This document shows positions 1 through 64,000 of a stretch of 64,000 nt of DNA, one piece after another. Every line of letters begins with the position of its first letter. The first letter of the stretch is position 1. The notes under the pieces were generated by a model. It did not search any database. It saw only the letters and a list, made by a program, of their open reading frames with translations, and was not told the DNA's origin. A program made the translations under genes and the position numbers. The stretch comes from Bacteroidota bacterium (GTDB lineage: Bacteria > Bacteroidota > Bacteroidia > NS11-12g > UBA955): the NCBI GenBank assembly GCA_947496065.1, contig CANMBF010000002.1, positions 1-64,000 of the forward strand, given 5' to 3'.

Positions 1-51
1 GCTGTGAAGGCAGTATTTGTTATAGATATAGAGTTTGCGATTCCAAAGTAA
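1..51 (+). CDS. Possible C-terminal end of an upstream gene (partial)
   Basis: Reading from the first base, one frame stays open for sixteen codons and ends at a TAA at 49-51. The visible residues end in DIEFAIPK. Only the tail is in the window, so no family can be named. The codons look plausible for coding, but a stretch this short can be open by chance. It would run in the same direction as the permease that follows. Confidence 0.3.
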   Translation, partial: AVKAVFVIDIEFAIPK

Positions 52-147
52 TTGTTTTAATTTTTAAAATTAATCCTTCGGTCTTAAGCTATCGACTTGT
101 TTTATTGCAAAAAAAGTTTATTATTGAACCTTAATATAATTTATAAA

Positions 148-1791
148 ATGTCAATCTGGAAAAGAAAACCACTAACGCAATTGCTAAATGAAGCCATGGA
201 CTCTGAAAAGGGCTTAAAGAAAACCTTAACAGCCCCAGGATTAGTTGCTTTGGGCATAGGCGCAATTATAGGAGCTGGATTATTTTCAATTACTGGTCTT
301 GCCGCCTCTATGAATGCCGGCCCAGCCATTACCATTTCATTTCTTGTAGCAGCTTTTGGTTGTATTTTCGCAGGTTTGTGCTACGCCGAATTTTCTTCCA
401 TGATTCCGGTAGCAGGAAGCGCCTACACTTATTCATTTGCCACCATGGGTGAATTCATTGCTTGGATTATTGGTTGGGATTTGGTTTTAGAATATGCTGT
501 CGGTGCTGCAACGGTTTCCATCAGCTGGTCCAGATACTTAGGTAAATTCTTGGGAGGGTATGGCATACATATCAACGATGCCTTTATGTTATCTCCATTT
601 GAGGGAGGTATTATCAATATTCCTGCTGTTCTAATCGTTATGTTTATGTCTCTTATTTTAATGCGTGGAACGCAAGAGTCTGCATTTGTTAATGGTATTA
701 TTGTGTTGCTTAAAGTTACTGTTGTTTTGGTTTTTATAGCCGTTGGATGGCAATATATTAGACCTGAGAACTACATTCCTTACATCCCGCCTAACACAGG
801 CACATTTGGCGAATTTGGATTTTCAGGTATCATTAGGGCAGCCGCTATTGTGTTTTTTGCATACATTGGTTTTGATGCCGTTTCAACTGCAGCACAGGAA
901 GCTAAAAACCCTAAACGGGATATGCCAATCGGAATTTTATTATCGTTAGGAATATGTACTATTCTTTATGTTCTTTTTGCCCACGTCATGACAGGTGTTG
1001 TAAATTATAAGGCATTTGCGGGACAGGATGGAATAGCACCCGTTGCTATCGCAGTTCAATCCATGGGATCAATGGATGCAACTGGAATGATAACACCTGC
1101 CTATCCATGGTTAAATAATGCTATTTTACTAGCTATTCTTGGTGGATACGCTTCGGTAATTTTGGTCATGTTAATGGGACAAAGCAGAGTATTTTTCTCA
1201 ATGAGTAAAGATGGCTTGATGCCAAAAGTATTCTCAGAGGTGCATTCAAAATTCAGAACACCTGCCAAAAACAATTTGCTATTTATGATTATAGTGAGTT
1301 TATTCGCTGCATTTGTTCCTGCAAGGGTTGTTGGAGAAATGACAAGTATTGGAACACTCTTCGCCTTTATTTTAGTTTGCATAGGCGTATTGATTATGCG
1401 CAAAAAAATGCCTGATGCCCCAAGGGCTTTCAGAACACCTTTGGTTCCATTTGTGCCGATTGCAGGGGTACTTGTTTGTCTATTCATGATGGTATTTTTG
1501 CCACTAGATACTTGGATTCGATTAATTGTATGGATGATGATTGGATTTGATTTTTATTTATTCTATGGTATGAAAAATAGCTTATTAAACAAAGGTCAAT
1601 TTTCCCTTAAGAGTTACAAAACAGTTGCTGGTTCAGGTTTAGGCATGGTAGTGGCGCTTATTGCTGTTTCTTATCTCCAGCACATGGACCCCAATGCAAA
1701 TGATACTTTCCTTTTCAATTTCTCTATAATTTTCGCGCTCTTACATGCGATTGTCTATATTTATAGCTACAGAAAAGGCAGAAATTTATAA
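148..1791 (+). CDS. APC-superfamily amino acid permease (cationic amino acid transporter type)
   Basis: A cytoplasmic-membrane transporter that probably imports or exchanges amino acids. The protein has about 547 residues and roughly 12-14 hydrophobic helices. The first helix carries the family signature GIGAIIGAGLFSITG, the unwound substrate-binding segment of the APC fold. The stretch FFAYIGFDAVSTAAQEAKNP in the middle is typical of the CAT/YfnA branch. I chose the ATG at 148 (MSIWKRKPL), because the open frame back to 97 adds a lysine-rich stretch not expected in the family. The gene appears to stand alone. The substrate cannot be read from the sequence; cationic amino acids are the usual guess for this branch. 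Confidence 0.88.
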   Translation: MSIWKRKPLTQLLNEAMDSEKGLKKTLTAPGLVALGIGAIIGAGLFSITGLAASMNAGPAITISFLVAAFGCIFAGLCYAEFSSMIPVAGSAYTYSFATMGEFIAWIIGWDLVLEYAVGAATVSISWSRYLGKFLGGYGIHINDAFMLSPFEGGIINIPAVLIVMFMSLILMRGTQESAFVNGIIVLLKVTVVLVFIAVGWQYIRPENYIPYIPPNTGTFGEFGFSGIIRAAAIVFFAYIGFDAVSTAAQEAKNPKRDMPIGILLSLGICTILYVLFAHVMTGVVNYKAFAGQDGIAPVAIAVQSMGSMDATGMITPAYPWLNNAILLAILGGYASVILVMLMGQSRVFFSMSKDGLMPKVFSEVHSKFRTPAKNNLLFMIIVSLFAAFVPARVVGEMTSIGTLFAFILVCIGVLIMRKKMPDAPRAFRTPLVPFVPIAGVLVCLFMMVFLPLDTWIRLIVWMMIGFDFYLFYGMKNSLLNKGQFSLKSYKTVAGSGLGMVVALIAVSYLQHMDPNANDTFLFNFSIIFALLHAIVYIYSYRKGRNL

Positions 1792-1864
1792 TTGGTTTAA
1801 TAGCTCAAATAAGTAATTGTGACGAATCCTTATTAGATGTGATAAGGATAGCAATAAATTAGCA

Positions 1865-1896
1865 GGCGTTCTTTTTGGAACAATTAATTGAACGCC
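1865..1896 (+). terminator. Weak hairpin downstream of the permease
   Basis: A seven-base inverted repeat (GGCGTTC at 1865-1871, GAACGCC at 1890-1896) with an 18-base loop lies between the convergent permease and exporter genes. There is no clean T tract after it, so a role as terminator is only a guess from its position. Confidence 0.3.
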
Positions 1897-1936
1897 ATGG
1901 TTTGAAGGTTAAATAATTTATCTGATGACAAAACCA

Positions 1937-4294
1937 TCAATCCTCGTTATCATCTTCAGGATCAATTTCTATCAAGGTTACACCCAACTCCTGTTTTGCA
2001 TTGATACTCTTCTCTAGCGATAACAAGATACTTGGCAAAAGCAAAAGATTCATAAACATACCAAAGATTAATGAAAGGCTAGTCAGTACACCTAAAGCCA
2101 CCGTACCCCCAAAATTGGACGCCGCAAATATGATAAAACCTGCAAACAAGGCCACAGCAGTATAGATAATACTTGGGCCAGCCTCCATCATGCTTTCAGG
2201 TATGGCCAATTTCATATCCCAATTGTTCTTTTTCAAAGAATGTCTGTATTTTGCTAAGTAGTGAATTGTAAAATCGACTACAATACCATAAGCGATACTA
2301 AAAATAATAATGGTAGATGGTTTTAGGCGTATGCCAAAAAAGCCCATGATACCAAAGGTCATAATTAATGGAATTAAATTTGGTATCAACGAAATAACCA
2401 CCATGCGCCAACTAAAAAACAAAAAGGCCATCATCACAGAAATAATAATCAATGCAGATATCATACTCGTGATTAAGTTCTCAATTAAATAATCATTGCC
2501 TTTTAGAAATATAGCGCTAGTCCCTGTAATTTTAACATCATAATTCTCTTTCGGGAAAATGGAATCCATTTTTATTTGTACAGAATGCGTTAAAACCTTC
2601 ATTTTCTGAGAGCCAATATCTGCCATTTGCACGCTTATACGAGCAATGCGATAATTGCTATCCACCATTGATTTAATGATACTTGCACTGTGTTCCTGTT
2701 TTGGCAAATAATCAACAATATTGCTTATGTCAACCACATTGGGCACCCTGTAATAGCGCTCATCACCATTGTTCATCCCTTGGTTCGCAAATTTTAAAAT
2801 ATCGACTACTGACATTGGTTTTGAAAACTCTGGATAGGCATGTAATTCTTTCTCTAGACGGTTTATTTTTTGCAAGGTTGCGTAATCCTTCACGCCACCT
2901 TCTACTTTGGTATCTATTCTAATTTCAAAAGGCAAGGTCCCTTTCATATTCTTTTCAAAGAATTTTAAATCTTGATAAACTGGATCACTTTCAGGCAAAT
3001 CATCCACTACGTAACCTAAATTTTTAACCTTAAAGGATCCATAGATAGAAACTACCACCAATACAGTTGTAATGGCATAAATTGTTTTTCTTTTATTGTA
3101 GGTTAAATAAATGCAGTAGTCGAGCACCTTATTTAATCGCTTACCATCAAGGTGCTTGGTATGCTTTGGCTTAGGCGGTGGTAAATAACTGTATACAATG
3201 GGTATAAACACCAATGAAACCACATATACCAGCATAATGATGATACCCGAAACAATCGAAAACTGATCGAGCATTGCACTGCCTGAAAAACTGAATACCA
3301 TAAATCCCACCGCTGTTGTCACATTGGTTAGAAACAATGGCAAGCCATTCTTAGAAATCAAACGGGTAATGGCTTTCATTTTATTACCATGCGTTGTATA
3401 CTCTTGGTGGTATACATTTAGCAAATAAATACAATTTTGAACGCCTATGATCACCATGAGGGGCGGCAATATGCCTGTTAGGATGGTGATTTTGTAATCT
3501 AATATCGCCAAACATCCTAGCGTTGCAATGACTCCAACTATAACGACCACTATCGAAAGCAACACAGCACTCATAAAACGGAAAAACAGGAAAATAAAGA
3601 CAGCTGTAATTAAAATGGAAAGAAAGGTAAATATTTTTATTTCCTCTGCAACCTTTGAACTCATAATGGTGCGTACATAAGGCAATCCGCTAAAATGCAT
3701 CTTACAACTATGTTTCTTGCCAAATTGATTCGCCCTATCGGCAATCGATTTTACCAATGGAATTCTAGCTTTGCTATCTAATTCCTTCTTTTTTAGTGTT
3801 ACCGCAATAAGGGTAACATTGCTATCTGGGTTATAAAGCAAGCCATCGTAGAACTTCAATCTTGCGATGCTTCTGTGAAATGAATCAACTTCATCTTGGT
3901 TTTTAAAATGACCACTTAAAATGGGTTCAATCGTGAGTTTTTGCAAGGAATCGTTGCGAACCAGATTGTAGGCCTTCGCTAATGAAACAACCTTTTCTAC
4001 ACCAGGGGTGTGTTCTAAATCGTTACTTAGATCATACCAACCATTAAAAAAGTCTTTTTTGAAAATATCTTTACTCTGAACACCTATCACCAGTATATTA
4101 CCATCCTCACCAAATGTTTCTTTAAACTTTACATATTCGATAAAGTCAGGATCATCTTTCGGAATCACTTTAGCGAAATCATAGGTCATTTTTACCTTGG
4201 TAGCATAGAATCCAAATATTGCTGTAATGGCCAACAGAGAAATCAGCAACCAAAAGCGATTTCTAATACAGAAAGTTGATAGAGCACTCCACAT
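1937..4294 (-). CDS. RND-superfamily exporter of the MMPL/HAE3 type
   Basis: An integral membrane protein of about 785 residues, probably a proton-driven exporter of lipids or hydrophobic compounds. It has the two-fold RND layout: one N-terminal helix, a large extracytoplasmic domain, a block of five helices, then the same pattern again. Both helical blocks carry MMPL/sterol-sensing-like sequence, for example GILPPLMVIIGVQNCIY in the first and SIAYGIVVDFTIHY in the second. The ATG at 4294 (MWSALSTF) is preferred over the frame start at 4360, which would lie inside the terminator hairpin upstream. That terminator suggests its own transcript, separate from the TPR/PstS genes. No membrane-fusion or outer-membrane partner is adjacent, in line with the HAE3 group. 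The substrate is unknown. Confidence 0.85.
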   Translation of the reverse strand: MWSALSTFCIRNRFWLLISLLAITAIFGFYATKVKMTYDFAKVIPKDDPDFIEYVKFKETFGEDGNILVIGVQSKDIFKKDFFNGWYDLSNDLEHTPGVEKVVSLAKAYNLVRNDSLQKLTIEPILSGHFKNQDEVDSFHRSIARLKFYDGLLYNPDSNVTLIAVTLKKKELDSKARIPLVKSIADRANQFGKKHSCKMHFSGLPYVRTIMSSKVAEEIKIFTFLSILITAVFIFLFFRFMSAVLLSIVVVIVGVIATLGCLAILDYKITILTGILPPLMVIIGVQNCIYLLNVYHQEYTTHGNKMKAITRLISKNGLPLFLTNVTTAVGFMVFSFSGSAMLDQFSIVSGIIIMLVYVVSLVFIPIVYSYLPPPKPKHTKHLDGKRLNKVLDYCIYLTYNKRKTIYAITTVLVVVSIYGSFKVKNLGYVVDDLPESDPVYQDLKFFEKNMKGTLPFEIRIDTKVEGGVKDYATLQKINRLEKELHAYPEFSKPMSVVDILKFANQGMNNGDERYYRVPNVVDISNIVDYLPKQEHSASIIKSMVDSNYRIARISVQMADIGSQKMKVLTHSVQIKMDSIFPKENYDVKITGTSAIFLKGNDYLIENLITSMISALIIISVMMAFLFFSWRMVVISLIPNLIPLIMTFGIMGFFGIRLKPSTIIIFSIAYGIVVDFTIHYLAKYRHSLKKNNWDMKLAIPESMMEAGPSIIYTAVALFAGFIIFAASNFGGTVALGVLTSLSLIFGMFMNLLLLPSILLSLEKSINAKQELGVTLIEIDPEDDNED

Positions 4295-4351
4295 TTTGCG
4301 CAAAAATAAGCAAATCTTTACACCTCGTATAATTAAATTGTGGCCATAAAA

Positions 4352-4379
4352 AAAGACCAACCGATGTGGTTGGTCTTTT
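4352..4379 (-). terminator. Intrinsic terminator after the exb-tonB-pstS-TPR operon
   Basis: A perfect stem GACCAACC / GGTTGGTC with a five-base loop (about 4355-4375) is flanked by A and T runs on both sides, so it can act in either direction. On the minus strand it follows the TPR gene by about 40 bases and ends in a run of seven T. It separates that operon from the RND exporter gene. Confidence 0.8.
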
Positions 4380-4416
4380 CAAAATATTAAATGATTAGCA
4401 GTTATACTGCAAATCA

Positions 4417-5985
4417 CTACTTTAAACGTTTTATTTCATCCAAGGCCTTGGCATTATTTGGATCGATTTCTAATATCTTATTGAAGTTTTCTTTTGCTGT
4501 TACATTGTCTAATTGGGTAAGTGCCACAAATGCTAAGTAATTGTATGCACTTATTAGGTTCGCACGGTGTTTGCTTGGGTCGGCTGCTGTCAATTCAATA
4601 AATTTTTTATAGTGTACAATTGCAAATCCTTTTAAATTGGTTTTATCTTCTTGCTCAACATTCGCTTTCGCTCTCCATAAATAACCGTCTGGCGATTGGG
4701 GTTGCAGACTCACAAATTTAGAGAAGGCCGAATCAGCATTCACAAAATTACCACTGCTAAAGCAACTGCGACCCAAATAATAAAAATCTAGAGGAGTAGG
4801 CGATTTTTGCTTCATTTCGGTGCGTTTTTTATAGGCTAAGGCCGACTGCTTATAGCGCTTTGCATTGAACAATACTTTTGCATATTCAGATTGTAAATCG
4901 GCATCATTCGAATCCAATTCAACAGCCTTACCGAAATAATTCATGGCATTTGAAGTATCGGCATTTCCAGTTGAAATTCTGCCAGAATAGATGTAATCCA
5001 AAGTAATTAATTTTGATTTTTCACAGTACTTCCAAAAATTGGTCATGGCAACTTTGGCTTCTTTCATTTTCTTAACTTCACAATTACTGTAGGCCAATAA
5101 TCTATAATAAATAAAATTGGTAGTATCTTGCTTCGAAAATTTAGACACTTCGTCGACAGCTTTTTGGTATTCTTTTAATTGGAATAAGAACCCACCGTAA
5201 GTTGCTTTGGCGCGACTATCATTATTATTCAAGTCGAGGTACTTTTTAAATTCTGCTGTAGCCTTTTCATAGCTTTTAGTAAGGTAATACAATTCACCTA
5301 GTTCCTTGTGAACAAAATCGTAGTTCGCATTGATAGCATTGGCTTTTTCTAAAAATTCAATGGCTTTGGTATAATTTGTAGAAGAATAAAATAATCGTCC
5401 AATTTTAATTAACGCCATCAAGTTATCGGCATTTTTATCGGTTACCTCTTCGTATTTCGACATGGCCTTGCCACCCTCGTGTTGATCTAATAAGTTATCG
5501 CCTAATGCCAATTTGTAGAAATCTACATCTGGCGCTGATAGTGAAGCTTGTTCAAAATAAACTTGGTAGTCTTGTGGTGCAGTGGCTTTGGGTTGGTAAC
5601 TTAAAAAACCAGCTTGGTAAAATACCTCAGCATCCTTTTTTTTGCTAATGCTTATAGCCTTCTCAATAAAGCCTTTCACTACAATTTTATCGGCATGGTT
5701 AAGAATGGCCATTCTCGCTTTGGCAATATGCGCATAGGCATCTGTGCCCAGTTCTGCTTTTTGGTAAAATACTTTTGCAGAATCCATTTCATCCAATTTT
5801 AAATACGCATTGCCTAAATACAAATTTAATTGCGCGCTAGGCTGAGTTTTATTAATATTTAATAAACTTTGTTTAGCCGCTTTGAAATTTTCATTCTGAA
5901 TATCGGCTTTCACTTGCTCTATACTTTGAGCTCTAATACAATTAGCAAAAGTGATTGCTAAAATCAATGTTAGTATATTTTTCAT
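4417..5985 (-). CDS. Secreted tetratricopeptide repeat protein
   Basis: A 522-residue protein with a signal peptide (cleavage likely after NCIRAQS). The rest is an almost unbroken array of TPR-like helices, with recognisable units such as LIKIGRLFYSSTNYTKAIEFLEKANAI and a final ENFNKILEIDPNNAKALDEI repeat. It probably acts as a periplasmic protein-binding scaffold. It is the last gene of the minus-strand run ExbB-ExbD-ExbD-TonB-small protein-PstS-like lipoprotein, with two bases between it and the PstS-like gene, so they are almost certainly co-transcribed. This gene order recurs in Bacteroidota. The partner of the scaffold is not known; the PstS-like lipoprotein and TonB are the obvious candidates. 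Confidence 0.85.
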   Translation of the reverse strand: MKNILTLILAITFANCIRAQSIEQVKADIQNENFKAAKQSLLNINKTQPSAQLNLYLGNAYLKLDEMDSAKVFYQKAELGTDAYAHIAKARMAILNHADKIVVKGFIEKAISISKKKDAEVFYQAGFLSYQPKATAPQDYQVYFEQASLSAPDVDFYKLALGDNLLDQHEGGKAMSKYEEVTDKNADNLMALIKIGRLFYSSTNYTKAIEFLEKANAINANYDFVHKELGELYYLTKSYEKATAEFKKYLDLNNNDSRAKATYGGFLFQLKEYQKAVDEVSKFSKQDTTNFIYYRLLAYSNCEVKKMKEAKVAMTNFWKYCEKSKLITLDYIYSGRISTGNADTSNAMNYFGKAVELDSNDADLQSEYAKVLFNAKRYKQSALAYKKRTEMKQKSPTPLDFYYLGRSCFSSGNFVNADSAFSKFVSLQPQSPDGYLWRAKANVEQEDKTNLKGFAIVHYKKFIELTAADPSKHRANLISAYNYLAFVALTQLDNVTAKENFNKILEIDPNNAKALDEIKRLK

Positions 5986-5987
5986 TT

Positions 5988-6902
5988 TTAATTCGTGTTA
6001 ACTATTACCTCGCGCGTTGGAAAAATTGCTGGCACCATGCCACATTTTAAAAACAATCTCTGCGCTTTCGGTTTGAATATATAATTTACAAAAGTTGTGC
6101 CCGATTTTTTTTCCATGTTGCAGTTCAACAATACAACGGGCATGATATAGGGGTATTCCTTAGTGGTAATGCTTTCTTGACTAGGATTTATGGTTAATTC
6201 TCTATTCGAGGAATCACTATATTTTACAGACAAAACTTTCAATCCCTTTAACATGTCAATGGTCGATTGCGCTTCAATATCGGCAATGTATGAAAAAGGT
6301 ATAATACCAATCGAATATTTATCAGATTTCAGAAAACGCAACAAATCGTTAAGTCTATTTTTCGAAAAAGCATTAGAAAGTTGCTTATCATTGAGTGCAT
6401 AGTATGATCTAAAATAGGGAATGGCTTGGCAATTGTTATTCTCAAAAACAAATTGGTAATCTTTGATATGACCATTAATAAAATAGTCTTTTACTTCCTT
6501 AGCATACAGAACATCTCTTGTATGGTGTGTATTTGCTATGAAAACAAATGCATCGTGCGCAATCACATATTCTTTTGGTAAAAAATCTTCCTTTTTTTGA
6601 AAGAATTGTTTCTCATTCTCGGTTAATTTTCTTTGCAATACGGCACAGCTAACGTCATTGTTGATCAGGGCCTTTAATATAGAAGCTTCCTGCAAATACT
6701 TAAGTTGGATAATTGGATTGATATGATCGTTTTCGTAGGCCTTGCGTTGCTCATTAATAAGTATGGCAAGACTCGTATCCACATATATTTGGAGCGTATC
6801 CTTGAGCGGGTTAGCCGTGTGCTTTTGTGAATTGTTATTACATCCTACAAAAGTATACAGCGCTAAAATACTAAACAGCAAGGTTAAGCCTTTACTCTTC
6901 AT
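5988..6902 (-). CDS. PstS-like substrate-binding lipoprotein
   Basis: A 304-residue lipoprotein: the N-terminus has a hydrophobic stretch ending in the lipobox-like TFVGC. The body resembles type II periplasmic phosphate-binding proteins (PBP-like/PstS): IYVDTSLAILINEQRKAYE at the start, a VIAHDAFVFIAN strand in the middle, and GIIPFSYIAD near the ligand cleft. No pst ABC transporter genes are nearby. It lies inside a TonB-ExbBD cluster, so delivery to a TonB-linked system or a sensing role is more likely than ordinary phosphate import. The start overlaps the end of the preceding small gene by 11 bases, which suggests coupled translation. Family assignment is fairly secure; the ligand is unknown. 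Confidence 0.75.
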   Translation of the reverse strand: MKSKGLTLLFSILALYTFVGCNNNSQKHTANPLKDTLQIYVDTSLAILINEQRKAYENDHINPIIQLKYLQEASILKALINNDVSCAVLQRKLTENEKQFFQKKEDFLPKEYVIAHDAFVFIANTHHTRDVLYAKEVKDYFINGHIKDYQFVFENNNCQAIPYFRSYYALNDKQLSNAFSKNRLNDLLRFLKSDKYSIGIIPFSYIADIEAQSTIDMLKGLKVLSVKYSDSSNRELTINPSQESITTKEYPYIMPVVLLNCNMEKKSGTTFVNYIFKPKAQRLFLKCGMVPAIFPTREVIVNTN

Positions 6903-7113
6903 TTCTTAATTCTGCTTTAAAATCTTGAAATGTTCTCAATAAACGATAAGAACCATACAGTAATAATAAAATACAATAGAGCCCTTTCATGTTATTCTCG
7001 CCCTGGAAATCGAGAACTTTAGAAAAATAAAGAATGAAAGAAAAACTTATAAATAAAAGATAGATGGCAAACTTGAAGAGATAAGCAGGGTATTCGATTA
7101 ATTTTTTAAACAC
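6892..7113 (-). CDS. Small membrane protein in the tonB operon
   Basis: A 73-residue protein with two hydrophobic helices (about residues 12-32 and 43-60) and a charged C-terminal tail ending in RNEE. The start appears to be GTG at 7113. It sits between tonB and the pstS-like gene, 19 bases after tonB, and overlaps the next gene by 11 bases. I do not recognise a named family. Similar short two-helix proteins are common at this position in Bacteroidota, which supports it as a real gene. Confidence 0.65.
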   Translation of the reverse strand: MFKKLIEYPAYLFKFAIYLLFISFSFILYFSKVLDFQGENNMKGLYCILLLLYGSYRLLRTFQDFKAELRNEE

Positions 7114-7132
7114 GTTTCAATCAATATAATGC

Positions 7133-7939
7133 TTACTCGATGGTAAACTCAATTGGAATCTCGCATCTGACACTCACTGAAACACCATTTTGTTTACCTG
7201 CTTTAAACTTGGTTAATTTTCTAACCACCTTAATCGCTTCGGTATCCAATTTATTGTGTCCAGAACTTCTTCCTACTTTCACATCTTCCACTTTCCCATC
7301 GCCTGTTACAACAAAGTAAACAGTTACCACACCAGTTACACCAACATCATATTCTTCGGGTGGATAAACAAGGTTCTCTGAAAGAAAATCATCTAAGGCA
7401 GATTGTCCGCCAATGTATTCTGGCATTTGCTCAACACGTTCATAGATTTTATTCCTATCGACACCATCGCCAGTTACTTGCGTAACGATTGGTGGCGGTT
7501 CGTCGGTCTCTGGAGCGTCAATATTTTTATCACCAATATCCTTGTTATCTAATTCTGTAATAGTTGGCGGTGGTGGCTCATCAACTTCCTCTTTCTTCAC
7601 GGCTTCCATTTCAAGGAACCTTGCTGTTGGGCGCAATACAGGTTCAACAGGTGGCGGCGGTGGTGGTGGTGGCTCATCTGGTTTAATAGAGGGTGGTGCC
7701 ACCAAAGTAAGCACCGTGGTATCACTTTGCTCTTCGGCTGCAGCAATAAATAGGCCCAATTTACTTACAATTTTGGGTGTAAACATACTAAATACAAATA
7801 CAAATATGCTTATGCCTAGCGCCTTCATCAGGTGCTTCTCATATAACTTTCTCAATACATAGGCGCCATAGTTTTTGTTCCTTGAATCAAAAACAATGTC
7901 GTCCATCGACTGATTGTGGTAATCTAATTTAACATCCAT
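7133..7939 (-). CDS. tonB: TonB-family energy transducer
   Basis: A 268-residue protein that couples the inner-membrane proton gradient, through ExbB/ExbD, to outer-membrane receptors. The N-terminal 35 residues are cytoplasmic and carry the Bacteroidota motif DSRNKNYGAYVLRKLYEKH. One membrane helix follows (about 38-56), then a rigid proline-rich periplasmic span (DEPPPPPPPPVEP near residue 90, with further PPPP runs). The C-terminal TonB domain (about 175-268) contains YPPEEYDVGVTGVVTVYFVV and ends in RCEIPIEFTIE. The gene sits directly downstream of exbB and two exbD genes. At least one TonB-dependent receptor is encoded at 54.8 kb in this window. Confidence 0.93.
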   Translation of the reverse strand: MDVKLDYHNQSMDDIVFDSRNKNYGAYVLRKLYEKHLMKALGISIFVFVFSMFTPKIVSKLGLFIAAAEEQSDTTVLTLVAPPSIKPDEPPPPPPPPVEPVLRPTARFLEMEAVKKEEVDEPPPPTITELDNKDIGDKNIDAPETDEPPPIVTQVTGDGVDRNKIYERVEQMPEYIGGQSALDDFLSENLVYPPEEYDVGVTGVVTVYFVVTGDGKVEDVKVGRSSGHNKLDTEAIKVVRKLTKFKAGKQNGVSVSVRCEIPIEFTIE

Positions 7940-7987
7940 AACATTCTTTTTAACGGTTAATACAATTTGGTGATTAAAAGGTAAATA

Positions 7988-8557
7988 CTACAATCCATTA
8001 TTATTTACAACGGTTCCTTTACCACCATTTTTTATGGCTTCTAGCTCTGGTGGCTGAACATCTTGCATAGCATAACGTTTAATGCCTGTAATGTCCATCT
8101 CATCTAGCGCATCTACCATGTTCTCATAATTGGCATCATCGGTCGCTTTTATTATACAAATCATGGTATCCTTATTGCCATAGGTTCTTTCAAGTTTTTT
8201 CTGCTTCCAATAAATAATATCTCGAATGCCTTTTTCGTTGGCAAATACTGTTTTCTTAAGGTCACTGGCCACATCGCCTTCGTACCACCAAACAGCGTTG
8301 TCTTTATCTAAAATAATATTCAATAATAGCTCTTGATTAATTCTTACTTTATCATCAGGGGTCTCAGCTTTTTTAGGCATGTTTAACTCCATGGCATTGG
8401 GTTTATTCAATGTAGTGGTTAACATAAAAAAAGTAATTAGTAGAAATGCTAAGTCAACCATGGGTGTTAAATCCACCTTGGTAGACATTTTTTTGGAGCG
8501 GGTTTTCCCTCCATGTTTTTTCTTCCCTCCGCCTTCCGCGGTATTTAATTCTGCCAT
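7988..8557 (-). CDS. exbD: ExbD/TolR-family protein (second copy)
   Basis: A 189-residue ExbD-type protein. A lysine-rich cytoplasmic N-terminus leads into one membrane helix with the signature VDLTPMVDLAFLLITFFMLT; the aspartate in it is the expected proton carrier. The periplasmic part starts at about residue 55. It lies nine bases after the other exbD and ahead of tonB. The two ExbD proteins are clearly different (DLTPMVDLAF here, DMTAMCDVSF in the other), so they may form mixed dimers in the ExbB pore rather than being redundant copies. Confidence 0.93.
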   Translation of the reverse strand: MAELNTAEGGGKKKHGGKTRSKKMSTKVDLTPMVDLAFLLITFFMLTTTLNKPNAMELNMPKKAETPDDKVRINQELLLNIILDKDNAVWWYEGDVASDLKKTVFANEKGIRDIIYWKQKKLERTYGNKDTMICIIKATDDANYENMVDALDEMDITGIKRYAMQDVQPPELEAIKNGGKGTVVNNNGL

Positions 8558-8566
8558 TTTTAAATA

Positions 8567-9205
8567 TTACTTAGATTCGGTTGGTTCGGTTGGTTCATTG
8601 GTTGTGGCTACTGAGTTTCCAGAAAGGGTTGTAATTAAGTTAAACTTATGAATATCGGCCTTTTCGGTCAACGCATAAATTACCTTTTTAATCGACTTAA
8701 TGTTACTCACTTTATCTCCTTTTATAGCTACCTTCATTTTCTGATCGACATACCTTGTTTGCAACACCCATTCACCCAATTCACATTGTGCAGAATCCAT
8801 TGGAATTCCTTTTTGCTGATAGGCTTTGTACTGTTCTGGGTTGAGTGCTAAAACTTGGGGCATGTCTGCTAAAGAAAAACCAAACATATCAAGACCCATA
8901 AAAGCCTTTTTTTGATTTTGATCTAGTTTAATCTCAGGATGTAAGTTCAACATTCTTTCTAATAATTGCTCTCTATCTTCTCTCTTTGAAAGACTAAAGA
9001 ATGCTGTTCCTTCTTTAGAAACAGAGATGGTCATAACACCTTCCAATTTAATTTGAGAACGCGAATTTGGAATATCGATTGCCACGGCCTCTGCAGGTCG
9101 GAACTTTGAGGTGAGCATGAAAAAGGTGAGCAATAGAAACGACACATCGCACATGGCGGTCATATCTATTGAAGTACTTTTCCTTGGTATCTTAACTTTT
9201 GGCAT
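8567..9205 (-). CDS. exbD: ExbD/TolR-family protein (first copy)
   Basis: A 212-residue ExbD-type protein. It begins with a short basic segment (MPKVKIPRKSTS), then the membrane helix DMTAMCDVSFLLLTFFMLTS with the conserved aspartate, then a periplasmic domain longer than in classical ExbD. The extra length (about residues 75-150) carries an uncharacterised insert with LNPEQYKAYQQKGIPMDSAQ. It is followed nine bases later by the second exbD and preceded by exbB, so all three are in one operon. The family call is secure; what the insert does is unknown. Confidence 0.92.
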   Translation of the reverse strand: MPKVKIPRKSTSIDMTAMCDVSFLLLTFFMLTSKFRPAEAVAIDIPNSRSQIKLEGVMTISVSKEGTAFFSLSKREDREQLLERMLNLHPEIKLDQNQKKAFMGLDMFGFSLADMPQVLALNPEQYKAYQQKGIPMDSAQCELGEWVLQTRYVDQKMKVAIKGDKVSNIKSIKKVIYALTEKADIHKFNLITTLSGNSVATTNEPTEPTESK

Positions 9206-9233
9206 AGCTTTATATAATATTGCCTTAGGTTAA

Positions 9234-10022
9234 TTATTTATTTTTTGAAGCGAATGTTTGAGAAATACTGAAACCCATCTCATCAATACCATAGGTCAAC
9301 TTATCAATCATACCGGTAAACAAATTATAGAAAATAATCGCTAAAGCCGAAGTACCAATACCAATCGCAGTGTTAATCAAGGCTTCAGAAATACCTGAAG
9401 ACAATGCACCTGGATCAGGCGTGCCAGAAGCCGCTAGCGCAGCAAACGCTCTAATCATACCCAATACTGTACCTAATAGTCCTAACAATGTCGCAACTGA
9501 TGCGATGGTTGCTAAAATGTTAAGGTTTTTCTCAAGCATTGGTAGTTCTAATGAAACAGCTTCTTCAATTTCTTTAGAAATAGCTAAAACTTTTTGATCT
9601 TTTGCTAAGTCAGTATTTTTTTCCATTTCTGAATATCTGCTTAAACCAGCTCTCACTACATTGGCAACAGAACCTTTTTGTTTGTCGCAATCTGCAATCG
9701 CTGCATTCACATTACCGTTAGATAAATTTGATTTAACATTTTGAAGGAAATATTCTAATGAACCTTTTCCTTTAGCCGATGCGATTGTGAACAAACGCTC
9801 AATAACAATAGTAAACACAGTTAAGAACAACGTCATTAACAATGGCACAATTATACCACCTTCGTATATGGTACCGAAATAACCTTTTGGGCTATGGTCC
9901 GCATTGAAATTGTCGGCTGCCCCAAAAATGAAAATAAAAACTAAAACAGATACCACAAATGCTACAGGGATTGTGAGAATTCCAATCCAATTGGTTGATT
10001 TTTTAACTTGCGCTTGACTCAT
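9234..10022 (-). CDS. exbB: ExbB/TolQ/MotA-family proton channel protein
   Basis: A 262-residue inner-membrane protein that forms the proton-conducting stator with ExbD and drives TonB. It has an N-terminal helix (about 14-36), a second helix at about 55-75, a cytoplasmic helical stretch, and the C-terminal pair of helices with the MotA/ExbB signature ATIASVATLLGLLGTVLGMI. The second of that pair is GISEALINTAIGIGTSALAI. It is the first gene of the minus-strand energy operon, preceded by a long AT-rich gap. Confidence 0.93.
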   Translation of the reverse strand: MSQAQVKKSTNWIGILTIPVAFVVSVLVFIFIFGAADNFNADHSPKGYFGTIYEGGIIVPLLMTLFLTVFTIVIERLFTIASAKGKGSLEYFLQNVKSNLSNGNVNAAIADCDKQKGSVANVVRAGLSRYSEMEKNTDLAKDQKVLAISKEIEEAVSLELPMLEKNLNILATIASVATLLGLLGTVLGMIRAFAALAASGTPDPGALSSGISEALINTAIGIGTSALAIIFYNLFTGMIDKLTYGIDEMGFSISQTFASKNK

Positions 10023-10179
10023 TTGATTAAAAATTAATTATAAAATATTTATAGCTGCAAATTAAACGTCTTTTTGTCAAAAAAAATAAAATATTTAATG
10101 AATCTAATGTTAAGTTTATGTAACCTAACCAATTTTCTTAAATATATCACTTTGTTTTACTTATAATTAAGTGAACGTT

Positions 10180-10542
10180 TATTTTTGCATTACTCCTTAA
10201 ACGCTATTTGACATTTGATGTTACTATTTTTTTTAATTGTGACACAAATATGGCAAAACTAACAATATGAAGTCCTCGTTAAGTATTTTAGAACTTAAAA
10301 CGAAAATACTTCCAATTGTTTTTTTTCAAAAAACTGTTGTCTTTATTTAAATACAAAATGTAAACCTAGTTAAACCAATGAAAGTCAGCACAAGTGTATA
10401 AAGTATGCATAAACACAATCTGTTTTTTTATACCCATTGGATTTATTAAATGATTGTATTTAATTTGTATTAAAACTAACTCTATGGTAAATATTAGTTA
10501 GGCCAAATCCCTCATCGCAACTGGTGAGGGTTTGGTTTTTTT
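10180..10542 (+). ncRNA. Candidate small RNA: promoter-like box to orphan terminator
   Basis: A Bacteroidota-type -7 box, TATTTTTG, lies at 10180-10187 with a loose TTTAC/TTG-like upstream element about 19-25 bases before it. A strong plus-strand terminator lies at 10503-10542. No credible reading frame lies between them, so the predicted product is a non-coding or leader RNA of up to about 350 bases, or a shorter one of about 70 bases starting near the AACTAA...TTAGTT hairpin at 10474-10499. This is inference from two signals. The sequence does not match tmRNA, RNase P RNA, SRP RNA or 6S RNA features that I can recognise. Confidence 0.3.
10503..10542 (+). terminator. Strong intrinsic terminator with no gene upstream
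   Basis: CCAAA-t-CCCTCA (10503-10514) pairs with TGAGGG-TTTGG (10525-10535): eleven base pairs with one bulged T. Seven T follow (10536-10542). The direction is plus-strand only, since no T run follows on the other strand. All genes from 1937 to 10022 are on the minus strand, so it has no annotated transcript to terminate. Confidence 0.75.
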
Positions 10543-10646
10543 AGCCATTTAGTCTTAAAAAAAACACAAAACTTCAATTAGTGCAAATGTATTATTGCGA
10601 CCTGTCTCAAAATAAATGAATATTGCTAATATTAAATTAATTTAAC

Positions 10647-11345
10647 ATGCGACTATTTTTAACTTTAATGCTTGTATCTATTTTAGCAAAGACCCAAGCG
10701 CAAGAAAAAATTACAACACTAAATTTTCTGCAAGCGGGTGCCGTTCCTAAAACCATCACTGAGCGCGGTAAAAACATTAATACATCAGGCCTTACCTTCA
10801 ACCTCTCCCATTTCAACGAAACAAAATTCTTTAGAATGGATGCAACATGGCTAGCCCGCTATCTATTAGATGGCACAAAAGACCCTGCCAATTTCAACGA
10901 TAGTGCCAAGGTGGCGGGCTTAGATTTACCCATTTTTACGGCTACTTATGGTCGCAACATAATTAAAGGCGATAAATTTAGTATGGGCCTTGGTGTTAAC
11001 CTTGATTCAAGAACTTTTTACAGTTCGCCATCCACCAAGGCTAAAAAAATTGTAGATGCATTTAATGCAGGTTTTGTCATTGGTGCAAAAATTCAACTGA
11101 AAAGTTGGCTTACCTATTCTGGCTTTTGGGGATATGACATCATGTTTACTGATGCTAATAAAACGATAGGTGCCAATGGCAGTCAGTATTATATGCAGAA
11201 TAATTTATCCTTCTTAATCAAAGGAAAGTTCGGTATCAATTTACAACCCGACTTTACTTTCAAAAAATTTAACATAGATGCGGTTAAAGGCGCTCAAATC
11301 TTTAATAAAAACATTAAAGTGGGCTTGGCCTACGCCCTGCCTTAA
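10647..11345 (+). CDS. Secreted or outer-membrane beta-rich protein of unknown function
   Basis: A 232-residue protein with a signal peptide (MRLFLTLMLVSILAKTQAQE; cleavage likely after TQA). The mature part alternates hydrophobic and polar residues with many aromatic-glycine strands, such as MDATWLARYLLDG, FSMGLGVNLDSRTFY and KVGLAYALP at the very end, as in small outer-membrane beta-barrels. The terminal strand ending in a hydrophobic-proline pair fits that. I do not recognise a named family. Its stop codon abuts the stop codon of secG on the other strand with no base between them. Confidence 0.7.
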   Translation: MRLFLTLMLVSILAKTQAQEKITTLNFLQAGAVPKTITERGKNINTSGLTFNLSHFNETKFFRMDATWLARYLLDGTKDPANFNDSAKVAGLDLPIFTATYGRNIIKGDKFSMGLGVNLDSRTFYSSPSTKAKKIVDAFNAGFVIGAKIQLKSWLTYSGFWGYDIMFTDANKTIGANGSQYYMQNNLSFLIKGKFGINLQPDFTFKKFNIDAVKGAQIFNKNIKVGLAYALP

Positions 11346-11801
11346 TTATCTCTTTTCAGGAGCAGGTGTGCCAGGTGCGCGATTAGCAGGCAAAGTAGGT
11401 GGTGCAGCTGGGCTGACATTTGGATTGCCTTCTAAAAGTGGGGCTTGTTCTGGCACAGCTGGTGCTTTTGTATTCGCATCTGCTTTTGGCTTAGCAAGTT
11501 TTGCCGCTTCTACCGCAGGGTCGATTGGACCTTGTGCTTCTGTTGTTGCGGATTCACCTGCTTTGCTAGCCTTACTTGAACTTACGTTGTATGAACTAGC
11601 TACCAATGAAACAACTAAAATGATGGTTATAAAAACCCAAGTTAATTTTTCAACCCCTTCTGTGGTTTGTTTGGCGCCAAACAATTGATTGCCGGCAGAA
11701 AAATTAGATGCCAATCCACCACCTTTAGGGTTTTGAATTAGAACAATTAATATAGTTAAAATGGCTGCGATGATGCCGATGATGAGTATAATGGTAAGCA
11801 T
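11346..11801 (-). CDS. secG: Preprotein translocase subunit SecG
   Basis: The small subunit of the SecYEG channel. The first 75 residues are the SecG domain: a first helix, the conserved loop VLIQNPKGGGLASNFSAG, and a second helix (WVFITIILVVSLVASS). The protein is 151 residues long, about twice the minimal SecG. The extra is an alanine/proline-rich tail ending in PGTPAPEKR, as often seen in Bacteroidota. It is the last gene of the run sigma-54 activator, lptE, TPR protein, secG, three bases after the TPR gene, so co-transcription is likely. Confidence 0.92.
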   Translation of the reverse strand: MLTIILIIGIIAAILTILIVLIQNPKGGGLASNFSAGNQLFGAKQTTEGVEKLTWVFITIILVVSLVASSYNVSSSKASKAGESATTEAQGPIDPAVEAAKLAKPKADANTKAPAVPEQAPLLEGNPNVSPAAPPTLPANRAPGTPAPEKR

Positions 11802-11804
11802 AAT

Positions 11805-12884
11805 TTATCTTTTTTCCTTTTTAATTTTCTCGATAAGGGATGCAAAATACGTTTGTTTTAATGGATTTTGCAAACTTAATTTTTCGTAGGCCTGAATAGC
11901 TAAATCAATATTCCCTTGTTCGTAATAGATGTTGGCCAATGTTTCGGTAACGTATTCGAAATCGACATTCTCGCTGCGTTTGGCCATATTTTCGGCACTG
12001 TAAAATTCTTTTTTAGGTCGGCTAATACTAGGATTTGCCTTTATGAATTGTTCAATTATGCTTAAGGTTTTGTCCTCTGTAAATGACGCCTCGTCTGCAT
12101 CTTCCGCGACTTCTTCTGTATTAACCTCCGATTTCGGATGACTCAACCAATAAAAGAAATCCTTGTCTGTCGACTCCTCTAAATTTGCTATTGGCGATGT
12201 TTTTCCGTCATTCAAGAAGGATTCAACATTATAAATAGGATGCTTGCGCAACTCCATGTCTAGCATTTGTTCCTTCTCTAAAGCGATGGTTGATATTTCA
12301 TCACCGCTCTCTTCTGCCACCTGCTCAACAATATTTTCAGCCTCTATTTTGTTTTCACTATCGAGCGTATTTGACAGTTTGCCTTCTGCTAAAGTTAGTT
12401 CTTCTGAAATAGGTGCTACTTGCAATTGCGCTGCATCATCTTCCGCTTCAAGAGTGGCCCCTTGATTAGTTTGCTCATTGATTTCAATGGGTTCGGAAAT
12501 TGCTAAGTCGCTTAAAAATGACTGTAAATCATTCTTTAGAAAATCATCTGAAGGAGAGGCTTCATCAGTCTCCATTTGCAAATTGACTGTTTCATTTTCA
12601 GCTAAATTTTTATCTTGCAGCGCTTCCGAACTATTGGCATTAATAAAGCCTTCATCGCCATGGATATAATGGTAAAGCCATTCCCTATCATTCACTCGCA
12701 TAGCGGCTTGGTTCAAGGCATTTTCAAATAAATAATGCTCTTTTTCAAAATATATTTTTGCCAATACCAAATGGGGTAAGGGATAAAAAGGATGTGAACC
12801 AATTAATTGTTTGATTTCATCAATTTCAGAATTAGAAACTTGCTGCGTATGATTGGCAATATTTTGAAGTGTTTGCTTATTCAT
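11805..12884 (-). CDS. Acidic TPR-containing protein between lptE and secG
   Basis: A 359-residue cytoplasmic-type protein without a signal peptide. The N-terminal 90 residues contain HPFYPLPHLVLAKIYFEK, resembling half a TPR unit. A long, very acidic low-complexity middle follows (about 95-270, many Glu/Asp/Ala). One clear TPR lies near the C-terminus (ETLANIYYEQGNIDLAIQAYEKL). Proteins with this layout occupy the same place, between lptE and secG, in many Bacteroidota; their role is unknown. It starts one base after the lptE stop. Likely an adaptor, but that is inference. Confidence 0.7.
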   Translation of the reverse strand: MNKQTLQNIANHTQQVSNSEIDEIKQLIGSHPFYPLPHLVLAKIYFEKEHYLFENALNQAAMRVNDREWLYHYIHGDEGFINANSSEALQDKNLAENETVNLQMETDEASPSDDFLKNDLQSFLSDLAISEPIEINEQTNQGATLEAEDDAAQLQVAPISEELTLAEGKLSNTLDSENKIEAENIVEQVAEESGDEISTIALEKEQMLDMELRKHPIYNVESFLNDGKTSPIANLEESTDKDFFYWLSHPKSEVNTEEVAEDADEASFTEDKTLSIIEQFIKANPSISRPKKEFYSAENMAKRSENVDFEYVTETLANIYYEQGNIDLAIQAYEKLSLQNPLKQTYFASLIEKIKKEKR

Positions 12885-13397
12885 TTACCATTTCAAGGCT
12901 ACTTTATTAAAAACCTCTTGGATGATTTGCTTACTTAAGTCTTCGCTTAGTGTATTTTCTATCGATTGAAAATTATCTGCCGCATCGAACTGTGTGAACT
13001 TTGTAATTTCTTCGCTAAAATTCAAATCCTTATGGGTAGGGCATTCAAAAACAACTTTAACAGCCATTGTGAATTTATTTTTGGCAGTACCAGTGGCAGA
13101 ATTAACTGCAGCTGGTTCAATTCTATAGTTGGTTATTTCGCCTGAAAGTTTGAAATCACCATTGTTATTAATAAGGGTCAAAGAGGTTTCTCTTAAAAAT
13201 TTATCCTTCAATTGTTCGGTAAACTTTTGACTTAAAACAGGATTGATAAGTTGTGCTTTGTTTGGGAAAAATTGAACACTTAAACTCTTTACATCAGCTG
13301 GAATATTGATACCTGACAAACTATAGCCACAAGATTTGCAACCTACCATTGTTGTCAAGACAACTAAATAAACCATATATTTTAATACTACCCTCAT
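12885..13397 (-). CDS. lptE: LptE-family LPS-assembly lipoprotein
   Basis: A 170-residue outer-membrane lipoprotein that plugs the LptD barrel during lipopolysaccharide assembly. The N-terminus is a signal peptide with the lipobox TMVGC, followed by CGYSLSG, the characteristic start of the LptE fold. FTEQLKDKFLRETSLTLI and the GDFKLSGEITNYRIEP strand then match the family. The start codon overlaps the end of the sigma-54 activator gene by four bases (ATGA type), so translation is coupled. Confidence 0.87.
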   Translation of the reverse strand: MRVVLKYMVYLVVLTTMVGCKSCGYSLSGINIPADVKSLSVQFFPNKAQLINPVLSQKFTEQLKDKFLRETSLTLINNNGDFKLSGEITNYRIEPAAVNSATGTAKNKFTMAVKVVFECPTHKDLNFSEEITKFTQFDAADNFQSIENTLSEDLSKQIIQEVFNKVALKW

Positions 13398-14650
13398 TCT
13401 AATTCAAAATGTTTTATTTTACGATACAAAGTTCGTTCCGAAATTCCTAAATCTTTTGCAGCCTTATTGCGTTTGCCATTGTTGCGCTGCAATGCTCTTT
13501 TAATCATATCCAATTCCTGCTCTGCAATGGTTAAATTATTAACCTCATGCACTTGTTGAATATCAATAAACGACGACTTTGGTGTGGCAGGCATACTCAC
13601 TTGTGGCAAAATAATGGGTTGTTCGGAAATAGGCGAAAATCCGCCTTCACTTTTATACAACACATGGCTTATTTCATCCTTATTGTTCTTAATAAACTCC
13701 TCTCTATTGCTAGAATTCTCTATTAAACCCATCACAATTCTTTTCAAATCACTGACATCTTTTTTCATATCGATTAAGAATTTGTAAAAAATATCGCGTT
13801 CGCTAAAGCCTTGTCCGCTTAAACCTTCGCTACCCATACCCCCCATAGCCAAAGGAAGCTGATTGACTGGCTGAGGAATATATTGTTGCAAAATAGCCGC
13901 AGATACAGGATTGTTATCGGCCTCTAAAACACAAATCTGTTCTGCAATATTTTTAAGTTGGCGAATATTTCCCGGCCAATTATAGGTGGCTAATAATTGC
14001 TGTGCTTCAAGATTTAGTTGCACCAATGGCGAATGATTTTTCTCTGAAAAAAGGGTTGCAAATTTTCTAAATAAAATATTGATATCCTCTTTGCGTTCGG
14101 TTAAACGTGGCACACGGATAGGCACAGTGGCTAATCGGTAATATAAATCTTCCCTGAATTTTCCTTGTTGTGCACGCTCTAACAAATCGCGGTTGGTAGC
14201 TGCTATTATTCTCACATCTGTTTTAAGAACCTTGCTACTTCCTACTTTTATAAACTCCCCATTCTCAAGAATTCTTAGCAAACGGGCCTGGGTACCTAAG
14301 GGCAATTCACCTACTTCATCTAAGAAAATAGTACCCCCATTCACAGCTTCAAAATACCCTTTGCGGGCGTCTGTTGCCCCAGTAAAAGAGCCTTTTTCGT
14401 GTCCAAATAATTCTGAATCGATGGTACCTTCGGGTATTGCACCGCAATTAACCGCTATAAAGTTACCGTGCTTTCTTCCACTTAAGGCATGTATAATTTT
14501 CGAAAACGACTCTTTACCTACTCCACTTTCTCCAGTAATCAATACACTCATATCGGTAGGTGCTACCTTAATTGCCGTTTCTAAAGCATGGTTTAATGCA
14601 GGCGAGTTGCCTACAATTTCGAATCTGTTTTTGATTGTTTGTAATTCCAT
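13394..14650 (-). CDS. Sigma-54 interaction domain transcriptional activator without receiver domain
   Basis: A 418-residue bacterial enhancer-binding protein. It begins almost directly with the AAA+ domain (about residues 8-245): Walker A GESGVGKES, the sigma-54 contact loop as GSFTGA (usual form GAFTGA), Walker B GTIFLDEVGELP, and the arginine-containing FREDLYYRL segment. A linker of about 120 residues follows, then a Fis-type helix-turn-helix at the end (NKAAKDLGISERTLYRKI). No receiver or GAF domain is present, so its input signal is unclear. It heads the lptE-TPR-secG cluster, as in many Bacteroidota. A minus-strand -7 box, TAATTTTG, lies at 14680-14687. Confidence 0.9.
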   Translation of the reverse strand: MELQTIKNRFEIVGNSPALNHALETAIKVAPTDMSVLITGESGVGKESFSKIIHALSGRKHGNFIAVNCGAIPEGTIDSELFGHEKGSFTGATDARKGYFEAVNGGTIFLDEVGELPLGTQARLLRILENGEFIKVGSSKVLKTDVRIIAATNRDLLERAQQGKFREDLYYRLATVPIRVPRLTERKEDINILFRKFATLFSEKNHSPLVQLNLEAQQLLATYNWPGNIRQLKNIAEQICVLEADNNPVSAAILQQYIPQPVNQLPLAMGGMGSEGLSGQGFSERDIFYKFLIDMKKDVSDLKRIVMGLIENSSNREEFIKNNKDEISHVLYKSEGGFSPISEQPIILPQVSMPATPKSSFIDIQQVHEVNNLTIAEQELDMIKRALQRNNGKRNKAAKDLGISERTLYRKIKHFELE

Positions 14651-14733
14651 TAAAGCTTAACGAACGTAATTATTAACCGCAAAATTAGTTAAAATTTTGC
14701 TCTTGCAGACCCGATTAAGAATAATAAATTCGA

Positions 14734-17247
14734 TTAACGCAAAAGGGTAAAAGTACCTCGCACCCAATGTTCCTTTTCATCGCAAGCCAAATATTTGATA
14801 TGGAAAACGTAAACATCTTGGGGAACCATGTTCTCTTTATAAGTTCCATTCCATTGAATGGCTGGCAAATCACTTTCAAATATTTTCTCACCCCAACGGT
14901 TATAAATCCTTAAAAGGTAACTAGCCCCTGGGTCCTTGTATTTATTGCCAGGATAGAATTCATTTAAGCCATCATCATTGGGTGTAAAAGCATTTGGCAT
15001 GTACATTTCTGATGGCACTGCATTGCCGTCTTCTTTTATTCGAATAGCATCTGATACCACACAACCATTTTTATTTTTTACGGTCACAAAATAGACTCCG
15101 CTGTCTTTTATAAAAATCGATTGAGAAGTGGCACCCGTATTCCACAAATAGTTGACCATGCTATCACTGGCCTTTAACTCCAAGCGTGACGATAGACAAA
15201 TGGTTGTATCGTTTCCTAAACCCCCATCAACATTAGGGTATTGTATGAGATTAACAGAATCTGATTCAACACATCCTTCTTTTGTAGTAATAGTTAGTTT
15301 CTTTTTCCCTGGCGAAGTCGCATAATAATCGATGGTTTCCGAAAAATCATGCCATACATATTTCACATAATCCTGTTTTGGCCTTAACCAGCGGGCCACC
15401 GGACCACAATAAAAGGTATCGTTGCCTAACTCTAATCCAGTTTCAATATGGGCAATGGTAGCGGTATCAAAAATGGTGCAAAGTCTATTTCTCACTTTAA
15501 CAACATATTGCCCTGGAATAACAGTAACAATTTGAGGCGTGGTTACGCTATTGCTCCACAAATATTGGGTTTCCAACTTTGTTTTGACACTGTAGTTAAC
15601 GCCATCCAAAATTACAGTTGTTCCTTTACAAAACAAGGTATCATTTAATTTTACGCGGGGTGGTGGATACAAAACGAATGTTATTGTATCTCGAAACACA
15701 CAATTGTTTTTGTTAACCGCATAAACCCAATAAGTGGCCAATTTTGAAACAAAGACACTGTCTTTGGTTGTGTTATCATTCCACAAATATGATTTAAGGC
15801 CAGGTTTTGCGGGATAATTAAACTGCACAAAACTATCTTTGCAAATCACAGAATCAGGCCCTAAATCGAAGGTGCTTAAATCATTCGTAATTGTTATGGT
15901 ATCGCGCGCTATGCATGGCGCATCAGAAACTAAAACGGAATATTTACCGCCTGCTTTCACAACAATCGAGGGTGTTTTTTCGCCGGTACTCCAAAGGTAC
16001 GTTTTACCTGGCGTGCTGGTGATCAAGGTTTTTGTAAAAGGCCCACAATAAAGGGTATCATTGGCCAATTTTGTTTGAAATTTTGGTTTGACAGTAATTT
16101 CAAATTCTGAGGTGTCTTTGCAAATAGTTCCCTTTGCAATAAGTGTTACATTGTAGATCCCTGGAGACCCATAGGTAAAGCTGGCATTTTTCAAGTTCGA
16201 GGTATCAATATTAGAAGTATCAACACCAAAATCCCAATGATAAACAGTGGCTCCTTGACTTCTGTTTTGAAAACTTAAATAATCCCCTTGGCAATTATAA
16301 TAAGGAATACCAAAAGAAGACACCACTTCAAAGACGCAATTACTGACATTGAACTGAAAGTCGCGCTTGGTTTCTCCGATTAATTTGCCTTTGCGAAACT
16401 CCAAAACTTTTATTCCTATTACATACTGACCTTCGGCAGAGGGTGTGAGCGTTAACTTGCCCGTTCTGCGATTGATGGTCAAGGTAGGTGAACCATCAAT
16501 CTGATTAAAGATACTGTATGTAACAGATCCATTTTGGACCCATTGTACTTGGCTGAAATTAGCTGGATTGGTGGCAATTTTTGGAGAAGGCAATGAGGAA
16601 TCTTTGTTTGCACCGATGTAAGGTGTATAAAGTTCATACACCAAAGAATCACCATCGGCATCGGTAGCACTGTGATCGAAATTCAATGGCGCATTGGTAC
16701 ATAAAAAATTAGGCGGCAATGATTTAAATATGGGGCTATTGTCTACCGCAATTTTATTGGCGCCAGGTATATGGGTCCAATAAGTCGCCCCAGTTGCCTC
16801 TGGATACATGATATTCTTAATGGAATTGTTTCTGCAACATCTTTCGAAAGCTAAAACATACCCATCATTATTGACAGGTAATGACAAGGTGATTTTATAG
16901 GTGTATTTATCAACACAAGCATTTGGTTTATTCTTTAGACAATTATAGTTCAAATCCGACACTGTAATAGGCCCCGTTCTTGCTTTGGTTAAAACTTGCG
17001 ATTTGTACATTGCGTAACTCCCGCTGGAGGCATTGTAACTGTATGCATTGATGTAACCATTGACATCGGTTCCTATTGCTTGCGGAGCTCCATTTATACA
17101 ATCAATGTAGAGGTACATTGAAATGTCATAGGTAATAAATCCATTGGATTTACTGATAAATTTGTACATGATTTCTCCCCCAACAATATGTGTTGCATTT
17201 GCCTTAACAGCGAGTAAGCAAAATATGAAGGTACAAATCCTTTTCAA
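14734..17247 (-). CDS. Large secreted surface protein with PKD domain and T9SS type B sorting domain (paralogue 1)
   Basis: An 837-residue exported protein. A signal peptide (cleavage near VKANA) is followed by a conserved THIVGGEIMYKF start, an N-terminal region of about 300 residues with DSDGDSLVYELYTPY-like calcium-loop sequence, and a PKD domain (about 315-400, YHWDFG ... FTYGSPGIYNVTLIAKG). Several repeats of about 90 residues follow with the pattern LGxDxxxC...YLWSTGxxTPxIxVxxxGxYxVxV. The C-terminal 90 residues are the T9SS type B domain (MPNAFTPNDDGLNE ... YNRWGEKIFES ... TFTLLR). No ATG fits; the start appears to be TTG at 17247. It is closely related to the next gene. Confidence 0.87.
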   Translation of the reverse strand: MKRICTFIFCLLAVKANATHIVGGEIMYKFISKSNGFITYDISMYLYIDCINGAPQAIGTDVNGYINAYSYNASSGSYAMYKSQVLTKARTGPITVSDLNYNCLKNKPNACVDKYTYKITLSLPVNNDGYVLAFERCCRNNSIKNIMYPEATGATYWTHIPGANKIAVDNSPIFKSLPPNFLCTNAPLNFDHSATDADGDSLVYELYTPYIGANKDSSLPSPKIATNPANFSQVQWVQNGSVTYSIFNQIDGSPTLTINRRTGKLTLTPSAEGQYVIGIKVLEFRKGKLIGETKRDFQFNVSNCVFEVVSSFGIPYYNCQGDYLSFQNRSQGATVYHWDFGVDTSNIDTSNLKNASFTYGSPGIYNVTLIAKGTICKDTSEFEITVKPKFQTKLANDTLYCGPFTKTLITSTPGKTYLWSTGEKTPSIVVKAGGKYSVLVSDAPCIARDTITITNDLSTFDLGPDSVICKDSFVQFNYPAKPGLKSYLWNDNTTKDSVFVSKLATYWVYAVNKNNCVFRDTITFVLYPPPRVKLNDTLFCKGTTVILDGVNYSVKTKLETQYLWSNSVTTPQIVTVIPGQYVVKVRNRLCTIFDTATIAHIETGLELGNDTFYCGPVARWLRPKQDYVKYVWHDFSETIDYYATSPGKKKLTITTKEGCVESDSVNLIQYPNVDGGLGNDTTICLSSRLELKASDSMVNYLWNTGATSQSIFIKDSGVYFVTVKNKNGCVVSDAIRIKEDGNAVPSEMYMPNAFTPNDDGLNEFYPGNKYKDPGASYLLRIYNRWGEKIFESDLPAIQWNGTYKENMVPQDVYVFHIKYLACDEKEHWVRGTFTLLR

Positions 17248-17377
17248 TGCATTTATTTATTAGACATAATCAAGGTAAAAATGTTGCACAGTTAACCTAA
17301 CTTTTTATATTTAATTAAAAACATTACAAATACCGTTCCCGAATTAAATCCGACAAGGCGACTGTTTTGTTTTATTA

Positions 17378-17407
17378 CAAATATAGATTTTTTTAGAATA
17401 ATCCAAA
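17378..17407 (-). promoter_or_regulatory. Promoter for the type B surface protein gene at 14734-17247
   Basis: On the minus strand, TTTGG (17407-17403) is followed by exactly 17 bases and then TATATTTG (17385-17378), matching the Bacteroidota -33/-7 pattern with TAnnTTTG. The predicted leader is about 125 bases. This suggests that the two tandem paralogues are transcribed separately, at least in part. Confidence 0.55.
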
Positions 17408-17433
17408 GCCAACTGATTGATTAAGTCTATGAC

Positions 17434-19920
17434 TTATCTCAATAAAGTAAAGGTTCCCCTTACCCAATGGGCATTTTCATCGCAGCCCATGTACTTGACA
17501 TAAAACATGTAGACTTCCTGAGGCGCTTCCTTATTATCAAAGGTGCCATTCCATTGATTGGCGGGTTTATGGGACTCGAAAATGGTTTCACCCCAGCGGT
17601 TGTAGATACGCAATAAATAATCGGTTCCGGGGTCTTTGTATTGATTCCCTGGGAACACATCGTTAGTGCCATCGCCATTGGGAGAAAAGGCATCTGGCAT
17701 GTACATTTCTGTTGGCATGGCATCACCATTCTCTCGTATTCTAATGGTGTCTGTAACAATGCAATTATTCTTATTTGTTACGGTTACGGTATAAACACCC
17801 GCATCCTTAATAGCAATTGAACGGCTATTGTCGCCAGTATTCCAAGTATAAGAGGTCATATTGGGTGCCGCTTCTAATAATAGTTTAGTCGACAAACAAA
17901 TGGTGGTATCATGTCCTAGTCCTCCGTCAGCATCGGGATACTGCGTTAACAACACTGAATCCGATTCAATACAGCCATCTTTTGTAGTAATGGTTACCTT
18001 TTTAAGGCCTGGCGTAGTAGCAAAATAGGTAGATGTTTCTGAATAATCGTGCCATAAATAATTAATATAATTTTGATTCGGAACCAATAACCTTTTGACA
18101 GGTCCGCAATAGAAAGTATCACGGCCTAAATCCAAACCCGTTACGATATAATCTAATTGCGCAGAATCATATACAGTGCAATATTTATTTCTTACTTTTA
18201 CGGTGTATAAACCTGGTAAATTCACCGTAATATTAGGTGATACCTTACCATTGCTCCACAAATAATTGGTTTCTTTGGCGGTTATAAAATTATAATTAAC
18301 CCCATCTAAAAACACCGAAGTATTTCTACAAAACAACGTATCATGCAACATAATTTTAGGTGGTGGATATAAAATAAACTCAATGGTATCGCGGTAAATA
18401 CAATCATTTTTATTACTGACCTCAACCCAATATTTGCTTAGTTTTGGAATCGCAATATTGTTTTTATTACTGCCATCGTTCCAATTGTAGGTTTTGTAAT
18501 TATTGGGAATCGAATAGTTAAAACTCACAAAACTGTCTTTGCAAATAATCGAATCGGCCCCTAGAGTAAAGGTGCTTAGGTCATTTATTATAGTAATTGT
18601 ATCACGCGCAACACAGGGCGCATCGGTTACAGAAACATTATAGGTTCCACCTTTATTGACATTGATAAAAACGGTTTTGGCCCCTGTATTCCAATCGTAT
18701 GTTTTATTCGATAGATTGGCATTTAACAACATGCTAAAAGGACCACAAATAAGGGTATCTTTTCCAATGTTGATTTTAAAATTTCGCTTGACATAGATAT
18801 CGAATTCAGAGGTATCAGCGCAATAAGGTGAAGCTGCCACCAACTTTACGGTGTAATAGCCATCGCGCTTATAGGTGTAGGTTGGACTTTTTAAATTGGA
18901 AGTATCAGCGCTAGTGCTATCATCTCCAAAATTCCAAAAAAAGCGCGTACTGCCTTGACTCCTATTTTGAAATACCACATCATTCTCGGTGCAATTATAA
19001 TAAGGTACACCAAAAGATGACACTACATCGAACACACAATTATTAACGTTGAATTGAAAATCGCGCTTTGTTTCTCCAATCAAAACGCCCTTTCTGTATT
19101 CTAAAACTTTAATACCAACCACAAACTGTCCTACCCTTATTGGTGTTGCTGTTAATTTGCCTGTTTTGCGATTAATCGCCAATGCTGGCGACCCATCCAT
19201 TTGCATGTACATGGAATACCCAGAAGCCCAATTCACATTGGTATAATTGTTCGGATTTGTTTTTGCAAAGCCATTGTTGTTTGGCGAATTGTAAGGATAG
19301 TATAACTCATAAACCAATGAATCACCATCAGCATCTACGGCACTGTGATCGAAATTAAGCGGTGCATTCGCACATAAAAAATTAGGCGGCAGCGATTTAA
19401 ATACAGGACTGCTATTCACGGCTACTGAAAGTGCCCCAGGTATTTTGGTCCAAAAAGTAGCGCCCGTAGTTTCAGGCTTGATTAAATTATTAATGGTATT
19501 GTTTCTACAGCATCTCTCAAATGAAATCACATATCCTCCAACGTTAGCTGGCAACGTAATATCAAAATTATAGGTATACTGACTGACACAAATCTTAGGT
19601 TTATTAACAATGCAATTATAATTCAAATCAGATATAATAACAGGCCCGGTGCGGGTACCTTGCAATGCAGCACTGCTATAATTACTGTAAGAAGCATTTG
19701 TAGGATTGTAAGAAAAAATATTAACTGAACCTTTTTCATCCTGGGTAATAGCCGCAGAACTACCATTGTCGCAATCAATGTAAACCAATAGGGTTACATT
19801 GTATTTAATATTAGAGCCACTTTGACTAAGGTATTTATACATAATCTCCCCACCTACAATATGCGATGCTTGCAGATTCCAAATGAAAGACAGGAGGCCA
19901 TATAAAAATATTTTTTTCAA
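17434..19920 (-). CDS. Large secreted surface protein with PKD domain and T9SS type B sorting domain (paralogue 2)
   Basis: An 828-residue protein with the same architecture as its downstream neighbour: signal peptide ending near LQASHIVGGEIMYKY, a conserved N-terminal domain containing FERCCRNN and FLCANAPLNFDHSAVDADGD, a PKD domain (FFWNFGDDSTSADTSNLKSP), a series of LGxD...W.TG repeats, and a type B C-terminus (MPDAFSPNGDGTNDVFPGN ... RGTFTLLR). Identity between the two runs along the whole length, so they come from a tandem duplication. This copy also lacks an ATG in place and appears to start at TTG (19920). Likely a cell-surface adhesin or glycan-contacting protein; the exact role is unknown. 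Confidence 0.87.
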   Translation of the reverse strand: MKKIFLYGLLSFIWNLQASHIVGGEIMYKYLSQSGSNIKYNVTLLVYIDCDNGSSAAITQDEKGSVNIFSYNPTNASYSNYSSAALQGTRTGPVIISDLNYNCIVNKPKICVSQYTYNFDITLPANVGGYVISFERCCRNNTINNLIKPETTGATFWTKIPGALSVAVNSSPVFKSLPPNFLCANAPLNFDHSAVDADGDSLVYELYYPYNSPNNNGFAKTNPNNYTNVNWASGYSMYMQMDGSPALAINRKTGKLTATPIRVGQFVVGIKVLEYRKGVLIGETKRDFQFNVNNCVFDVVSSFGVPYYNCTENDVVFQNRSQGSTRFFWNFGDDSTSADTSNLKSPTYTYKRDGYYTVKLVAASPYCADTSEFDIYVKRNFKINIGKDTLICGPFSMLLNANLSNKTYDWNTGAKTVFINVNKGGTYNVSVTDAPCVARDTITIINDLSTFTLGADSIICKDSFVSFNYSIPNNYKTYNWNDGSNKNNIAIPKLSKYWVEVSNKNDCIYRDTIEFILYPPPKIMLHDTLFCRNTSVFLDGVNYNFITAKETNYLWSNGKVSPNITVNLPGLYTVKVRNKYCTVYDSAQLDYIVTGLDLGRDTFYCGPVKRLLVPNQNYINYLWHDYSETSTYFATTPGLKKVTITTKDGCIESDSVLLTQYPDADGGLGHDTTICLSTKLLLEAAPNMTSYTWNTGDNSRSIAIKDAGVYTVTVTNKNNCIVTDTIRIRENGDAMPTEMYMPDAFSPNGDGTNDVFPGNQYKDPGTDYLLRIYNRWGETIFESHKPANQWNGTFDNKEAPQEVYMFYVKYMGCDENAHWVRGTFTLLR

Positions 19921-19975
19921 TCCTTATTAGTTTTTAGACGATAATTTTTATCAATTCTCTTTTGGGGGTTAGAAA

Positions 19976-22906
19976 TTATTGTCCCATCACTTGGTTATGA
20001 AATTGTAAATAATTGTCGGCCTTTGATTTATCGCCGGCTTCAAGCGCCTTCATGTGCATGAAATAATACGGTTCACCTTCTTCGCCCACATAGCCTGCTT
20101 GTTTCAAAATCGTTGCAAACCGGTTATAAATTTGTTGGTTGTCCTGCCCGAATTCAAAAAACTTATAATAATTGAATGCGGCACTTTGGAAATCATTGCC
20201 TAAAGCATTGGTTTCGGCCAAATAATAATAAATACCACTGTAATTTTCTTTGTAAAACAAAGCCTTCTCAAATTGTTTCTTAGCCAAACTAATGGTAGCC
20301 GTATCAATCATACTCGGCAATACAGTTGCTTTTCCGTAATACATTTCACCTAGAGAACCATACGCTTCGTAGTTACCATCTCTTAGTTCAATGGCCTTTG
20401 TATAATACTGAATGGCTTTATCAAAATAAGACATCGGGTTAATGGTATCTGATTTGAGTAGTTCGTAACACGCATTACCAGCACCTCTGGCAAACTCTTC
20501 TTCTTTGGGATTATATTGAAAGGCTTTTTCATAAAAATACAAGGCACTATCAGCTCTTTTCATGTTGAGGTATTGTTTGCCTAAATAACTGTAATTGTTT
20601 TCAGATTTCACAACAGCCGCAATGGTTACACCATCAACCTTTATTTCATGTATGGTCCCCTTTGGTGGCCAATAGCCCTCTAATATTTGATTTTGAGACA
20701 GGGTGCGGGTGGTCCATATAGCATATTTCCAATCGTCATTGGCCCATTCATATTCTCTGGTCCATTTGTACATGACATCCTTTCCTTCGGGTACAAAAGT
20801 TTTCAAGGCCTCCTGAATATTATTACTGCTTACGCGCTTATCGCCTTTCAATATTTCGGGTTTATTTTTCACCAACCAATCGAAAGCGGCACGTGGTGAT
20901 TGGTTCCAATAATCCAATTCGTATACACCATTGGCGCCTTTTACACCGCCGGCAATTTCATTAAAATACAAATATTGGTAAGGATGGTTCACAATACTCC
21001 AAATACCTGGCTTTAAAAATGTAAGGCCAACGATCAATACAATCACCAATTGAATTTTGGCTTGTTTAATCAATTGCACTAAGCCAACCCAACCCAACAT
21101 AGCCAATGCAACTAATGAAGGATAAATAAATATAAAATGTCTCCAACCATTGTAGACATATGATTTTTTATAGATGGCATAAGCCGATGGGAATAAGGTT
21201 GCAAACACCAACAAAACAAAACCCCAAAACAATAACTTATCTTTTCTAAACCAACCTAAAACAAGACTTAATAAGAATCCGCCTATCACTGCTAAAGGTG
21301 CGGTGAGCATAATTAATTTCGGCTCATAATACCAAGGCTTGTTAAAAACACGAACCCCTTCAAATAATTCATAGTACGTGAGGTATGCAAATTTTTCGAA
21401 TTCTTGTAAGGCTTTAACAGCGCCTGTTAATGGCTGTCTTAAAGCATATGGCCACATTAAAATACCAATGGCATAGCCTGCAATACCGACAATTAACAGT
21501 TGCATTAAATAAGGTTTTACACTTGCAAAAAATGCGAGCTTTTTGTTGCGCTTTAATAACCAAATAATGCCAACAAACATTCCTAAGTAGCCAATCAACA
21601 ACAATCCACCTGCACGAATACTAATGGCGAAACCTATGGCAATCGCCAGCATTACCTTGGTTTGATGTTTAGCCTCTGGTAGCTCTCGCATTAATTTTAT
21701 TAAATAATACAAGGCCATGATATAACCCGCTGCGAATGGAATATCCTTTGGATTATTGAAACAATGCCCAAAGAAGGAAGGCGAACAAACCATTGCAAAA
21801 AGTGTAATTAAAGCAGGCAACCAACCTGCGAATGTTCGAACAATCAAGGCGGTAAACAAGATGCATAAAAAGCCTGCCAATGCATTAAAAAAATGCCTAG
21901 TCGCATATTCATTTTCTATGTCGAAAACACTATTCACGGCCGAAGCAGCAACGTCAATACTCATACCATAATACACGTTTGTAAAATAGTCGCGTTGACC
22001 TGCTTTTTGAGAATTAAACATGTTGGTATCATTACCAAAACTAGAATAGTACTTTAGTACATCTTTTGAAAATTTATTGTGATTGGGCTCGTCCCAGGTT
22101 ACATTGTAATCAAAACTTATCCAACACATTAAAACCAATAACAAAGCCGATGTAACACCAAAAATTCGCTTATACCCACTGTGATTAAAATCCAACCAAG
22201 TGCTATTGCTTTCGCGTGTAGTTGCCAACGTGAAGAATGAATTTTTAATGGCAACGAATCCTTTAAGGAAGGCCGCAAAGAAAGCTTTGAACCCTTCGCC
22301 AAAAACATAGCTTTCTTGCCCCAGATCAAAATTTACTTTCTGTGAGTTATTCTCTTTTTCGCCAAGGGCTGCTATTTGCCAAGCATCATTAACCCCTTTT
22401 GAAACCAACAATGTATACGCTTCTTTTTGAACCAATAAAGCTTTGCTGGCCGCCATATTGGCATTGGCACCTGTGGTGAACTTGGTCCAAAAATTGGCCC
22501 AGTAACCACTCCATTTTTCAATGAAACCAGCTTTGGCACTATATTGCTCATGCCCAACAACAATGGCTTTGTTGCCCATTGATTTATTGGCTAAACCAAT
22601 CCATTTAACGTAAACCGAGGCATCTGACAACAAAGGAAAAGTTATAGGCGCAATATATTTTACCGCTTCAGGAAAAGCATTGGCTTCAGTAAATTCAATT
22701 TCATTCTGCGCTAATGCCTGATTAAGTTGGTCCTTAATAGCATTGGGTGCATATATTTTTATACCTGAATTTGCTTTGTTAACCAAGGCACACAATTGTT
22801 TTAAATCTTCGGCATTCGTAGCGCTTTCAGAATATTTTAAAACATAAACAGCAGTGTGCAAATTAGCAGTATTGGGGGTTGATTTCGAATTTTCTAAAGT
22901 ACTCAT
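19976..22906 (-). CDS. GT-C glycosyltransferase-like membrane protein fused to TPR repeats
   Basis: A protein of about 976 residues in three parts. Residues 1-235 are soluble and not recognised. Residues 235-640 hold about ten membrane helices like those of dolichyl-phosphate-mannose/ArnT-type transferases, with the acidic first-loop motif TWDEPNHNKFSKDVLKYY typical of GT-C enzymes. The last 250 residues are TPR units (LGKQYLNMKRADSALYFYEKAFQYNP, LGEMYYGKA, YYLAETNALGNDFQSA). The ATG at 22906 (MSTLEN) is the start. Such enzymes move a sugar from a lipid carrier onto a protein or lipid facing the periplasm. It lies 55 bases downstream-side of the paralogue 2 start, next to two secreted proteins. 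The acceptor is unknown. Confidence 0.75.
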   Translation of the reverse strand: MSTLENSKSTPNTANLHTAVYVLKYSESATNAEDLKQLCALVNKANSGIKIYAPNAIKDQLNQALAQNEIEFTEANAFPEAVKYIAPITFPLLSDASVYVKWIGLANKSMGNKAIVVGHEQYSAKAGFIEKWSGYWANFWTKFTTGANANMAASKALLVQKEAYTLLVSKGVNDAWQIAALGEKENNSQKVNFDLGQESYVFGEGFKAFFAAFLKGFVAIKNSFFTLATTRESNSTWLDFNHSGYKRIFGVTSALLLVLMCWISFDYNVTWDEPNHNKFSKDVLKYYSSFGNDTNMFNSQKAGQRDYFTNVYYGMSIDVAASAVNSVFDIENEYATRHFFNALAGFLCILFTALIVRTFAGWLPALITLFAMVCSPSFFGHCFNNPKDIPFAAGYIMALYYLIKLMRELPEAKHQTKVMLAIAIGFAISIRAGGLLLIGYLGMFVGIIWLLKRNKKLAFFASVKPYLMQLLIVGIAGYAIGILMWPYALRQPLTGAVKALQEFEKFAYLTYYELFEGVRVFNKPWYYEPKLIMLTAPLAVIGGFLLSLVLGWFRKDKLLFWGFVLLVFATLFPSAYAIYKKSYVYNGWRHFIFIYPSLVALAMLGWVGLVQLIKQAKIQLVIVLIVGLTFLKPGIWSIVNHPYQYLYFNEIAGGVKGANGVYELDYWNQSPRAAFDWLVKNKPEILKGDKRVSSNNIQEALKTFVPEGKDVMYKWTREYEWANDDWKYAIWTTRTLSQNQILEGYWPPKGTIHEIKVDGVTIAAVVKSENNYSYLGKQYLNMKRADSALYFYEKAFQYNPKEEEFARGAGNACYELLKSDTINPMSYFDKAIQYYTKAIELRDGNYEAYGSLGEMYYGKATVLPSMIDTATISLAKKQFEKALFYKENYSGIYYYLAETNALGNDFQSAAFNYYKFFEFGQDNQQIYNRFATILKQAGYVGEEGEPYYFMHMKALEAGDKSKADNYLQFHNQVMGQ

Positions 22907-23058
22907 CAAATAGGTTTATAATACTTGCGAAATTTAACGATAATACTTGTGCTAGCAAAATATCATCTTAATTAATTTAAAGTTAGAAGCCTAGGAATCT
23001 GTATTTTTGCAGGATTAATTTTTTAACTACAAACCACCTCGGTTCCTTAATAATTAGA

Positions 23059-24135
23059 ATGAAACAAAAAATAAAAATAGCAACAGAGCTTTTTTTAAAC
23101 CAACTATCCGAGCACAATACGCGCTGGGTATCCTTGTTTTTTTCAAGAATCAAAAAAAAACTTTCGACCGCATATTTTCATCAAAAATGGTCCATTCAAT
23201 TAATTCGCTTGTGTGATTTTATCATTGTTAGAACGAATGGATTTAAGTTCATTGAATTCGAACTGACCAATATTTGCAATGCCCAATGTATCTTCTGTCC
23301 ATATCCTGACATGTTGCGCACTGAGAAAAAATTCATGAACATGTCTGATGTTTTGCTTGCACAAAACCTCGAAAAATTGAATCACTTTAAAAATGCACTC
23401 ATTAGTTTTACGCCTACCACTGGCGACACCTTACTTCATCCAGAATGGGATTACTTTATTAAAAAAATAATGCAGACCCCATCGGTTAAGCAAGCTACTT
23501 TTTTTACCAATGCCATTAAATTGGATACAGACAACCAAAATAAATTAATTCAATTATTAAAGGATGACAAGGCGCAAAAAATGTCTCAATTGTATTTCTC
23601 AATTGGAGGATTAAATGCGGCCGATTATAAAACGCTCTACAAGGTCAACCGTTTTGATTTAGTAGTTCAGCAAATCAATTCATTTTTGAAATTACTATTA
23701 GAAAACAATTTAACAATCGGCATTCATTTACATTTAAAAATGCTAAGGGCTGGTGATTTTGAGATGGACAAGGCCATGGCAATACTGAATCAAAGTGCTT
23801 ATCCATTTCTTTATATCTCCCATTCTCATTTGTATTACAGTAACGATGGCTACAATCGAAATGCGCAAATTGGTTACTATAAAGTCACTGATTTAGAGAA
23901 GAAAAAGGCTTGTTCTTATTTGTATAAAACCAGATTTGCAGCCGATGGAAGTATTTGGGCCGATGGCTGTGTCATTTCCGAAATGCCCAATGACAGTTCT
24001 TTAAAACTTGGCAATGCTAACGCCAGTTGGGATGAGATAGAGAATACCCGTCAATCTTTAATTAGACGATGGGAAGACGAAGGCAGTATTCCTAAACCAT
24101 GCATTGGCTGCACCGTGTATCATTGCAAAAAATAA
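23059..24135 (+). CDS. Radical SAM/SPASM domain protein
   Basis: A 358-residue enzyme. The N-terminal 65 residues are basic and unrecognised. The radical SAM core begins with FELTNICNAQCIFCPYPD, whose CxxxCxxC triad binds the 4Fe-4S cluster that cleaves S-adenosylmethionine. The C-terminal SPASM-like region has further cysteines (KACSYLYKTRFAADGSIW, DGCVI, and CIGCTVYHCKK at the very end) for a second cluster. The family modifies peptides, cofactors or other small substrates. No short precursor peptide gene is evident next to it. It is divergent from the GT-C/TPR gene and convergent with gldN-2. A -7-like box TATTTTTG lies at 23002-23009. The substrate is unknown. Confidence 0.82.
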   Translation: MKQKIKIATELFLNQLSEHNTRWVSLFFSRIKKKLSTAYFHQKWSIQLIRLCDFIIVRTNGFKFIEFELTNICNAQCIFCPYPDMLRTEKKFMNMSDVLLAQNLEKLNHFKNALISFTPTTGDTLLHPEWDYFIKKIMQTPSVKQATFFTNAIKLDTDNQNKLIQLLKDDKAQKMSQLYFSIGGLNAADYKTLYKVNRFDLVVQQINSFLKLLLENNLTIGIHLHLKMLRAGDFEMDKAMAILNQSAYPFLYISHSHLYYSNDGYNRNAQIGYYKVTDLEKKKACSYLYKTRFAADGSIWADGCVISEMPNDSSLKLGNANASWDEIENTRQSLIRRWEDEGSIPKPCIGCTVYHCKK

Positions 24136-24168
24136 GCAGGCCATTAGGACATAAGCCTAACAACCTGC
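24136..24168. terminator. Nested hairpin between convergent radical SAM and gldN-2 genes
   Basis: GCAGG (24136-24140) pairs with CCTGC (24164-24168), and inside it TTAGG (24144-24148) pairs with CCTAA (24156-24160), with equal three-base internal loops. It starts right after the radical SAM stop codon. There is no strong T run, so efficiency is uncertain. Confidence 0.45.
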
Positions 24169-24228
24169 CTAATATCTATAGGCTTATCTATCCTGTTAAC
24201 TTATAACGCAAGAACAATGAACTTGTCC

Positions 24229-25089
24229 CTAATACTGCCATAAATCGTGCTCGAAAATAAAGAGGTCGTTCTTTATTTCGTCACTGGCCAACAAGGCATT
24301 AACGCCATTGTATTCATTCTCTGGCAATTGATTGACATAACTATCAAAGACATTGGATTGAAACACAATGTAACTATCAAATATGCGCATTTGAAAAAAA
24401 TCATCGTAGTTCAAGCGCGCCGCATCGTTATAACGGTTAAACATTTCTGTTCGCATTAATAAGGGTCGTACCTCCTCCATTTTGATCCAACACAGGGGCG
24501 CATCTCTGCCTGGTAATGACGCAAACTTTTGGTTAAAAATAGGCGCTATTCCAATAATCACAGGCTTAAAAACAGAATGTTTGGCATCAAATACCCAATC
24601 CTCCATGATCCAAAATTTGTGAATATCATCGGTATTCAAAGGCTCAATTGCAAAGGTATCTATCCCAATTGAGTTGTCATCGGGATCGGTTTGTAGAAAT
24701 ACAGGTACTTCTATACTGCCCCTCGATTGCAAAATATTACTATTATAAACCGATGCAAAGGAATCTGATCGATAACCGCGAATATTACCAGAACAAAGCC
24801 GTTCGTATAAAAGTTTACTTAATGGCAGTCGCGGCCATTCCAATTGCTTATTCATCTTTTGTCTGGTGTCAATGCAACGAATGATGCGTTTAGAATATTT
24901 TACATCTACCTCGAGGCGCATCGGAATGGCCACTGGTAAATTTTCTTTCACAGCCCTTTTATAATAGCTCGTTTGTTCGCCACTGGTAATAAATTCATTA
25001 TAATTAACTTGAGCTAGCGCTTTCTTATGGCCAACAACCAAGAGAAGCACCATTACAAATACAGTTCTATTAAATTTTATTTTCTGCAT
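24229..25089 (-). CDS. Second GldN/PorN-type T9SS protein
   Basis: A 286-residue exported protein (signal peptide ending near KKALAQ) homologous to GldN. It shares with the gldN at 27056 the opening VNYNEFITSGE, the block RCIDTRQKMNKQLEWPRLPL, the RYNDAARLNYDDFFQMRIFDSYI block and the terminal SDEIKNDLFIFEHDLWQY-like ending. In T9SS, GldN forms the periplasmic ring with GldK and contacts GldM. It is one base away from its partner gldM-2 (stop at 25091), so the two are translated together. A paralogue of gldN (gldO) is known in Flavobacterium johnsoniae, but there it is not paired with its own gldM. Confidence 0.88.
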   Translation of the reverse strand: MQKIKFNRTVFVMVLLLVVGHKKALAQVNYNEFITSGEQTSYYKRAVKENLPVAIPMRLEVDVKYSKRIIRCIDTRQKMNKQLEWPRLPLSKLLYERLCSGNIRGYRSDSFASVYNSNILQSRGSIEVPVFLQTDPDDNSIGIDTFAIEPLNTDDIHKFWIMEDWVFDAKHSVFKPVIIGIAPIFNQKFASLPGRDAPLCWIKMEEVRPLLMRTEMFNRYNDAARLNYDDFFQMRIFDSYIVFQSNVFDSYVNQLPENEYNGVNALLASDEIKNDLFIFEHDLWQY

Positions 25090-25090
25090 A

Positions 25091-26674
25091 TTATTGTACT
25101 TTAATGGTGATTGGATCTAAATGAAAATTACCGCCGGGACCGCTTGCAACAATACCTTCAAGATAAATACTCTCTCCTGATTTTGCTTTGGCTGCTAATG
25201 ATTTAATAACGGCCGCGCTGTTTCCCTCCACTTCGTGAACAATCGCCCCTTCGCGTTTTGAGTCAAGGATGACTCTGTACTTTACAACCGTATAACTCAT
25301 ATTACTAAAGTAAAAATCTTCGAGCACGGCATTCACAGTAGTTTGCGCTTGAATTTTTATTTTTGGATAAGTACCCGCTATAAGATTACCAACTTTTAAT
25401 TTAGGAGTTGGAACTCTGCGCACTTTGTAACTACTCTCACCCATTTTTTTAATTTGTCCGTCATTCATGCGAGCACTAACTGTAATGATTGCGCTCCTTG
25501 TTCCTGGCAATGCTTTCGCTATAAATTTACCACTGCTTGTTTTAAGCAAGGTTAAACCTGAACTTGATGTTACTATTGTATTCTCGGGTGTTACCCCAGG
25601 TACCGATATGGACATTGGATTCTCTAAACCAATAAACAATACATTCATTGCATCGGCAGAAATGGCGGCAGAGGGTTGAAATGAATTCCATTCAATGGGT
25701 TCCGCATCAATAAAAATGGTATTGCCAGTGAGTGGATCTACTGTTTCAATCTTGGCTTCCACCTTGTGATTACCGATGCCTGAAGCTGCAAAACTATAGA
25801 TACCTAAACCATCTTCAACGGGTATGGCTTGTCCATTTACCATAATTTTTTGTGGCGAGGTTTTATCAAAAGCGGCTAAGGCAACACGCGCTGTGAAATT
25901 AGTTCCACTCATCACATATTTACTTTCTGGTATTATCAATACTTTTTGATCGGTATGGGTTAGGTTGGTATTAATGTTATCACTCAACACACTCAATACA
26001 TCTGCTTCTAAAGATTTACAATCATTTTGGGTTTTTGACAACAAGGTTACCACCCCTGCCAATGGTGCACTCATCAAATACATCGATTCCCAGGTCTTTT
26101 GCTCGAGGTCATTTGTTTTCGGATCTTCTGCTCTTAAGGGTGTCGATTTATCAATTGATGCCATCACCATAAGACCGCTACGTGTAGATTTTAGCAAAGC
26201 CAATAATTTAGTACGCGTTTCATTGATTTTATTTTTAAGCAAGGCCCCATTGCCCAGCCCATTGTCATCGAAATAATGGGCATGCTTTTCCATATCGTCT
26301 GGTAAGTTAAGTTCGGTAAGCCCTTTTTGATTGGGTTCAGCCTCAGCCCTGCCACCCCCATTTTTAATAATCTCTTTTTTCATATTCTCAACGTAGACAT
26401 TAAAATCAAATGAAATTTTACGGGCTTCTTTTGCTAATTTATACCACTGTTCTGTTTTTTGGCGAGTTCTTTCATTGTCCATTTTTGCTTGAAAAGCATT
26501 CATGGTTTCTAGATTTCTTACATCGGCATTCTTATTGGCATTGTTAAACGACAATTCGAATAGGTAGAAGGACTTTAATATCTCGCGAGAGACATTCAGT
26601 GCAAGCATGGCGATTAACACAAGGTACATCATGTTAATCATCCTTTGGCGGGGGGTTAATGTTTGGTTTGACAT
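25091..26674 (-). CDS. Second GldM/PorM-type T9SS motor protein
   Basis: About 527 residues from the ATG at 26674 (MSNQTLTPRQ); the open frame further upstream to 26806 is unlike the family. The N-terminal helix LTPRQRMINMMYLVLIAMLALN matches GldM, including the arginine at position 9. The long periplasmic part contains the same blocks as the first copy, for example YLMSAPLAGVVTLLSKTQNDCKSLEADVLS and EWNSFQPSAAISADAMNVLF. In T9SS, GldM with GldL forms the proton-driven motor and its periplasmic dimer reaches the GldKN ring. No second gldL or gldK accompanies this pair. It has a separate upstream region of 380 bases. Confidence 0.88.
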   Translation of the reverse strand: MSNQTLTPRQRMINMMYLVLIAMLALNVSREILKSFYLFELSFNNANKNADVRNLETMNAFQAKMDNERTRQKTEQWYKLAKEARKISFDFNVYVENMKKEIIKNGGGRAEAEPNQKGLTELNLPDDMEKHAHYFDDNGLGNGALLKNKINETRTKLLALLKSTRSGLMVMASIDKSTPLRAEDPKTNDLEQKTWESMYLMSAPLAGVVTLLSKTQNDCKSLEADVLSVLSDNINTNLTHTDQKVLIIPESKYVMSGTNFTARVALAAFDKTSPQKIMVNGQAIPVEDGLGIYSFAASGIGNHKVEAKIETVDPLTGNTIFIDAEPIEWNSFQPSAAISADAMNVLFIGLENPMSISVPGVTPENTIVTSSSGLTLLKTSSGKFIAKALPGTRSAIITVSARMNDGQIKKMGESSYKVRRVPTPKLKVGNLIAGTYPKIKIQAQTTVNAVLEDFYFSNMSYTVVKYRVILDSKREGAIVHEVEGNSAAVIKSLAAKAKSGESIYLEGIVASGPGGNFHLDPITIKVQ

Positions 26675-26847
26675 GTTATATGATTTGAATAAATTTTGAA
26701 TACAAAGGGCATAACAATGACAGACTCCCATTTGAAGTATGCCATAGACATAGCAATTCCCCGACCTTAAAACAAGGACAAGGCGATTGAAAAAAAAGAG
26801 ATGCAATTAAAAGGAGACTTAACCGAGGTTAAGTTTAATAAGTGTAC

Positions 26848-26878
26848 TTATTCAATGGGTGTTATTCCAATTGAATAA
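26848..26878. promoter_or_regulatory. Nine-base palindrome upstream of gldM-2 (candidate operator)
   Basis: TTATTCAAT (26848-26856) and ATTGAATAA (26870-26878) form a perfect inverted repeat with a 13-base spacer, about 175 bases upstream of the gldM-2 start. It is not followed by a T run. It could be an operator or an RNA hairpin in the leader; an operator role is inference. Confidence 0.35.
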
Positions 26879-27012
26879 AGCAAGTTGATTTTGTAGAAAT
26901 GTGGTAGCAATTCATAATGTAATAAATGAAGTGGCAGAAAGATTTCTACCGCTTATATATGAACGTAAAAAGGGCTATTTTATTGTCTATTTTCACTTTC
27001 CGCTGGGCATAA

Positions 27013-27040
27013 AAAAACCCCGAATACTTTCGGGGTTTTT
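27013..27040 (-). terminator. Intrinsic terminator of the gldKLMN operon
   Basis: AAACCCCGAA and TTTCGGGGTTT form a strong stem with a short loop at about 27015-27038, flanked by A and T runs. On the minus strand it lies just after the gldN stop (27056) and ends in a run of T. It separates the canonical operon from the second gldM-gldN pair. Confidence 0.85.
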
Positions 27041-27055
27041 CTTAATCTTTTGTTA

Positions 27056-27892
27056 TTAATATTGCCACAGGTCATGTTCAAAAATGAACAGGTCATTTTT
27101 GATTTCATCACTCTTTAACAATGATGCAACAGCATCCTCTTGGTATTCCGCAAACTCATTAATTTTATTGTCAAACACGTTAGATTCATAAATGATATAA
27201 CTATCAAATATGCGCATTTGAAAAAAATCATCATAACTCAATCTAGCAGCATCATTGTATCGGTTAAACATTTCTGTTCCGGCCAATAAAGGACGTAACT
27301 CATCCATGTTAATCCAGCACAAAGGTTGATCTCTACCTGGCCCTCCACCATAAGATGGTGAGAAAATCGGCGCTAAGGCTAAGATTGTTGGTTTGAACAC
27401 TGAGTGTTTGTAGTCAAAAATCCAGTCTTCCAAAATCCAATACTTCTTAATTTTCTCATAATCAAAAGGCACATTCACTGGTGAGTCAACACCAATGGTA
27501 GGATCTTCTGGATCAGTTGAATAAAAAACGATAATTTCAGATCCGCCTCTTCTTTGAAAGTCTTCTGTATTATAGAATGGCAATAAAGAATCATTTTTGT
27601 AAGCTACCAAGTCGCCTTTTACTAAGCTTTCATAAAGCACTCTTCTCAATGGCATTCTAGGCCATTCCAATTGCTTATTCATTTTTTGACGTGAATCAAC
27701 GCATCTGATGACTCTTCTGCTGAACTTCACATCGGCTTCTCTTAGATAAGGGTGAGCAATTACCGGTCTTTCTCTAACCGCTTGTTTTTTGTAACTGGTT
27801 GCTTCGCCACTCGTAATAAAGTCAGAGTAGTTTACCTGTGCAGATAAATCAACAGAGAAAAATATTACCAGTATATAAATTAATTTTTTCAT
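27056..27892 (-). CDS. gldN: Gliding motility/T9SS protein GldN
   Basis: A 278-residue periplasmic T9SS component with a signal peptide (cleavage after VDLSAQ). Family blocks are VNYSDFITSGE at the mature start, RCVDSRQKMNKQLEWPRMPL, KKYWILEDWIFDYKHSVFKP, and RYNDAARLSYDDFFQMRIFD. GldN binds GldK in the ring next to the outer membrane and is driven by GldM. It is the last gene of gldK-gldL-gldM-gldN, two bases after gldM, and is followed by a strong terminator. Confidence 0.94.
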   Translation of the reverse strand: MKKLIYILVIFFSVDLSAQVNYSDFITSGEATSYKKQAVRERPVIAHPYLREADVKFSRRVIRCVDSRQKMNKQLEWPRMPLRRVLYESLVKGDLVAYKNDSLLPFYNTEDFQRRGGSEIIVFYSTDPEDPTIGVDSPVNVPFDYEKIKKYWILEDWIFDYKHSVFKPTILALAPIFSPSYGGGPGRDQPLCWINMDELRPLLAGTEMFNRYNDAARLSYDDFFQMRIFDSYIIYESNVFDNKINEFAEYQEDAVASLLKSDEIKNDLFIFEHDLWQY

Positions 27893-27894
27893 GG

Positions 27895-29496
27895 TTATTG
27901 AATTGTAATTGTAATCGGGTTTAGAGGTCTTTCGCCTCCAGGTCCTGTTGCTCTAATACGGTCAACAAGAATTATATCACCAGCTTTTGCTTTGCTAACA
28001 AAGTTTTTAATGGCTGCGGCTGAGTTACCTGCTACTGATGTTTCTTCCATATTACCTCTTCTAGGTACAAAAATTACACTGTATTTTGTTACTGTGAATT
28101 TAACACCGTCGAATACAAAGTTAGCAAGGTTAGCATAAACGAATGCAGCTGCTGCAATAACTTGAGCTTTTGGATAAGAACCAGAACCTAACTGACCTAA
28201 CATCGCTTCTGGTTTAGGCACTTGTCTGATTCTGTATTTCATTTCACCCATTTTCTTAGAAGTCCCATCAGGCATTTTAGCAGTTACGCTAATGGTGCCT
28301 TCTTTACTTCCAGCACTTACATTCGCAATGTATTTACCATCACTTAATTTTTTAAGATTGATACCATTTCCAACTGGGTTGGTATTAGCAGGTGCTACAC
28401 CAGGAACAGAAATTGACATTGGATTATCTAATCCAATATACAATACGTTCATTGCATCGGCAGAGATAGTCGCAGATGGTTGGAATGAGGTCCACTCTAC
28501 GATTGGAGCAGAAATCAATACAGTTTCACCAGTTACTGGATCGATTGATTCGATTTTAGCTTCAATTTTATGAGAACCAACACCACTTGCTGGAATATTA
28601 ATTTCACCTAAACCATCTTTAACTGGAATTGGTGAACCATTTACTAAGATTCTTTGCGCAGCTGTAGAATTGTAGGCAGCCAATGCAACTTGTGCTTTGA
28701 ATGAACTACCGCTCATGACGTTGGTGCTTTCAGAAATTACAACGGCCATTTGCTTATCAAATTTAATGGTCGCAGCATCGATGTTCTCCGCTAATTTAGT
28801 TAAGATATCTGTTTCTAAAGCTTTACAATCGTTTTGCACTTTGGTTAACATGGCCATCACACCTGCTACTGGAGAGTGACCTAACATGTCTCTTTCCCAA
28901 GTCTTTTTTGATCCATTTTCGTCTGTGAAATCTTCTACTTTGAAAGCAGTTGTTTTTTCTAAATTGGCCATAACTGCCACATGATCTTTTACTTTAGGAT
29001 CATTCAATACATTGATCATGTCTTTTCTTGCCTTTTCAATGATGATACGCAGTTCGTCACCTTTACCTTTGGTTGTCTCGTCGGTTCCTAGGTAATGTTT
29101 GTGACCTTCCATGTCATCGCCTTTGCTCATTTCTGGCAAACCGGTTTGACCTTTTTCTTGTTCTTTTCTGCCACCTGCAGCTTTTTCAATTTTATCTTTG
29201 TAATCACTGATGTCTTTGCAAAATTTATCAGCAATATCTTTGACTTCCTTAGCCTTTGCAGCCCATGGTTTTGCTCTTTCACCTGCTGCATCTTTTTTCT
29301 CCATTGCAGCATCAAAAGCAGATAGTATGCCTTTGTTTTTGTCATCCAAACTTTGGTTGGCTTTTACAAAAGACACCTCCATAAGGTGGAACGCTTTTAG
29401 GATTTCGTTTGAAATATTGAGGGCTAGTAAAGCAATTAACACGAGATACATCATGTTAATCATTTTCTGCCGCGGGGATAATTTACCACTTGCCAT
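27895..29496 (-). CDS. gldM: Gliding motility/T9SS motor protein GldM
   Basis: A 533-residue protein with one N-terminal membrane helix (SPRQKMINMMYLVLIALLALNI), including an arginine at position 9. From memory of F. johnsoniae work, that residue pairs with the membrane glutamate of GldL. The periplasmic part consists of several elongated domains, with blocks LGHSPVAGVMAMLTKVQNDCK and EWTSFQPSATISADAMNVLYIG, and ends in LNPITITIQ. It lies between gldL (36 bases) and gldN (2 bases). The length is normal for the family. Confidence 0.94.
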   Translation of the reverse strand: MASGKLSPRQKMINMMYLVLIALLALNISNEILKAFHLMEVSFVKANQSLDDKNKGILSAFDAAMEKKDAAGERAKPWAAKAKEVKDIADKFCKDISDYKDKIEKAAGGRKEQEKGQTGLPEMSKGDDMEGHKHYLGTDETTKGKGDELRIIIEKARKDMINVLNDPKVKDHVAVMANLEKTTAFKVEDFTDENGSKKTWERDMLGHSPVAGVMAMLTKVQNDCKALETDILTKLAENIDAATIKFDKQMAVVISESTNVMSGSSFKAQVALAAYNSTAAQRILVNGSPIPVKDGLGEINIPASGVGSHKIEAKIESIDPVTGETVLISAPIVEWTSFQPSATISADAMNVLYIGLDNPMSISVPGVAPANTNPVGNGINLKKLSDGKYIANVSAGSKEGTISVTAKMPDGTSKKMGEMKYRIRQVPKPEAMLGQLGSGSYPKAQVIAAAAFVYANLANFVFDGVKFTVTKYSVIFVPRRGNMEETSVAGNSAAAIKNFVSKAKAGDIILVDRIRATGPGGERPLNPITITIQ

Positions 29497-29532
29497 TTTT
29501 TAGATTCTCCTTTCTTAATTGGTTATCGTAAA

Positions 29533-30198
29533 TTAGTTTTTAGCACCGCCCATAGCGCTTAGCATGTTGCCATATACTGCGTTTAAGCTACCTAAGTTTT
29601 TGTTTAATTTACCTAGGTTGTCTTTAAATTCAACGCTGTCATTAGCCGTTGCAGATAGGTTGTTCACCATGTTGGTTAAACCACCCGCAAAAGAAGCCAT
29701 AGAAGAACTAATTTCATTTGAAGAAGAACTAATTGATTCGATTGCTTTAGAAGCTTTACCGATATTAGCTGTATACTCATTGGTTGCAACAGTAGCATTG
29801 CCAATGGTAGCCATTTCTTTTACATTATCGCTTAATGATTTTAAACCGTTGCCTAAGCTGCCAATTAATTCTGGACCCACTTTAGCTTCAGCTAACATTT
29901 TGTCTAACTGTTGAGAGATTGTGCCTGTGTTTTTTGGTTTCTTGTCAGTTGGCTCTATGCCAGCTAACTCAGGATACACCAAACTCCAATCATATTCAGC
30001 ATGAATAGGTTCAAAAACTGATACGAAGAAAATGAGTGCTTCAGTACCAAGACCAGCAATAAGCATTGCATTGGCACCTGGCCAGTGCATAATTTTGAAT
30101 AAGGCACCGATGATAACTACTGATGCACCCCATCCATAGATGTAAGACATTATTACTTTGAACTTTTTGCTTTCGAAAAAACTGTTACTACTACTCAT
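29533..30198 (-). CDS. gldL: Gliding motility/T9SS motor protein GldL
   Basis: A 221-residue protein. Two membrane helices occupy the first 65 residues: YIYGWGASVVIIGALFKIMH and the second helix with GTEALIFFVSVFEPIHAEYDW, where the glutamate at about residue 53 is the expected proton-motive residue. The remaining 150 residues are cytoplasmic and predicted to be helical, rich in serine and asparagine. GldL pentamers enclose the GldM helices to form the rotary motor of the T9SS. There is only one gldL in the window although there are two gldM genes. Confidence 0.94.
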   Translation of the reverse strand: MSSSNSFFESKKFKVIMSYIYGWGASVVIIGALFKIMHWPGANAMLIAGLGTEALIFFVSVFEPIHAEYDWSLVYPELAGIEPTDKKPKNTGTISQQLDKMLAEAKVGPELIGSLGNGLKSLSDNVKEMATIGNATVATNEYTANIGKASKAIESISSSSNEISSSMASFAGGLTNMVNNLSATANDSVEFKDNLGKLNKNLGSLNAVYGNMLSAMGGAKN

Positions 30199-30269
30199 GA
30201 TTTTTTTTGTTTGTTTTTTAGGTTAATGTTGAAATTTTTGTTGTTATGTTAATGGTTTAGTTAAACCAA

Positions 30270-31637
30270 TTATTTTCTGTCTTTGTTTGAACGGCCAATG
30301 TATGTTTGAATACATCTGAAACCAACGTAACTTTTAGATGTATCTTGGTATTCATATGTTCTGCTTCCATTTTGAATAAAATAAGCCACATCTTTCCAGC
30401 TACCACCTTTAATTACTTTGCGTTTCATCGTGATGTTGGTTGCTGCTGCTTCTGCACCTGTTTCTTTCACATTGATTCTGTAATCAGGGTTCAAATCGTG
30501 GGTAAATATGTGAGATTGCTCGCTCCAAGCGTTTACTGTCCACTCTGCTACGTTACCGGCCATGTTGTATAAACCGAAATCGTTAGGGAAATAGCTATCT
30601 ACTCTTACTGGATACATACCACCATCGGCACCATAGTTACCTCTTAATGGTTTAAAGTTAGCTAACATACAACCTTTACTGTTTCTAGTGTAAGGACCAC
30701 CCCAAGGGTAGTTGTTACCTATTCTACCGCCACGGGCTGCATATTCCCACTCATATTCTGTAGGCAATCTGAAATCTTCTGTTACAGGCTCATCATAAGA
30801 TTCCCAATAGTTGTTTTTGTAAATGGTTCTCCACGCGCAGAAAGCTTGTGCTTGGTGCCAATTAACACCTACTACAGGATAATCATCGTATTTAACGTGG
30901 TTAAAATAATGACGCGCCATTGGGTCGTTGTATGAATAGGTGAAATCTCTTACCCAACATAAGGTATCTGGATACACCAAAGTATTTTCGTTTTTGATAT
31001 ACTTTTTACGGTTTTTCACTCTACCTTCTTTGTACTTATCTTGGTTTTCAGGATCGTTAGCAGCATATTGAAAATCGAACCATTGGTATGAATAATTCAA
31101 TTGGTTCACATCAATTTGCTTTTTACCTCTGAAACGTTCATCAGCACTATAATACAAAGGCTCTAATGCATCTACGTTATCTTGCTCGGTCCAATCTGGA
31201 TCCACATCGTAGTTTATAAAACCTAAGCCCGTATTGACGTTTTGATCGCCAGAATAATTATCATCAAAGGGAATAAAGTATTCTTCTTTTGCTGACATTA
31301 CTCTTTTGATAGAGTCGGTAACAAAGTTTACGAATTGACGGTACTCATTGTTGGTAATCTCTGTTTCATCCATCCAAAAGGCAACGATACTCACTTGTTT
31401 ATTTGGAGCAACGAATGATTGGAATACGTCCTGATCACTTTGACCAGAATGGTAAGTACCAGATGGAATATATACAGTTCCAAAAGGTTGCGGGTGAAAC
31501 CAAAGACCACGTCCTTGAACGCCAATTAAATCGCCTGTGTTTCTTGGACCGCAGCCAACAAAGGTAAACAACGCGAACGCCATAAAGATTCTTACGAACC
31601 CTAATGCTTTGCGCCATTTTTTAGGAGTCTTGTTCAT
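30270..31637 (-). CDS. gldK: Gliding motility/T9SS lipoprotein GldK
   Basis: About 455 residues from the ATG at 31637 (MNKTPKKWRK), a basic start followed by a hydrophobic stretch and the lipobox-like TFVGC. An earlier ATG in frame at 31685 would add 16 residues. The body is a formylglycine-generating-enzyme/sulfatase-modifying-factor fold: YIPSGTYHSGQSDQD, FWMDETEITNNEYRQFV, VVGVNWHQAQAFCAWR, LPTEYEWEYAARGG, and NMAGNVAEWTVNAW. GldK makes the outer-membrane-associated ring with GldN. It is the first gene of the operon. Confidence 0.93.
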   Translation of the reverse strand: MNKTPKKWRKALGFVRIFMAFALFTFVGCGPRNTGDLIGVQGRGLWFHPQPFGTVYIPSGTYHSGQSDQDVFQSFVAPNKQVSIVAFWMDETEITNNEYRQFVNFVTDSIKRVMSAKEEYFIPFDDNYSGDQNVNTGLGFINYDVDPDWTEQDNVDALEPLYYSADERFRGKKQIDVNQLNYSYQWFDFQYAANDPENQDKYKEGRVKNRKKYIKNENTLVYPDTLCWVRDFTYSYNDPMARHYFNHVKYDDYPVVGVNWHQAQAFCAWRTIYKNNYWESYDEPVTEDFRLPTEYEWEYAARGGRIGNNYPWGGPYTRNSKGCMLANFKPLRGNYGADGGMYPVRVDSYFPNDFGLYNMAGNVAEWTVNAWSEQSHIFTHDLNPDYRINVKETGAEAAATNITMKRKVIKGGSWKDVAYFIQNGSRTYEYQDTSKSYVGFRCIQTYIGRSNKDRK

Positions 31638-31740
31638 TGTCGTGCTTTCATCTTTAGCGACAAATATGCCTGTTAATTTAATCATGTTAATGTTCTGAAA
31701 TTATTAATATGTAGTGTGTGTTGTGTCTGTGTGTAATTTG

Positions 31741-31770
31741 CAAATGTACAAAGTTTTAAACAATTGTCAA
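31741..31770 (-). promoter_or_regulatory. Promoter of the gldKLMN operon
   Basis: On the minus strand TTGAC (31770-31766) is followed by 17 bases and TACATTTG (31748-31741), a near-perfect Bacteroidota promoter. The predicted leader to the gldK ATG is about 100 bases. The same TTGTCAATAACTTT block also occurs upstream of dnaA (near 35087) but without a matching -7 box. Confidence 0.75.
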
Positions 31771-31830
31771 TAACTTTGTAGGGGGTTAACGCAAGAAATA
31801 TTTGATTTATTGTGTGGATATAAAAAATAA

Positions 31831-32943
31831 TTAATCTAGGTTAGGGTTTTTGTCCAAATGTCTTGGATTTAATATTCTCTTAATCGGTGGTTTAGGAATA
31901 GAGATAGAGAAACAATAGTTTAATTGAATCTCGTGAGAACCACTAGACACCGATAATAATTTCGACAAGGTTAAATCGTAAGAGTAACCAATTCTTAAGC
32001 CATTTAATCTACTTTTTTGATTATCTACTTGGTAACCCAACATGATAGAAAAGGCATCTACCATTGATCTGTAATTAATACCGCCCCATAATTTCTTTTG
32101 GTAACGGACCATAGAACTTAACTCGAATTGCACCACTGTGTTTTGTTTAATCATTACTGATGGCAACAACTCTAAATTTGGATTGCCCATGAAACCTTGC
32201 ATAGTAAAACCACCCATTAAGTAATAGTGCTTTCTGGTATCAGAAAAAGCGTAAGGCGGTGTTCCAAAATAATACTGCTGATATTTAATTTGAGACACTG
32301 ACAAACCACCCCAAACATCTTTGATAGAGGCACTGTTGGTCATCGGATTGTTGTAGTATACACCAGCTGAATAATTGGGATGATTCTCTGTAACTTGGGT
32401 ATTTGGAATTCGAGGATCGCCCAATGCTAAAGGCTTTAACATGGTGCCATTCACTCCTTTTTGTAAAATGTTGTATTCAGCGCCGAATGCTAAAGCGCCA
32501 CCGTCTGAGAATGGCAATCTACCAGCAGCTTGTATCTTAATATGGGTACTGGTTTCATACCCTAATTTATCGTCCATCAAGGCAATGCCTAATCCACCTA
32601 GGTTTCTAACATTACCACCTGCATCAGTTCCAAAATTAAGCGGTGCAGAGAAAGCAAACATCTTTGTTTTCGGACCTACACTCTTGGTAGCAGTGCCTAG
32701 CTTAGAGCTCGGCACACTGGGATCGCTTGGGTAAAATTCAGTCGTTCTATCTTCAAAACCAGTGTATTGGTAGTGCGACAAAGCCGATAAACAAAACTTA
32801 CCACCTGCCCCAACTGCCGCTGGGTTATACATGGTCCTGTTGAACATGTAATGGGTTACGTAAGGATCTTGTTGAGCCTTCAAGTAACTGATATTAGTAA
32901 TTAATACAGTTGCTATTACGAGCGTAAGTAGGTTTTTTTTCAT
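31831..32943 (-). CDS. porP: PorP/SprF-family T9SS outer-membrane protein
   Basis: A 370-residue outer-membrane protein with a signal peptide (cleavage near YLKAQ) and the family opening QDPYVTHYMFNRTMYNPAAVGAG. The rest is a 14-strand-type barrel sequence with MLGYQVDNQKSRLNGLRIGYSYD near the end. After the last strand is a basic tail (PKPPIKRILNPRHLDKNPNLD). PorP proteins hold or release T9SS substrates at the cell surface; SprF members serve type B substrates. The position directly upstream of gldK is the classical porP-porK-porL-porM-porN order. Confidence 0.9.
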   Translation of the reverse strand: MKKNLLTLVIATVLITNISYLKAQQDPYVTHYMFNRTMYNPAAVGAGGKFCLSALSHYQYTGFEDRTTEFYPSDPSVPSSKLGTATKSVGPKTKMFAFSAPLNFGTDAGGNVRNLGGLGIALMDDKLGYETSTHIKIQAAGRLPFSDGGALAFGAEYNILQKGVNGTMLKPLALGDPRIPNTQVTENHPNYSAGVYYNNPMTNSASIKDVWGGLSVSQIKYQQYYFGTPPYAFSDTRKHYYLMGGFTMQGFMGNPNLELLPSVMIKQNTVVQFELSSMVRYQKKLWGGINYRSMVDAFSIMLGYQVDNQKSRLNGLRIGYSYDLTLSKLLSVSSGSHEIQLNYCFSISIPKPPIKRILNPRHLDKNPNLD

Positions 32944-33389
32944 GGGCTGAGAGTGTCAGTACGGATTACAAATATGCAGTAAATTTTAATATACAACAAA
33001 TTTTTTTAAATTTTATTGTTCATTGGTCGAACTTTTTTTGACTTATAACGGCAGTAGCAATCAGAAATTAGTATTTTTTGCCTAATGTAGTAGCTTTTAA
33101 AACCGGTTGTTTTAAACCTGATTTCAATGCTTTTTTAGGCTCAATTTTTTAACCATTTTTATGCGTTATTTGGGCGATAAAATGGGATCGAATAGCGGTC
33201 GATTTTCTGTTAATTGCAATCAATATTTGACTCAAAAATAAGCTTTTTAAAATCAATATTTTTTATATTAACAAGCTGCTCTATTACAAAACTTTACGAG
33301 TACAATCCTAAACTCCCCTCACAGGCCAAAATTGGACAAAAAAAAACCTAGTATTGCTACCAAGTTTTTCTTTAAATTTAATTGATAAA
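32944..33389. other. 446-base gap between dnaA and porP
   Basis: An AT-rich stretch. At the porP end a minus-strand promoter-like pair is visible, TTG then 17 bases then CATATTTG (one mismatch), around 32970-33000. At the other end lies the dnaA terminator. No convincing DnaA boxes (TTATNCACA) and no gene were found. Confidence 0.6.
33337..33366 (-). terminator. Intrinsic terminator of dnaA
   Basis: In the minus-strand RNA the arms at 33366-33358 and 33353-33345 form nine pairs, two of them G-U, around a four-base loop. A run of at least eight U follows. It lies about 25 bases after the dnaA stop codon. Confidence 0.65.
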
Positions 33390-34838
33390 TTAGTAGGTAT
33401 TAATTCTAATTCTTTTGTTTAGTTCATCCACATCGTGTCTGAATTTCTTGTCTGTATCCATCAAATCATTCACTGTTTGACAGGCATGAATAACAGTACT
33501 ATGATCGCGGTTACCAAAATGGGTTCCAATATTTTTAAGCGATGCTTTCGTTAAATCTTTTGCAAAGTACATGGCAATTTGACGGGCCTGTACGATTTCG
33601 CGTTTTCTAGTTTTTGATTTTACATTTTCAACTGAAACATTGTAGTAATCGCAAACCAATTTTTGAATGTAATCGATGCTGATTTCTCTGGTGGCATTCT
33701 TCACAAAATTCTTCATCATTTGCTTTGCCAAATCCAAATCAATTTCTTTTCTGTTCAAAGAACTTTGTGCTAACAATGAAATCAATGCGCCTTCAATTTC
33801 TCTGATGTTGGTATCGATGTTGTGCGCAATGTATTCAACAACCTCGCGGTGCAATGACAAGCCACTTTCGTAGGCTTTGTTTTCGAGGATAGCAATTCTG
33901 GTTTCGAAATCAGGAATGTTTAAGTCGGCAGATAAGCCCCATTTGAAACGCGACAATAATCTTTCGTCTACATCTTTGATATCTTTTGGTGCTTTATCGC
34001 TTGTTAAGATGATTTGTTTACCTGCTTGGTGTAATTGGTTGAAGATGGTAAAAAATATTTCTTGTGTTCTTGTTTTTTGCGAAAACTGATGCACATCATC
34101 AACAATCAACACATCCATGTTTTGATAAAAATTCACAAAATCATTTTGATTATTTGCTTTAACGGATTCTACATATTGATTGATGAATCTTTCAGCTGAA
34201 ATATAAATAACTGTTTTGTTTTTATTGATTTGTTTGATGGCATTACCAATGGCATGTATCAAATGTGTTTTGCCTAACCCAACACCACCAAAAATCATTA
34301 ATGGATTGTAGGCTGTTCCACCAGGATTATGTGCCACAGCCCAACCTGCGCCACGCGCTAATCGGTTGCATTCACCCTCAATAAAATTATCGAATGTATA
34401 TTTAGGATTCAATTGAGAATCAATCGGTACTTTTCTTAATCCAGGAATGATAAATGGATTCTTAATGTTATTGGTAACATTGATTGGCAAATTCACTTCG
34501 TTGGTCACTGGCTTTCTTCCATTACCTGTAGGAACGTTGATGGTATATGGACCAGAAGAAGGGGTGCTATTTTCAACAATGATATTGTATTCAAGTTTAG
34601 CGCCAATGCCTAAAACTTGTTTTAATGTTTTTTGTAAAAGTGTAACATAATGTTCTTCGAGCCATTCGTAAAAAAACTGACTAGGTACTTGAATGGTCAG
34701 TACTTTATTTTCAAGTTTAATAGATTTAATTGGATCGAACCAAGTTTTAAAGCTTTGTGGATTAAGATTGTCTTTAATAATTTTCAGGCAGTTAGCCCAA
34801 ACTGTTTCTGCGTTTAGTTGTTGTCCACTCATGCTCAT
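33390..34838 (-). CDS. dnaA: Chromosomal replication initiator DnaA
   Basis: About 482 residues starting at the ATG at 34838 (MSMSGQQLN; a second ATG follows at 34832). Domain I (about 10-85) contains WANCLKIIKDNLNPQSFKTWF. A short linker follows. The AAA+ domain (about 135-345) has FIEGECNRLARGAGWAVA, Walker A GGVGLGKTHLIHAIGN and Walker B VLIVDDVHQF. Domain IV ends the protein with the DNA-binding signature HFGNRDHSTVIHACQ. The adjacent gene is not dnaN. The upstream 297 bases are extremely AT-rich, but no DnaA-box cluster is visible, so the origin is probably elsewhere. Confidence 0.96.
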   Translation of the reverse strand: MSMSGQQLNAETVWANCLKIIKDNLNPQSFKTWFDPIKSIKLENKVLTIQVPSQFFYEWLEEHYVTLLQKTLKQVLGIGAKLEYNIIVENSTPSSGPYTINVPTGNGRKPVTNEVNLPINVTNNIKNPFIIPGLRKVPIDSQLNPKYTFDNFIEGECNRLARGAGWAVAHNPGGTAYNPLMIFGGVGLGKTHLIHAIGNAIKQINKNKTVIYISAERFINQYVESVKANNQNDFVNFYQNMDVLIVDDVHQFSQKTRTQEIFFTIFNQLHQAGKQIILTSDKAPKDIKDVDERLLSRFKWGLSADLNIPDFETRIAILENKAYESGLSLHREVVEYIAHNIDTNIREIEGALISLLAQSSLNRKEIDLDLAKQMMKNFVKNATREISIDYIQKLVCDYYNVSVENVKSKTRKREIVQARQIAMYFAKDLTKASLKNIGTHFGNRDHSTVIHACQTVNDLMDTDKKFRHDVDELNKRIRINTY

Positions 34839-35135
34839 TTGTATATTGCTGTTTGTCAAGATTTTATAAATAACTGTATAGTATTAAATTCAGTTCTGAA
34901 ATAAAGTTAAAAAATAGTTGTTAAAAAAATTTTTTTGTGCTAAAAATTCAGATTTTTTTTTACATAAAAGGTCTCTTTTTTTTGTTAATTTACGATTAAG
35001 CAAATGTTAGTATAATAATACTAGAAAGCCCACTTAAAATTAATTCGTAAAAAAAATATTATCAAGAACAATTACAGATAAATTTGTCAATAACTTTTAC
35101 CAAAGATAGGAAGAAAAACCGAAGTAAACAATTTT

Positions 35136-35477
35136 TTAACCTTTAAATTCACCGAATACATCTCTAAATGTATCTGCAATTTCGCCTAGTGTTGCATAGT
35201 CTTCAACACATTTAATAATGCTTGGCATAACATTTCTATTTTCGATGGCTGCACTTCTTAATTCCATTAAATCTTTTTCAACATTTAAATTATTTCTTTC
35301 GTTTTTCAGCGCTATTAATTTATCCATCTGTATTTTGCGAATGCTATCTTCGATTTTAAAAACAGGTTTTTGATTTAAATCTGCTTCCACAAATTTGTTA
35401 ACGCCAACAATTATTTTTTGATTCGATTCAATTTCCTTTTGATAGATATACGCACTTTTTGCAATTTCGTTTTTCAT
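35136..35477 (-). CDS. Methylmalonyl-CoA mutase large subunit, C-terminal piece
   Basis: A 113-residue continuation of the mutase encoded immediately upstream. It starts with ATG directly after the TAA of the first piece and in the same frame. The residues YIYQKEIESNQKIIVGVNKF and the final CVEDYATLGEIADTFRDVFGEF are the normal C-terminus of the acyl-CoA mutase large subunit family. Together with the first piece it adds up to the family's usual length of about 520 residues. Either the stop codon is a nonsense mutation (a tyrosine codon is expected there) or a sequencing error, or the enzyme is made as two chains by re-initiation. Confidence 0.8.
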   Translation of the reverse strand: MKNEIAKSAYIYQKEIESNQKIIVGVNKFVEADLNQKPVFKIEDSIRKIQMDKLIALKNERNNLNVEKDLMELRSAAIENRNVMPSIIKCVEDYATLGEIADTFRDVFGEFKG

Positions 35478-36695
35478 TTAGCCTTTTTCTATTGCCGCTA
35501 CACTGCCACCCATGGCCTCAATTGCATTGATATATTGATAGGCCGCTGCTTCTATTTCATCTGTTAATGTTTCCAAAAAGTAACTACCACCGAGCGGATC
35601 AACCGTTTGGGTAATACCACTTTCGTAGCCAATAATTTGTTGGGTTCTTAAGGCTGTGCGGGCTGCACTTTCTGTTGGCAAGCTCAAGGCCTCATCGAAA
35701 CCATTGGTATGTAAACTTTGTGTTCCTCCTAACACAGCCGACATCGCTTGAATAGTTACACGTATGATGTTGTTCTCTGGCTGTTGGGCAGTTAAAGTAG
35801 AGCCACCTGTTTGGGTATGGAACCTTAACATTTGTGCTTGCGCATCTGTTGCACCCAATTCTTTGGTAATTTGTGCCCACATTCTTCTTGCTGCTCTAAA
35901 TTTGGCAACCTCTTCGAATAAATTATTGTGTGCATTAAAGAAAAAAGACAAGCGCTTTGCAAACACATTAATATCTAATCCTTTTTCAATAGCAGCCTTT
36001 ACATATGATTTACCATTGGCCAAGGTGAATGCTAACTCCTGCACTGCGGTGCTACCGGCCTCACGAATGTGATAACCAGAAATTGAAATGGTATTCCATT
36101 TCGGCACTTCTTTACTACAAAAATCAAAGATATCTGTAATTAAACGCATGCTCGGTTGAGGCGGATAAATATAGGTGCCGCGTGCGGCATATTCTTTTAA
36201 GATATCATTTTGAATGGTACCTGAAATTTTATTTAAATCTGCATTTTGCTTTTTGGCCAAAGCTATGTACATTGATAAAAGTGTAGAAGCAGTGGCATTA
36301 ATGGTCATGCTTGTGGTAATATCTTCTAACTTTATTTTATCAAATAAGGTCTCTATGTCTTTTAATGAATCGATGGCAACCCCAACTTTTCCCACTTCGC
36401 CTTCTGCAAATTCATGCGAACTGTCATACCCTATTTGTGTGGGCAAATCAAAAGCGACAGATAAACCCATGGTACCTTGTTTTAACAAATAATGGTAGCG
36501 TTTATTGGATTCTTCGGCAGTAGAGAAGCCCGCGTATTGGCGCATGGTCCATAATCTACCGCGGTACATATCATCTCTCACCCCGCGGGTGAAAGGAAAC
36601 TTACCTGGAAAATCTGATGAATTAACTTTACCTGTTGTGTAAACAGCTTTAATTTCAATTCCGCTATCTGTTTTGAATTGAGGAGTATCGCTCAT
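35478..36695 (-). CDS. Methylmalonyl-CoA mutase large subunit, N-terminal piece
   Basis: A 405-residue protein covering the substrate-binding TIM barrel of a B12-dependent acyl-CoA mutase, which interconverts methylmalonyl-CoA and succinyl-CoA. Signatures are [16 protein letters not shown] (the tyrosine fits methylmalonyl-CoA specificity), [63 protein letters not shown] and [14 protein letters not shown]. It ends at [10 protein letters not shown] followed by TAA, where relatives continue with a tyrosine. The B12-binding domain is not part of this type and is not encoded nearby. It begins right at the stop of the 177-residue membrane protein gene, so the two are probably co-transcribed. Confidence 0.9.
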
Positions 36696-37229
36696 TTAGA
36701 AATAAAGATTAATTTCTGCTTTTAGAAAATCAATGGCTTTTTGAGTGGGTATTCTATTTTCCTCCATCATTCTATCAACGATTGCTTTGGAATAATCGAT
36801 CCCAGTCGAGTTGGCATCCATGCTACTTGCAACCGTATGCAATAATTGAACAACTTCTTCTTTTACTACTTTAATGATGTTCCAAGCTTGGTTACTTATA
36901 TAGATCTGTTGGGACAAGTTATGACTAAATTCTTGGTTGACTGAAGACTCCATTAAAAACTTTAGACCATTAGCTGAATTAACACCATCATTGTATTGAA
37001 TAATTAAATTTTGCGGACTAATTCGCTCAAGGAATAAAATCATCCTTTCGTAGGCTTGTAATTTTAATGGGGTTAATAAACTTGCAGTTGTTTTTCTTAA
37101 TTCAAGTTGCAAGCGAGCAGTGTGTTCTTCCATCACTTTATTGATGATAACGTAGCAAACTAAAAATACAACCAATGAAGGAATAATGTATTTAATAATA
37201 TCGAGTAATGTTTGTAGTAAAGGATCCAT
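36696..37229 (-). CDS. Conserved membrane-anchored protein of unknown function
   Basis: A 177-residue protein with one N-terminal membrane helix (about residues 10-30, IIKYIIPSLVVFLVCYVII) and a helical cytoplasmic remainder containing LTPLKLQAYERMILFLERISP. Its stop codon directly precedes the start of the mutase gene, with no gap. Proteins of this kind are found in Bacteroidota, but I know no function. A promoter is visible just upstream, with a predicted leader of only a few bases. Confidence 0.7.
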   Translation of the reverse strand: MDPLLQTLLDIIKYIIPSLVVFLVCYVIINKVMEEHTARLQLELRKTTASLLTPLKLQAYERMILFLERISPQNLIIQYNDGVNSANGLKFLMESSVNQEFSHNLSQQIYISNQAWNIIKVVKEEVVQLLHTVASSMDANSTGIDYSKAIVDRMMEENRIPTQKAIDFLKAEINLYF

Positions 37230-37242
37230 GATATGTATAACG

Positions 37243-37273
37243 CAAAAATAAACAAATTATTGAGTCTATTCAA
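37243..37273 (-). promoter_or_regulatory. Promoter of the membrane protein/mutase operon
   Basis: On the minus strand TTGAA (37273-37269) is followed by 18 bases and TATTTTTG (37250-37243). The box ends 13 bases from the ATG at 37229, so the 5' leader would be under about ten bases. Confidence 0.55.
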
Positions 37274-37349
37274 TCAAATTATTTAATTAGTTTAAAAGAT
37301 TTGCGGGACAACGCATATCAATTAATTTTAGTAAAATGATGTTACAATA

Positions 37350-37384
37350 AAAAGGGGGATGTGTTTATAACACATCCCCCTTTT
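37350..37384 (-). terminator. Intrinsic terminator of the PpiD-like gene
   Basis: A long stem, AAAAGGGGGATGTGT pairing with ACACATCCCCCTTTT around a very short loop, follows the stop codon of the 37400 gene on the minus strand by about 15 bases. It is flanked by A and T runs, so it may work in both directions. It isolates this gene from the mutase operon. Confidence 0.9.
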
Positions 37385-37399
37385 AAAAATTAATTGGGA

Positions 37400-39493
37400 T
37401 TAATAAAATTTAAATCTGAAATCTTTCACATCTTCAGATTTTTTCAATGAATTTAAAATATTTTCATAAACTCTGCCTTTTGTTTCAGAGTACAAGGTAC
37501 CTTTTCTAGTAGTTAAGGTCGTTGGTAATTGTTGTTTCACGATGCTTTCAACATACAATACATGCACACCCTCGCGACTTACAAATGGCTTACTGATTTT
37601 GTTTAATTTGCAGCCAAATAGATAACCTACCAATTTTGGATCACTCCCTGCAAATGGTACAGATGATGCACCGAAAGTAATTGCGTCAATTGGTTGTGCA
37701 ATTGATTTTACGGCTATTGCTACATCCTCCATGGTCTTAGCATTTGGCAATACTTTCTCGAACTGCAATTTTAATTGTGCAGCTTTCTTTTCGTTTCTCA
37801 CCAATGTTTCTACTTGTTCTCTTGCATCATCTAATGATTTGGTGCCTTCTTTTTTGATTTTAGCAATTCTTACAACCACTAAACGATCGCTTAGAGTAAA
37901 TATTTCAGAATAATCACCAATACTTCTGTCATCATTGTAAATCCATCTGACAATTTCTTTTGAATCAGGGATACCCATGATAACAATATCACTTTCTTTG
38001 ATGTCTTTAGCAATGGCTTTAGCAACACCTGCTTTGGCTGTTACCTTTTCAAAATCAACTTTTTCTGATAGTAGGTTGGTGAATTCTAAGGCTTTGTTGT
38101 AGATATTATCCTGAGTACTTTGAAGTGGTTCGATACCTCTTCTTACTTCGGCCAATTGTATTAATTTTTTAGATTTTGGCGCCACTAATTTAATGACAGA
38201 AACACCAAAAATGGTTTTAGCACCAATGGCATCACCATTGCCCATACCTTTTATTATTTTGTTAATATCAGTAGGTTGAGAGGTTTCGTTAAACCATCCC
38301 ATATCATATGGGTTAATTACTTCGCCAATGGTTGATTTCTTATTTAATACGTCCATAGCATTGTTGCTTGTTCTGATTTCTGAAGCAATTCGTTTGGCTT
38401 CAACTATAGCGTTCAAGGTATCTTGTTTGGTATTACCTTTTACAGGCACTTCACATTTTATAGCATGAACACTTGCTAAAGAATCTTCCTTAATGTTGGT
38501 TACTTTAAACAAACTAAAACCACCTTGATAATATATTGGACCTAAAACTGAATCTTTCGGAGCATTCATAACCATACTAGAGATTTCTACAGGTAATCTT
38601 CCTGGTGATTTATAGCTGGCATCATATGGCGTATTGTTAATCGTTACAAAAATTGAATCATTTTCAGTTTGATTAAAGTTGGAAATTTCTGTTGCCAAAT
38701 CTTCTTTAACTGCTAATGTATCATCCTTTGTTGGTGTAATGTACCATGAGGCATAATCAATATCTCTTAAATTTTCCTGTTTGAAATCTTCTTTGTGATT
38801 ATTAATATACGCTTGCATTTCAGAATCCGTCACCTTTATGTCTTTATCTGGAATTGAAATGAAATTAAGTGATACAATTTTGCCTTTGAGGTTTGTAGTA
38901 TTTGTAAAGTAGTCATCTTCAACATCAAGTGAGGTTGCATACAAAGATTTTGCAATTAAGGATGTGTACTTTCTATTTTGGGTTTCTAAAAACACTTGTT
39001 TGATCAAACGGTTAATTTGACCAGTAATTTCGGCATTTTTTTTATTCTGATCGATAATTTTACGAACTATCGTTGGATCGAATTCAGTATTTTGTTGAGA
39101 AAAATTCTGTTTTATTAAAGGGTGTGCGTCGTTGGTATACAATAACACTGCAGCCTCATCTGTCGGCACAACAATGCCCAATTTTTCGTACTCTTTTTCT
39201 ATAATACGTTCTTGGATAAATTGATTCCAAACAACATTGCTTACTTGTGTTTTAGCATTATCGTCGACAACTTGACCAGTAGCTTCGTATTGTGAAAGCA
39301 TGAGTTTGTATTTGGCATCAAATTCATCTAATTTGATTTTATCACCAGAAATACTGCCCACTTCGCCTTTGGAACCACCTGAAGTGTATTTGTTATAGTT
39401 TGTTATAAAATCGCTGATAACAAACAATAATAGGGAAACAAGGATCACTCCTAAAACCCAGCCTGAACGTCTTAACTTACTAATTATTGCCAT
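37400..39493 (-). CDS. PpiD/SurA-like peptidyl-prolyl isomerase foldase
   Basis: A 697-residue periplasmic foldase anchored by one N-terminal helix (GWVLGVILVSLLLFVISDFI). It then has a SurA/PpiD-type N-terminal chaperone region (about 45-240, including WNQFIQERIIEKEYEKLGI) and a parvulin domain near residues 290-420 (MNAPKDSVLGPIYYQGGFSLFKVTNI). A second parvulin-like stretch lies near the end (SREGVHVLYVESI). It probably helps fold exported proteins, including T9SS and outer-membrane clients. Single-gene unit with its own strong terminator. Confidence 0.87.
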   Translation of the reverse strand: MAIISKLRRSGWVLGVILVSLLLFVISDFITNYNKYTSGGSKGEVGSISGDKIKLDEFDAKYKLMLSQYEATGQVVDDNAKTQVSNVVWNQFIQERIIEKEYEKLGIVVPTDEAAVLLYTNDAHPLIKQNFSQQNTEFDPTIVRKIIDQNKKNAEITGQINRLIKQVFLETQNRKYTSLIAKSLYATSLDVEDDYFTNTTNLKGKIVSLNFISIPDKDIKVTDSEMQAYINNHKEDFKQENLRDIDYASWYITPTKDDTLAVKEDLATEISNFNQTENDSIFVTINNTPYDASYKSPGRLPVEISSMVMNAPKDSVLGPIYYQGGFSLFKVTNIKEDSLASVHAIKCEVPVKGNTKQDTLNAIVEAKRIASEIRTSNNAMDVLNKKSTIGEVINPYDMGWFNETSQPTDINKIIKGMGNGDAIGAKTIFGVSVIKLVAPKSKKLIQLAEVRRGIEPLQSTQDNIYNKALEFTNLLSEKVDFEKVTAKAGVAKAIAKDIKESDIVIMGIPDSKEIVRWIYNDDRSIGDYSEIFTLSDRLVVVRIAKIKKEGTKSLDDAREQVETLVRNEKKAAQLKLQFEKVLPNAKTMEDVAIAVKSIAQPIDAITFGASSVPFAGSDPKLVGYLFGCKLNKISKPFVSREGVHVLYVESIVKQQLPTTLTTRKGTLYSETKGRVYENILNSLKKSEDVKDFRFKFY

Positions 39494-39667
39494 ATACTTT
39501 TTTCAAAAAGAGGTGCAAAATAATACATTTAATGCTGAAAAGACAAATAAATTTGATAAAATAAATTTTTTACACTGAAAAAAGTAGCGCTATTCTTATT
39601 TATTTACAGAACTTAAAATTAGCATAACAATGAAAAGCAATAATATTTCTAATTTTGCAATGATTTT

Positions 39668-40234
39668 ATGCAGGACATCGAACCACACTATCATTGGTTA
39701 CATCTTTACAACTCCGAAGAAGATGTAAATTCACCTTACTATCAAAAAGTGCACAGTGAATTTGAGTACAGTAATACAGTCTATAATTACCTCATACATC
39801 CTCAGTGGGATTCGTTTGGCTCTGTTACTTTATACCTTAAAATACTTTACACGGATTACGACAAAGGCTTTTGCATCATTGAATTGATTGGTGAATGGAA
39901 CGATGCTATCAACAATGATATTATGCTGTTAAAGCGCGATATCATTGAACTTTTAGAGGAACAAGGCATTGATAAGTTTATTTTGATCGGCGAAAATGTC
40001 TTGAATTTTCATAGCAGTGATGACTCTTATTACGAAGAATGGTTTGCAGAATTAGAAGATGGGTGGATTGCCATGGTCAATTTTCGCGAGCATGTGTTAG
40101 ATGAATTCAAATATTGCAAGGCCGATTATTATTTAAACTTTGGCGGCGACTTAGATACATTATCTTGGAGAAAACATACCCCCATTCAACTTTTTAAAAA
40201 GGTAGAAGACCTTATTTCGAAGCGGTTAAATTAA
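39668..40234 (+). CDS. Conserved acidic protein of unknown function
   Basis: A 188-residue soluble protein, rich in Asp/Glu/Tyr and without signal peptide or membrane helix. It contains YKVHSEF-like and HPQWDSFGSVTLYLKILYTDYDKGFCIIELIGEW segments and EHVLDEFKYCKADYYLNFGGDLDTL near the C-terminus. I do not recognise a family. A TAATTTTG box at 39648-39655 lies 12 bases before the ATG. Confidence 0.65.
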   Translation: MQDIEPHYHWLHLYNSEEDVNSPYYQKVHSEFEYSNTVYNYLIHPQWDSFGSVTLYLKILYTDYDKGFCIIELIGEWNDAINNDIMLLKRDIIELLEEQGIDKFILIGENVLNFHSSDDSYYEEWFAELEDGWIAMVNFREHVLDEFKYCKADYYLNFGGDLDTLSWRKHTPIQLFKKVEDLISKRLN

Positions 40235-40312
40235 ATAAAAAATGAATTTAAAAATTCAAGAAATATTTGTTTAACAAATAATGTCATATTTATGTCAAAT
40301 TCAAATGGTTCA

Positions 40313-40343
40313 TTGACTCTTACTTCCTATTATATTAATTTTG
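40313..40343 (+). promoter_or_regulatory. Promoter directly in front of the secreted haem-motif gene
   Basis: TTGAC (40313-40317), 18 bases, then TAATTTTG (40336-40343). Only six bases separate the -7 box from the ATG at 40350, which predicts a leaderless or nearly leaderless mRNA. Confidence 0.6.
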
Positions 40344-40349
40344 GTGTTT

Positions 40350-42905
40350 ATGAATAGAACATACGTGCGCAACATTTTTATTTCCCTTGTTTTTTTAGTA
40401 ACCCTAACAAGCTCAATTATGAATAGTTCTGGCCCTTCTGCTGCCTTAACTGGCGCGGCCATTACAGGGTCTACCAACGAGACAAATTGCACCAGTTGTC
40501 ACAGTGGTACTTTCATTACAAGCAACAATTCTAATCTCAATAAAATATTTTTAAATAGCAATTTTCAAGGAGGCGGCTATATACCCGATTCTACTTATAC
40601 TATTTCGTTGAGCTTTAAACAAGCCGGTATTGCGCGTTATGGATTTCAAATTACATGTATTAGCTCTTCTACCAATGCACCAATTGGAACATTGGCCGCC
40701 GGCAATAGCCGTGTTCAAAAATCAACAGCAACTGTCGGTGGTAATACCCGTCAATATATTTTGCATACAACAGCAGGAACAGATACTATTAAAAAAGATA
40801 GCACCCTTTGGACCTTTACCTGGAAAGCGCCCAGTTCGAATGTTGGTAAGGTTAAATTTTACGCCGCTGTAATGGCTTCCAATAACAACGGCAATAATTC
40901 TGGCGATATTGTTTATGGCAAATCATTCGAAATTAGCCCTTCAAGTTTATTGGTAACCGCCGATGCCTACAGCGTTGATAGTGTTGTATGCGCCAGCAAC
41001 AATGCACAAATGACAGGCAAGGGTAATGGCTCGCCTAACAGTTGGAATTGGCGATTTACCGGGGCCAATATAATCTCAAGTACCTTGCAAAATCCAATTG
41101 TAAAATTTACTTCAACGGGCACCCAATTGGCCATTTTAACAACCAAAAACGCCTACGGCACTAGCACCCCTGACACACTTAAGGTAACTGTAAAACCTTC
41201 TCCATCTGCCGCCATTTCGAATGGTGCCGCTGGCACTATTTGTAAAGGTGATTCAGTTTTACTTACTGCCAATCCTGGTTCGGGTGTTACTTACAAATGG
41301 AGTTTAAACAACAAAACAACGCGAACAATCTATGCCAAAGATACAGGCAATTACAGTGTTACTGTCACCGCCCTTAGCAATGGATGTGCTATTACACCAA
41401 ATCCGTTCAAGTTGGGTTGGTATGCCAAGCCTTCCATTTCATTGACGAAAACACTTGCTAAAGATACTTTTTGTGGGCAAATCAATGAAACCATTACAGC
41501 AAGTGGTTTGAATATTGACAGTGTTGAATGGTATGTAGACAATCTACTTTATGCGAAAACAAAATCATTATCATTAAATCTTTCAGGCAGCAAAAGCTTA
41601 ACGGTTTTTGCGATTGCAAGAAGTATTAACAATTGCAAGAGTGCAGCGAGCAATGCTTTTAGTTTAAAAGTGGTTAAAAAAATTAATGCCTATAATTTTA
41701 GTGCTATTAAAACCTCTAGCAATATAAAGTTAAAATGGCTCCTATACCCTGGTATCGATTCTGTGCAATACAGTTTAAATGGCATTAATTTTAAACGCAG
41801 TATTAACGATACTACCCTTACACTTTCGGGCCTTACACCTTCAACTTTTTATAACATTACCATCAGAAGCTTTCAAAAGAATTTCTGTAAGTTCTCAGAT
41901 ACTGTTATCAGTATTAGAACCAACAATTGCTCAAACATTACCTATAAGGTTGCACTCAATTTAAGAATTTGTAAAGGTGAATCGATAAAGGCGGAGGTTA
42001 GAAATTTGCCAAAAACGAAGGTCAGTATATCATTTAATGGACTGCCATTTGCCAAAGACACTTCCTACACTTTCAATCCAACTAAAAGCGATTCATTACT
42101 AATTTTAATCAAGGATAGTTTAAGTTTAACGTGCCCCGATATCAAAGAAAAACCGGGATATCTTGTAGACACTTTCCCGAGTGACAATGGCATCTATTCT
42201 TACAACGCAAGCGCATGCAAAAATACATTTCAATACGCCATTAATCCTTTGTATCAGACCTACAGTTTTTATAAAAATAATACGATGTTGAGTTCGGGTG
42301 CAAATAATCAATACAATTACACAGGATTAGTAACAGGCGATAAATTAGAAGCAAAGGTGAGTATCAATACCTGTTCAAAAACCATTGGTACTGTTAACTT
42401 TTCAATCAACCTGCCAGCCAATGCCAATTTCACATACCTGCGCAATTGGAAAACCTACACATTTACTCCGGCAGATACCGGAATGCTGAACTACAGTTGG
42501 TATATAAATGATACTTTTAAAAGTGCTAATAAAAATTTTGTTTTGGACATGAGTGTCTATAACAGCAAAACAGCAGTGATCTCATTGGCGACTAACAATT
42601 TTCAAACTTGCACTGATAGCACTTTCCAAACCATCAACTTCCCTAACTTTTTGAAGGTGGCCGACCTAAGTAATTACCAACTCAACATCTATCCGAATCC
42701 ATTTAACGAACAATTAGAAATCAACACCAACTTAGAAAATTATCAATTAATGGTGTTAGACAATTTGGGTAGAATACTTTTAAACTTAAGTAATTTGAGC
42801 AATCATCAAAGCATCGATGCGAGTGCATGGAGCAGAGGTTTGTACCACATTGTTTTGAGCAATGAATATTTAACCCTCGATCGAAAATTGGTGAAGGTGC
42901 AATAG
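40350..42905 (+). CDS. Secreted protein with choice-of-anchor V domain, CxxCH motif and T9SS type A sorting domain
   Basis: About 851 residues from the ATG at 40350, after rejecting TTG at 40341. A signal peptide is followed by GSTNETNCTSCHSG, a CxxCH haem-c attachment motif at about residue 50. A reelin-like choice-of-anchor V domain comes next (about 55-200, YTISLSFKQAGIARYGFQIT ... GKVKFYAAVMASNNNG). The middle holds PKD- and immunoglobulin-like repeats and one fibronectin III-like stretch (LSGLTPSTFYNITIRSF). The last 80 residues are a type A sorting domain (LNIYPNPFNEQLEI ... LDNLGRILLN ... RGLYHIVLSN ... KLVKVQ), so it is a T9SS substrate anchored at the surface. Confidence 0.83.
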   Translation: MNRTYVRNIFISLVFLVTLTSSIMNSSGPSAALTGAAITGSTNETNCTSCHSGTFITSNNSNLNKIFLNSNFQGGGYIPDSTYTISLSFKQAGIARYGFQITCISSSTNAPIGTLAAGNSRVQKSTATVGGNTRQYILHTTAGTDTIKKDSTLWTFTWKAPSSNVGKVKFYAAVMASNNNGNNSGDIVYGKSFEISPSSLLVTADAYSVDSVVCASNNAQMTGKGNGSPNSWNWRFTGANIISSTLQNPIVKFTSTGTQLAILTTKNAYGTSTPDTLKVTVKPSPSAAISNGAAGTICKGDSVLLTANPGSGVTYKWSLNNKTTRTIYAKDTGNYSVTVTALSNGCAITPNPFKLGWYAKPSISLTKTLAKDTFCGQINETITASGLNIDSVEWYVDNLLYAKTKSLSLNLSGSKSLTVFAIARSINNCKSAASNAFSLKVVKKINAYNFSAIKTSSNIKLKWLLYPGIDSVQYSLNGINFKRSINDTTLTLSGLTPSTFYNITIRSFQKNFCKFSDTVISIRTNNCSNITYKVALNLRICKGESIKAEVRNLPKTKVSISFNGLPFAKDTSYTFNPTKSDSLLILIKDSLSLTCPDIKEKPGYLVDTFPSDNGIYSYNASACKNTFQYAINPLYQTYSFYKNNTMLSSGANNQYNYTGLVTGDKLEAKVSINTCSKTIGTVNFSINLPANANFTYLRNWKTYTFTPADTGMLNYSWYINDTFKSANKNFVLDMSVYNSKTAVISLATNNFQTCTDSTFQTINFPNFLKVADLSNYQLNIYPNPFNEQLEINTNLENYQLMVLDNLGRILLNLSNLSNHQSIDASAWSRGLYHIVLSNEYLTLDRKLVKVQ

Positions 42906-42943
42906 TTATTTTAAGTAATTATGCCTGTAGGCCTAGTGCAATA

Positions 42944-42972
42944 GTGACATTCATAATATTTTACTATGTTTG
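42944..42972 (+). promoter_or_regulatory. Promoter of the DUF3822-rsmD-coaD operon
   Basis: GTGAC (42944-42948), 16 bases, then TATGTTTG (42965-42972), about 67 bases before the DUF3822 gene. It fits the Bacteroidota pattern with one mismatch in the upstream box. Confidence 0.55.
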
Positions 42973-43038
42973 CAATTAATATCATGCGCAGCTTTTGTAT
43001 CAATACAAAATTTTCGGATGCTAATTAGCAACTAAGCC

Positions 43039-43770
43039 ATGCAAGAAACTTCGAACAAACAACATTTATTAGCCGAATATTATTCTGAGAAAGAATTGGT
43101 TCCTTCTCTCTGCGATTTGTACGTTTCGCTCTTTACAGATTGTGCTGTTTTAGTAGCATTTAGTTCGCGTGATAAAAATCTTATGGCCTATAAAATTGCC
43201 AATCCTGTTGAACAACTTTCGAAAGTAGAGCCTTGGATGAAAGCCGATTTTAATCAAATCATTTCAGTTAGTTTTACAACAGATTTTTTTGCGACCCCTG
43301 AAGCTTTTGTTGCCAATGCGTATAACCACCAAAATTTAAGTGGTCAAGTAATGGTTGATTACGAAGACCAACATTCAACTGCATCTGTGCACTATCTGAA
43401 TGGGCTCATTACTTTTCACCTTTTAAAGAAACAGGCAAGTCAATTGTACGTTTATAGAACGGGCAATCAATACAGCATTCTTTTAATGAATTTCGACCAA
43501 TGTCTTTTGGCCAATAGTTATCAGTGTGACAACGAAACCGAGGTATTGTATTTTCTATTAAACGCTTTACAAATAAGTGATTTATTGCCTTCGGACGCTA
43601 CCTTAAATTTAGACTATAGCATTTTAAAACAAACTGAAATGGTGAAATTTTTAAGTCCCCATTTTTCTAAAAATGTGGTTTTAAATTATGCATTTGAGCA
43701 TGAGAACCCTGCAGTTCCTGATTTGCAAGAAAAGTTATTTGCGTGTTACGCAGCCTCTTTATGCGCATAA
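43039..43770 (+). CDS. DUF3822 family protein
   Basis: A 243-residue soluble protein resembling the DUF3822 family, with an actin-like layout in two halves and the stretch TGNQYSILLMNFDQCLLANSYQCDNETEVLYFLLN. It lies directly upstream of rsmD and overlaps it by 10 bases, the usual arrangement in Bacteroidota. No function is established. Confidence 0.75.
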   Translation: MQETSNKQHLLAEYYSEKELVPSLCDLYVSLFTDCAVLVAFSSRDKNLMAYKIANPVEQLSKVEPWMKADFNQIISVSFTTDFFATPEAFVANAYNHQNLSGQVMVDYEDQHSTASVHYLNGLITFHLLKKQASQLYVYRTGNQYSILLMNFDQCLLANSYQCDNETEVLYFLLNALQISDLLPSDATLNLDYSILKQTEMVKFLSPHFSKNVVLNYAFEHENPAVPDLQEKLFACYAASLCA

Positions 43771-44321
43771 TAGCAGGCATATACAAGGGCTATCAATTCA
43801 AGACCTACAACGGCAGCAATACGCGCCCAACCACAGATTTAGCGAAGGAAAGTTTGTTTAATTCCTTACATCAACTCTACCCAATTGAAGGCAGCAAGGT
43901 GCTCGACTTATTTGCAGGCACAGGCAATATAGGCTTGGAGTTTTTATCGCGAGGAGCCGAATCATTAATCAGTATAGATGCCAATCAGGCCAATATTGAG
44001 TTCATGAAAAAAATAAAAAACGAACTTGAAAATAAAGCATGGCAAATTACCAAATGGGATGCATTAAAATTTAGCAAGCAATTAGCAATAATACCTGATA
44101 TTATTTTTGCCGACCCTCCTTATGATTTTGTTCAACTCCATCAATTGGTTGATATAATTACGAAGGCCGAGTGGTTTGTTAACAACAACCGTTTATTTAT
44201 TCTTGAGCATTCAGATAAACTAATTTTTGATTCACCAACGCTGTTTTTAAAAAAACAATACGGGAATACTTGCTTTAGTTTTTTTAATTGGACCGCCGCT
44301 AAAGAAAAAACAAATTATTAA
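43761..44321 (+). CDS. rsmD: 16S rRNA (guanine(966)-N(2))-methyltransferase RsmD
   Basis: A 186-residue enzyme that methylates G966 of 16S rRNA. It starts MRIIAGIYKGYQF, with the RPTTDLAKESLFNSL segment typical of RsmD. The SAM-binding loop is VLDLFAGTGNIGLEFLSRGA and the catalytic motif is ADPPYDF (N/DPPY). The ATG at 43761 lies inside the end of the DUF3822 frame, which suggests coupled translation. coaD follows 38 bases later. Confidence 0.93.
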   Translation: MRIIAGIYKGYQFKTYNGSNTRPTTDLAKESLFNSLHQLYPIEGSKVLDLFAGTGNIGLEFLSRGAESLISIDANQANIEFMKKIKNELENKAWQITKWDALKFSKQLAIIPDIIFADPPYDFVQLHQLVDIITKAEWFVNNNRLFILEHSDKLIFDSPTLFLKKQYGNTCFSFFNWTAAKEKTNY

Positions 44322-44359
44322 TTTTAAATAGTAATATTGTATTGAATAACTCAATTTAA

Positions 44360-44818
44360 ATGGAAAAAATCGCATTATTCCCAGGCTCATTCGACCCCAT
44401 TACCAAAGGGCATGTTGACATTGTAGAAAAAGGTTTACAGATATTCGATAAAATTGTTATTGCTATTGGCAGCAATGCAAAAAAAACCAATTTGTTTACT
44501 TTGGAACAACGCATGGAATGGATTCGAAAAATATTTGCCAATGAGCCGAGGGTGGAGGTAAAAGCTTACACTGGCTTAACAGTAAATTACTGCAACGAAG
44601 TAGGTGCGCATTTTATTTTAAGAGGATTGCGATCGCCTGGCGACTTTGAATATGAGCAACAAATTGCTTTTGCTAATAAAGAATTGGTGGAGAATGTGGA
44701 AACCGTTTTCCTTCTATCAAGTCCATATTATACCAACATTAGCAGCACCATTGTTAGAGACATTATCATTAACAAGGGTAACTATAGCAAGTTTGTACCT
44801 GAAGGCATTGTATTTTAA
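44360..44818 (+). CDS. coaD: Phosphopantetheine adenylyltransferase
   Basis: A 152-residue enzyme of coenzyme A synthesis that joins ATP and 4'-phosphopantetheine to dephospho-CoA. The nucleotidyltransferase motif is GSFDPITKGHVDIV with the TKGH histidine. YTGLTVNYCNEVGAHFILRGLRSPGDFEYE and the C-terminal SSTIVRDII (ISSTxxR motif) complete the active site. The length is normal. It follows rsmD, a very common pairing, and its stop overlaps the stop of the NUDIX gene on the other strand by four bases. Confidence 0.95.
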   Translation: MEKIALFPGSFDPITKGHVDIVEKGLQIFDKIVIAIGSNAKKTNLFTLEQRMEWIRKIFANEPRVEVKAYTGLTVNYCNEVGAHFILRGLRSPGDFEYEQQIAFANKELVENVETVFLLSSPYYTNISSTIVRDIIINKGNYSKFVPEGIVF

Positions 44819-45465
44819 AACAAGTGTGCTTGTTTAGATACTTTTGGAAATTCTATTTTCTCAATAAGTGCTTTAATAGAATCATAGGTTTCGAAATCAG
44901 GCTGCTTTAAAAAAGCTTTATCAACCCATCTTACTTCGGTAATATCTTCTTCTAACTGAGGTTTTGTTTCGTTGTTTCCCCAAGCTATCATTTTGTACCA
45001 AGCCGTTTTCTTTAAAATCCATCGACCTTTTAAAAAATAGACATGGTAGGTATTGTCAATTTTATCGAGTAGACCTAAAAAATGCAGTCCACATTCCTCG
45101 TGTACCTCGCGCAGGGCGGCCCTTCTTTGGGCTTCGCCTTTTTCTATTTTACCTTTTGGTAAATCCCAAAGCCCTAAACGCTTGATTAATAACAATTGTC
45201 CGAGTTCATTAAATACAATACCACCCGCCGCTTTAATTAATTTAAATTGTTTTTTCAACACCTCATAAAGCTTCAAAGATTCATTTGTTTCGAATCCAAA
45301 ATAATGGTCTTTAAGCTCAGTACCACTTGTTATCTTGGCAATCAAACCTTTCAATTCGGTAGCTGGAAACAACACCATCTTTTCTTTCTGTTGTTTTAGA
45401 AAAGCATAATTGCCGATAAATAGTGTATAGTGGTTAATAAATATTTTATAGTTTTGCTGACCCAT
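44815..45465 (-). CDS. NUDIX hydrolase
   Basis: About 216 residues from the ATG at 45465 (MGQQNYKIFINHYTLFIGN). The open frame back to 45567 runs into pyrE and is not a credible start. The C-terminal half (about 85-216) is a NUDIX domain with the box GKIEKGEAQRRAALREVHEECG, close to GX5EX7REUXEEXGU, preceded by LLIKRLGLWDLPKG. The N-terminal half is a family-specific extension. The substrate is unknown. It is divergent from pyrE with four bases between the start codons. Confidence 0.85.
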   Translation of the reverse strand: MGQQNYKIFINHYTLFIGNYAFLKQQKEKMVLFPATELKGLIAKITSGTELKDHYFGFETNESLKLYEVLKKQFKLIKAAGGIVFNELGQLLLIKRLGLWDLPKGKIEKGEAQRRAALREVHEECGLHFLGLLDKIDNTYHVYFLKGRWILKKTAWYKMIAWGNNETKPQLEEDITEVRWVDKAFLKQPDFETYDSIKALIEKIEFPKVSKQAHLF

Positions 45466-45496
45466 AATTATGATGAACGATACAAGTGCAAAAATA
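45449..45496. promoter_or_regulatory. Overlapping divergent promoter boxes of the NUDIX gene and pyrE
   Basis: A plus-strand TAGTTTTG (45449-45456) points at pyrE and lies inside the first codons of the NUDIX gene. A minus-strand TATTTTTG (45496-45489) points at the NUDIX gene and lies inside pyrE. Upstream elements are weak on both sides. With start codons only four bases apart, the promoters have to overlap the opposite coding region. Confidence 0.4.
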
Positions 45497-46117
45497 GCGC
45501 AATACTTATTAGAATGCGAAGCAGTCAAATTAAATGTTGATGAACCTTTCACTTGGACCAGCGGCATGCGCTCTCCAATTTACTGCGACAACAGAGTGAC
45601 ACTTTCCTACCCTGCCATACGCCAATACATTACCAACGAACTTGTAAAAGCGATTCTTCAGCATTTTGGAAATGTGGAAGCCATTGCTGGTGTAGCTACA
45701 GCTGGTATTGCACAAGGTGCCTTGATTGCAGACAAAATGAATTTACCATTCGCTTATGTAAGACCTGAGCCTAAGAAGCACGGTTTAAAAAACAGCATTG
45801 AAGGCCATTTAGAAGCGGGTGCCAAAGTAGTAGTGGTAGAAGATTTAATTAGTACAGGTAAAAGCAGTTTAAAAGCAGTTGAAGATTTAAGAGAGAATGG
45901 CATTGAAGTAGTGGGCTTGGTTTCAATCTTTAATTATGGTTTTGCTGCGGCCGACCAAAAATTCAAGGACACCAATTGCCATTATATTTCTTTATCTAAT
46001 TTTAATGTTTTGGCTGAAGTTGCGATACAAACCAATTATATCACCAATTTGCAAGCCGAGAAGATTGCAATGTGGAGTAAAGATCCACAAGCTTGGAGTG
46101 ACCAAATAGGCGCTTAA
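45470..46117 (+). CDS. pyrE: Orotate phosphoribosyltransferase
   Basis: A 215-residue enzyme of pyrimidine synthesis that makes OMP from orotate and PRPP. It has FTWTSGMRSPIYCDNR at the front, AGVATAGIAQGALIAD, YVRPEPKKHG with the catalytic lysines, and the PRPP-binding motif VVVVEDLISTGKSS. ATG occurs twice in succession (45470 and 45473); either may be used. A GCGCTT/AAGCGC hairpin overlapping the stop codon (46110-46126) might act as a weak terminator. Confidence 0.95.
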   Translation: MMNDTSAKIAQYLLECEAVKLNVDEPFTWTSGMRSPIYCDNRVTLSYPAIRQYITNELVKAILQHFGNVEAIAGVATAGIAQGALIADKMNLPFAYVRPEPKKHGLKNSIEGHLEAGAKVVVVEDLISTGKSSLKAVEDLRENGIEVVGLVSIFNYGFAAADQKFKDTNCHYISLSNFNVLAEVAIQTNYITNLQAEKIAMWSKDPQAWSDQIGA

Positions 46118-46207
46118 CACAAGCGCATTTCATATAATTTTATTGGGCTGAAAAACTGCTGATTAGTTTTTGCAATTCTTTTTTTTTCAAAAAATAATTG
46201 TTAAAAA

Positions 46208-46237
46208 TTTGTGGTTTGATAATTTTAATTACATTTG
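46208..46237 (+). promoter_or_regulatory. Promoter of the lipoprotein-YqaE fusion gene
   Basis: TTTG with TTGTG around 46209, then 16-18 bases, then TACATTTG at 46230-46237. The predicted leader is about 118 bases. Confidence 0.55.
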
Positions 46238-46361
46238 TCCATACTTGATAGGTTAAGATTTTGAGAATGATTTAATAAACATTCTTGACCTTATGCAACT
46301 CAGGTGTCGTTAAAATTCCTAGTTCTTCGTTACATTTAAACTTTAAACCCAAATAAATAAA

Positions 46362-46961
46362 ATGAAAAAAATTAACCAATTATCAGTTGTGGTGCTATTG
46401 GCACTCGTAACTCTTAGTGCATGTACTATGCAAAAACGCGTTTACAACCGTGGCTTTCACATTGAATGGTTTGAAAGTAAAGGTTCTGACAAGGTAGCTA
46501 CAGTTCAAGCAAAAAAAGCTGAGAAAAAACAAAATTCAGCAAATGAACAAACCCTGGCAAGTACCTCTGAAAACAATGCCAAGACTGAGAGTATGGACCT
46601 AAGCATTCAAGAAACTAAAACAGTTATGAGTGTTGTAAAAGAAAATAACAAAAATACTGTGAGTGCTCCTAAAGTATTTTTCAAGTCGACTAAAATCGCT
46701 GAAAAAATGCTTGCAAAAAAATCGAACACATTTGCAAAACCTATCATGAAAGCAGCTGTTAAACAAATGACCAAGCCAAACAAAACAGCAGATGCAGACA
46801 TGATTTTGCTTTATGTTTTATGTATATTCATTCCGCCTTTGGCAGTAGGTTTGGCTACCGATTGGGAATCAACACCAGTAATCAGTAATATTCTTTGGTG
46901 TTTATTATGTGGTTTGCCTGGAATTATCCATGCGTTCATTGTTGTAAACAGAGAAGCTTAG
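46362..46961 (+). CDS. Lipoprotein fused to a YqaE/Pmp3-type membrane domain
   Basis: A 199-residue protein in three parts. The N-terminus is a lipoprotein signal (lipobox TLSAC) followed by KRVYNRGFHIEWF, a short motif seen in small Bacteroidota proteins. A lysine/serine-rich linker spans about residues 45-140. The C-terminal 55 residues are a YqaE/Pmp3 (UPF0057) two-helix domain: LLYVLCIFIPPLAVGLATDW ... WCLLCGLPGIIHAFIVV. Free-standing YqaE proteins are about 55 residues and stress-linked in several organisms. The function of the fusion is unknown. Confidence 0.78.
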   Translation: MKKINQLSVVVLLALVTLSACTMQKRVYNRGFHIEWFESKGSDKVATVQAKKAEKKQNSANEQTLASTSENNAKTESMDLSIQETKTVMSVVKENNKNTVSAPKVFFKSTKIAEKMLAKKSNTFAKPIMKAAVKQMTKPNKTADADMILLYVLCIFIPPLAVGLATDWESTPVISNILWCLLCGLPGIIHAFIVVNREA

Positions 46962-46962
46962 A

Positions 46963-47271
46963 TTGCAAAGCACCCAACAAAATAAAATTTTATTACTAAT
47001 CTTTTTCAGCGGATTAATAGCATTGCCCATTGTGTTAATGCTATTGTCCGCTGATTTTTTTGACAAGGGTTCATCCCTTTGCCTTTCGATGGTATTGCTC
47101 AATAAAACATGCTACGGATGCGGCATTACCAGAGCAATCCAGCACCTTCTCCATTTTGAACTGAGTGCTGCACTTGCCTACAATAAACTTTGTGTTATTG
47201 TGCTCCCCCTTTTAATCTTTGTATGGGTACAAACTGTCTTAAAAACTTACAGAAAAATAAAAGCAAATTGA
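46963..47271 (+). CDS. DUF2752 family membrane protein
   Basis: A 102-residue protein with two or three hydrophobic helices and the DUF2752 signature CYGCGITRAIQHLLHFELSAALAYN. No ATG lies before the first helix. The best start is TTG at 46963, one base after the previous stop, which implies translational coupling to the YqaE fusion gene. The function of the family is unknown. Confidence 0.72.
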   Translation: MQSTQQNKILLLIFFSGLIALPIVLMLLSADFFDKGSSLCLSMVLLNKTCYGCGITRAIQHLLHFELSAALAYNKLCVIVLPLLIFVWVQTVLKTYRKIKAN

Positions 47272-47275
47272 GGCT

Positions 47276-47869
47276 TTAACGCGCTTGCTTTTTAATTAGT
47301 AGTTCGATTGTTTTTGTTAATCGATTCAATCTTGTTTCTTCCTTTTTAGCATCGTTAATCCAAGTAATATATTCCTTGCGATGGGTGTAGGCTAGCATAT
47401 CAAAATATTCAGATAGTTTATGGTCATCTATCAACTTTTGTAAATCAAGAGGTGTATCGATTTCGATAGTGGCCGCTTTTGATATAGGCAACGCTTTGCC
47501 CGTGGTATTAATTTGAACCGCTTCTTTGACATAGCTCATTAGTATTTTTTCTTTAATCTCTGCGAGTGATTTAAAATGGATTCTGCGGTTGTGCACATTG
47601 TTATCGCCTTCTGATAAGATTTTCTTTGGGTCTTTCAATTGCGCCCCTTGAAAAAAAACAAAGGCCACATGCTTTTTGAAGGCACCAAATCCACAGACCA
47701 TGCCTTGGTGGTAAAAATTAGGTCCCCACTTCCAGTCCTCTATCATTTGCGGATCGGCCGTGTGTATAATGGTTCTTAATTTAAGACAAATGGCTTTGCT
47801 CCAATCTGGCATGGCATCAATGTATTCAGAAATTTGAATACTGGCATCTGATTGGTGCTTTATAGGCAT
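47276..47869 (-). CDS. YdeI/DUF1801-type protein
   Basis: A 197-residue soluble protein. The first 115 residues are a DUF1801-like domain (KLRTIIHTADPQMIEDWKWGPNFYHQGMVCGF). The C-terminal part is the YdeI bacteriocin-protection helical domain (YTHRKEYITWINDAKKEETRLNRLTKTIELL). Members are often called OmpD-associated. The molecular function is not established. Its start lies five bases after the stop of the fucose synthase gene, so they may be co-transcribed. Confidence 0.8.
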   Translation of the reverse strand: MPIKHQSDASIQISEYIDAMPDWSKAICLKLRTIIHTADPQMIEDWKWGPNFYHQGMVCGFGAFKKHVAFVFFQGAQLKDPKKILSEGDNNVHNRRIHFKSLAEIKEKILMSYVKEAVQINTTGKALPISKAATIEIDTPLDLQKLIDDHKLSEYFDMLAYTHRKEYITWINDAKKEETRLNRLTKTIELLIKKQAR

Positions 47870-47874
47870 AGGTT

Positions 47875-48807
47875 TTATGAAGACTGCTTTGAAAGAAAAT
47901 CGTTATAGGCCACTTGTATGCCTTCTTCTAATTGCACTTTGTGCTGCCAACCCAAATTATGCAAATAACTTACATCCATTAATTTGCGCGGTGTGCCATC
48001 AGGTTTACTGGTATTAAACACCAGTTCACCTGTGTAACCGATGGTTTCTTTAATTAAAATGGCAAGGTCTTTAATACTTAAATCGGTACCGCTGCCAATG
48101 TTTACAAATTGCTTACCATTGTAATTGAGCATAAGAAACAAAGCGGCATCGGCCAAATCATCTGCAAATAAAAATTCTCTTAGCGGCGAACCTGTTCCCC
48201 ATATTTCTACTTGTGGCCATTGGTTCACTTTGGCCTCATGGAATTTACGAATTAAAGCAGGTAATACATGGCTATTCTCTGGGTGATAATTGTCATTGAT
48301 ACCATACAGATTGGTCGGCATGATGGAAATAAAATTACAATCGTATTGATCGCGGTAGGCCTCGCACAATTTAATGCCTGCAATTTTTGCGATTGCATAG
48401 GGTTCATTGGTTGGTTCTAATAGTCCTGTTAGCAAATACTCTTCTTTCAATGGTTGAGGTGCCAACTTTGGGTAAATACAGCTACTGCCAAAGAACATTA
48501 ATTTTTCGACATCGTTAACAAAGGCTGAATGGATGATGTTGTTTTGAATGGCCAAGTTATCGTATAAAAATTCGGCTCGGTAAGTATTATTTGCAACAAT
48601 GCCTCCAACTTTGGCGGCGCATAAAAACACATATTCAGGTTTTTCGAGTGCAAAAAAATCGGCCACAGCCTGCTGACTTCTTAAATCAAGTTCGGCCGAA
48701 GTTCTTGTTACAATATTATTAAATCCTTTGGCTTTAAGGGCTCGGTATACTGCACTACCCACCATGCCTCGGTGACCAGCTACAAAAATTTTCGATTGTA
48801 CGTCCAT
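47875..48807 (-). CDS. fcl: GDP-L-fucose synthase
   Basis: A 310-residue NAD(P)-dependent epimerase/reductase that converts GDP-4-keto-6-deoxymannose to GDP-L-fucose for surface polysaccharides. It opens with the Rossmann motif [37 protein letters not shown] holds the catalytic serine, and [19 protein letters not shown] holds the YxxxK pair. [12 protein letters not shown] and the C-terminal [13 protein letters not shown] are typical. The partner Gmd is not in the window. A TATTTTTG box at 48826-48819 lies just upstream. Confidence 0.93.
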
Positions 48808-48985
48808 ATTTTAAATAGCAAAAATACGGATATTGTTTTTAAATTTTGAAAGCTATTTAATTATAACTATTTGCCAATTGAAGGACTTCTTTTTTCTGAA
48901 TATATGTTTGCAATTAGCATTTTCTAAATTACTAATATTTTTAGCAAATAGCGGTTGATTAATGAATTATATTTGCTCAATCACC

Positions 48986-51900
48986 ATGTCAAATTTCGAA
49001 GCTCTATACGAATCGCTCAACACTGCCCAAAAAAAAGCGGTGAACCATATTGAAGGCCCTGTAATGGTGGTCGCTGGCCCTGGCACTGGCAAGACCCAGA
49101 TCTTAGCGGCTAGGATTGCCAATATTCTCCAAAAAACCGACACCAATGCGTATCAGATATTATGTTTAACCTATACCGATGCTGGTGTTATTGCGATGCG
49201 CGAAAGGCTATTGCAATTTATTGGTCCCGTGGCCTATCGGGTGCACATTCACACCTTTCATTCGCTTTGCAACGAAATTATTCAACATAACAGCAATTAT
49301 TTTGGGTATTTGAATTTAAAACCTGCCAATGATTTAGATGTCATTGAAATATTGCAAGAGATGATAGATGCCATCCCCAACGACCATGTTTTAAAACGTT
49401 TGAAAGGCGAGGTGTATTACGATTTGCAAAATTTCAAAAACCTCTTTAATCTTATTAAGGAAGAAAATCTAAAACCAGAGGCTATCAAAGCAAAGGCCGA
49501 TGCCTATTTTGCAGAACAAATAGAGAATGGCGAATTTACCTACAAAAAAAATGGGAAGGATTATGCCAAAGGAGACATTAAACAAGCAGCTTATGACGAG
49601 GCCCAATTAAAAATAGAGAAATTAAAATCGGCCGTTGATTTATTCTCCGTGTTTCAAGCGAAAATGCTAAATCGCAAATTGTATGATTTTACGGATATGA
49701 TTACTTGGGTGATTCGCGCATTTGAAGAAGACAAAAACTTTTTGTTGAATTACCAAGAGCGCTTCTTGTATGTATTGGTAGATGAGTTTCAAGATACCAA
49801 TGGCGCACAAAATCAAATTGTCAATTTTATTACCGAATATTGGGAGGTACCTAACTTATTTGTGGTGGGCGATGACGATCAATCCATCTATAAATTTCAA
49901 GGCGCAAATATTAGCAACATTCTAAATTTTGCATCTCAATTTCAAGACCATTTAACAACTACTGTTCTTACCGATAATTACCGCTCGAGTCAATATATAT
50001 TAGACGCTTCGCGTTCGCTTATTAATTTAAACAACGAGCGCATTGAAGCCATCGACAAGCATTTAATTGCAATGCATAAAGAATTTGCATCCATCGATTT
50101 TAAACCACAAATCAATGCGTATTTCAATCCATTGCACGAGGCCATTGCCATTGGCGAAAGGGTTACGCAATTGCATGCAGAAGGTGTACCCTATACTGAA
50201 ATGGCCGTCTTGTATCGCAACCATCAACAAGTAGACATTCTTACTAAATATTTTAAAGCCCAGGGCGTTCCATTTAATTCAAAACGACGCATCAATATTC
50301 TCAATGAATTATTGGTAACAAAGCTTTTAAAAATCCTGAATTACATTAATGCTGAAAGTCGCAGGCCCTTTAGTGGCGAAGAATATATTTTTGAAATTTT
50401 AAATTTCGATTTTTACAAAATCCCTTCCATTGAAATTGCTAAACTCAGTTTAGATGTTAAAAATAAACGGGCTAAATGGCGCGATTATTTGAGTGATTTT
50501 GCCAAAAACAAAAACGATTTATTTAACGGTCAACCGGGGGTTGATGGGCGCACAGAATTGAAACGTCTTATTGAAGATTTGGAATATTGGACCGGGCAAG
50601 TCAACAATATTACGGTGCCCCAATTGGTTGAAAAAATTATTGCCAAAGGTGGTATTTTAAGTTATGTGATGCAGGCCGACGACAAACGTTGGCAAATGCA
50701 AATACTCCGAACATTTTTTGATTTTGTAAAAGAGGAAGCGGCTAAAAATCCGCGCATGCAATTATCGGATTTGTTAAAAACTATTCAGCGTTATACGCAA
50801 TTTAATATTGCTATTGAGGCATGGCAAATTTTACAAATGCCTGATAGTATAAATTTGATTACCACCCATAGCAGCAAAGGCTTGGAATTCGAGCATGTTT
50901 TTATTACCAATTGTATTGAAAAAGCATGGTTCAATTCTATGCAAGACAGAGATTTTGGATTAGCAAAAGTGTATTTCAAAACCAATGATGCAGCAGCCGA
51001 GGCAGAAGAAAATAGGCGTTTGTTTTATGTGGCCATGACCCGCGCAAAAAAGGGTCTTTACATTTCATACCATCAACAAACCTTAGATACAAAGCCCGTT
51101 GAAAAATTGCGATTCATAGAAGAGTTAGTCAGCACCACTGATTTAGAAATTGTATATCCTCAGGTCGATGAACAAGCCGTTCTTGATTTTGAAGCACAAT
51201 ATTATCAGGATGAAACCTTCCCTGATTTCGAACTTATTGACCATGCCTACCTTGATACTTTATTGGCCAATTACACTTTATCTGCCACCCATTTAAATTC
51301 GTATTTAAGGTGTCCAACTGATTTTTATTTTAACCAGGTTTTAAAAGTACCAAGTGCAAAAAGTGAAGGCGCTAGTTTTGGAACCGCTATCCACTATGCA
51401 TTAGAAAATTTATTTACCGAAATGCAGGGTCATCCTGAAAAACAATTGCCCCCAGTAGATGCATTGTTAAGTTATTTTGAAAAATCAATGTATGCCCAAC
51501 GCGATGGTTTTACTGAAGATGCCTATGAGCGTCGATTGGCACATGGTCAAATTTTATTGCCGCAATACTATGCTGAATACGCCAAACAATGGATGAATGA
51601 AAAAGTATTCACCATTGAAAAAAACATGCAAAACATTGAGGTAAAAGGCGTACCCATTAAAGGAAAATTAGATAAAATTATATTCGAGGGTAATAGTGCC
51701 TATGTGATTGATTTTAAAACTGGCGATTTTAAATATGCCAAATCAAAATGCAATCCGCCTAAAGATGATGCAGACCCTAATAAACCCGAGCAAGTATTGG
51801 GTGGCGACTATTGGCGTCAGATGGTGTTTTACAATTTATTAATAGAGAACGATCATAGCACCAAATGGACCATGACCAGAGGAGAAATGAATTTTGTGGA

Positions 51901-52132
51901 GCCCGATAAAAACAAAAAATTCGACAGGGTGCAATTTGCTATATCGCCCGATGAGGTTAGCATTGTGACCGATCAAGTATTAGATACTTATCAAAAAATA
52001 AAAGCCCATGAATTTAAAAAGGGCTGCAATGACGACAATTGCCATTGGTGCAATTTTGTAAAATACTATTTGAAAAAAGAAATGCAGATAACGGAACAAT
52101 TACCCGGCAGTGCCGAGGATGTAGAACCGTAA
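48986..52132 (+). CDS. UvrD/PcrA-type helicase with C-terminal RecB-like nuclease and Fe-S cluster
   Basis: About 1048 residues from the ATG at 48986 (MSNFEALYES); an ATG at 48962 is also in frame, but a TATATTTG box overlaps it. The superfamily 1 helicase motifs are in order: Walker A AGPGTGKTQ (about 30), VDEFQDTNGAQ (about 267), GDDDQSIYKFQGA (about 295), NYRSS, THSSKGLEFEHVF (about 628) and RRLFYVAMTRAKKGLY. The last 290 residues are a PD-(D/E)XK nuclease (LRCPTDFYFNQVL, GTAIHYALE, VIDFKTGD). One cysteine at LRCPT plus CNDDNCHWC near the end matches an AddB-type Fe-S cluster. It probably acts in DNA repair or recombination. Confidence 0.9.
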   Translation: MSNFEALYESLNTAQKKAVNHIEGPVMVVAGPGTGKTQILAARIANILQKTDTNAYQILCLTYTDAGVIAMRERLLQFIGPVAYRVHIHTFHSLCNEIIQHNSNYFGYLNLKPANDLDVIEILQEMIDAIPNDHVLKRLKGEVYYDLQNFKNLFNLIKEENLKPEAIKAKADAYFAEQIENGEFTYKKNGKDYAKGDIKQAAYDEAQLKIEKLKSAVDLFSVFQAKMLNRKLYDFTDMITWVIRAFEEDKNFLLNYQERFLYVLVDEFQDTNGAQNQIVNFITEYWEVPNLFVVGDDDQSIYKFQGANISNILNFASQFQDHLTTTVLTDNYRSSQYILDASRSLINLNNERIEAIDKHLIAMHKEFASIDFKPQINAYFNPLHEAIAIGERVTQLHAEGVPYTEMAVLYRNHQQVDILTKYFKAQGVPFNSKRRINILNELLVTKLLKILNYINAESRRPFSGEEYIFEILNFDFYKIPSIEIAKLSLDVKNKRAKWRDYLSDFAKNKNDLFNGQPGVDGRTELKRLIEDLEYWTGQVNNITVPQLVEKIIAKGGILSYVMQADDKRWQMQILRTFFDFVKEEAAKNPRMQLSDLLKTIQRYTQFNIAIEAWQILQMPDSINLITTHSSKGLEFEHVFITNCIEKAWFNSMQDRDFGLAKVYFKTNDAAAEAEENRRLFYVAMTRAKKGLYISYHQQTLDTKPVEKLRFIEELVSTTDLEIVYPQVDEQAVLDFEAQYYQDETFPDFELIDHAYLDTLLANYTLSATHLNSYLRCPTDFYFNQVLKVPSAKSEGASFGTAIHYALENLFTEMQGHPEKQLPPVDALLSYFEKSMYAQRDGFTEDAYERRLAHGQILLPQYYAEYAKQWMNEKVFTIEKNMQNIEVKGVPIKGKLDKIIFEGNSAYVIDFKTGDFKYAKSKCNPPKDDADPNKPEQVLGGDYWRQMVFYNLLIENDHSTKWTMTRGEMNFVEPDKNKKFDRVQFAISPDEVSIVTDQVLDTYQKIKAHEFKKGCNDDNCHWCNFVKYYLKKEMQITEQLPGSAEDVEP

Positions 52133-52756
52133 TTATTTGAGCGGCACTTGGTCTGAATCAATTTCCTTTTTCTCACCATCTTGCCAGCGGTAGAATTTGC
52201 CTTTTATTTTTTCGATAGTACCATCTGAGCGCATGGCATTCAAGTTAATGGTTTTAATTCTTCTAGTGCCTTCTTTTAATTTCGAGTCGACTTTATAAAC
52301 TTGAATTTCAAAGAGGTTTTCATCCTTGTCATAAAATTTTAGTGTGTCAGAAAATACCCCATTTTTCTTATTCCCTTTAACATAAATTTTACCATTGTCG
52401 CGAAAAGAAGTGAAGGGCCCATTTTCAATATTATTAACGAAAGTTAGTTCAAACCTTTTGTACTTTGCCGCCCTGTCCCACTCTTCCCAAACACCATTCA
52501 GTTGGTAACTTGTATCTTGGTATTTTCCTTTTAAATATAATTTACCATCGGCCGAATAAATTTTCGCCTCCAATGTTTGTGTATTCAATTCTCTAAACAA
52601 AGTACCATTGGGATACATTTCGGTTTTTATTGGAACCATAACAGGCACCATGTCCTCTGCTGTTGGCGGCTTGGTTTCAGTATTTCCTGTTTCAGCCGGT
52701 TTACTTTGACATGCAATTAGCAAGACAAGCGGTAACATTAAAAAATGAGATTTCAT
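52133..52756 (-). CDS. MORN-repeat-like lipoprotein
   Basis: A 207-residue protein with a lipoprotein-type signal (LPLVLLIACQS). The rest is a chain of short beta repeats of the form NGxLFRELNTQTLEAKIYSADGKLYLKGKYQD and RDNGKIYVKGNKKNGVFSDTLKFYD, like MORN-type toxin-antitoxin-system repeats in Bacteroidota. It is convergent with the helicase gene, with no base between the stop codons. The function is unknown. Confidence 0.72.
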   Translation of the reverse strand: MKSHFLMLPLVLLIACQSKPAETGNTETKPPTAEDMVPVMVPIKTEMYPNGTLFRELNTQTLEAKIYSADGKLYLKGKYQDTSYQLNGVWEEWDRAAKYKRFELTFVNNIENGPFTSFRDNGKIYVKGNKKNGVFSDTLKFYDKDENLFEIQVYKVDSKLKEGTRRIKTINLNAMRSDGTIEKIKGKFYRWQDGEKKEIDSDQVPLK

Positions 52757-52803
52757 TTTTCAAACATACTATAATTTTAGAAGTACTTGTAAATTATGAA
52801 ATA

Positions 52804-53172
52804 CTATCCGTGGTATACCCGCGAACTAACAATCAAACCATTCTCAATTTCGAGTACCTCTCCTACTTTTAAATCGGCTTCATTGTCAACTTTCCGAATG
52901 TATTCCATAAAAACTTGCTCCTCATCGACCGTTAATTTTACAACCGTATATTGTAAACTCGGCAAACGGTTAAAAGCATCTTGCCACCATGCATGCAAGG
53001 CCACTCTTCCTTGAATTAAACCATTGGTAGCAGGTTGATTTATTTTTAATTTAGGACTATAATGAAAAGCTTCAGTATGGTATAAATGCAATAAATCTTC
53101 GAGCTGATGGGCATTGAATGCAGCGAACCAAAGCTGTGCAATGTGGCGATTGGCGTGTATAGTGGAATTCAT
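52804..53172 (-). CDS. SnoaL/NTF2-like protein
   Basis: About 122 residues from the ATG at 53172 (MNSTIHANRH); the frame to 53223 adds a basic stretch outside the domain. The body is an NTF2-like cone: a first helix (QLWFAAFNAHQLEDLLHLYHTEAFHYSP), ALHAWWQDAFNRLPSLQYTV, then sheets with EEQVFMEYIRK and VGEVLEIENGLIVSSRVYHG. SnoaL-like proteins are isomerases, hydrolases or simple binding domains. The substrate is unknown. No operon partner. Confidence 0.8.
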   Translation of the reverse strand: MNSTIHANRHIAQLWFAAFNAHQLEDLLHLYHTEAFHYSPKLKINQPATNGLIQGRVALHAWWQDAFNRLPSLQYTVVKLTVDEEQVFMEYIRKVDNEADLKVGEVLEIENGLIVSSRVYHG

Positions 53173-53325
53173 AAATTTAGTTTTTAATTTGCCTGCAAGT
53201 AAATTATTTTTTTTGAAAACCAAGGCATTTATTGTTAAATTTTTCGATAAAAAGTATTCTTTCCTACTGTATGTTTTTACTAATTAGATTGGCTACACTT
53301 TGACTTTTTATAAATAAAATAAAGT

Positions 53326-54621
53326 ATGTTTGAACCCATGGAAATGAATGATAACAAAACCAATAAGTATATTATTTGGCTTGTACCATTTGTTTGCATT
53401 TTCTTTTATTTTGATTGGATGAAGCCTGGTCATAAATCGCTCGACCTTGAACCACATCTCAACTATTTCAAGGATTTGGCAGATGCTTTTTTACACGGTC
53501 GTTTGGATGTTACAAATACCTTGAACGACCGCGACTTGGTGCATTACAACAACAAGCTATACCTTTATTGGCCACCCATGCCAGCAGTGGTTTACACACC
53601 TTTGGTTGCCATCTTTGGCACTCATCTACCTGATGCCTTTATTAATATTTTATTTGGCATTCTTAACATTTGGCTGTTCATGAAAATTGTAAGTGGTTTA
53701 AATCAAAAATTTAATTTAAATTATACTACAAAACAGCTCCTTTGCTTGGGTTTCTTTTGGGGCTTAGGCACTGTGCATTTTTACATGGCCATGGAAGGAA
53801 CGGTTTGGTTTGTGTCTCAAATTATGGCGCAAACTTTTTTATTTGCATCAGTTTATTTCTTAATAAAAAGTAAGGACAAACGGGGTCCACTTATTCTCTC
53901 AGGGTTATTTTTTGCAGCGGCTGCTTATACGCGTAACAACATGGTTTTTGCTGTCTTCTTTTTGGCTTGCTTGCACTTGGCCATGCATCCAAAGTTGCAA
54001 TGGAAAAACGGCCTCAGAAAAGCTTTCATTTTTGGTATCCCCTTTATTATATTCAGCCTTTTAAACGCATGGTATAACCAAGCGCGCTTTGGCGATTATT
54101 TTGAAAATGGCATACAATACCATTTAATGAATCCTTACTTCTACGAGAATTTCAAACAGCACGGTTATTTCTCTACTTATTATCTATCGCATAATTTTTA
54201 TACCGAGGTATTGCACATGCCAAGCTTTAAAGCGCAATTTCCATTTATTCAAAAGGAAGAAGAAGGCTTTGGTTTTATTTGGGGGTCGCCTTTATTTTTA
54301 CTGTTAGTGCCTGCTGTTATTTTACAAATACGCAATTACAGTAATGGCATTGAACACGATGTTGCTATAGTTTCGCGGCGCTTGGTAAGGACTGGTTGTT
54401 GGCTTGCGGCCCTGCCTATTGCCTTTGTCATATTTTGCATTATGGGAACAGGTTGGTATCAATTCTGTGCCCGTTACACCCTCGATTTTCAATTTTTCTT
54501 GGTTGTTTATCTTTTGTTTTCTTGGCAGGTATTGGCTGACATTCCAAAAATAAAATGGATTGCATTCATTCTAATATTAGCTTCTATTGTCATTCAATTT
54601 TTGGGTACCTGTATTTATTAA
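53326..54621 (+). CDS. GT-C-like multi-span membrane protein
   Basis: A 431-residue protein with about ten hydrophobic helices. The first long loop has acidic residues and the pattern LDLEPHLNYFKDLADAFLHGRLDV, followed by YLYWPPMPAVVYTPLVA, resembling mannosyltransferase/ArnT-like proteins. It probably transfers sugars from a lipid carrier, but the acceptor cannot be read. The start could be any of the ATGs at 53326, 53338 or 53344. It is not closely related to the GT-C/TPR protein at 20 kb. Confidence 0.65.
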   Translation: MFEPMEMNDNKTNKYIIWLVPFVCIFFYFDWMKPGHKSLDLEPHLNYFKDLADAFLHGRLDVTNTLNDRDLVHYNNKLYLYWPPMPAVVYTPLVAIFGTHLPDAFINILFGILNIWLFMKIVSGLNQKFNLNYTTKQLLCLGFFWGLGTVHFYMAMEGTVWFVSQIMAQTFLFASVYFLIKSKDKRGPLILSGLFFAAAAYTRNNMVFAVFFLACLHLAMHPKLQWKNGLRKAFIFGIPFIIFSLLNAWYNQARFGDYFENGIQYHLMNPYFYENFKQHGYFSTYYLSHNFYTEVLHMPSFKAQFPFIQKEEEGFGFIWGSPLFLLLVPAVILQIRNYSNGIEHDVAIVSRRLVRTGCWLAALPIAFVIFCIMGTGWYQFCARYTLDFQFFLVVYLLFSWQVLADIPKIKWIAFILILASIVIQFLGTCIY

Positions 54622-54754
54622 GTAAAAATCCACCATTTGATAGACCATCTAAAACTTAATGCTATTTTGGCATGTGCAAAATAACGGGGCCTTTTCGCCC
54701 AAATAGTTTCATTTGGAAAATTCCACTTTAATGCTAATATTTGTTTACTTGCTT

Positions 54755-57211
54755 ATGAAGAAAACGATTATAATTTTAGTAAATCTATTGTGTTTTTATA
54801 CGTTACATGCACAGACACAAACCATGCGTGGGCTGGTGCTTGACCGTGAAACAAGACAGGTTCTTGAAGGTGCAAAAATCATGATTACGACGGTTGGAAA
54901 AGATAGTGGACGATTTGCCTTGAGCAATGCAAGTGGCGAATATATGATACCTGAGCTATCGGTTGGTCGTCAGAATATTTTGGTTACACTCGAAAAATAC
55001 AATGACATTGTAATGCAAAATATTGTATTGACATCGGCCAAAGAAATGGTTCTAAACTTTGATATGTCTGATGCGGTCATTTCATTTAAGAGTTTTACTA
55101 TTAAAAGTAAAAATAAATCTGCCGTTAACAACGACAATGCATTGGTAAGCGCGCGTTTGTTTACTGTTGATGAAACTGATCGTTTTGCCGGAAGCAGAGG
55201 CGACCCAGCGCGTATGGCAAGTAATTTTGCGGGTGTTCAAGGGGCCAATGATTCTCGCAACGATATCGTAGTGCGTGGCAATAGTCCTCAAGGTGTGTTA
55301 TGGCGTTTAGAAGGCATTGATATTCCGAATCCTAACCATTTTGCAATACCAGGTACTACTGGCGGACCAGTTTCTATCATCAACAATAAAATATTGGCCA
55401 ATAGCGATTTCTTTACAGGCGCATTTCCTGCAGAATATGGCAATTCAACTGCAGGTGTTTTTGATTTAAAACTTAGAAATGGCAACAATCGCAGAAATGA
55501 ATTTTCAACCCAAATTGGTTTTTTAGGTTGGGATGTTTTGGCAGAAGGTCCCTTGTCAAAGAAAAACAAATCGTCGTTCTTATTTACTTACAGATATTCA
55601 ACCTTTGCCATCTTTGAAAAGTTAAATTTCAAAATAGGAACCGATGCAGTACCGCACTATCAAGATGCTTCATTTAAATTTAATTTTCCTATTGGAAAAA
55701 AAGGCAATTTATCATTTTTCGGCATTGGGGGAAGCAGCAAAATTAATATCATGATTAGTGACCAGAAACAAAGCAGTGGCGAGTTGTATGGGAATGATGA
55801 CCGCGACCAATTATTTGGCTCCAAGATGGGTATTGTAGGCACTAGTTTTATGTGGAACCTCAATAGTAAAAGTTATTTTAAGGCCACTGTGGCCAAAAGC
55901 CATCAAGATGTAGATGCTTTGCACCAATTGGTTTTCAGACATAACACTGACACCAGTTTCGTTAATGGAAAACCCATTTATAAATACGCCTTGGACTCGC
56001 TGGTTAAAAATTTATTTTATTATTTCAGAACCAATACAACTGGCTTGAATCTTTTTGTGAATACTAAAATTAACAACCGTGTCACTTTCCGCTACGGTGC
56101 AAATATTACAGAGTATGATTTCCGCTTCCGCGATTCAGCCTTAAATTTCAATTCACAAGACACTGCACATTACTGGAAGTGGTATACCCGATGGAACTCA
56201 GATGGCATTGGATTGAATGTGATGCCTTATGTGCAAGTAAAATGGATGGCCTCAAAAAAGCTAATCGTTTCGGGCGGTTTAACAGGGCAGTATTTTATGA
56301 TCTCTGATAAAGCATCTAACACAAGCAACAGCAGTGCCCAATATGTACAACCCCGATTGGGATTGCGCTACCAGTTAAATAAAAACCAATCCCTTAATTT
56401 TGGTTTTGGTGTGCACAGCCAAATGCAGCCTGCTTACACCTATTTTTACATATTGCCAGGCAATTCTAAACCTCATAATTTAGGAATGGGTTTAACCAAA
56501 AGCATTCACAATGTTTTAGGATACGAGTTAGCAATAGGAAAGGACAAACGTTTTAAAGTGGAGACCTATTACCAATCACTGTCAAACATACCTGTAGAAG
56601 TTAAAAAAAGTTCCTTTAGTTTGGCCAATACGGGTTCTGGATTTAGTCGATTCTTCCCAGACACTTTACAAAATACTGGAACTGGCTACAATTACGGAAT
56701 AGAGTTTACGTTTGAAAAATCGTTTACCAAAGGTTATTATTATTTGGCGACTTTAAGTTTATTTGATGCAAAGTATAGAGGTAGCGATAATGTTTTAAGA
56801 AATTCAGATTTTAATTCGAGTTATGCCATGAATGCCTTGTTTGCAAAAGAATGGAAAATAGGACAGAAGAGTGTGTTTAACTTTGGGGGCAAATTTACCA
56901 CTGCAGGCGCTAGAAGGTATTCTCCTATGGATACCGCTGCTAGCATAGGTCAAAGGGAATACATTGAACAAGATGCGCTAAAAAACACTTTGAAATTTGG
57001 CAGAAATTATGTGCGTTTGGATTTGAGATTGTCGTATAAAATTAATTCTAAAAAAGTAACCCATGAATTTGCATTAGACTTTGTGAATGTTACCAACCGA
57101 AAAAACATCTTAAAGTATTCCTATACGAATGCATCACCTTACAGCAGGCAAGACTACCAACTAGGGTTCCTGCCATTATTTTACTATAAGTTGGATTTTA
57201 AATTCTATTAG
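54755..57211 (+). CDS. TonB-dependent receptor with carboxypeptidase-like N-terminal domain
   Basis: About 818 residues from the ATG at 54755 (MKKTIIILVN), which gives a good signal peptide ending at TLHAQ. A carboxypeptidase-regulatory-like domain follows (about 25-105, MRGLVLDRETRQVLEGAKIMI). Next is the plug domain with GDPARMASNFAGVQGANDSR and DIVVRGNSPQGVLWRLEGIDIPNPNH, then a 22-strand-type barrel. It ends in LPLFYYKLDFKFY, with the usual terminal aromatic. It would be energised by the TonB-ExbBD system at 7-10 kb. The ligand is unknown, and no SusD partner is adjacent. Confidence 0.9.
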   Translation: MKKTIIILVNLLCFYTLHAQTQTMRGLVLDRETRQVLEGAKIMITTVGKDSGRFALSNASGEYMIPELSVGRQNILVTLEKYNDIVMQNIVLTSAKEMVLNFDMSDAVISFKSFTIKSKNKSAVNNDNALVSARLFTVDETDRFAGSRGDPARMASNFAGVQGANDSRNDIVVRGNSPQGVLWRLEGIDIPNPNHFAIPGTTGGPVSIINNKILANSDFFTGAFPAEYGNSTAGVFDLKLRNGNNRRNEFSTQIGFLGWDVLAEGPLSKKNKSSFLFTYRYSTFAIFEKLNFKIGTDAVPHYQDASFKFNFPIGKKGNLSFFGIGGSSKINIMISDQKQSSGELYGNDDRDQLFGSKMGIVGTSFMWNLNSKSYFKATVAKSHQDVDALHQLVFRHNTDTSFVNGKPIYKYALDSLVKNLFYYFRTNTTGLNLFVNTKINNRVTFRYGANITEYDFRFRDSALNFNSQDTAHYWKWYTRWNSDGIGLNVMPYVQVKWMASKKLIVSGGLTGQYFMISDKASNTSNSSAQYVQPRLGLRYQLNKNQSLNFGFGVHSQMQPAYTYFYILPGNSKPHNLGMGLTKSIHNVLGYELAIGKDKRFKVETYYQSLSNIPVEVKKSSFSLANTGSGFSRFFPDTLQNTGTGYNYGIEFTFEKSFTKGYYYLATLSLFDAKYRGSDNVLRNSDFNSSYAMNALFAKEWKIGQKSVFNFGGKFTTAGARRYSPMDTAASIGQREYIEQDALKNTLKFGRNYVRLDLRLSYKINSKKVTHEFALDFVNVTNRKNILKYSYTNASPYSRQDYQLGFLPLFYYKLDFKFY

Positions 57212-57519
57212 TTAAGAACTTTATTACTTGTTAAATATGCTGAGGTAAATTATAGTCTTCACTATCATCAAAAGCCGTTTTTATTGATTCAGTCCATCGA
57301 TTGTGATTTCAGTGTAGGCTTTTAAAGATTGGTATTTCAATTCGAACTTTAATTTGATTTAATTTGATTTAATTCATTATTTTGGCCGAGATTTATTTTG
57401 TAAAAACGTATGATTGCAAACACAGTTTTTTATTGTCTTCTGATTGCAAAAAAACAAGTGCGGGTTAATTAAAAACGCTGTCACGACTTGGCCTTAATGA
57501 ATTATTTACAGTCACCGGC
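57212..57519. other. 308-base gap before the truncated GNAT gene
   Basis: An AT-rich stretch. It contains a short direct repeat of AATTTGATTT (57351-57370, continuing degenerate to about 57375). The last 50 bases remain open in the GNAT frame, from a TAA near 57469 onward, and read like coding sequence. No other gene is visible. Confidence 0.5.
57351..57375. repeat. Short tandem repeat of a ten-base unit
   Basis: Two exact copies of AATTTGATTT followed by a partial third (AATTCATT). It lies between the TonB-dependent receptor and the GNAT gene. Likely a replication-slippage product; no function is implied. Confidence 0.5.
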
Positions 57520-57972
57520 ATGGTGTCCGAACAACTCACGACGCCTGAACCACCAATAACGGATGTGGAAATACGCCGCATTGAAGACGAAGCGGGCCGT
57601 TTAGCACTTGCAGATTTAAATGCAGCAGCATACGATGTCTCAAACGATTGGGTAAGGCTCGCCGCATCGGGAGAGTCCCTTTGGAACAATCCTTTGTATG
57701 GTTACAATGCGTATGTTGATGGACAACCCGCAGCAACGGCTTTCGCTGTACCACTGAATGGTATAATTTATGTGGCCTATGCGGCCACCGCATTAGCTCA
57801 CAGGCGCAAAGGTCTTGCCGAACTTGTCATGCGACGCAGTATAGAACATGCCATGCGAGATACGGGTATCACAAGAACCGCACTTCATGCCACAGCTGAT
57901 GGTTGTTCTATGTATACGAAAATGGGTTACCGTCCGGTCGAACAGTTCGCCATATATACAATGCAGTTTTAA
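57520..57972 (+). CDS. GNAT acetyltransferase, probably 5'-truncated and of foreign origin
   Basis: A 150-residue GNAT-fold protein with the acetyl-CoA loop in ATALAHRRKGLAELVMRR and a C-terminal HATADGCSMYTKMGYRPV segment. Its codon use is far richer in G/C than the neighbours (many GCC, GCA, CGC, ACC codons). The frame stays open 50 bases upstream of the first ATG with family-like residues (SRLGLNELFTVTG), so a longer ancestral protein has probably lost its 5' part. The ATG at 57520 is chosen only because it is the first in frame; there is no visible promoter. Whether it is functional is unclear. Confidence 0.65.
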   Translation: MVSEQLTTPEPPITDVEIRRIEDEAGRLALADLNAAAYDVSNDWVRLAASGESLWNNPLYGYNAYVDGQPAATAFAVPLNGIIYVAYAATALAHRRKGLAELVMRRSIEHAMRDTGITRTALHATADGCSMYTKMGYRPVEQFAIYTMQF

Positions 57973-57975
57973 TAA

Positions 57976-58028
57976 TAGCTAAATAAATTGTCGCTAACGG
58001 CTAGGCAATCCTTGCTGTTAGCTAAATA
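57976..58028. repeat. Near-perfect hairpin bracketed by ten-base direct repeats
   Basis: Thirty bases (57993-58022) fold as GCTAAC-g-GC-t-AGG around CAAT with CCT-t-GC-t-GTTAGC. That is eleven Watson-Crick pairs with one G-T and one T-T opposition. A direct repeat TAGCTAAATA occurs at 57976-57985 and 58019-58028, the second overlapping the hairpin end. It follows the GNAT stop codon by a few bases. It may be a small mobile repeat, a degenerate recombination site or a terminator without T run. Confidence 0.6.
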
Positions 58029-58092
58029 CAATCTATTTTTTAAAATTGGCTTTTTTTAATTTCATCGATGTTGGTTTAGAACCATTCGTATT

Positions 58093-59808
58093 TTATTTTG
58101 ACAGCATCCTCCACACACCATCCCAACCTGAACCTAGGTCATGGGTTTCAAGTATTTTTATTCTTTCAAAATAAGTTGCGGAAGGTGCGCAGTTGAATTT
58201 TTCAATCAGTTCCTTAAATATCAAATTTGCGGCTACCCAATCCTGTTTTCGGTAAGCTGTTAAACCTGCATTAAATCGGGTTCTACGAAGCTCATTTTCA
58301 GGTGTTAGCGCTCCTTCTAAAGCAAGTAGTTCATATACTTTTACAGGCTCTGATTTCCCTTTCAAAATAATTTGATCTATCTCATTCGATTCCAAAGTAT
58401 TTCCTGACATAAGCATCGTATCTTCAGAAATAAGAATATGAGTGCCATATTCTTTATTTGCTGATTCTAATCTAGAAGCTAGATTCACAATATCGCCCAT
58501 TACTGTATAACTTCTGGCTGTATTACTTCCGATATTTCCAACTACCACCTCTCCCGTAGCAATTCCAATACGTATATTTATTTCAGGAATATTTTTTCTT
58601 AGTCCCATTAGGTCTGGAAGCTCTTTTCTGAATTGATCTAATGCTTTAATTTGTCCTAGGGCAGCTCTGCAGGCAGCTGCAGCTTGGTCTTCTTCTTTCA
58701 CAAACGGAGGACCCCAGTAGGCCATAATAGCATCTCCAATATATTTATCAATAATACCCTCTTCCGCTTGAATACATTCGGTCATAATAGTAAGATAGCG
58801 ATTGACTATTTTGACAAGACTGGTTGGAGAAAGTTGTTCACTTATTTTGGCAAAACCTACTATATCGCTGAAAAATACGGTCATAATTTGCTTCTGTCCA
58901 TCAAACATATCTTGTCTTCCGGGGATGATAATTTTTTCTACGATGCGCGGATCGATATAAGTATTAATAAGATTTTTAAGGTCTTGTTTTTTGCGCAGTT
59001 CTTCAATCATTTGATTTAAACTATCTCCCAATTGACCAATTTCGTCTTCGGGTAAACCGTTAATATTGACAGAGAGATTTCCCCCGTGCACTGCTCGGGT
59101 TGATTGAATTAGACTCATTAATGGACGCGCAAGTTTGCGCGAAAGAATCCAGGCGCCCCATAAACCAAGCGTAATGGCAAGTAGCGAAAGTATAAGACTG
59201 CTCCAAAGCACATTTTGTTCAGCTTTTTTTGCTTTAATAGCTGAGAGCTGAGCTAATTGCATTGCTAAGTTCTGCAATGAAGATCTTTTTTCTTGCAGCA
59301 AGGTTTGCCCTTGAACATTAATTTCCATGAGCACTTTATAATTTTCTTCTTCTTTTGCTTTTTTCTTTTTTAGAATACGCCTGGCTATATCATTTTGCTG
59401 ATCAAAAGTAGATTCAATACTTGAAACCAACTCGCGGGCTTGCGCGAAGATTTCTCTTTCCTTCGTATCATCTGGGAGTATAGACAGGTCTTTTTTTAAT
59501 AACGCAATTTGGTCAACTACGGCTTTGGAAAATTTTTCAAAATTAGGTTCCGCGTCTTTTAAAACACTTGAATCCGCCTCAGCAAATGAATATTCTCTAT
59601 AAAGGCGCTCAAAGGCAATTCTTCTTCTAAGTCCAACTTCATTTAATTCTGCCGAATGATTGGCGATTGGCAAGCTCACGACTGAGATTTCATTTACTTC
59701 TTTTCCAAGTTTTATTACTGCTATGCTATTGATAATAGAAACAGTAATCATCATCAGCAGTATGCCCACTGCGAGTCCAAATATCTTTAATGCTATTGAA
59801 TGTTTCAT
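58093..59808 (-). CDS. Membrane-bound class III adenylate/guanylate cyclase with HAMP domain
   Basis: A 571-residue cyclase. The first helix (about 10-32) is followed by a long coiled-coil sensor region of 4HB type (about 35-195), a second helix (about 200-220, SSLILSLLAITLGLWGAWIL), and a HAMP domain (RKLARPLMSLIQSTRAVHGGNLSVNINGLPEDEIGQLGDSLNQM). The catalytic domain (about 300-490) has metal aspartates in VFFSDIVGF and YIGDAIMAYWG, and VMGDIVNLASRLES with the asparagine and arginine of the active site. All key residues appear present. A short TPR-like tail closes the protein. It probably makes cAMP (or cGMP) in response to an extracytoplasmic signal. Confidence 0.88.
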   Translation of the reverse strand: MKHSIALKIFGLAVGILLMMITVSIINSIAVIKLGKEVNEISVVSLPIANHSAELNEVGLRRRIAFERLYREYSFAEADSSVLKDAEPNFEKFSKAVVDQIALLKKDLSILPDDTKEREIFAQARELVSSIESTFDQQNDIARRILKKKKAKEEENYKVLMEINVQGQTLLQEKRSSLQNLAMQLAQLSAIKAKKAEQNVLWSSLILSLLAITLGLWGAWILSRKLARPLMSLIQSTRAVHGGNLSVNINGLPEDEIGQLGDSLNQMIEELRKKQDLKNLINTYIDPRIVEKIIIPGRQDMFDGQKQIMTVFFSDIVGFAKISEQLSPTSLVKIVNRYLTIMTECIQAEEGIIDKYIGDAIMAYWGPPFVKEEDQAAAACRAALGQIKALDQFRKELPDLMGLRKNIPEINIRIGIATGEVVVGNIGSNTARSYTVMGDIVNLASRLESANKEYGTHILISEDTMLMSGNTLESNEIDQIILKGKSEPVKVYELLALEGALTPENELRRTRFNAGLTAYRKQDWVAANLIFKELIEKFNCAPSATYFERIKILETHDLGSGWDGVWRMLSK

Positions 59809-59989
59809 TTTGTTGAGTTAAAATATGCGCAGGCAATTTCGCTATTTTTTATTAAAGTCACGAGATTTTTCTGCTGTTTGATTCTTTCTTAATGGTTGAT
59901 TGACTATTTATTATTTGTATGCAATGGTCGGCGAAAATATCTGCCTAATGTATTCAATATTATTTTGGATTTAATACTTCAGAGTTCAA

Positions 59990-60373
59990 CTATATTTTTG
60001 ATTCGACAAAATGCATGTGTATTTCTCCTTTGTTTTTTGCAGATATTTTTCCGCGGTTTTTACAACGAAAATGTTCTTTAATGTAGTGGTAAGTGCTTTC
60101 GCTGATATTCACCTTTCCAGCCACGCCGCTACTTTCAATCCTAGACGCAATGTTGACAGTATCGCCCCAAATATCATAGGCGAATTTCTTGAACCCTACG
60201 ACGCCTGCCACCACAGGACCGGTATGTATACCAATTCTAATTTCAAATACTTCTTGACCTTGTTTTTTTCTTTCAATATTATGCTCCAGCATAAACTGTT
60301 GTATTTCAAGCCCAGCACTAACAACATCTATGGCATGGGTTTTATTTGCAACTGGCAGTCCACCTGCACACAT
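59990..60373 (-). pseudogene. C-terminal piece of the TPR-cyclase gene broken by frameshifts
   Basis: A 127-residue open frame starting at MCAGGLPVANKTHA that carries the second half of a class III cyclase domain: IRIGIHTGPVVAGVVGFKKFAYDIWGDTVNIASRIES and a C-terminal strand. It has the asparagine/arginine of the active site but lacks the first metal site, so it cannot work alone. It is in the same frame as the upstream 443-residue piece; between them about 55 bases are read correctly only in another frame. It is a fragment of that gene, not an independent one. Confidence 0.75.
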
Positions 60374-60427
60374 ATAACTATCGCCAATGGTTTTATCTTT
60401 TCTATGTTGTGCTTTGTCGTAATATTA

Positions 60428-61759
60428 TCAAATGCTTTGAAGCAGACATTTAATTTCATTGACAAGTTCCACCGGACTCATTTTTTCAGCAATCTGCGTA
60501 AACCCTTTAAAGTCGGTAAACATAATGGTTGTATAATCAATGAGCTTTGCCGCAGCATTCCCATTTTTTTTAAGTTCTAATGCTATTTCTTTTGGCAAGA
60601 TATTAAATAGTAAAAAATCAGATTTTTCTTTTTCTTTTTCTATTAATTCTTTTTGTTTTTTTATGATGATATTTTCTTTTTTATTTTGCTCCGATTGAAA
60701 AATAATTTTGGCATTAGATATTTTTCTATTGCTGTCTTCTACCTCAAGTTCAAACTGTGTTTCATGAAAATATTTGTAGTGTAAAATTGCTTTTTTAAGG
60801 TCGCCTCTCGATTCAAATATTTCAGACAACATAAAATGAATCTGGTATTTTTTTTTCTTTACACTTATCTTATTGGAGAGTTCAAGTCCTTTGGTAAGAA
60901 TTTCTATCGCTTCATCTTGTCGCTGAAGTTTAATATAAATATCTCCAAGAGAAATACAGTTCGTGATAACACCGCTAATTAAATTCAAGCTTTCTCTAAG
61001 TAGAAGCGCCTGCCTATTATAATCTATTGCTTTTGTGTAATCCGAAATTGAGGTATAATAATTTGCAAGCGCATTGTATGAATTGCAAATTGATTTCTTG
61101 TTGTTATTTAATTCTGACACCTGCAATGCTTTATAAAGATATTTTTCAGCCAGTTGATGCCTATTTAAATTTTGATTCACTTTTCCTATGCCTTGATTGG
61201 CATACACCGTCCAATAGAAATTATCATGATGGCGACTAATTAATTCCATTTCGTTAAATACAGAAAGAGATTCCTCGTAGTTTTTTAGGTCTAGATAAAT
61301 TCCGCCAATATCATTCAAGCAAGACATTAGTCGGATCTGTGTTGTTTTATGCATTCGCAGTTGCTCTTGTGCAACCATCAAGAATTCTAATGCCAAGTCA
61401 TAATTTCCAATGGTTCTGTAAATTGTTCCATGCACGCCATTACAAATAGCTGAACCTATGGTATCCTTTTGTTCAGAAAATAATATTGAGACATCTGAGA
61501 TCAGTGCTAAAGCCTTTTCAAATTTCTCATCAAATAAGTAGCTAAATGTGTTTAGTAGATTCGCATAGCCAAAAAGAAGCGGTTTCTTTTCAGCATTTGC
61601 TGCAGCAAATGCATATAAATCCTCGGCAAGTTCAATAACATCTAAAGCTTCAATGTATGATAAATCATCGATGACCAATACTGCACACTTTGTTACATCT
61701 TTCGTATTAGCTGATTTAAGTTTAACAATATTTGCTTTTATTTTCCCCAGTTTTGTCAT
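60428..61759 (-). CDS. TPR-linked class III nucleotide cyclase, interrupted in its catalytic domain
   Basis: A 443-residue open frame. Residues 1-330 are TPR repeats without a signal peptide (NSYNALANYYTSISDYTKAIDYNRQALLL, NCISLGDIYIKLQRQDEAIEILTKGLEL). A coiled coil follows (about 340-385, QNKKENIIIKKQKELIEKEK), then the start of a cyclase domain (TTIMFTDFKGFTQIAEKMSPVELVNEIK). It then departs from the family and stops at 60428. The expected continuation, CFKAFDNITTKHNIEKIK, is present in the next frame, and TIGDSYMCAGG returns in the original frame. One extra base near 60443-60448 and one missing base in the A run at 60391-60394 explain this. Confidence 0.75.
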   Translation of the reverse strand: MTKLGKIKANIVKLKSANTKDVTKCAVLVIDDLSYIEALDVIELAEDLYAFAAANAEKKPLLFGYANLLNTFSYLFDEKFEKALALISDVSILFSEQKDTIGSAICNGVHGTIYRTIGNYDLALEFLMVAQEQLRMHKTTQIRLMSCLNDIGGIYLDLKNYEESLSVFNEMELISRHHDNFYWTVYANQGIGKVNQNLNRHQLAEKYLYKALQVSELNNNKKSICNSYNALANYYTSISDYTKAIDYNRQALLLRESLNLISGVITNCISLGDIYIKLQRQDEAIEILTKGLELSNKISVKKKKYQIHFMLSEIFESRGDLKKAILHYKYFHETQFELEVEDSNRKISNAKIIFQSEQNKKENIIIKKQKELIEKEKEKSDFLLFNILPKEIALELKKNGNAAAKLIDYTTIMFTDFKGFTQIAEKMSPVELVNEIKCLLQSI

Positions 61760-61840
61760 TTTGTATTTTTATTTTAATTTATAAACTGAAATTTTAATTT
61801 ACAAAGACGCCAAAAAATAAAAGCTGAAATAAAAATTGCA

Positions 61841-63070
61841 TTAGCTTTCTGTATAATTCAATGACTTTCCAAATGTTTCAGGCAATATCATAAGTGAAAG
61901 TAGCGCCAAAATCCAAACAATGATTCCGGTAACTATTAGGCCAGACGTAAGCGTAAAATTAAATATTTTTTCAATACTGCGATGCAAAGGAATAAGAACA
62001 ACTACAGCGCCACGCATAAAATTAGTTACGGTAGCGGTTACGGTAACCCTTAAATTAGTGCCAAAATGCTCAGCTGTTGCAGTTACAAAAACCGAAAGGT
62101 ATCCGCAACCCAAGCCCATCAAGAAGGAAGAAAGATTCAAGCTTCCGCTTTCTGTCATACGGATAAAATGATAGATAGTAGAAAATACTCCGATGAGCAT
62201 AAATACAAGTAGCACCTTTTTTCTGTTCTTAAATACCTGACTAAAAATGCCGCTAGACAAATCGCCTGAAGCGATTCCAATTTGAAATAAAATAAAACAA
62301 GTCGATAATTTTAACCCATCTATATGATGGATTGTAGCCAACTCCGGGGAAAGTGTAATGAGTAGCCCAACACTATACCAAATAGGAACGCCCATTAAAA
62401 TACAGGCCAAATATCGCAAGACCCTTTCACGAGAAGAAAATAAAAACCGAAAAGACCCTCTGTGCGCAGAGGCATTTTTACTTTCAAGGTACATATTGGA
62501 TTCAAGGGAGCGAATGCGCATGACCAAAACTAATAATCCAGCCAACCCTGCTACAAAAAAAGCCTGTCGCCAAGGTAAAAAATTGCCAGCTAAACCTGCA
62601 GTCACAGCGCCCAGTGCTCCCATAGTGGCGACGAGGATGGTGCCATAACCTCTTTTCTCAACGGACATGCTTTCGGCAACGAGTGTTATGCCTGAGCCTA
62701 GTTCTCCGGCCAATCCGACACCCGCTAAAAAACGTATCAATGCATAGGTATCGATATCGTGGACAAAAGCATTGGCAATATTCGCTACTGAATACAAAAG
62801 TATCGAACCATACATCGCAATCACACGCCCTTTTTTATCGGCCAGAATACCTGTTATAATACCACCCACAATCATACCTCCCATTTGCATGGCTAAAAGC
62901 ATTTCGCCTGTTGATGCTGACTCGGCAGCAGTCAAACCGAGGTCTTTTAACGAAGGAATCCTGTAGACATTAAAAAGAAAAAGATCAAATGCATCAATAA
63001 AAAAACCAATTCCAGCGGCTAATACAGCAATGTTGAATGGCGATTTATAAAATTTATTATTTATGTTCAT
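61841..63070 (-). CDS. Major facilitator superfamily transporter (sugar/metabolite:H+ symporter type)
   Basis: About 409 residues with twelve helices, starting at the ATG at 63070 (MNINNKFYKSPF); the open frame to 63142 adds a hydrophilic run unlike the family. Motif A is GILADKKGRVIAMYG after helix 2, and RFLAGVGLAGELGSGITLVAESM is the helix 4-5 motif of the sugar-transporter/aromatic acid symporter branch. The substrate is not evident. It is the outermost gene of the accessory block, 82 bases beyond the start of the TPR-cyclase gene and on the same strand. Confidence 0.85.
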   Translation of the reverse strand: MNINNKFYKSPFNIAVLAAGIGFFIDAFDLFLFNVYRIPSLKDLGLTAAESASTGEMLLAMQMGGMIVGGIITGILADKKGRVIAMYGSILLYSVANIANAFVHDIDTYALIRFLAGVGLAGELGSGITLVAESMSVEKRGYGTILVATMGALGAVTAGLAGNFLPWRQAFFVAGLAGLLVLVMRIRSLESNMYLESKNASAHRGSFRFLFSSRERVLRYLACILMGVPIWYSVGLLITLSPELATIHHIDGLKLSTCFILFQIGIASGDLSSGIFSQVFKNRKKVLLVFMLIGVFSTIYHFIRMTESGSLNLSSFLMGLGCGYLSVFVTATAEHFGTNLRVTVTATVTNFMRGAVVVLIPLHRSIEKIFNFTLTSGLIVTGIIVWILALLSLMILPETFGKSLNYTES

Positions 63071-63726
63071 TTTGTGGCTATTAAATAGCCATTGCCTACG
63101 CTTTTTTAAGTCAATCCAATCACCACATGATCTTCGGATCACATAAATATCTGGTAAACTGACTTGCGATTTTAAGCATTATATTTTATTTAATCATTAT
63201 TAAATCTATAATTTTATTTCCTTCCTCTCTTTCAGTTCGACTTGGTAAATTGGACCGACCTATTAATATAAATTTGATTGGATTAATATTTTCTATGTTT
63301 GTTTTTTAAAATACCACTTTATGAAAAATTTATCAGGTGAAAAATTCCAAATATTTCTTGGCGCCTTAGGATTATGTGCGTTACTTTACAATTGGCGCGG
63401 TTGGAGATAACTTGACAAAGTCAGAAAAATATGAAGAGGGCCGCCGTGAAACAATGAAAGTTAGAAAACATTATTTATCAATTTCCCTTATTAGCATTAT
63501 GAGCTCGGATCAAAAATATATTATTTTTACTTCAATTTAGTATTAAGTAAGTGATTGCCATACCAGTTATTAATAGCAAACAATCAATATATAGTGCCGT
63601 GAATAAGGGTTTCACGCCATCCTCCTTTTGGACTTTATCGCTCGTGCCTGACTTGTTTTGAGCATAAAATAGGCTGCCACCATTCAAAACTATATTTTAT
63701 GCCTAATTAAATACTATTTTTGCGCT
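63071..63726. other. 656-base gap between the MFS gene and a small membrane protein gene
   Basis: AT-rich, with no long reading frame. It contains a possible 29-residue peptide frame (separate entry). A TATTTTTG box at 63715-63722 lies four bases before the next ATG. No RNA gene, repeat or insertion sequence was recognised. Confidence 0.5.
63321..63410 (+). CDS. Possible small peptide gene
   Basis: An ATG-started frame of 29 codons (MKNLSGEKFQIFLGALGLCA..., ending NWRGWR) with a short hydrophobic core. No promoter or ribosome binding site is clear. It could be a chance frame or a remnant. Low confidence. Confidence 0.2.
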   Translation: MKNLSGEKFQIFLGALGLCALLYNWRGWR

Positions 63727-63915
63727 ATGAAAATTTTTTCAATTATTAACGCCATATTTTGCTCGGTTTATATTCTATTCTATTTTATTATGCCAATCGT
63801 TTTTGGTTTACCTGAAATTTTAATTATTAGTTTTTCCTTTGGATTATGGAGCATAGCCTTTGCGATTAGTTGTCTTTTTTATCACTTCAAAAAAAATAAG
63901 TCAGCGAGTGTTTAG
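63727..63915 (+). CDS. Small two-helix membrane protein of unknown function
   Basis: A 62-residue protein made of two hydrophobic helices (about 5-27 and 30-52) and a basic tail (HFKKNKSASV). No family recognised. The -7-like box TATTTTTG ends four bases before the ATG, which would give a leaderless transcript. It is convergent with mnmE, 19 bases away. Confidence 0.5.
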   Translation: MKIFSIINAIFCSVYILFYFIMPIVFGLPEILIISFSFGLWSIAFAISCLFYHFKKNKSASV

Positions 63916-63934
63916 TTTGTTTCAATTCCAATAA

Positions 63935-64000
63935 TTACTTTCCTATACAAAACTTCCCAAAGATATTGATCAATATCTCTTGGCTACTAATTTCACCTGT
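63935..64000 (-). CDS. mnmE: C-terminal end of tRNA modification GTPase MnmE (partial)
   Basis: Reading the minus strand from the right edge gives TGEISSQEILINIFGKFCIGK and then TAA (63937-63935). This is the invariant MnmE/TrmE C-terminus, with the FCIGK cysteine needed for 5-carboxymethylaminomethyl modification of U34 in tRNA. The rest of the gene lies outside the window. Confidence 0.88.
   Translation of the reverse strand, partial: TGEISSQEILINIFGKFCIGK

Follow-up and report, generated by a model that had tools for sequence, protein, structure and literature searches.

In F. johnsoniae, an extra GldN paralogue, GldO, is encoded next to gldKLMN, and PMC9127263, citing Rhodes 2010, describes the functions of gldN and gldO as partly redundant. 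Two other systems offer partial parallels. GldJ, a GldK paralogue of the gliding track, shows that a ring/track component can be duplicated and both copies kept (PMC12635249). In Myxococcus, the gliding-linked A-motility motor (5:2-type) is encoded by one pentamer-type gene, aglR, and two axle-type genes, aglQ and aglS (PMC9389320). The locus described here is like that of F. johnsoniae in having an extra gldN paralogue beside gldKLMN; however, a further gldM accompanies the additional gldN, the two lie behind a terminator, and one related species has the second gldM alone. Compared with the canonical GldKLMN/PorKLMN systems, the families, folds and key residues are the same and the GldL-facing and GldK-docking helices are kept, but there are two axle and two ring/track genes per full-length gldL, and the divergence of the axles is split by domain. 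GldJ differs in duplicating the lipoprotein rather than the axle or GldN, and the Agl proteins belong to a different protein family, the analogy being in gene arrangement only. No report of a gldM-gldN duplication was found in open-access full texts.

The window, a stretch of 64,000 nucleotides from a Bacteroidota genome, carries the locus on the minus strand. A porP/sprF-family gene (31831–32943; PF11751, TIGR03519) lies upstream of the operon, which comprises gldK for the ring/track lipoprotein (30270–31685; TIGR03525, 540 bits) followed by gldL, the sole full-length motor-pentamer gene (29533–30198), gldM1 (27895–29496) and gldN1 (27056–27892), these three being assigned by family scans. 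The initial annotation had described a complete gldKLMN operon ending in its own terminator, and a GC-rich hairpin with a T-run, typical of an intrinsic terminator, was located after gldN1 at exactly 27013–27040. A gap of 381 nt separates gldN1 from gldM2, and the long region directly upstream of gldM2 (26675–27012, minus strand) presumably bears a promoter. The second motor-axle gene, gldM2, follows at 25091–26674 (ATG at 26674; 527 aa), and 1 nt further on gldN2 (24229–25089; 286 aa) encodes the second GldN/PorN-like periplasmic ring/track subunit.

Both second copies were confirmed as intact, with the family motifs that had been attributed to them. GldM2, which is 47% identical to GldM1, contains all four GldM Pfam domains (PF12081, PF21601, PF21602 and PF12080) and scored 303 bits against the NCBIfam equivalog TIGR03517 (cut-off 180). 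Its predicted fold matched the GldLM/PorM structures 7cmg (E = 9e-30), 6ey4 and 7sau, with a TMt of 0.81 to 7sau_B, where the N-terminal part was covered. In an alignment of 28 sequences, Arg9 and Tyr17 of the GldM N-terminal membrane helix were invariant; Arg9 is present in both GldMs, and helix 10–27 is also conserved in GldM2. GldN2 is 59% identical to GldN1 and scored 188 bits against PF19841 and 128 bits against TIGR03523 (cut-off 85.9), its predicted fold matching the PorN structures 9mzu (9mzu_B, E = 9e-13), 9ots and 7pvh. In PorN, F271 and W278 of the terminal helix form the anchor on PorK (PMC12421860). The C-terminal helix of GldN2 was predicted at 262–285 and retains F277 and W284, with the motif KNDLFIFEHDLWQ present in seven of the eight complete GldN2 sequences and altered by one substitution in the other (G012). 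This end helix is equivalent to the PorN F271/W278 helix and is predicted to dock on GldK.

The genome was found to encode one full-length gldL, two gldM and two gldN. The claim of a single gldL therefore held across the whole genome: an extra GldL_N match corresponded to a short two-helix ORF lacking a Pfam match and was rejected as a second gldL. One full-length gldL per genome was also observed wherever gldL was found among the relatives in the genus. A GldJ-like relative of GldK is encoded on another contig, and no second gldK was found near the gldM2-gldN2 pair. A second complete T9SS core was rejected on this basis, neither another gldL in the genome nor another gldK near the pair having been detected.

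The relatives compared were uncultured Bacteroidota MAGs. Nine species of the genus, this one included, have the gldM2-gldN2 pair directly after gldN1; one of these nine, G008, has a gldN2 that is truncated by the contig end. G015 has gldM2 followed directly by typA and no gldN2. Its gldM2 contig starts where the operon contig may end, making adjacency to the operon likely. In four further species (G001, G002, G005 and G007) gldN is immediately followed by typA, and neither gldM2 nor gldN2 is present. Three genomes were kept outside the presence/absence count, namely G009, whose contig stops just past gldM1, and G010 and G016, whose assemblies contain no full-length gldM, gldN or gldL. Wherever an assembly covered the pair as well as the operon, they were adjacent. 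As one species has gldM2 without gldN2, neither gene can be called obligatorily tied to the other; the reverse case, gldN2 without gldM2, was not encountered among the genus genomes examined. Distant GldN-domain proteins of ~300–380 aa were also noted (G004:C97, G012:C47, G015:C54, G001:C7, G014:C24 and G003:C109). In a phylum-wide sample, 101 of 392 genomes gave a GldM N-terminal match. Two full-length copies were seen in this genome only, and three others gave a partial or short second match.

A recent tandem duplication with decay of one pair was rejected. GldM2 forms a single clade (support 100/100) that extends across both major clades of the genus, A and B, and is thus older than the genus split. 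Among close species, dN/dS was 0.035–0.058 for gldM2 and 0.021–0.049 for gldN2, demonstrating strong purifying selection on both; in more distant comparisons the synonymous sites were saturated. There was no sign of gene conversion between the paralogues, synonymous sites between copies being saturated as well. The suggested check of whether both members form a joint clade gave a clear result for GldM2 and less so for GldN2, which was a single clade in the best tree but weakly supported (63–65/91), with no fixed or diagnostic residue across the GldN2 sequences.

The position of G001 and G002 bears on the age of the duplication. An rpoB+rpoC tree grouped them with clade B and rejected an outgroup position to the rest (p-AU 0.0012), so that the simplest order of events is duplication before clades A and B separated, with losses later. 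A duplication after G001/G002 had split off was rejected on the same test. The gldL tree leans the opposite way (75/95), the gldK tree sets both species with clade A, and GldN1 and GldN2 group together without them (77/90). Given these conflicts, there may have been a transfer or mosaic history inside the genus. In the single gldM of G001 and G002, the neck and D1 resemble the ancestral type and D2–D4 are compatible with clade B GldM1 and not with clade B GldM2, a pattern suggestive of a mosaic gene or of a complex loss.

Trees built from separate parts of GldM showed that the two axles had diverged reciprocally, GldM1 at the neck and D1 and GldM2 at the D2–D4 tip. For residues 1–235, the stem branch of GldM1 is long, at 1.0 change per column in D1, and GldM2 lies closer to the outgroups; for residues 236–527, GldM2 is the diverged copy. 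Across residues 9–27, GldM2 is the same as GldM1 except for K11R and L23M in some species. The neck that follows (residues 28–41) has the signature NISNEILKAFHLMEV in 13 of 13 GldM1 sequences and NVSREILKSF[YH]LFEL in 10 of 10 GldM2 sequences, and is mostly NVSKEILKAFHLMEV in relatives outside the genus. The D4 region, which in PorM of P. gingivalis contacts PorN (PMC12421860), also differs between GldM1 and GldM2, and the GldN end helix is retained in GldN2. Since the operon gldM1 itself has a rebuilt base, which was absent from the initial annotation, both copies appear to be specialized. In the 13 species with the derived GldM1, GldL residue 43 has changed from Asp to Asn together with GldM residue 30 from Lys to Asn, compared to Asp43/Lys30 in G001 (L126) and G002 (L121). 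In the wider family the two residues are only loosely coupled, and their joint change was therefore treated as a lead.

All nine species that carry the pair have a terminator at this position, with differing stem sequences, and a terminator after gldN is also found in single-copy species. The gap before gldM2 is 381–667 nt in the nine species, compared to ~2–120 nt within the operon. From the terminator and the 381-nt gap, gldM2-gldN2 would be transcribed separately. The Bacteroidota −7 box TAnnTTTG was found upstream of gldM2 in just one of the nine species, and no promoter was therefore assigned. A palindrome, ACTTAA-N6-TTAAGT, at 26817–26834 may be an operator of gldM2-gldN2. It lies ~159 nt before gldM2 in four clade A genomes, its spacer varying, and, extended to 19 bases by a trailing C, it is the sole match in each of the four; it is absent in G014, and none was seen before gldM2 in clade B genomes. 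Codon usage of gldM2-gldN2 is at background level, with codon adaptation indices in this genome of 0.58 for gldM2 and 0.52 for gldN2 compared to 0.65–0.71 for the adapted gldKLMN genes. The synonymous divergence of gldM2 and gldN2 is ~2-fold that of the operon genes. Both observations fit a lower, or conditional, expression of the second pair. Taken together, gldM2-gldN2 appears to be an old, retained and probably lower-expressed accessory set rather than a recent, decaying duplicate.

On balance, the pair is somewhat more likely than not an ancient accessory set for a single T9SS/gliding machine, which would be built on shared GldL and GldK. GldM2 dimers would assemble into the GldL pentamers also used by GldM1, and a minority of motors would thereby carry a different axle, whose changed D2–D4 tip would push on the GldKN ring/track. 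GldN2 would dock on the same GldK and become part of that track. The GldM2 motors would be homodimeric, which is favoured by the lower codon adaptation and the apparently separate transcription units. An alternative motor or ring on shared GldL and GldK was the original proposal, and the sharing fits the single gldL, the nearly unchanged GldL-facing helix of GldM2 and the conserved docking helix of GldN2. The pairing did not stand as an obligate one, with GldN2 supported as a clade at 63/91 and gldM2 present without gldN2 in one species. Of the two proteins, the axle is apparently the more important, because gldM2 survives without gldN2 in that species and gldN2 was never seen without gldM2; GldM2 can presumably work on GldN1. 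Several points weigh against an accessory set, namely the weak GldN2 clade without a diagnostic residue, the absence of the pair from four species and of gldN2 from one, and the mosaic-like gldM of G001 and G002, which complicates the ancestry. More tentatively, a base-re-engineered and a tip-re-engineered copy could share out the work in this genus and provide two kinds of GldL-driven motor, or a mixed GldM1/GldM2 axle, on one ring/track, as a natural stator-swap system.

A redundant backup or dosage copy without a distinct job, comparable to gldN/gldO of F. johnsoniae, is a rather unlikely alternative that would account for the faster evolution and probably weak expression of the second genes and for the several losses of the pair or of gldN2; the paralogue-specific necks, fixed in all 10 GldM2 and all 13 GldM1 sequences, and the reciprocal domain divergence speak against one copy being able to replace the other. 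Those opposite changes at the two axle ends could also be expected of a GldM1-GldM2 heterodimer, an asymmetric axle as considered for AglR with AglQ/AglS. The GldLM motor is 5:2, hence there is one axle dimer per pentamer, and the presence of two gldM for a single gldL resembles that of aglQ and aglS for a single aglR, where the way the axle proteins pair is likewise unsettled (PMC9389320). Such a heterodimer is nevertheless improbable, as the differing codon adaptation and the intervening terminator speak against equal amounts of the two proteins, and G005 and G007 retain GldM1 with the derived D1 in the absence of GldM2. The difference between the axles would, under the favoured accessory-set explanation, be one of altered mechanical coupling rather than substrate choice. 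Service to a substrate subset, for example the neighbouring type B proteins, had been suggested initially and is now considered very doubtful. Neighbouring genes at 14734–17247 and 17434–19920, which probably arose by tandem duplication, do encode PKD proteins with type B (CHU_C) secretion domains, but these genes lie ~4.3 kb beyond gldN2 with two other genes between, and in clade B species the pair is followed by different genes. The four pairless species have 24–36 type B proteins compared to 23–56 in carriers, similar per Mb, and 63–119 type A signals compared to 63 to at least 150, such that no clear link between pair presence and type A or type B substrate number was evident in this comparison. 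A role outside T9SS and gliding altogether is just as remote: lone gldM paralogues do occur away from gldKLN in another family, but here there is no other full-length gldL and the pair was beside the operon wherever an assembly showed both.

Extra gldM genes were also found in other lineages. The gene order in G027 is K-L-M-N-N-M, with the operon gldM and gldK broken in the assembly, perhaps by sequencing error. L078 and L091 have an extra gldN and a second gldM, giving three gldN and two gldM in L091, and L103 has an M-N-M arrangement. A lone gldM was seen in G037, G057 and L038. These independent extra genes support recurrent recruitment of a second axle. Second axles are thus rare but recurrent: none of the 100 other GldM-matching genomes of the phylum sample has a second full-length copy, yet they occur in several independent lineages. 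Among separate observations, L138, like L091, L078 and L103, has independently duplicated gldM and/or gldN next to its T9SS operon. The lone full-length gldM paralogues at L140:9086–10675, L038:1589–3181 and L143:8908–10533 form their own clade away from gldKLN, and the gene next to that of L140 encodes a secreted protein with a type A Por_Secre_tail domain. L133:6558–7919 and L134:7394–8761 encode proteins of ~455 aa with the third GldM domain, a weak fourth-domain match and MORN-variant repeats, and with no GldM N-terminal domain.

Two axles for one pentamer gene, with a near-identical membrane helix and a different neck, stalk and tip, amount to ready-made domain swaps for finding which part of the axle sets the coupling of GldLM rotation to the GldKN ring/track. 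The long conservation of a second gldM and gldN copy alongside single copies of their partners suggests an accessory motor on shared parts.
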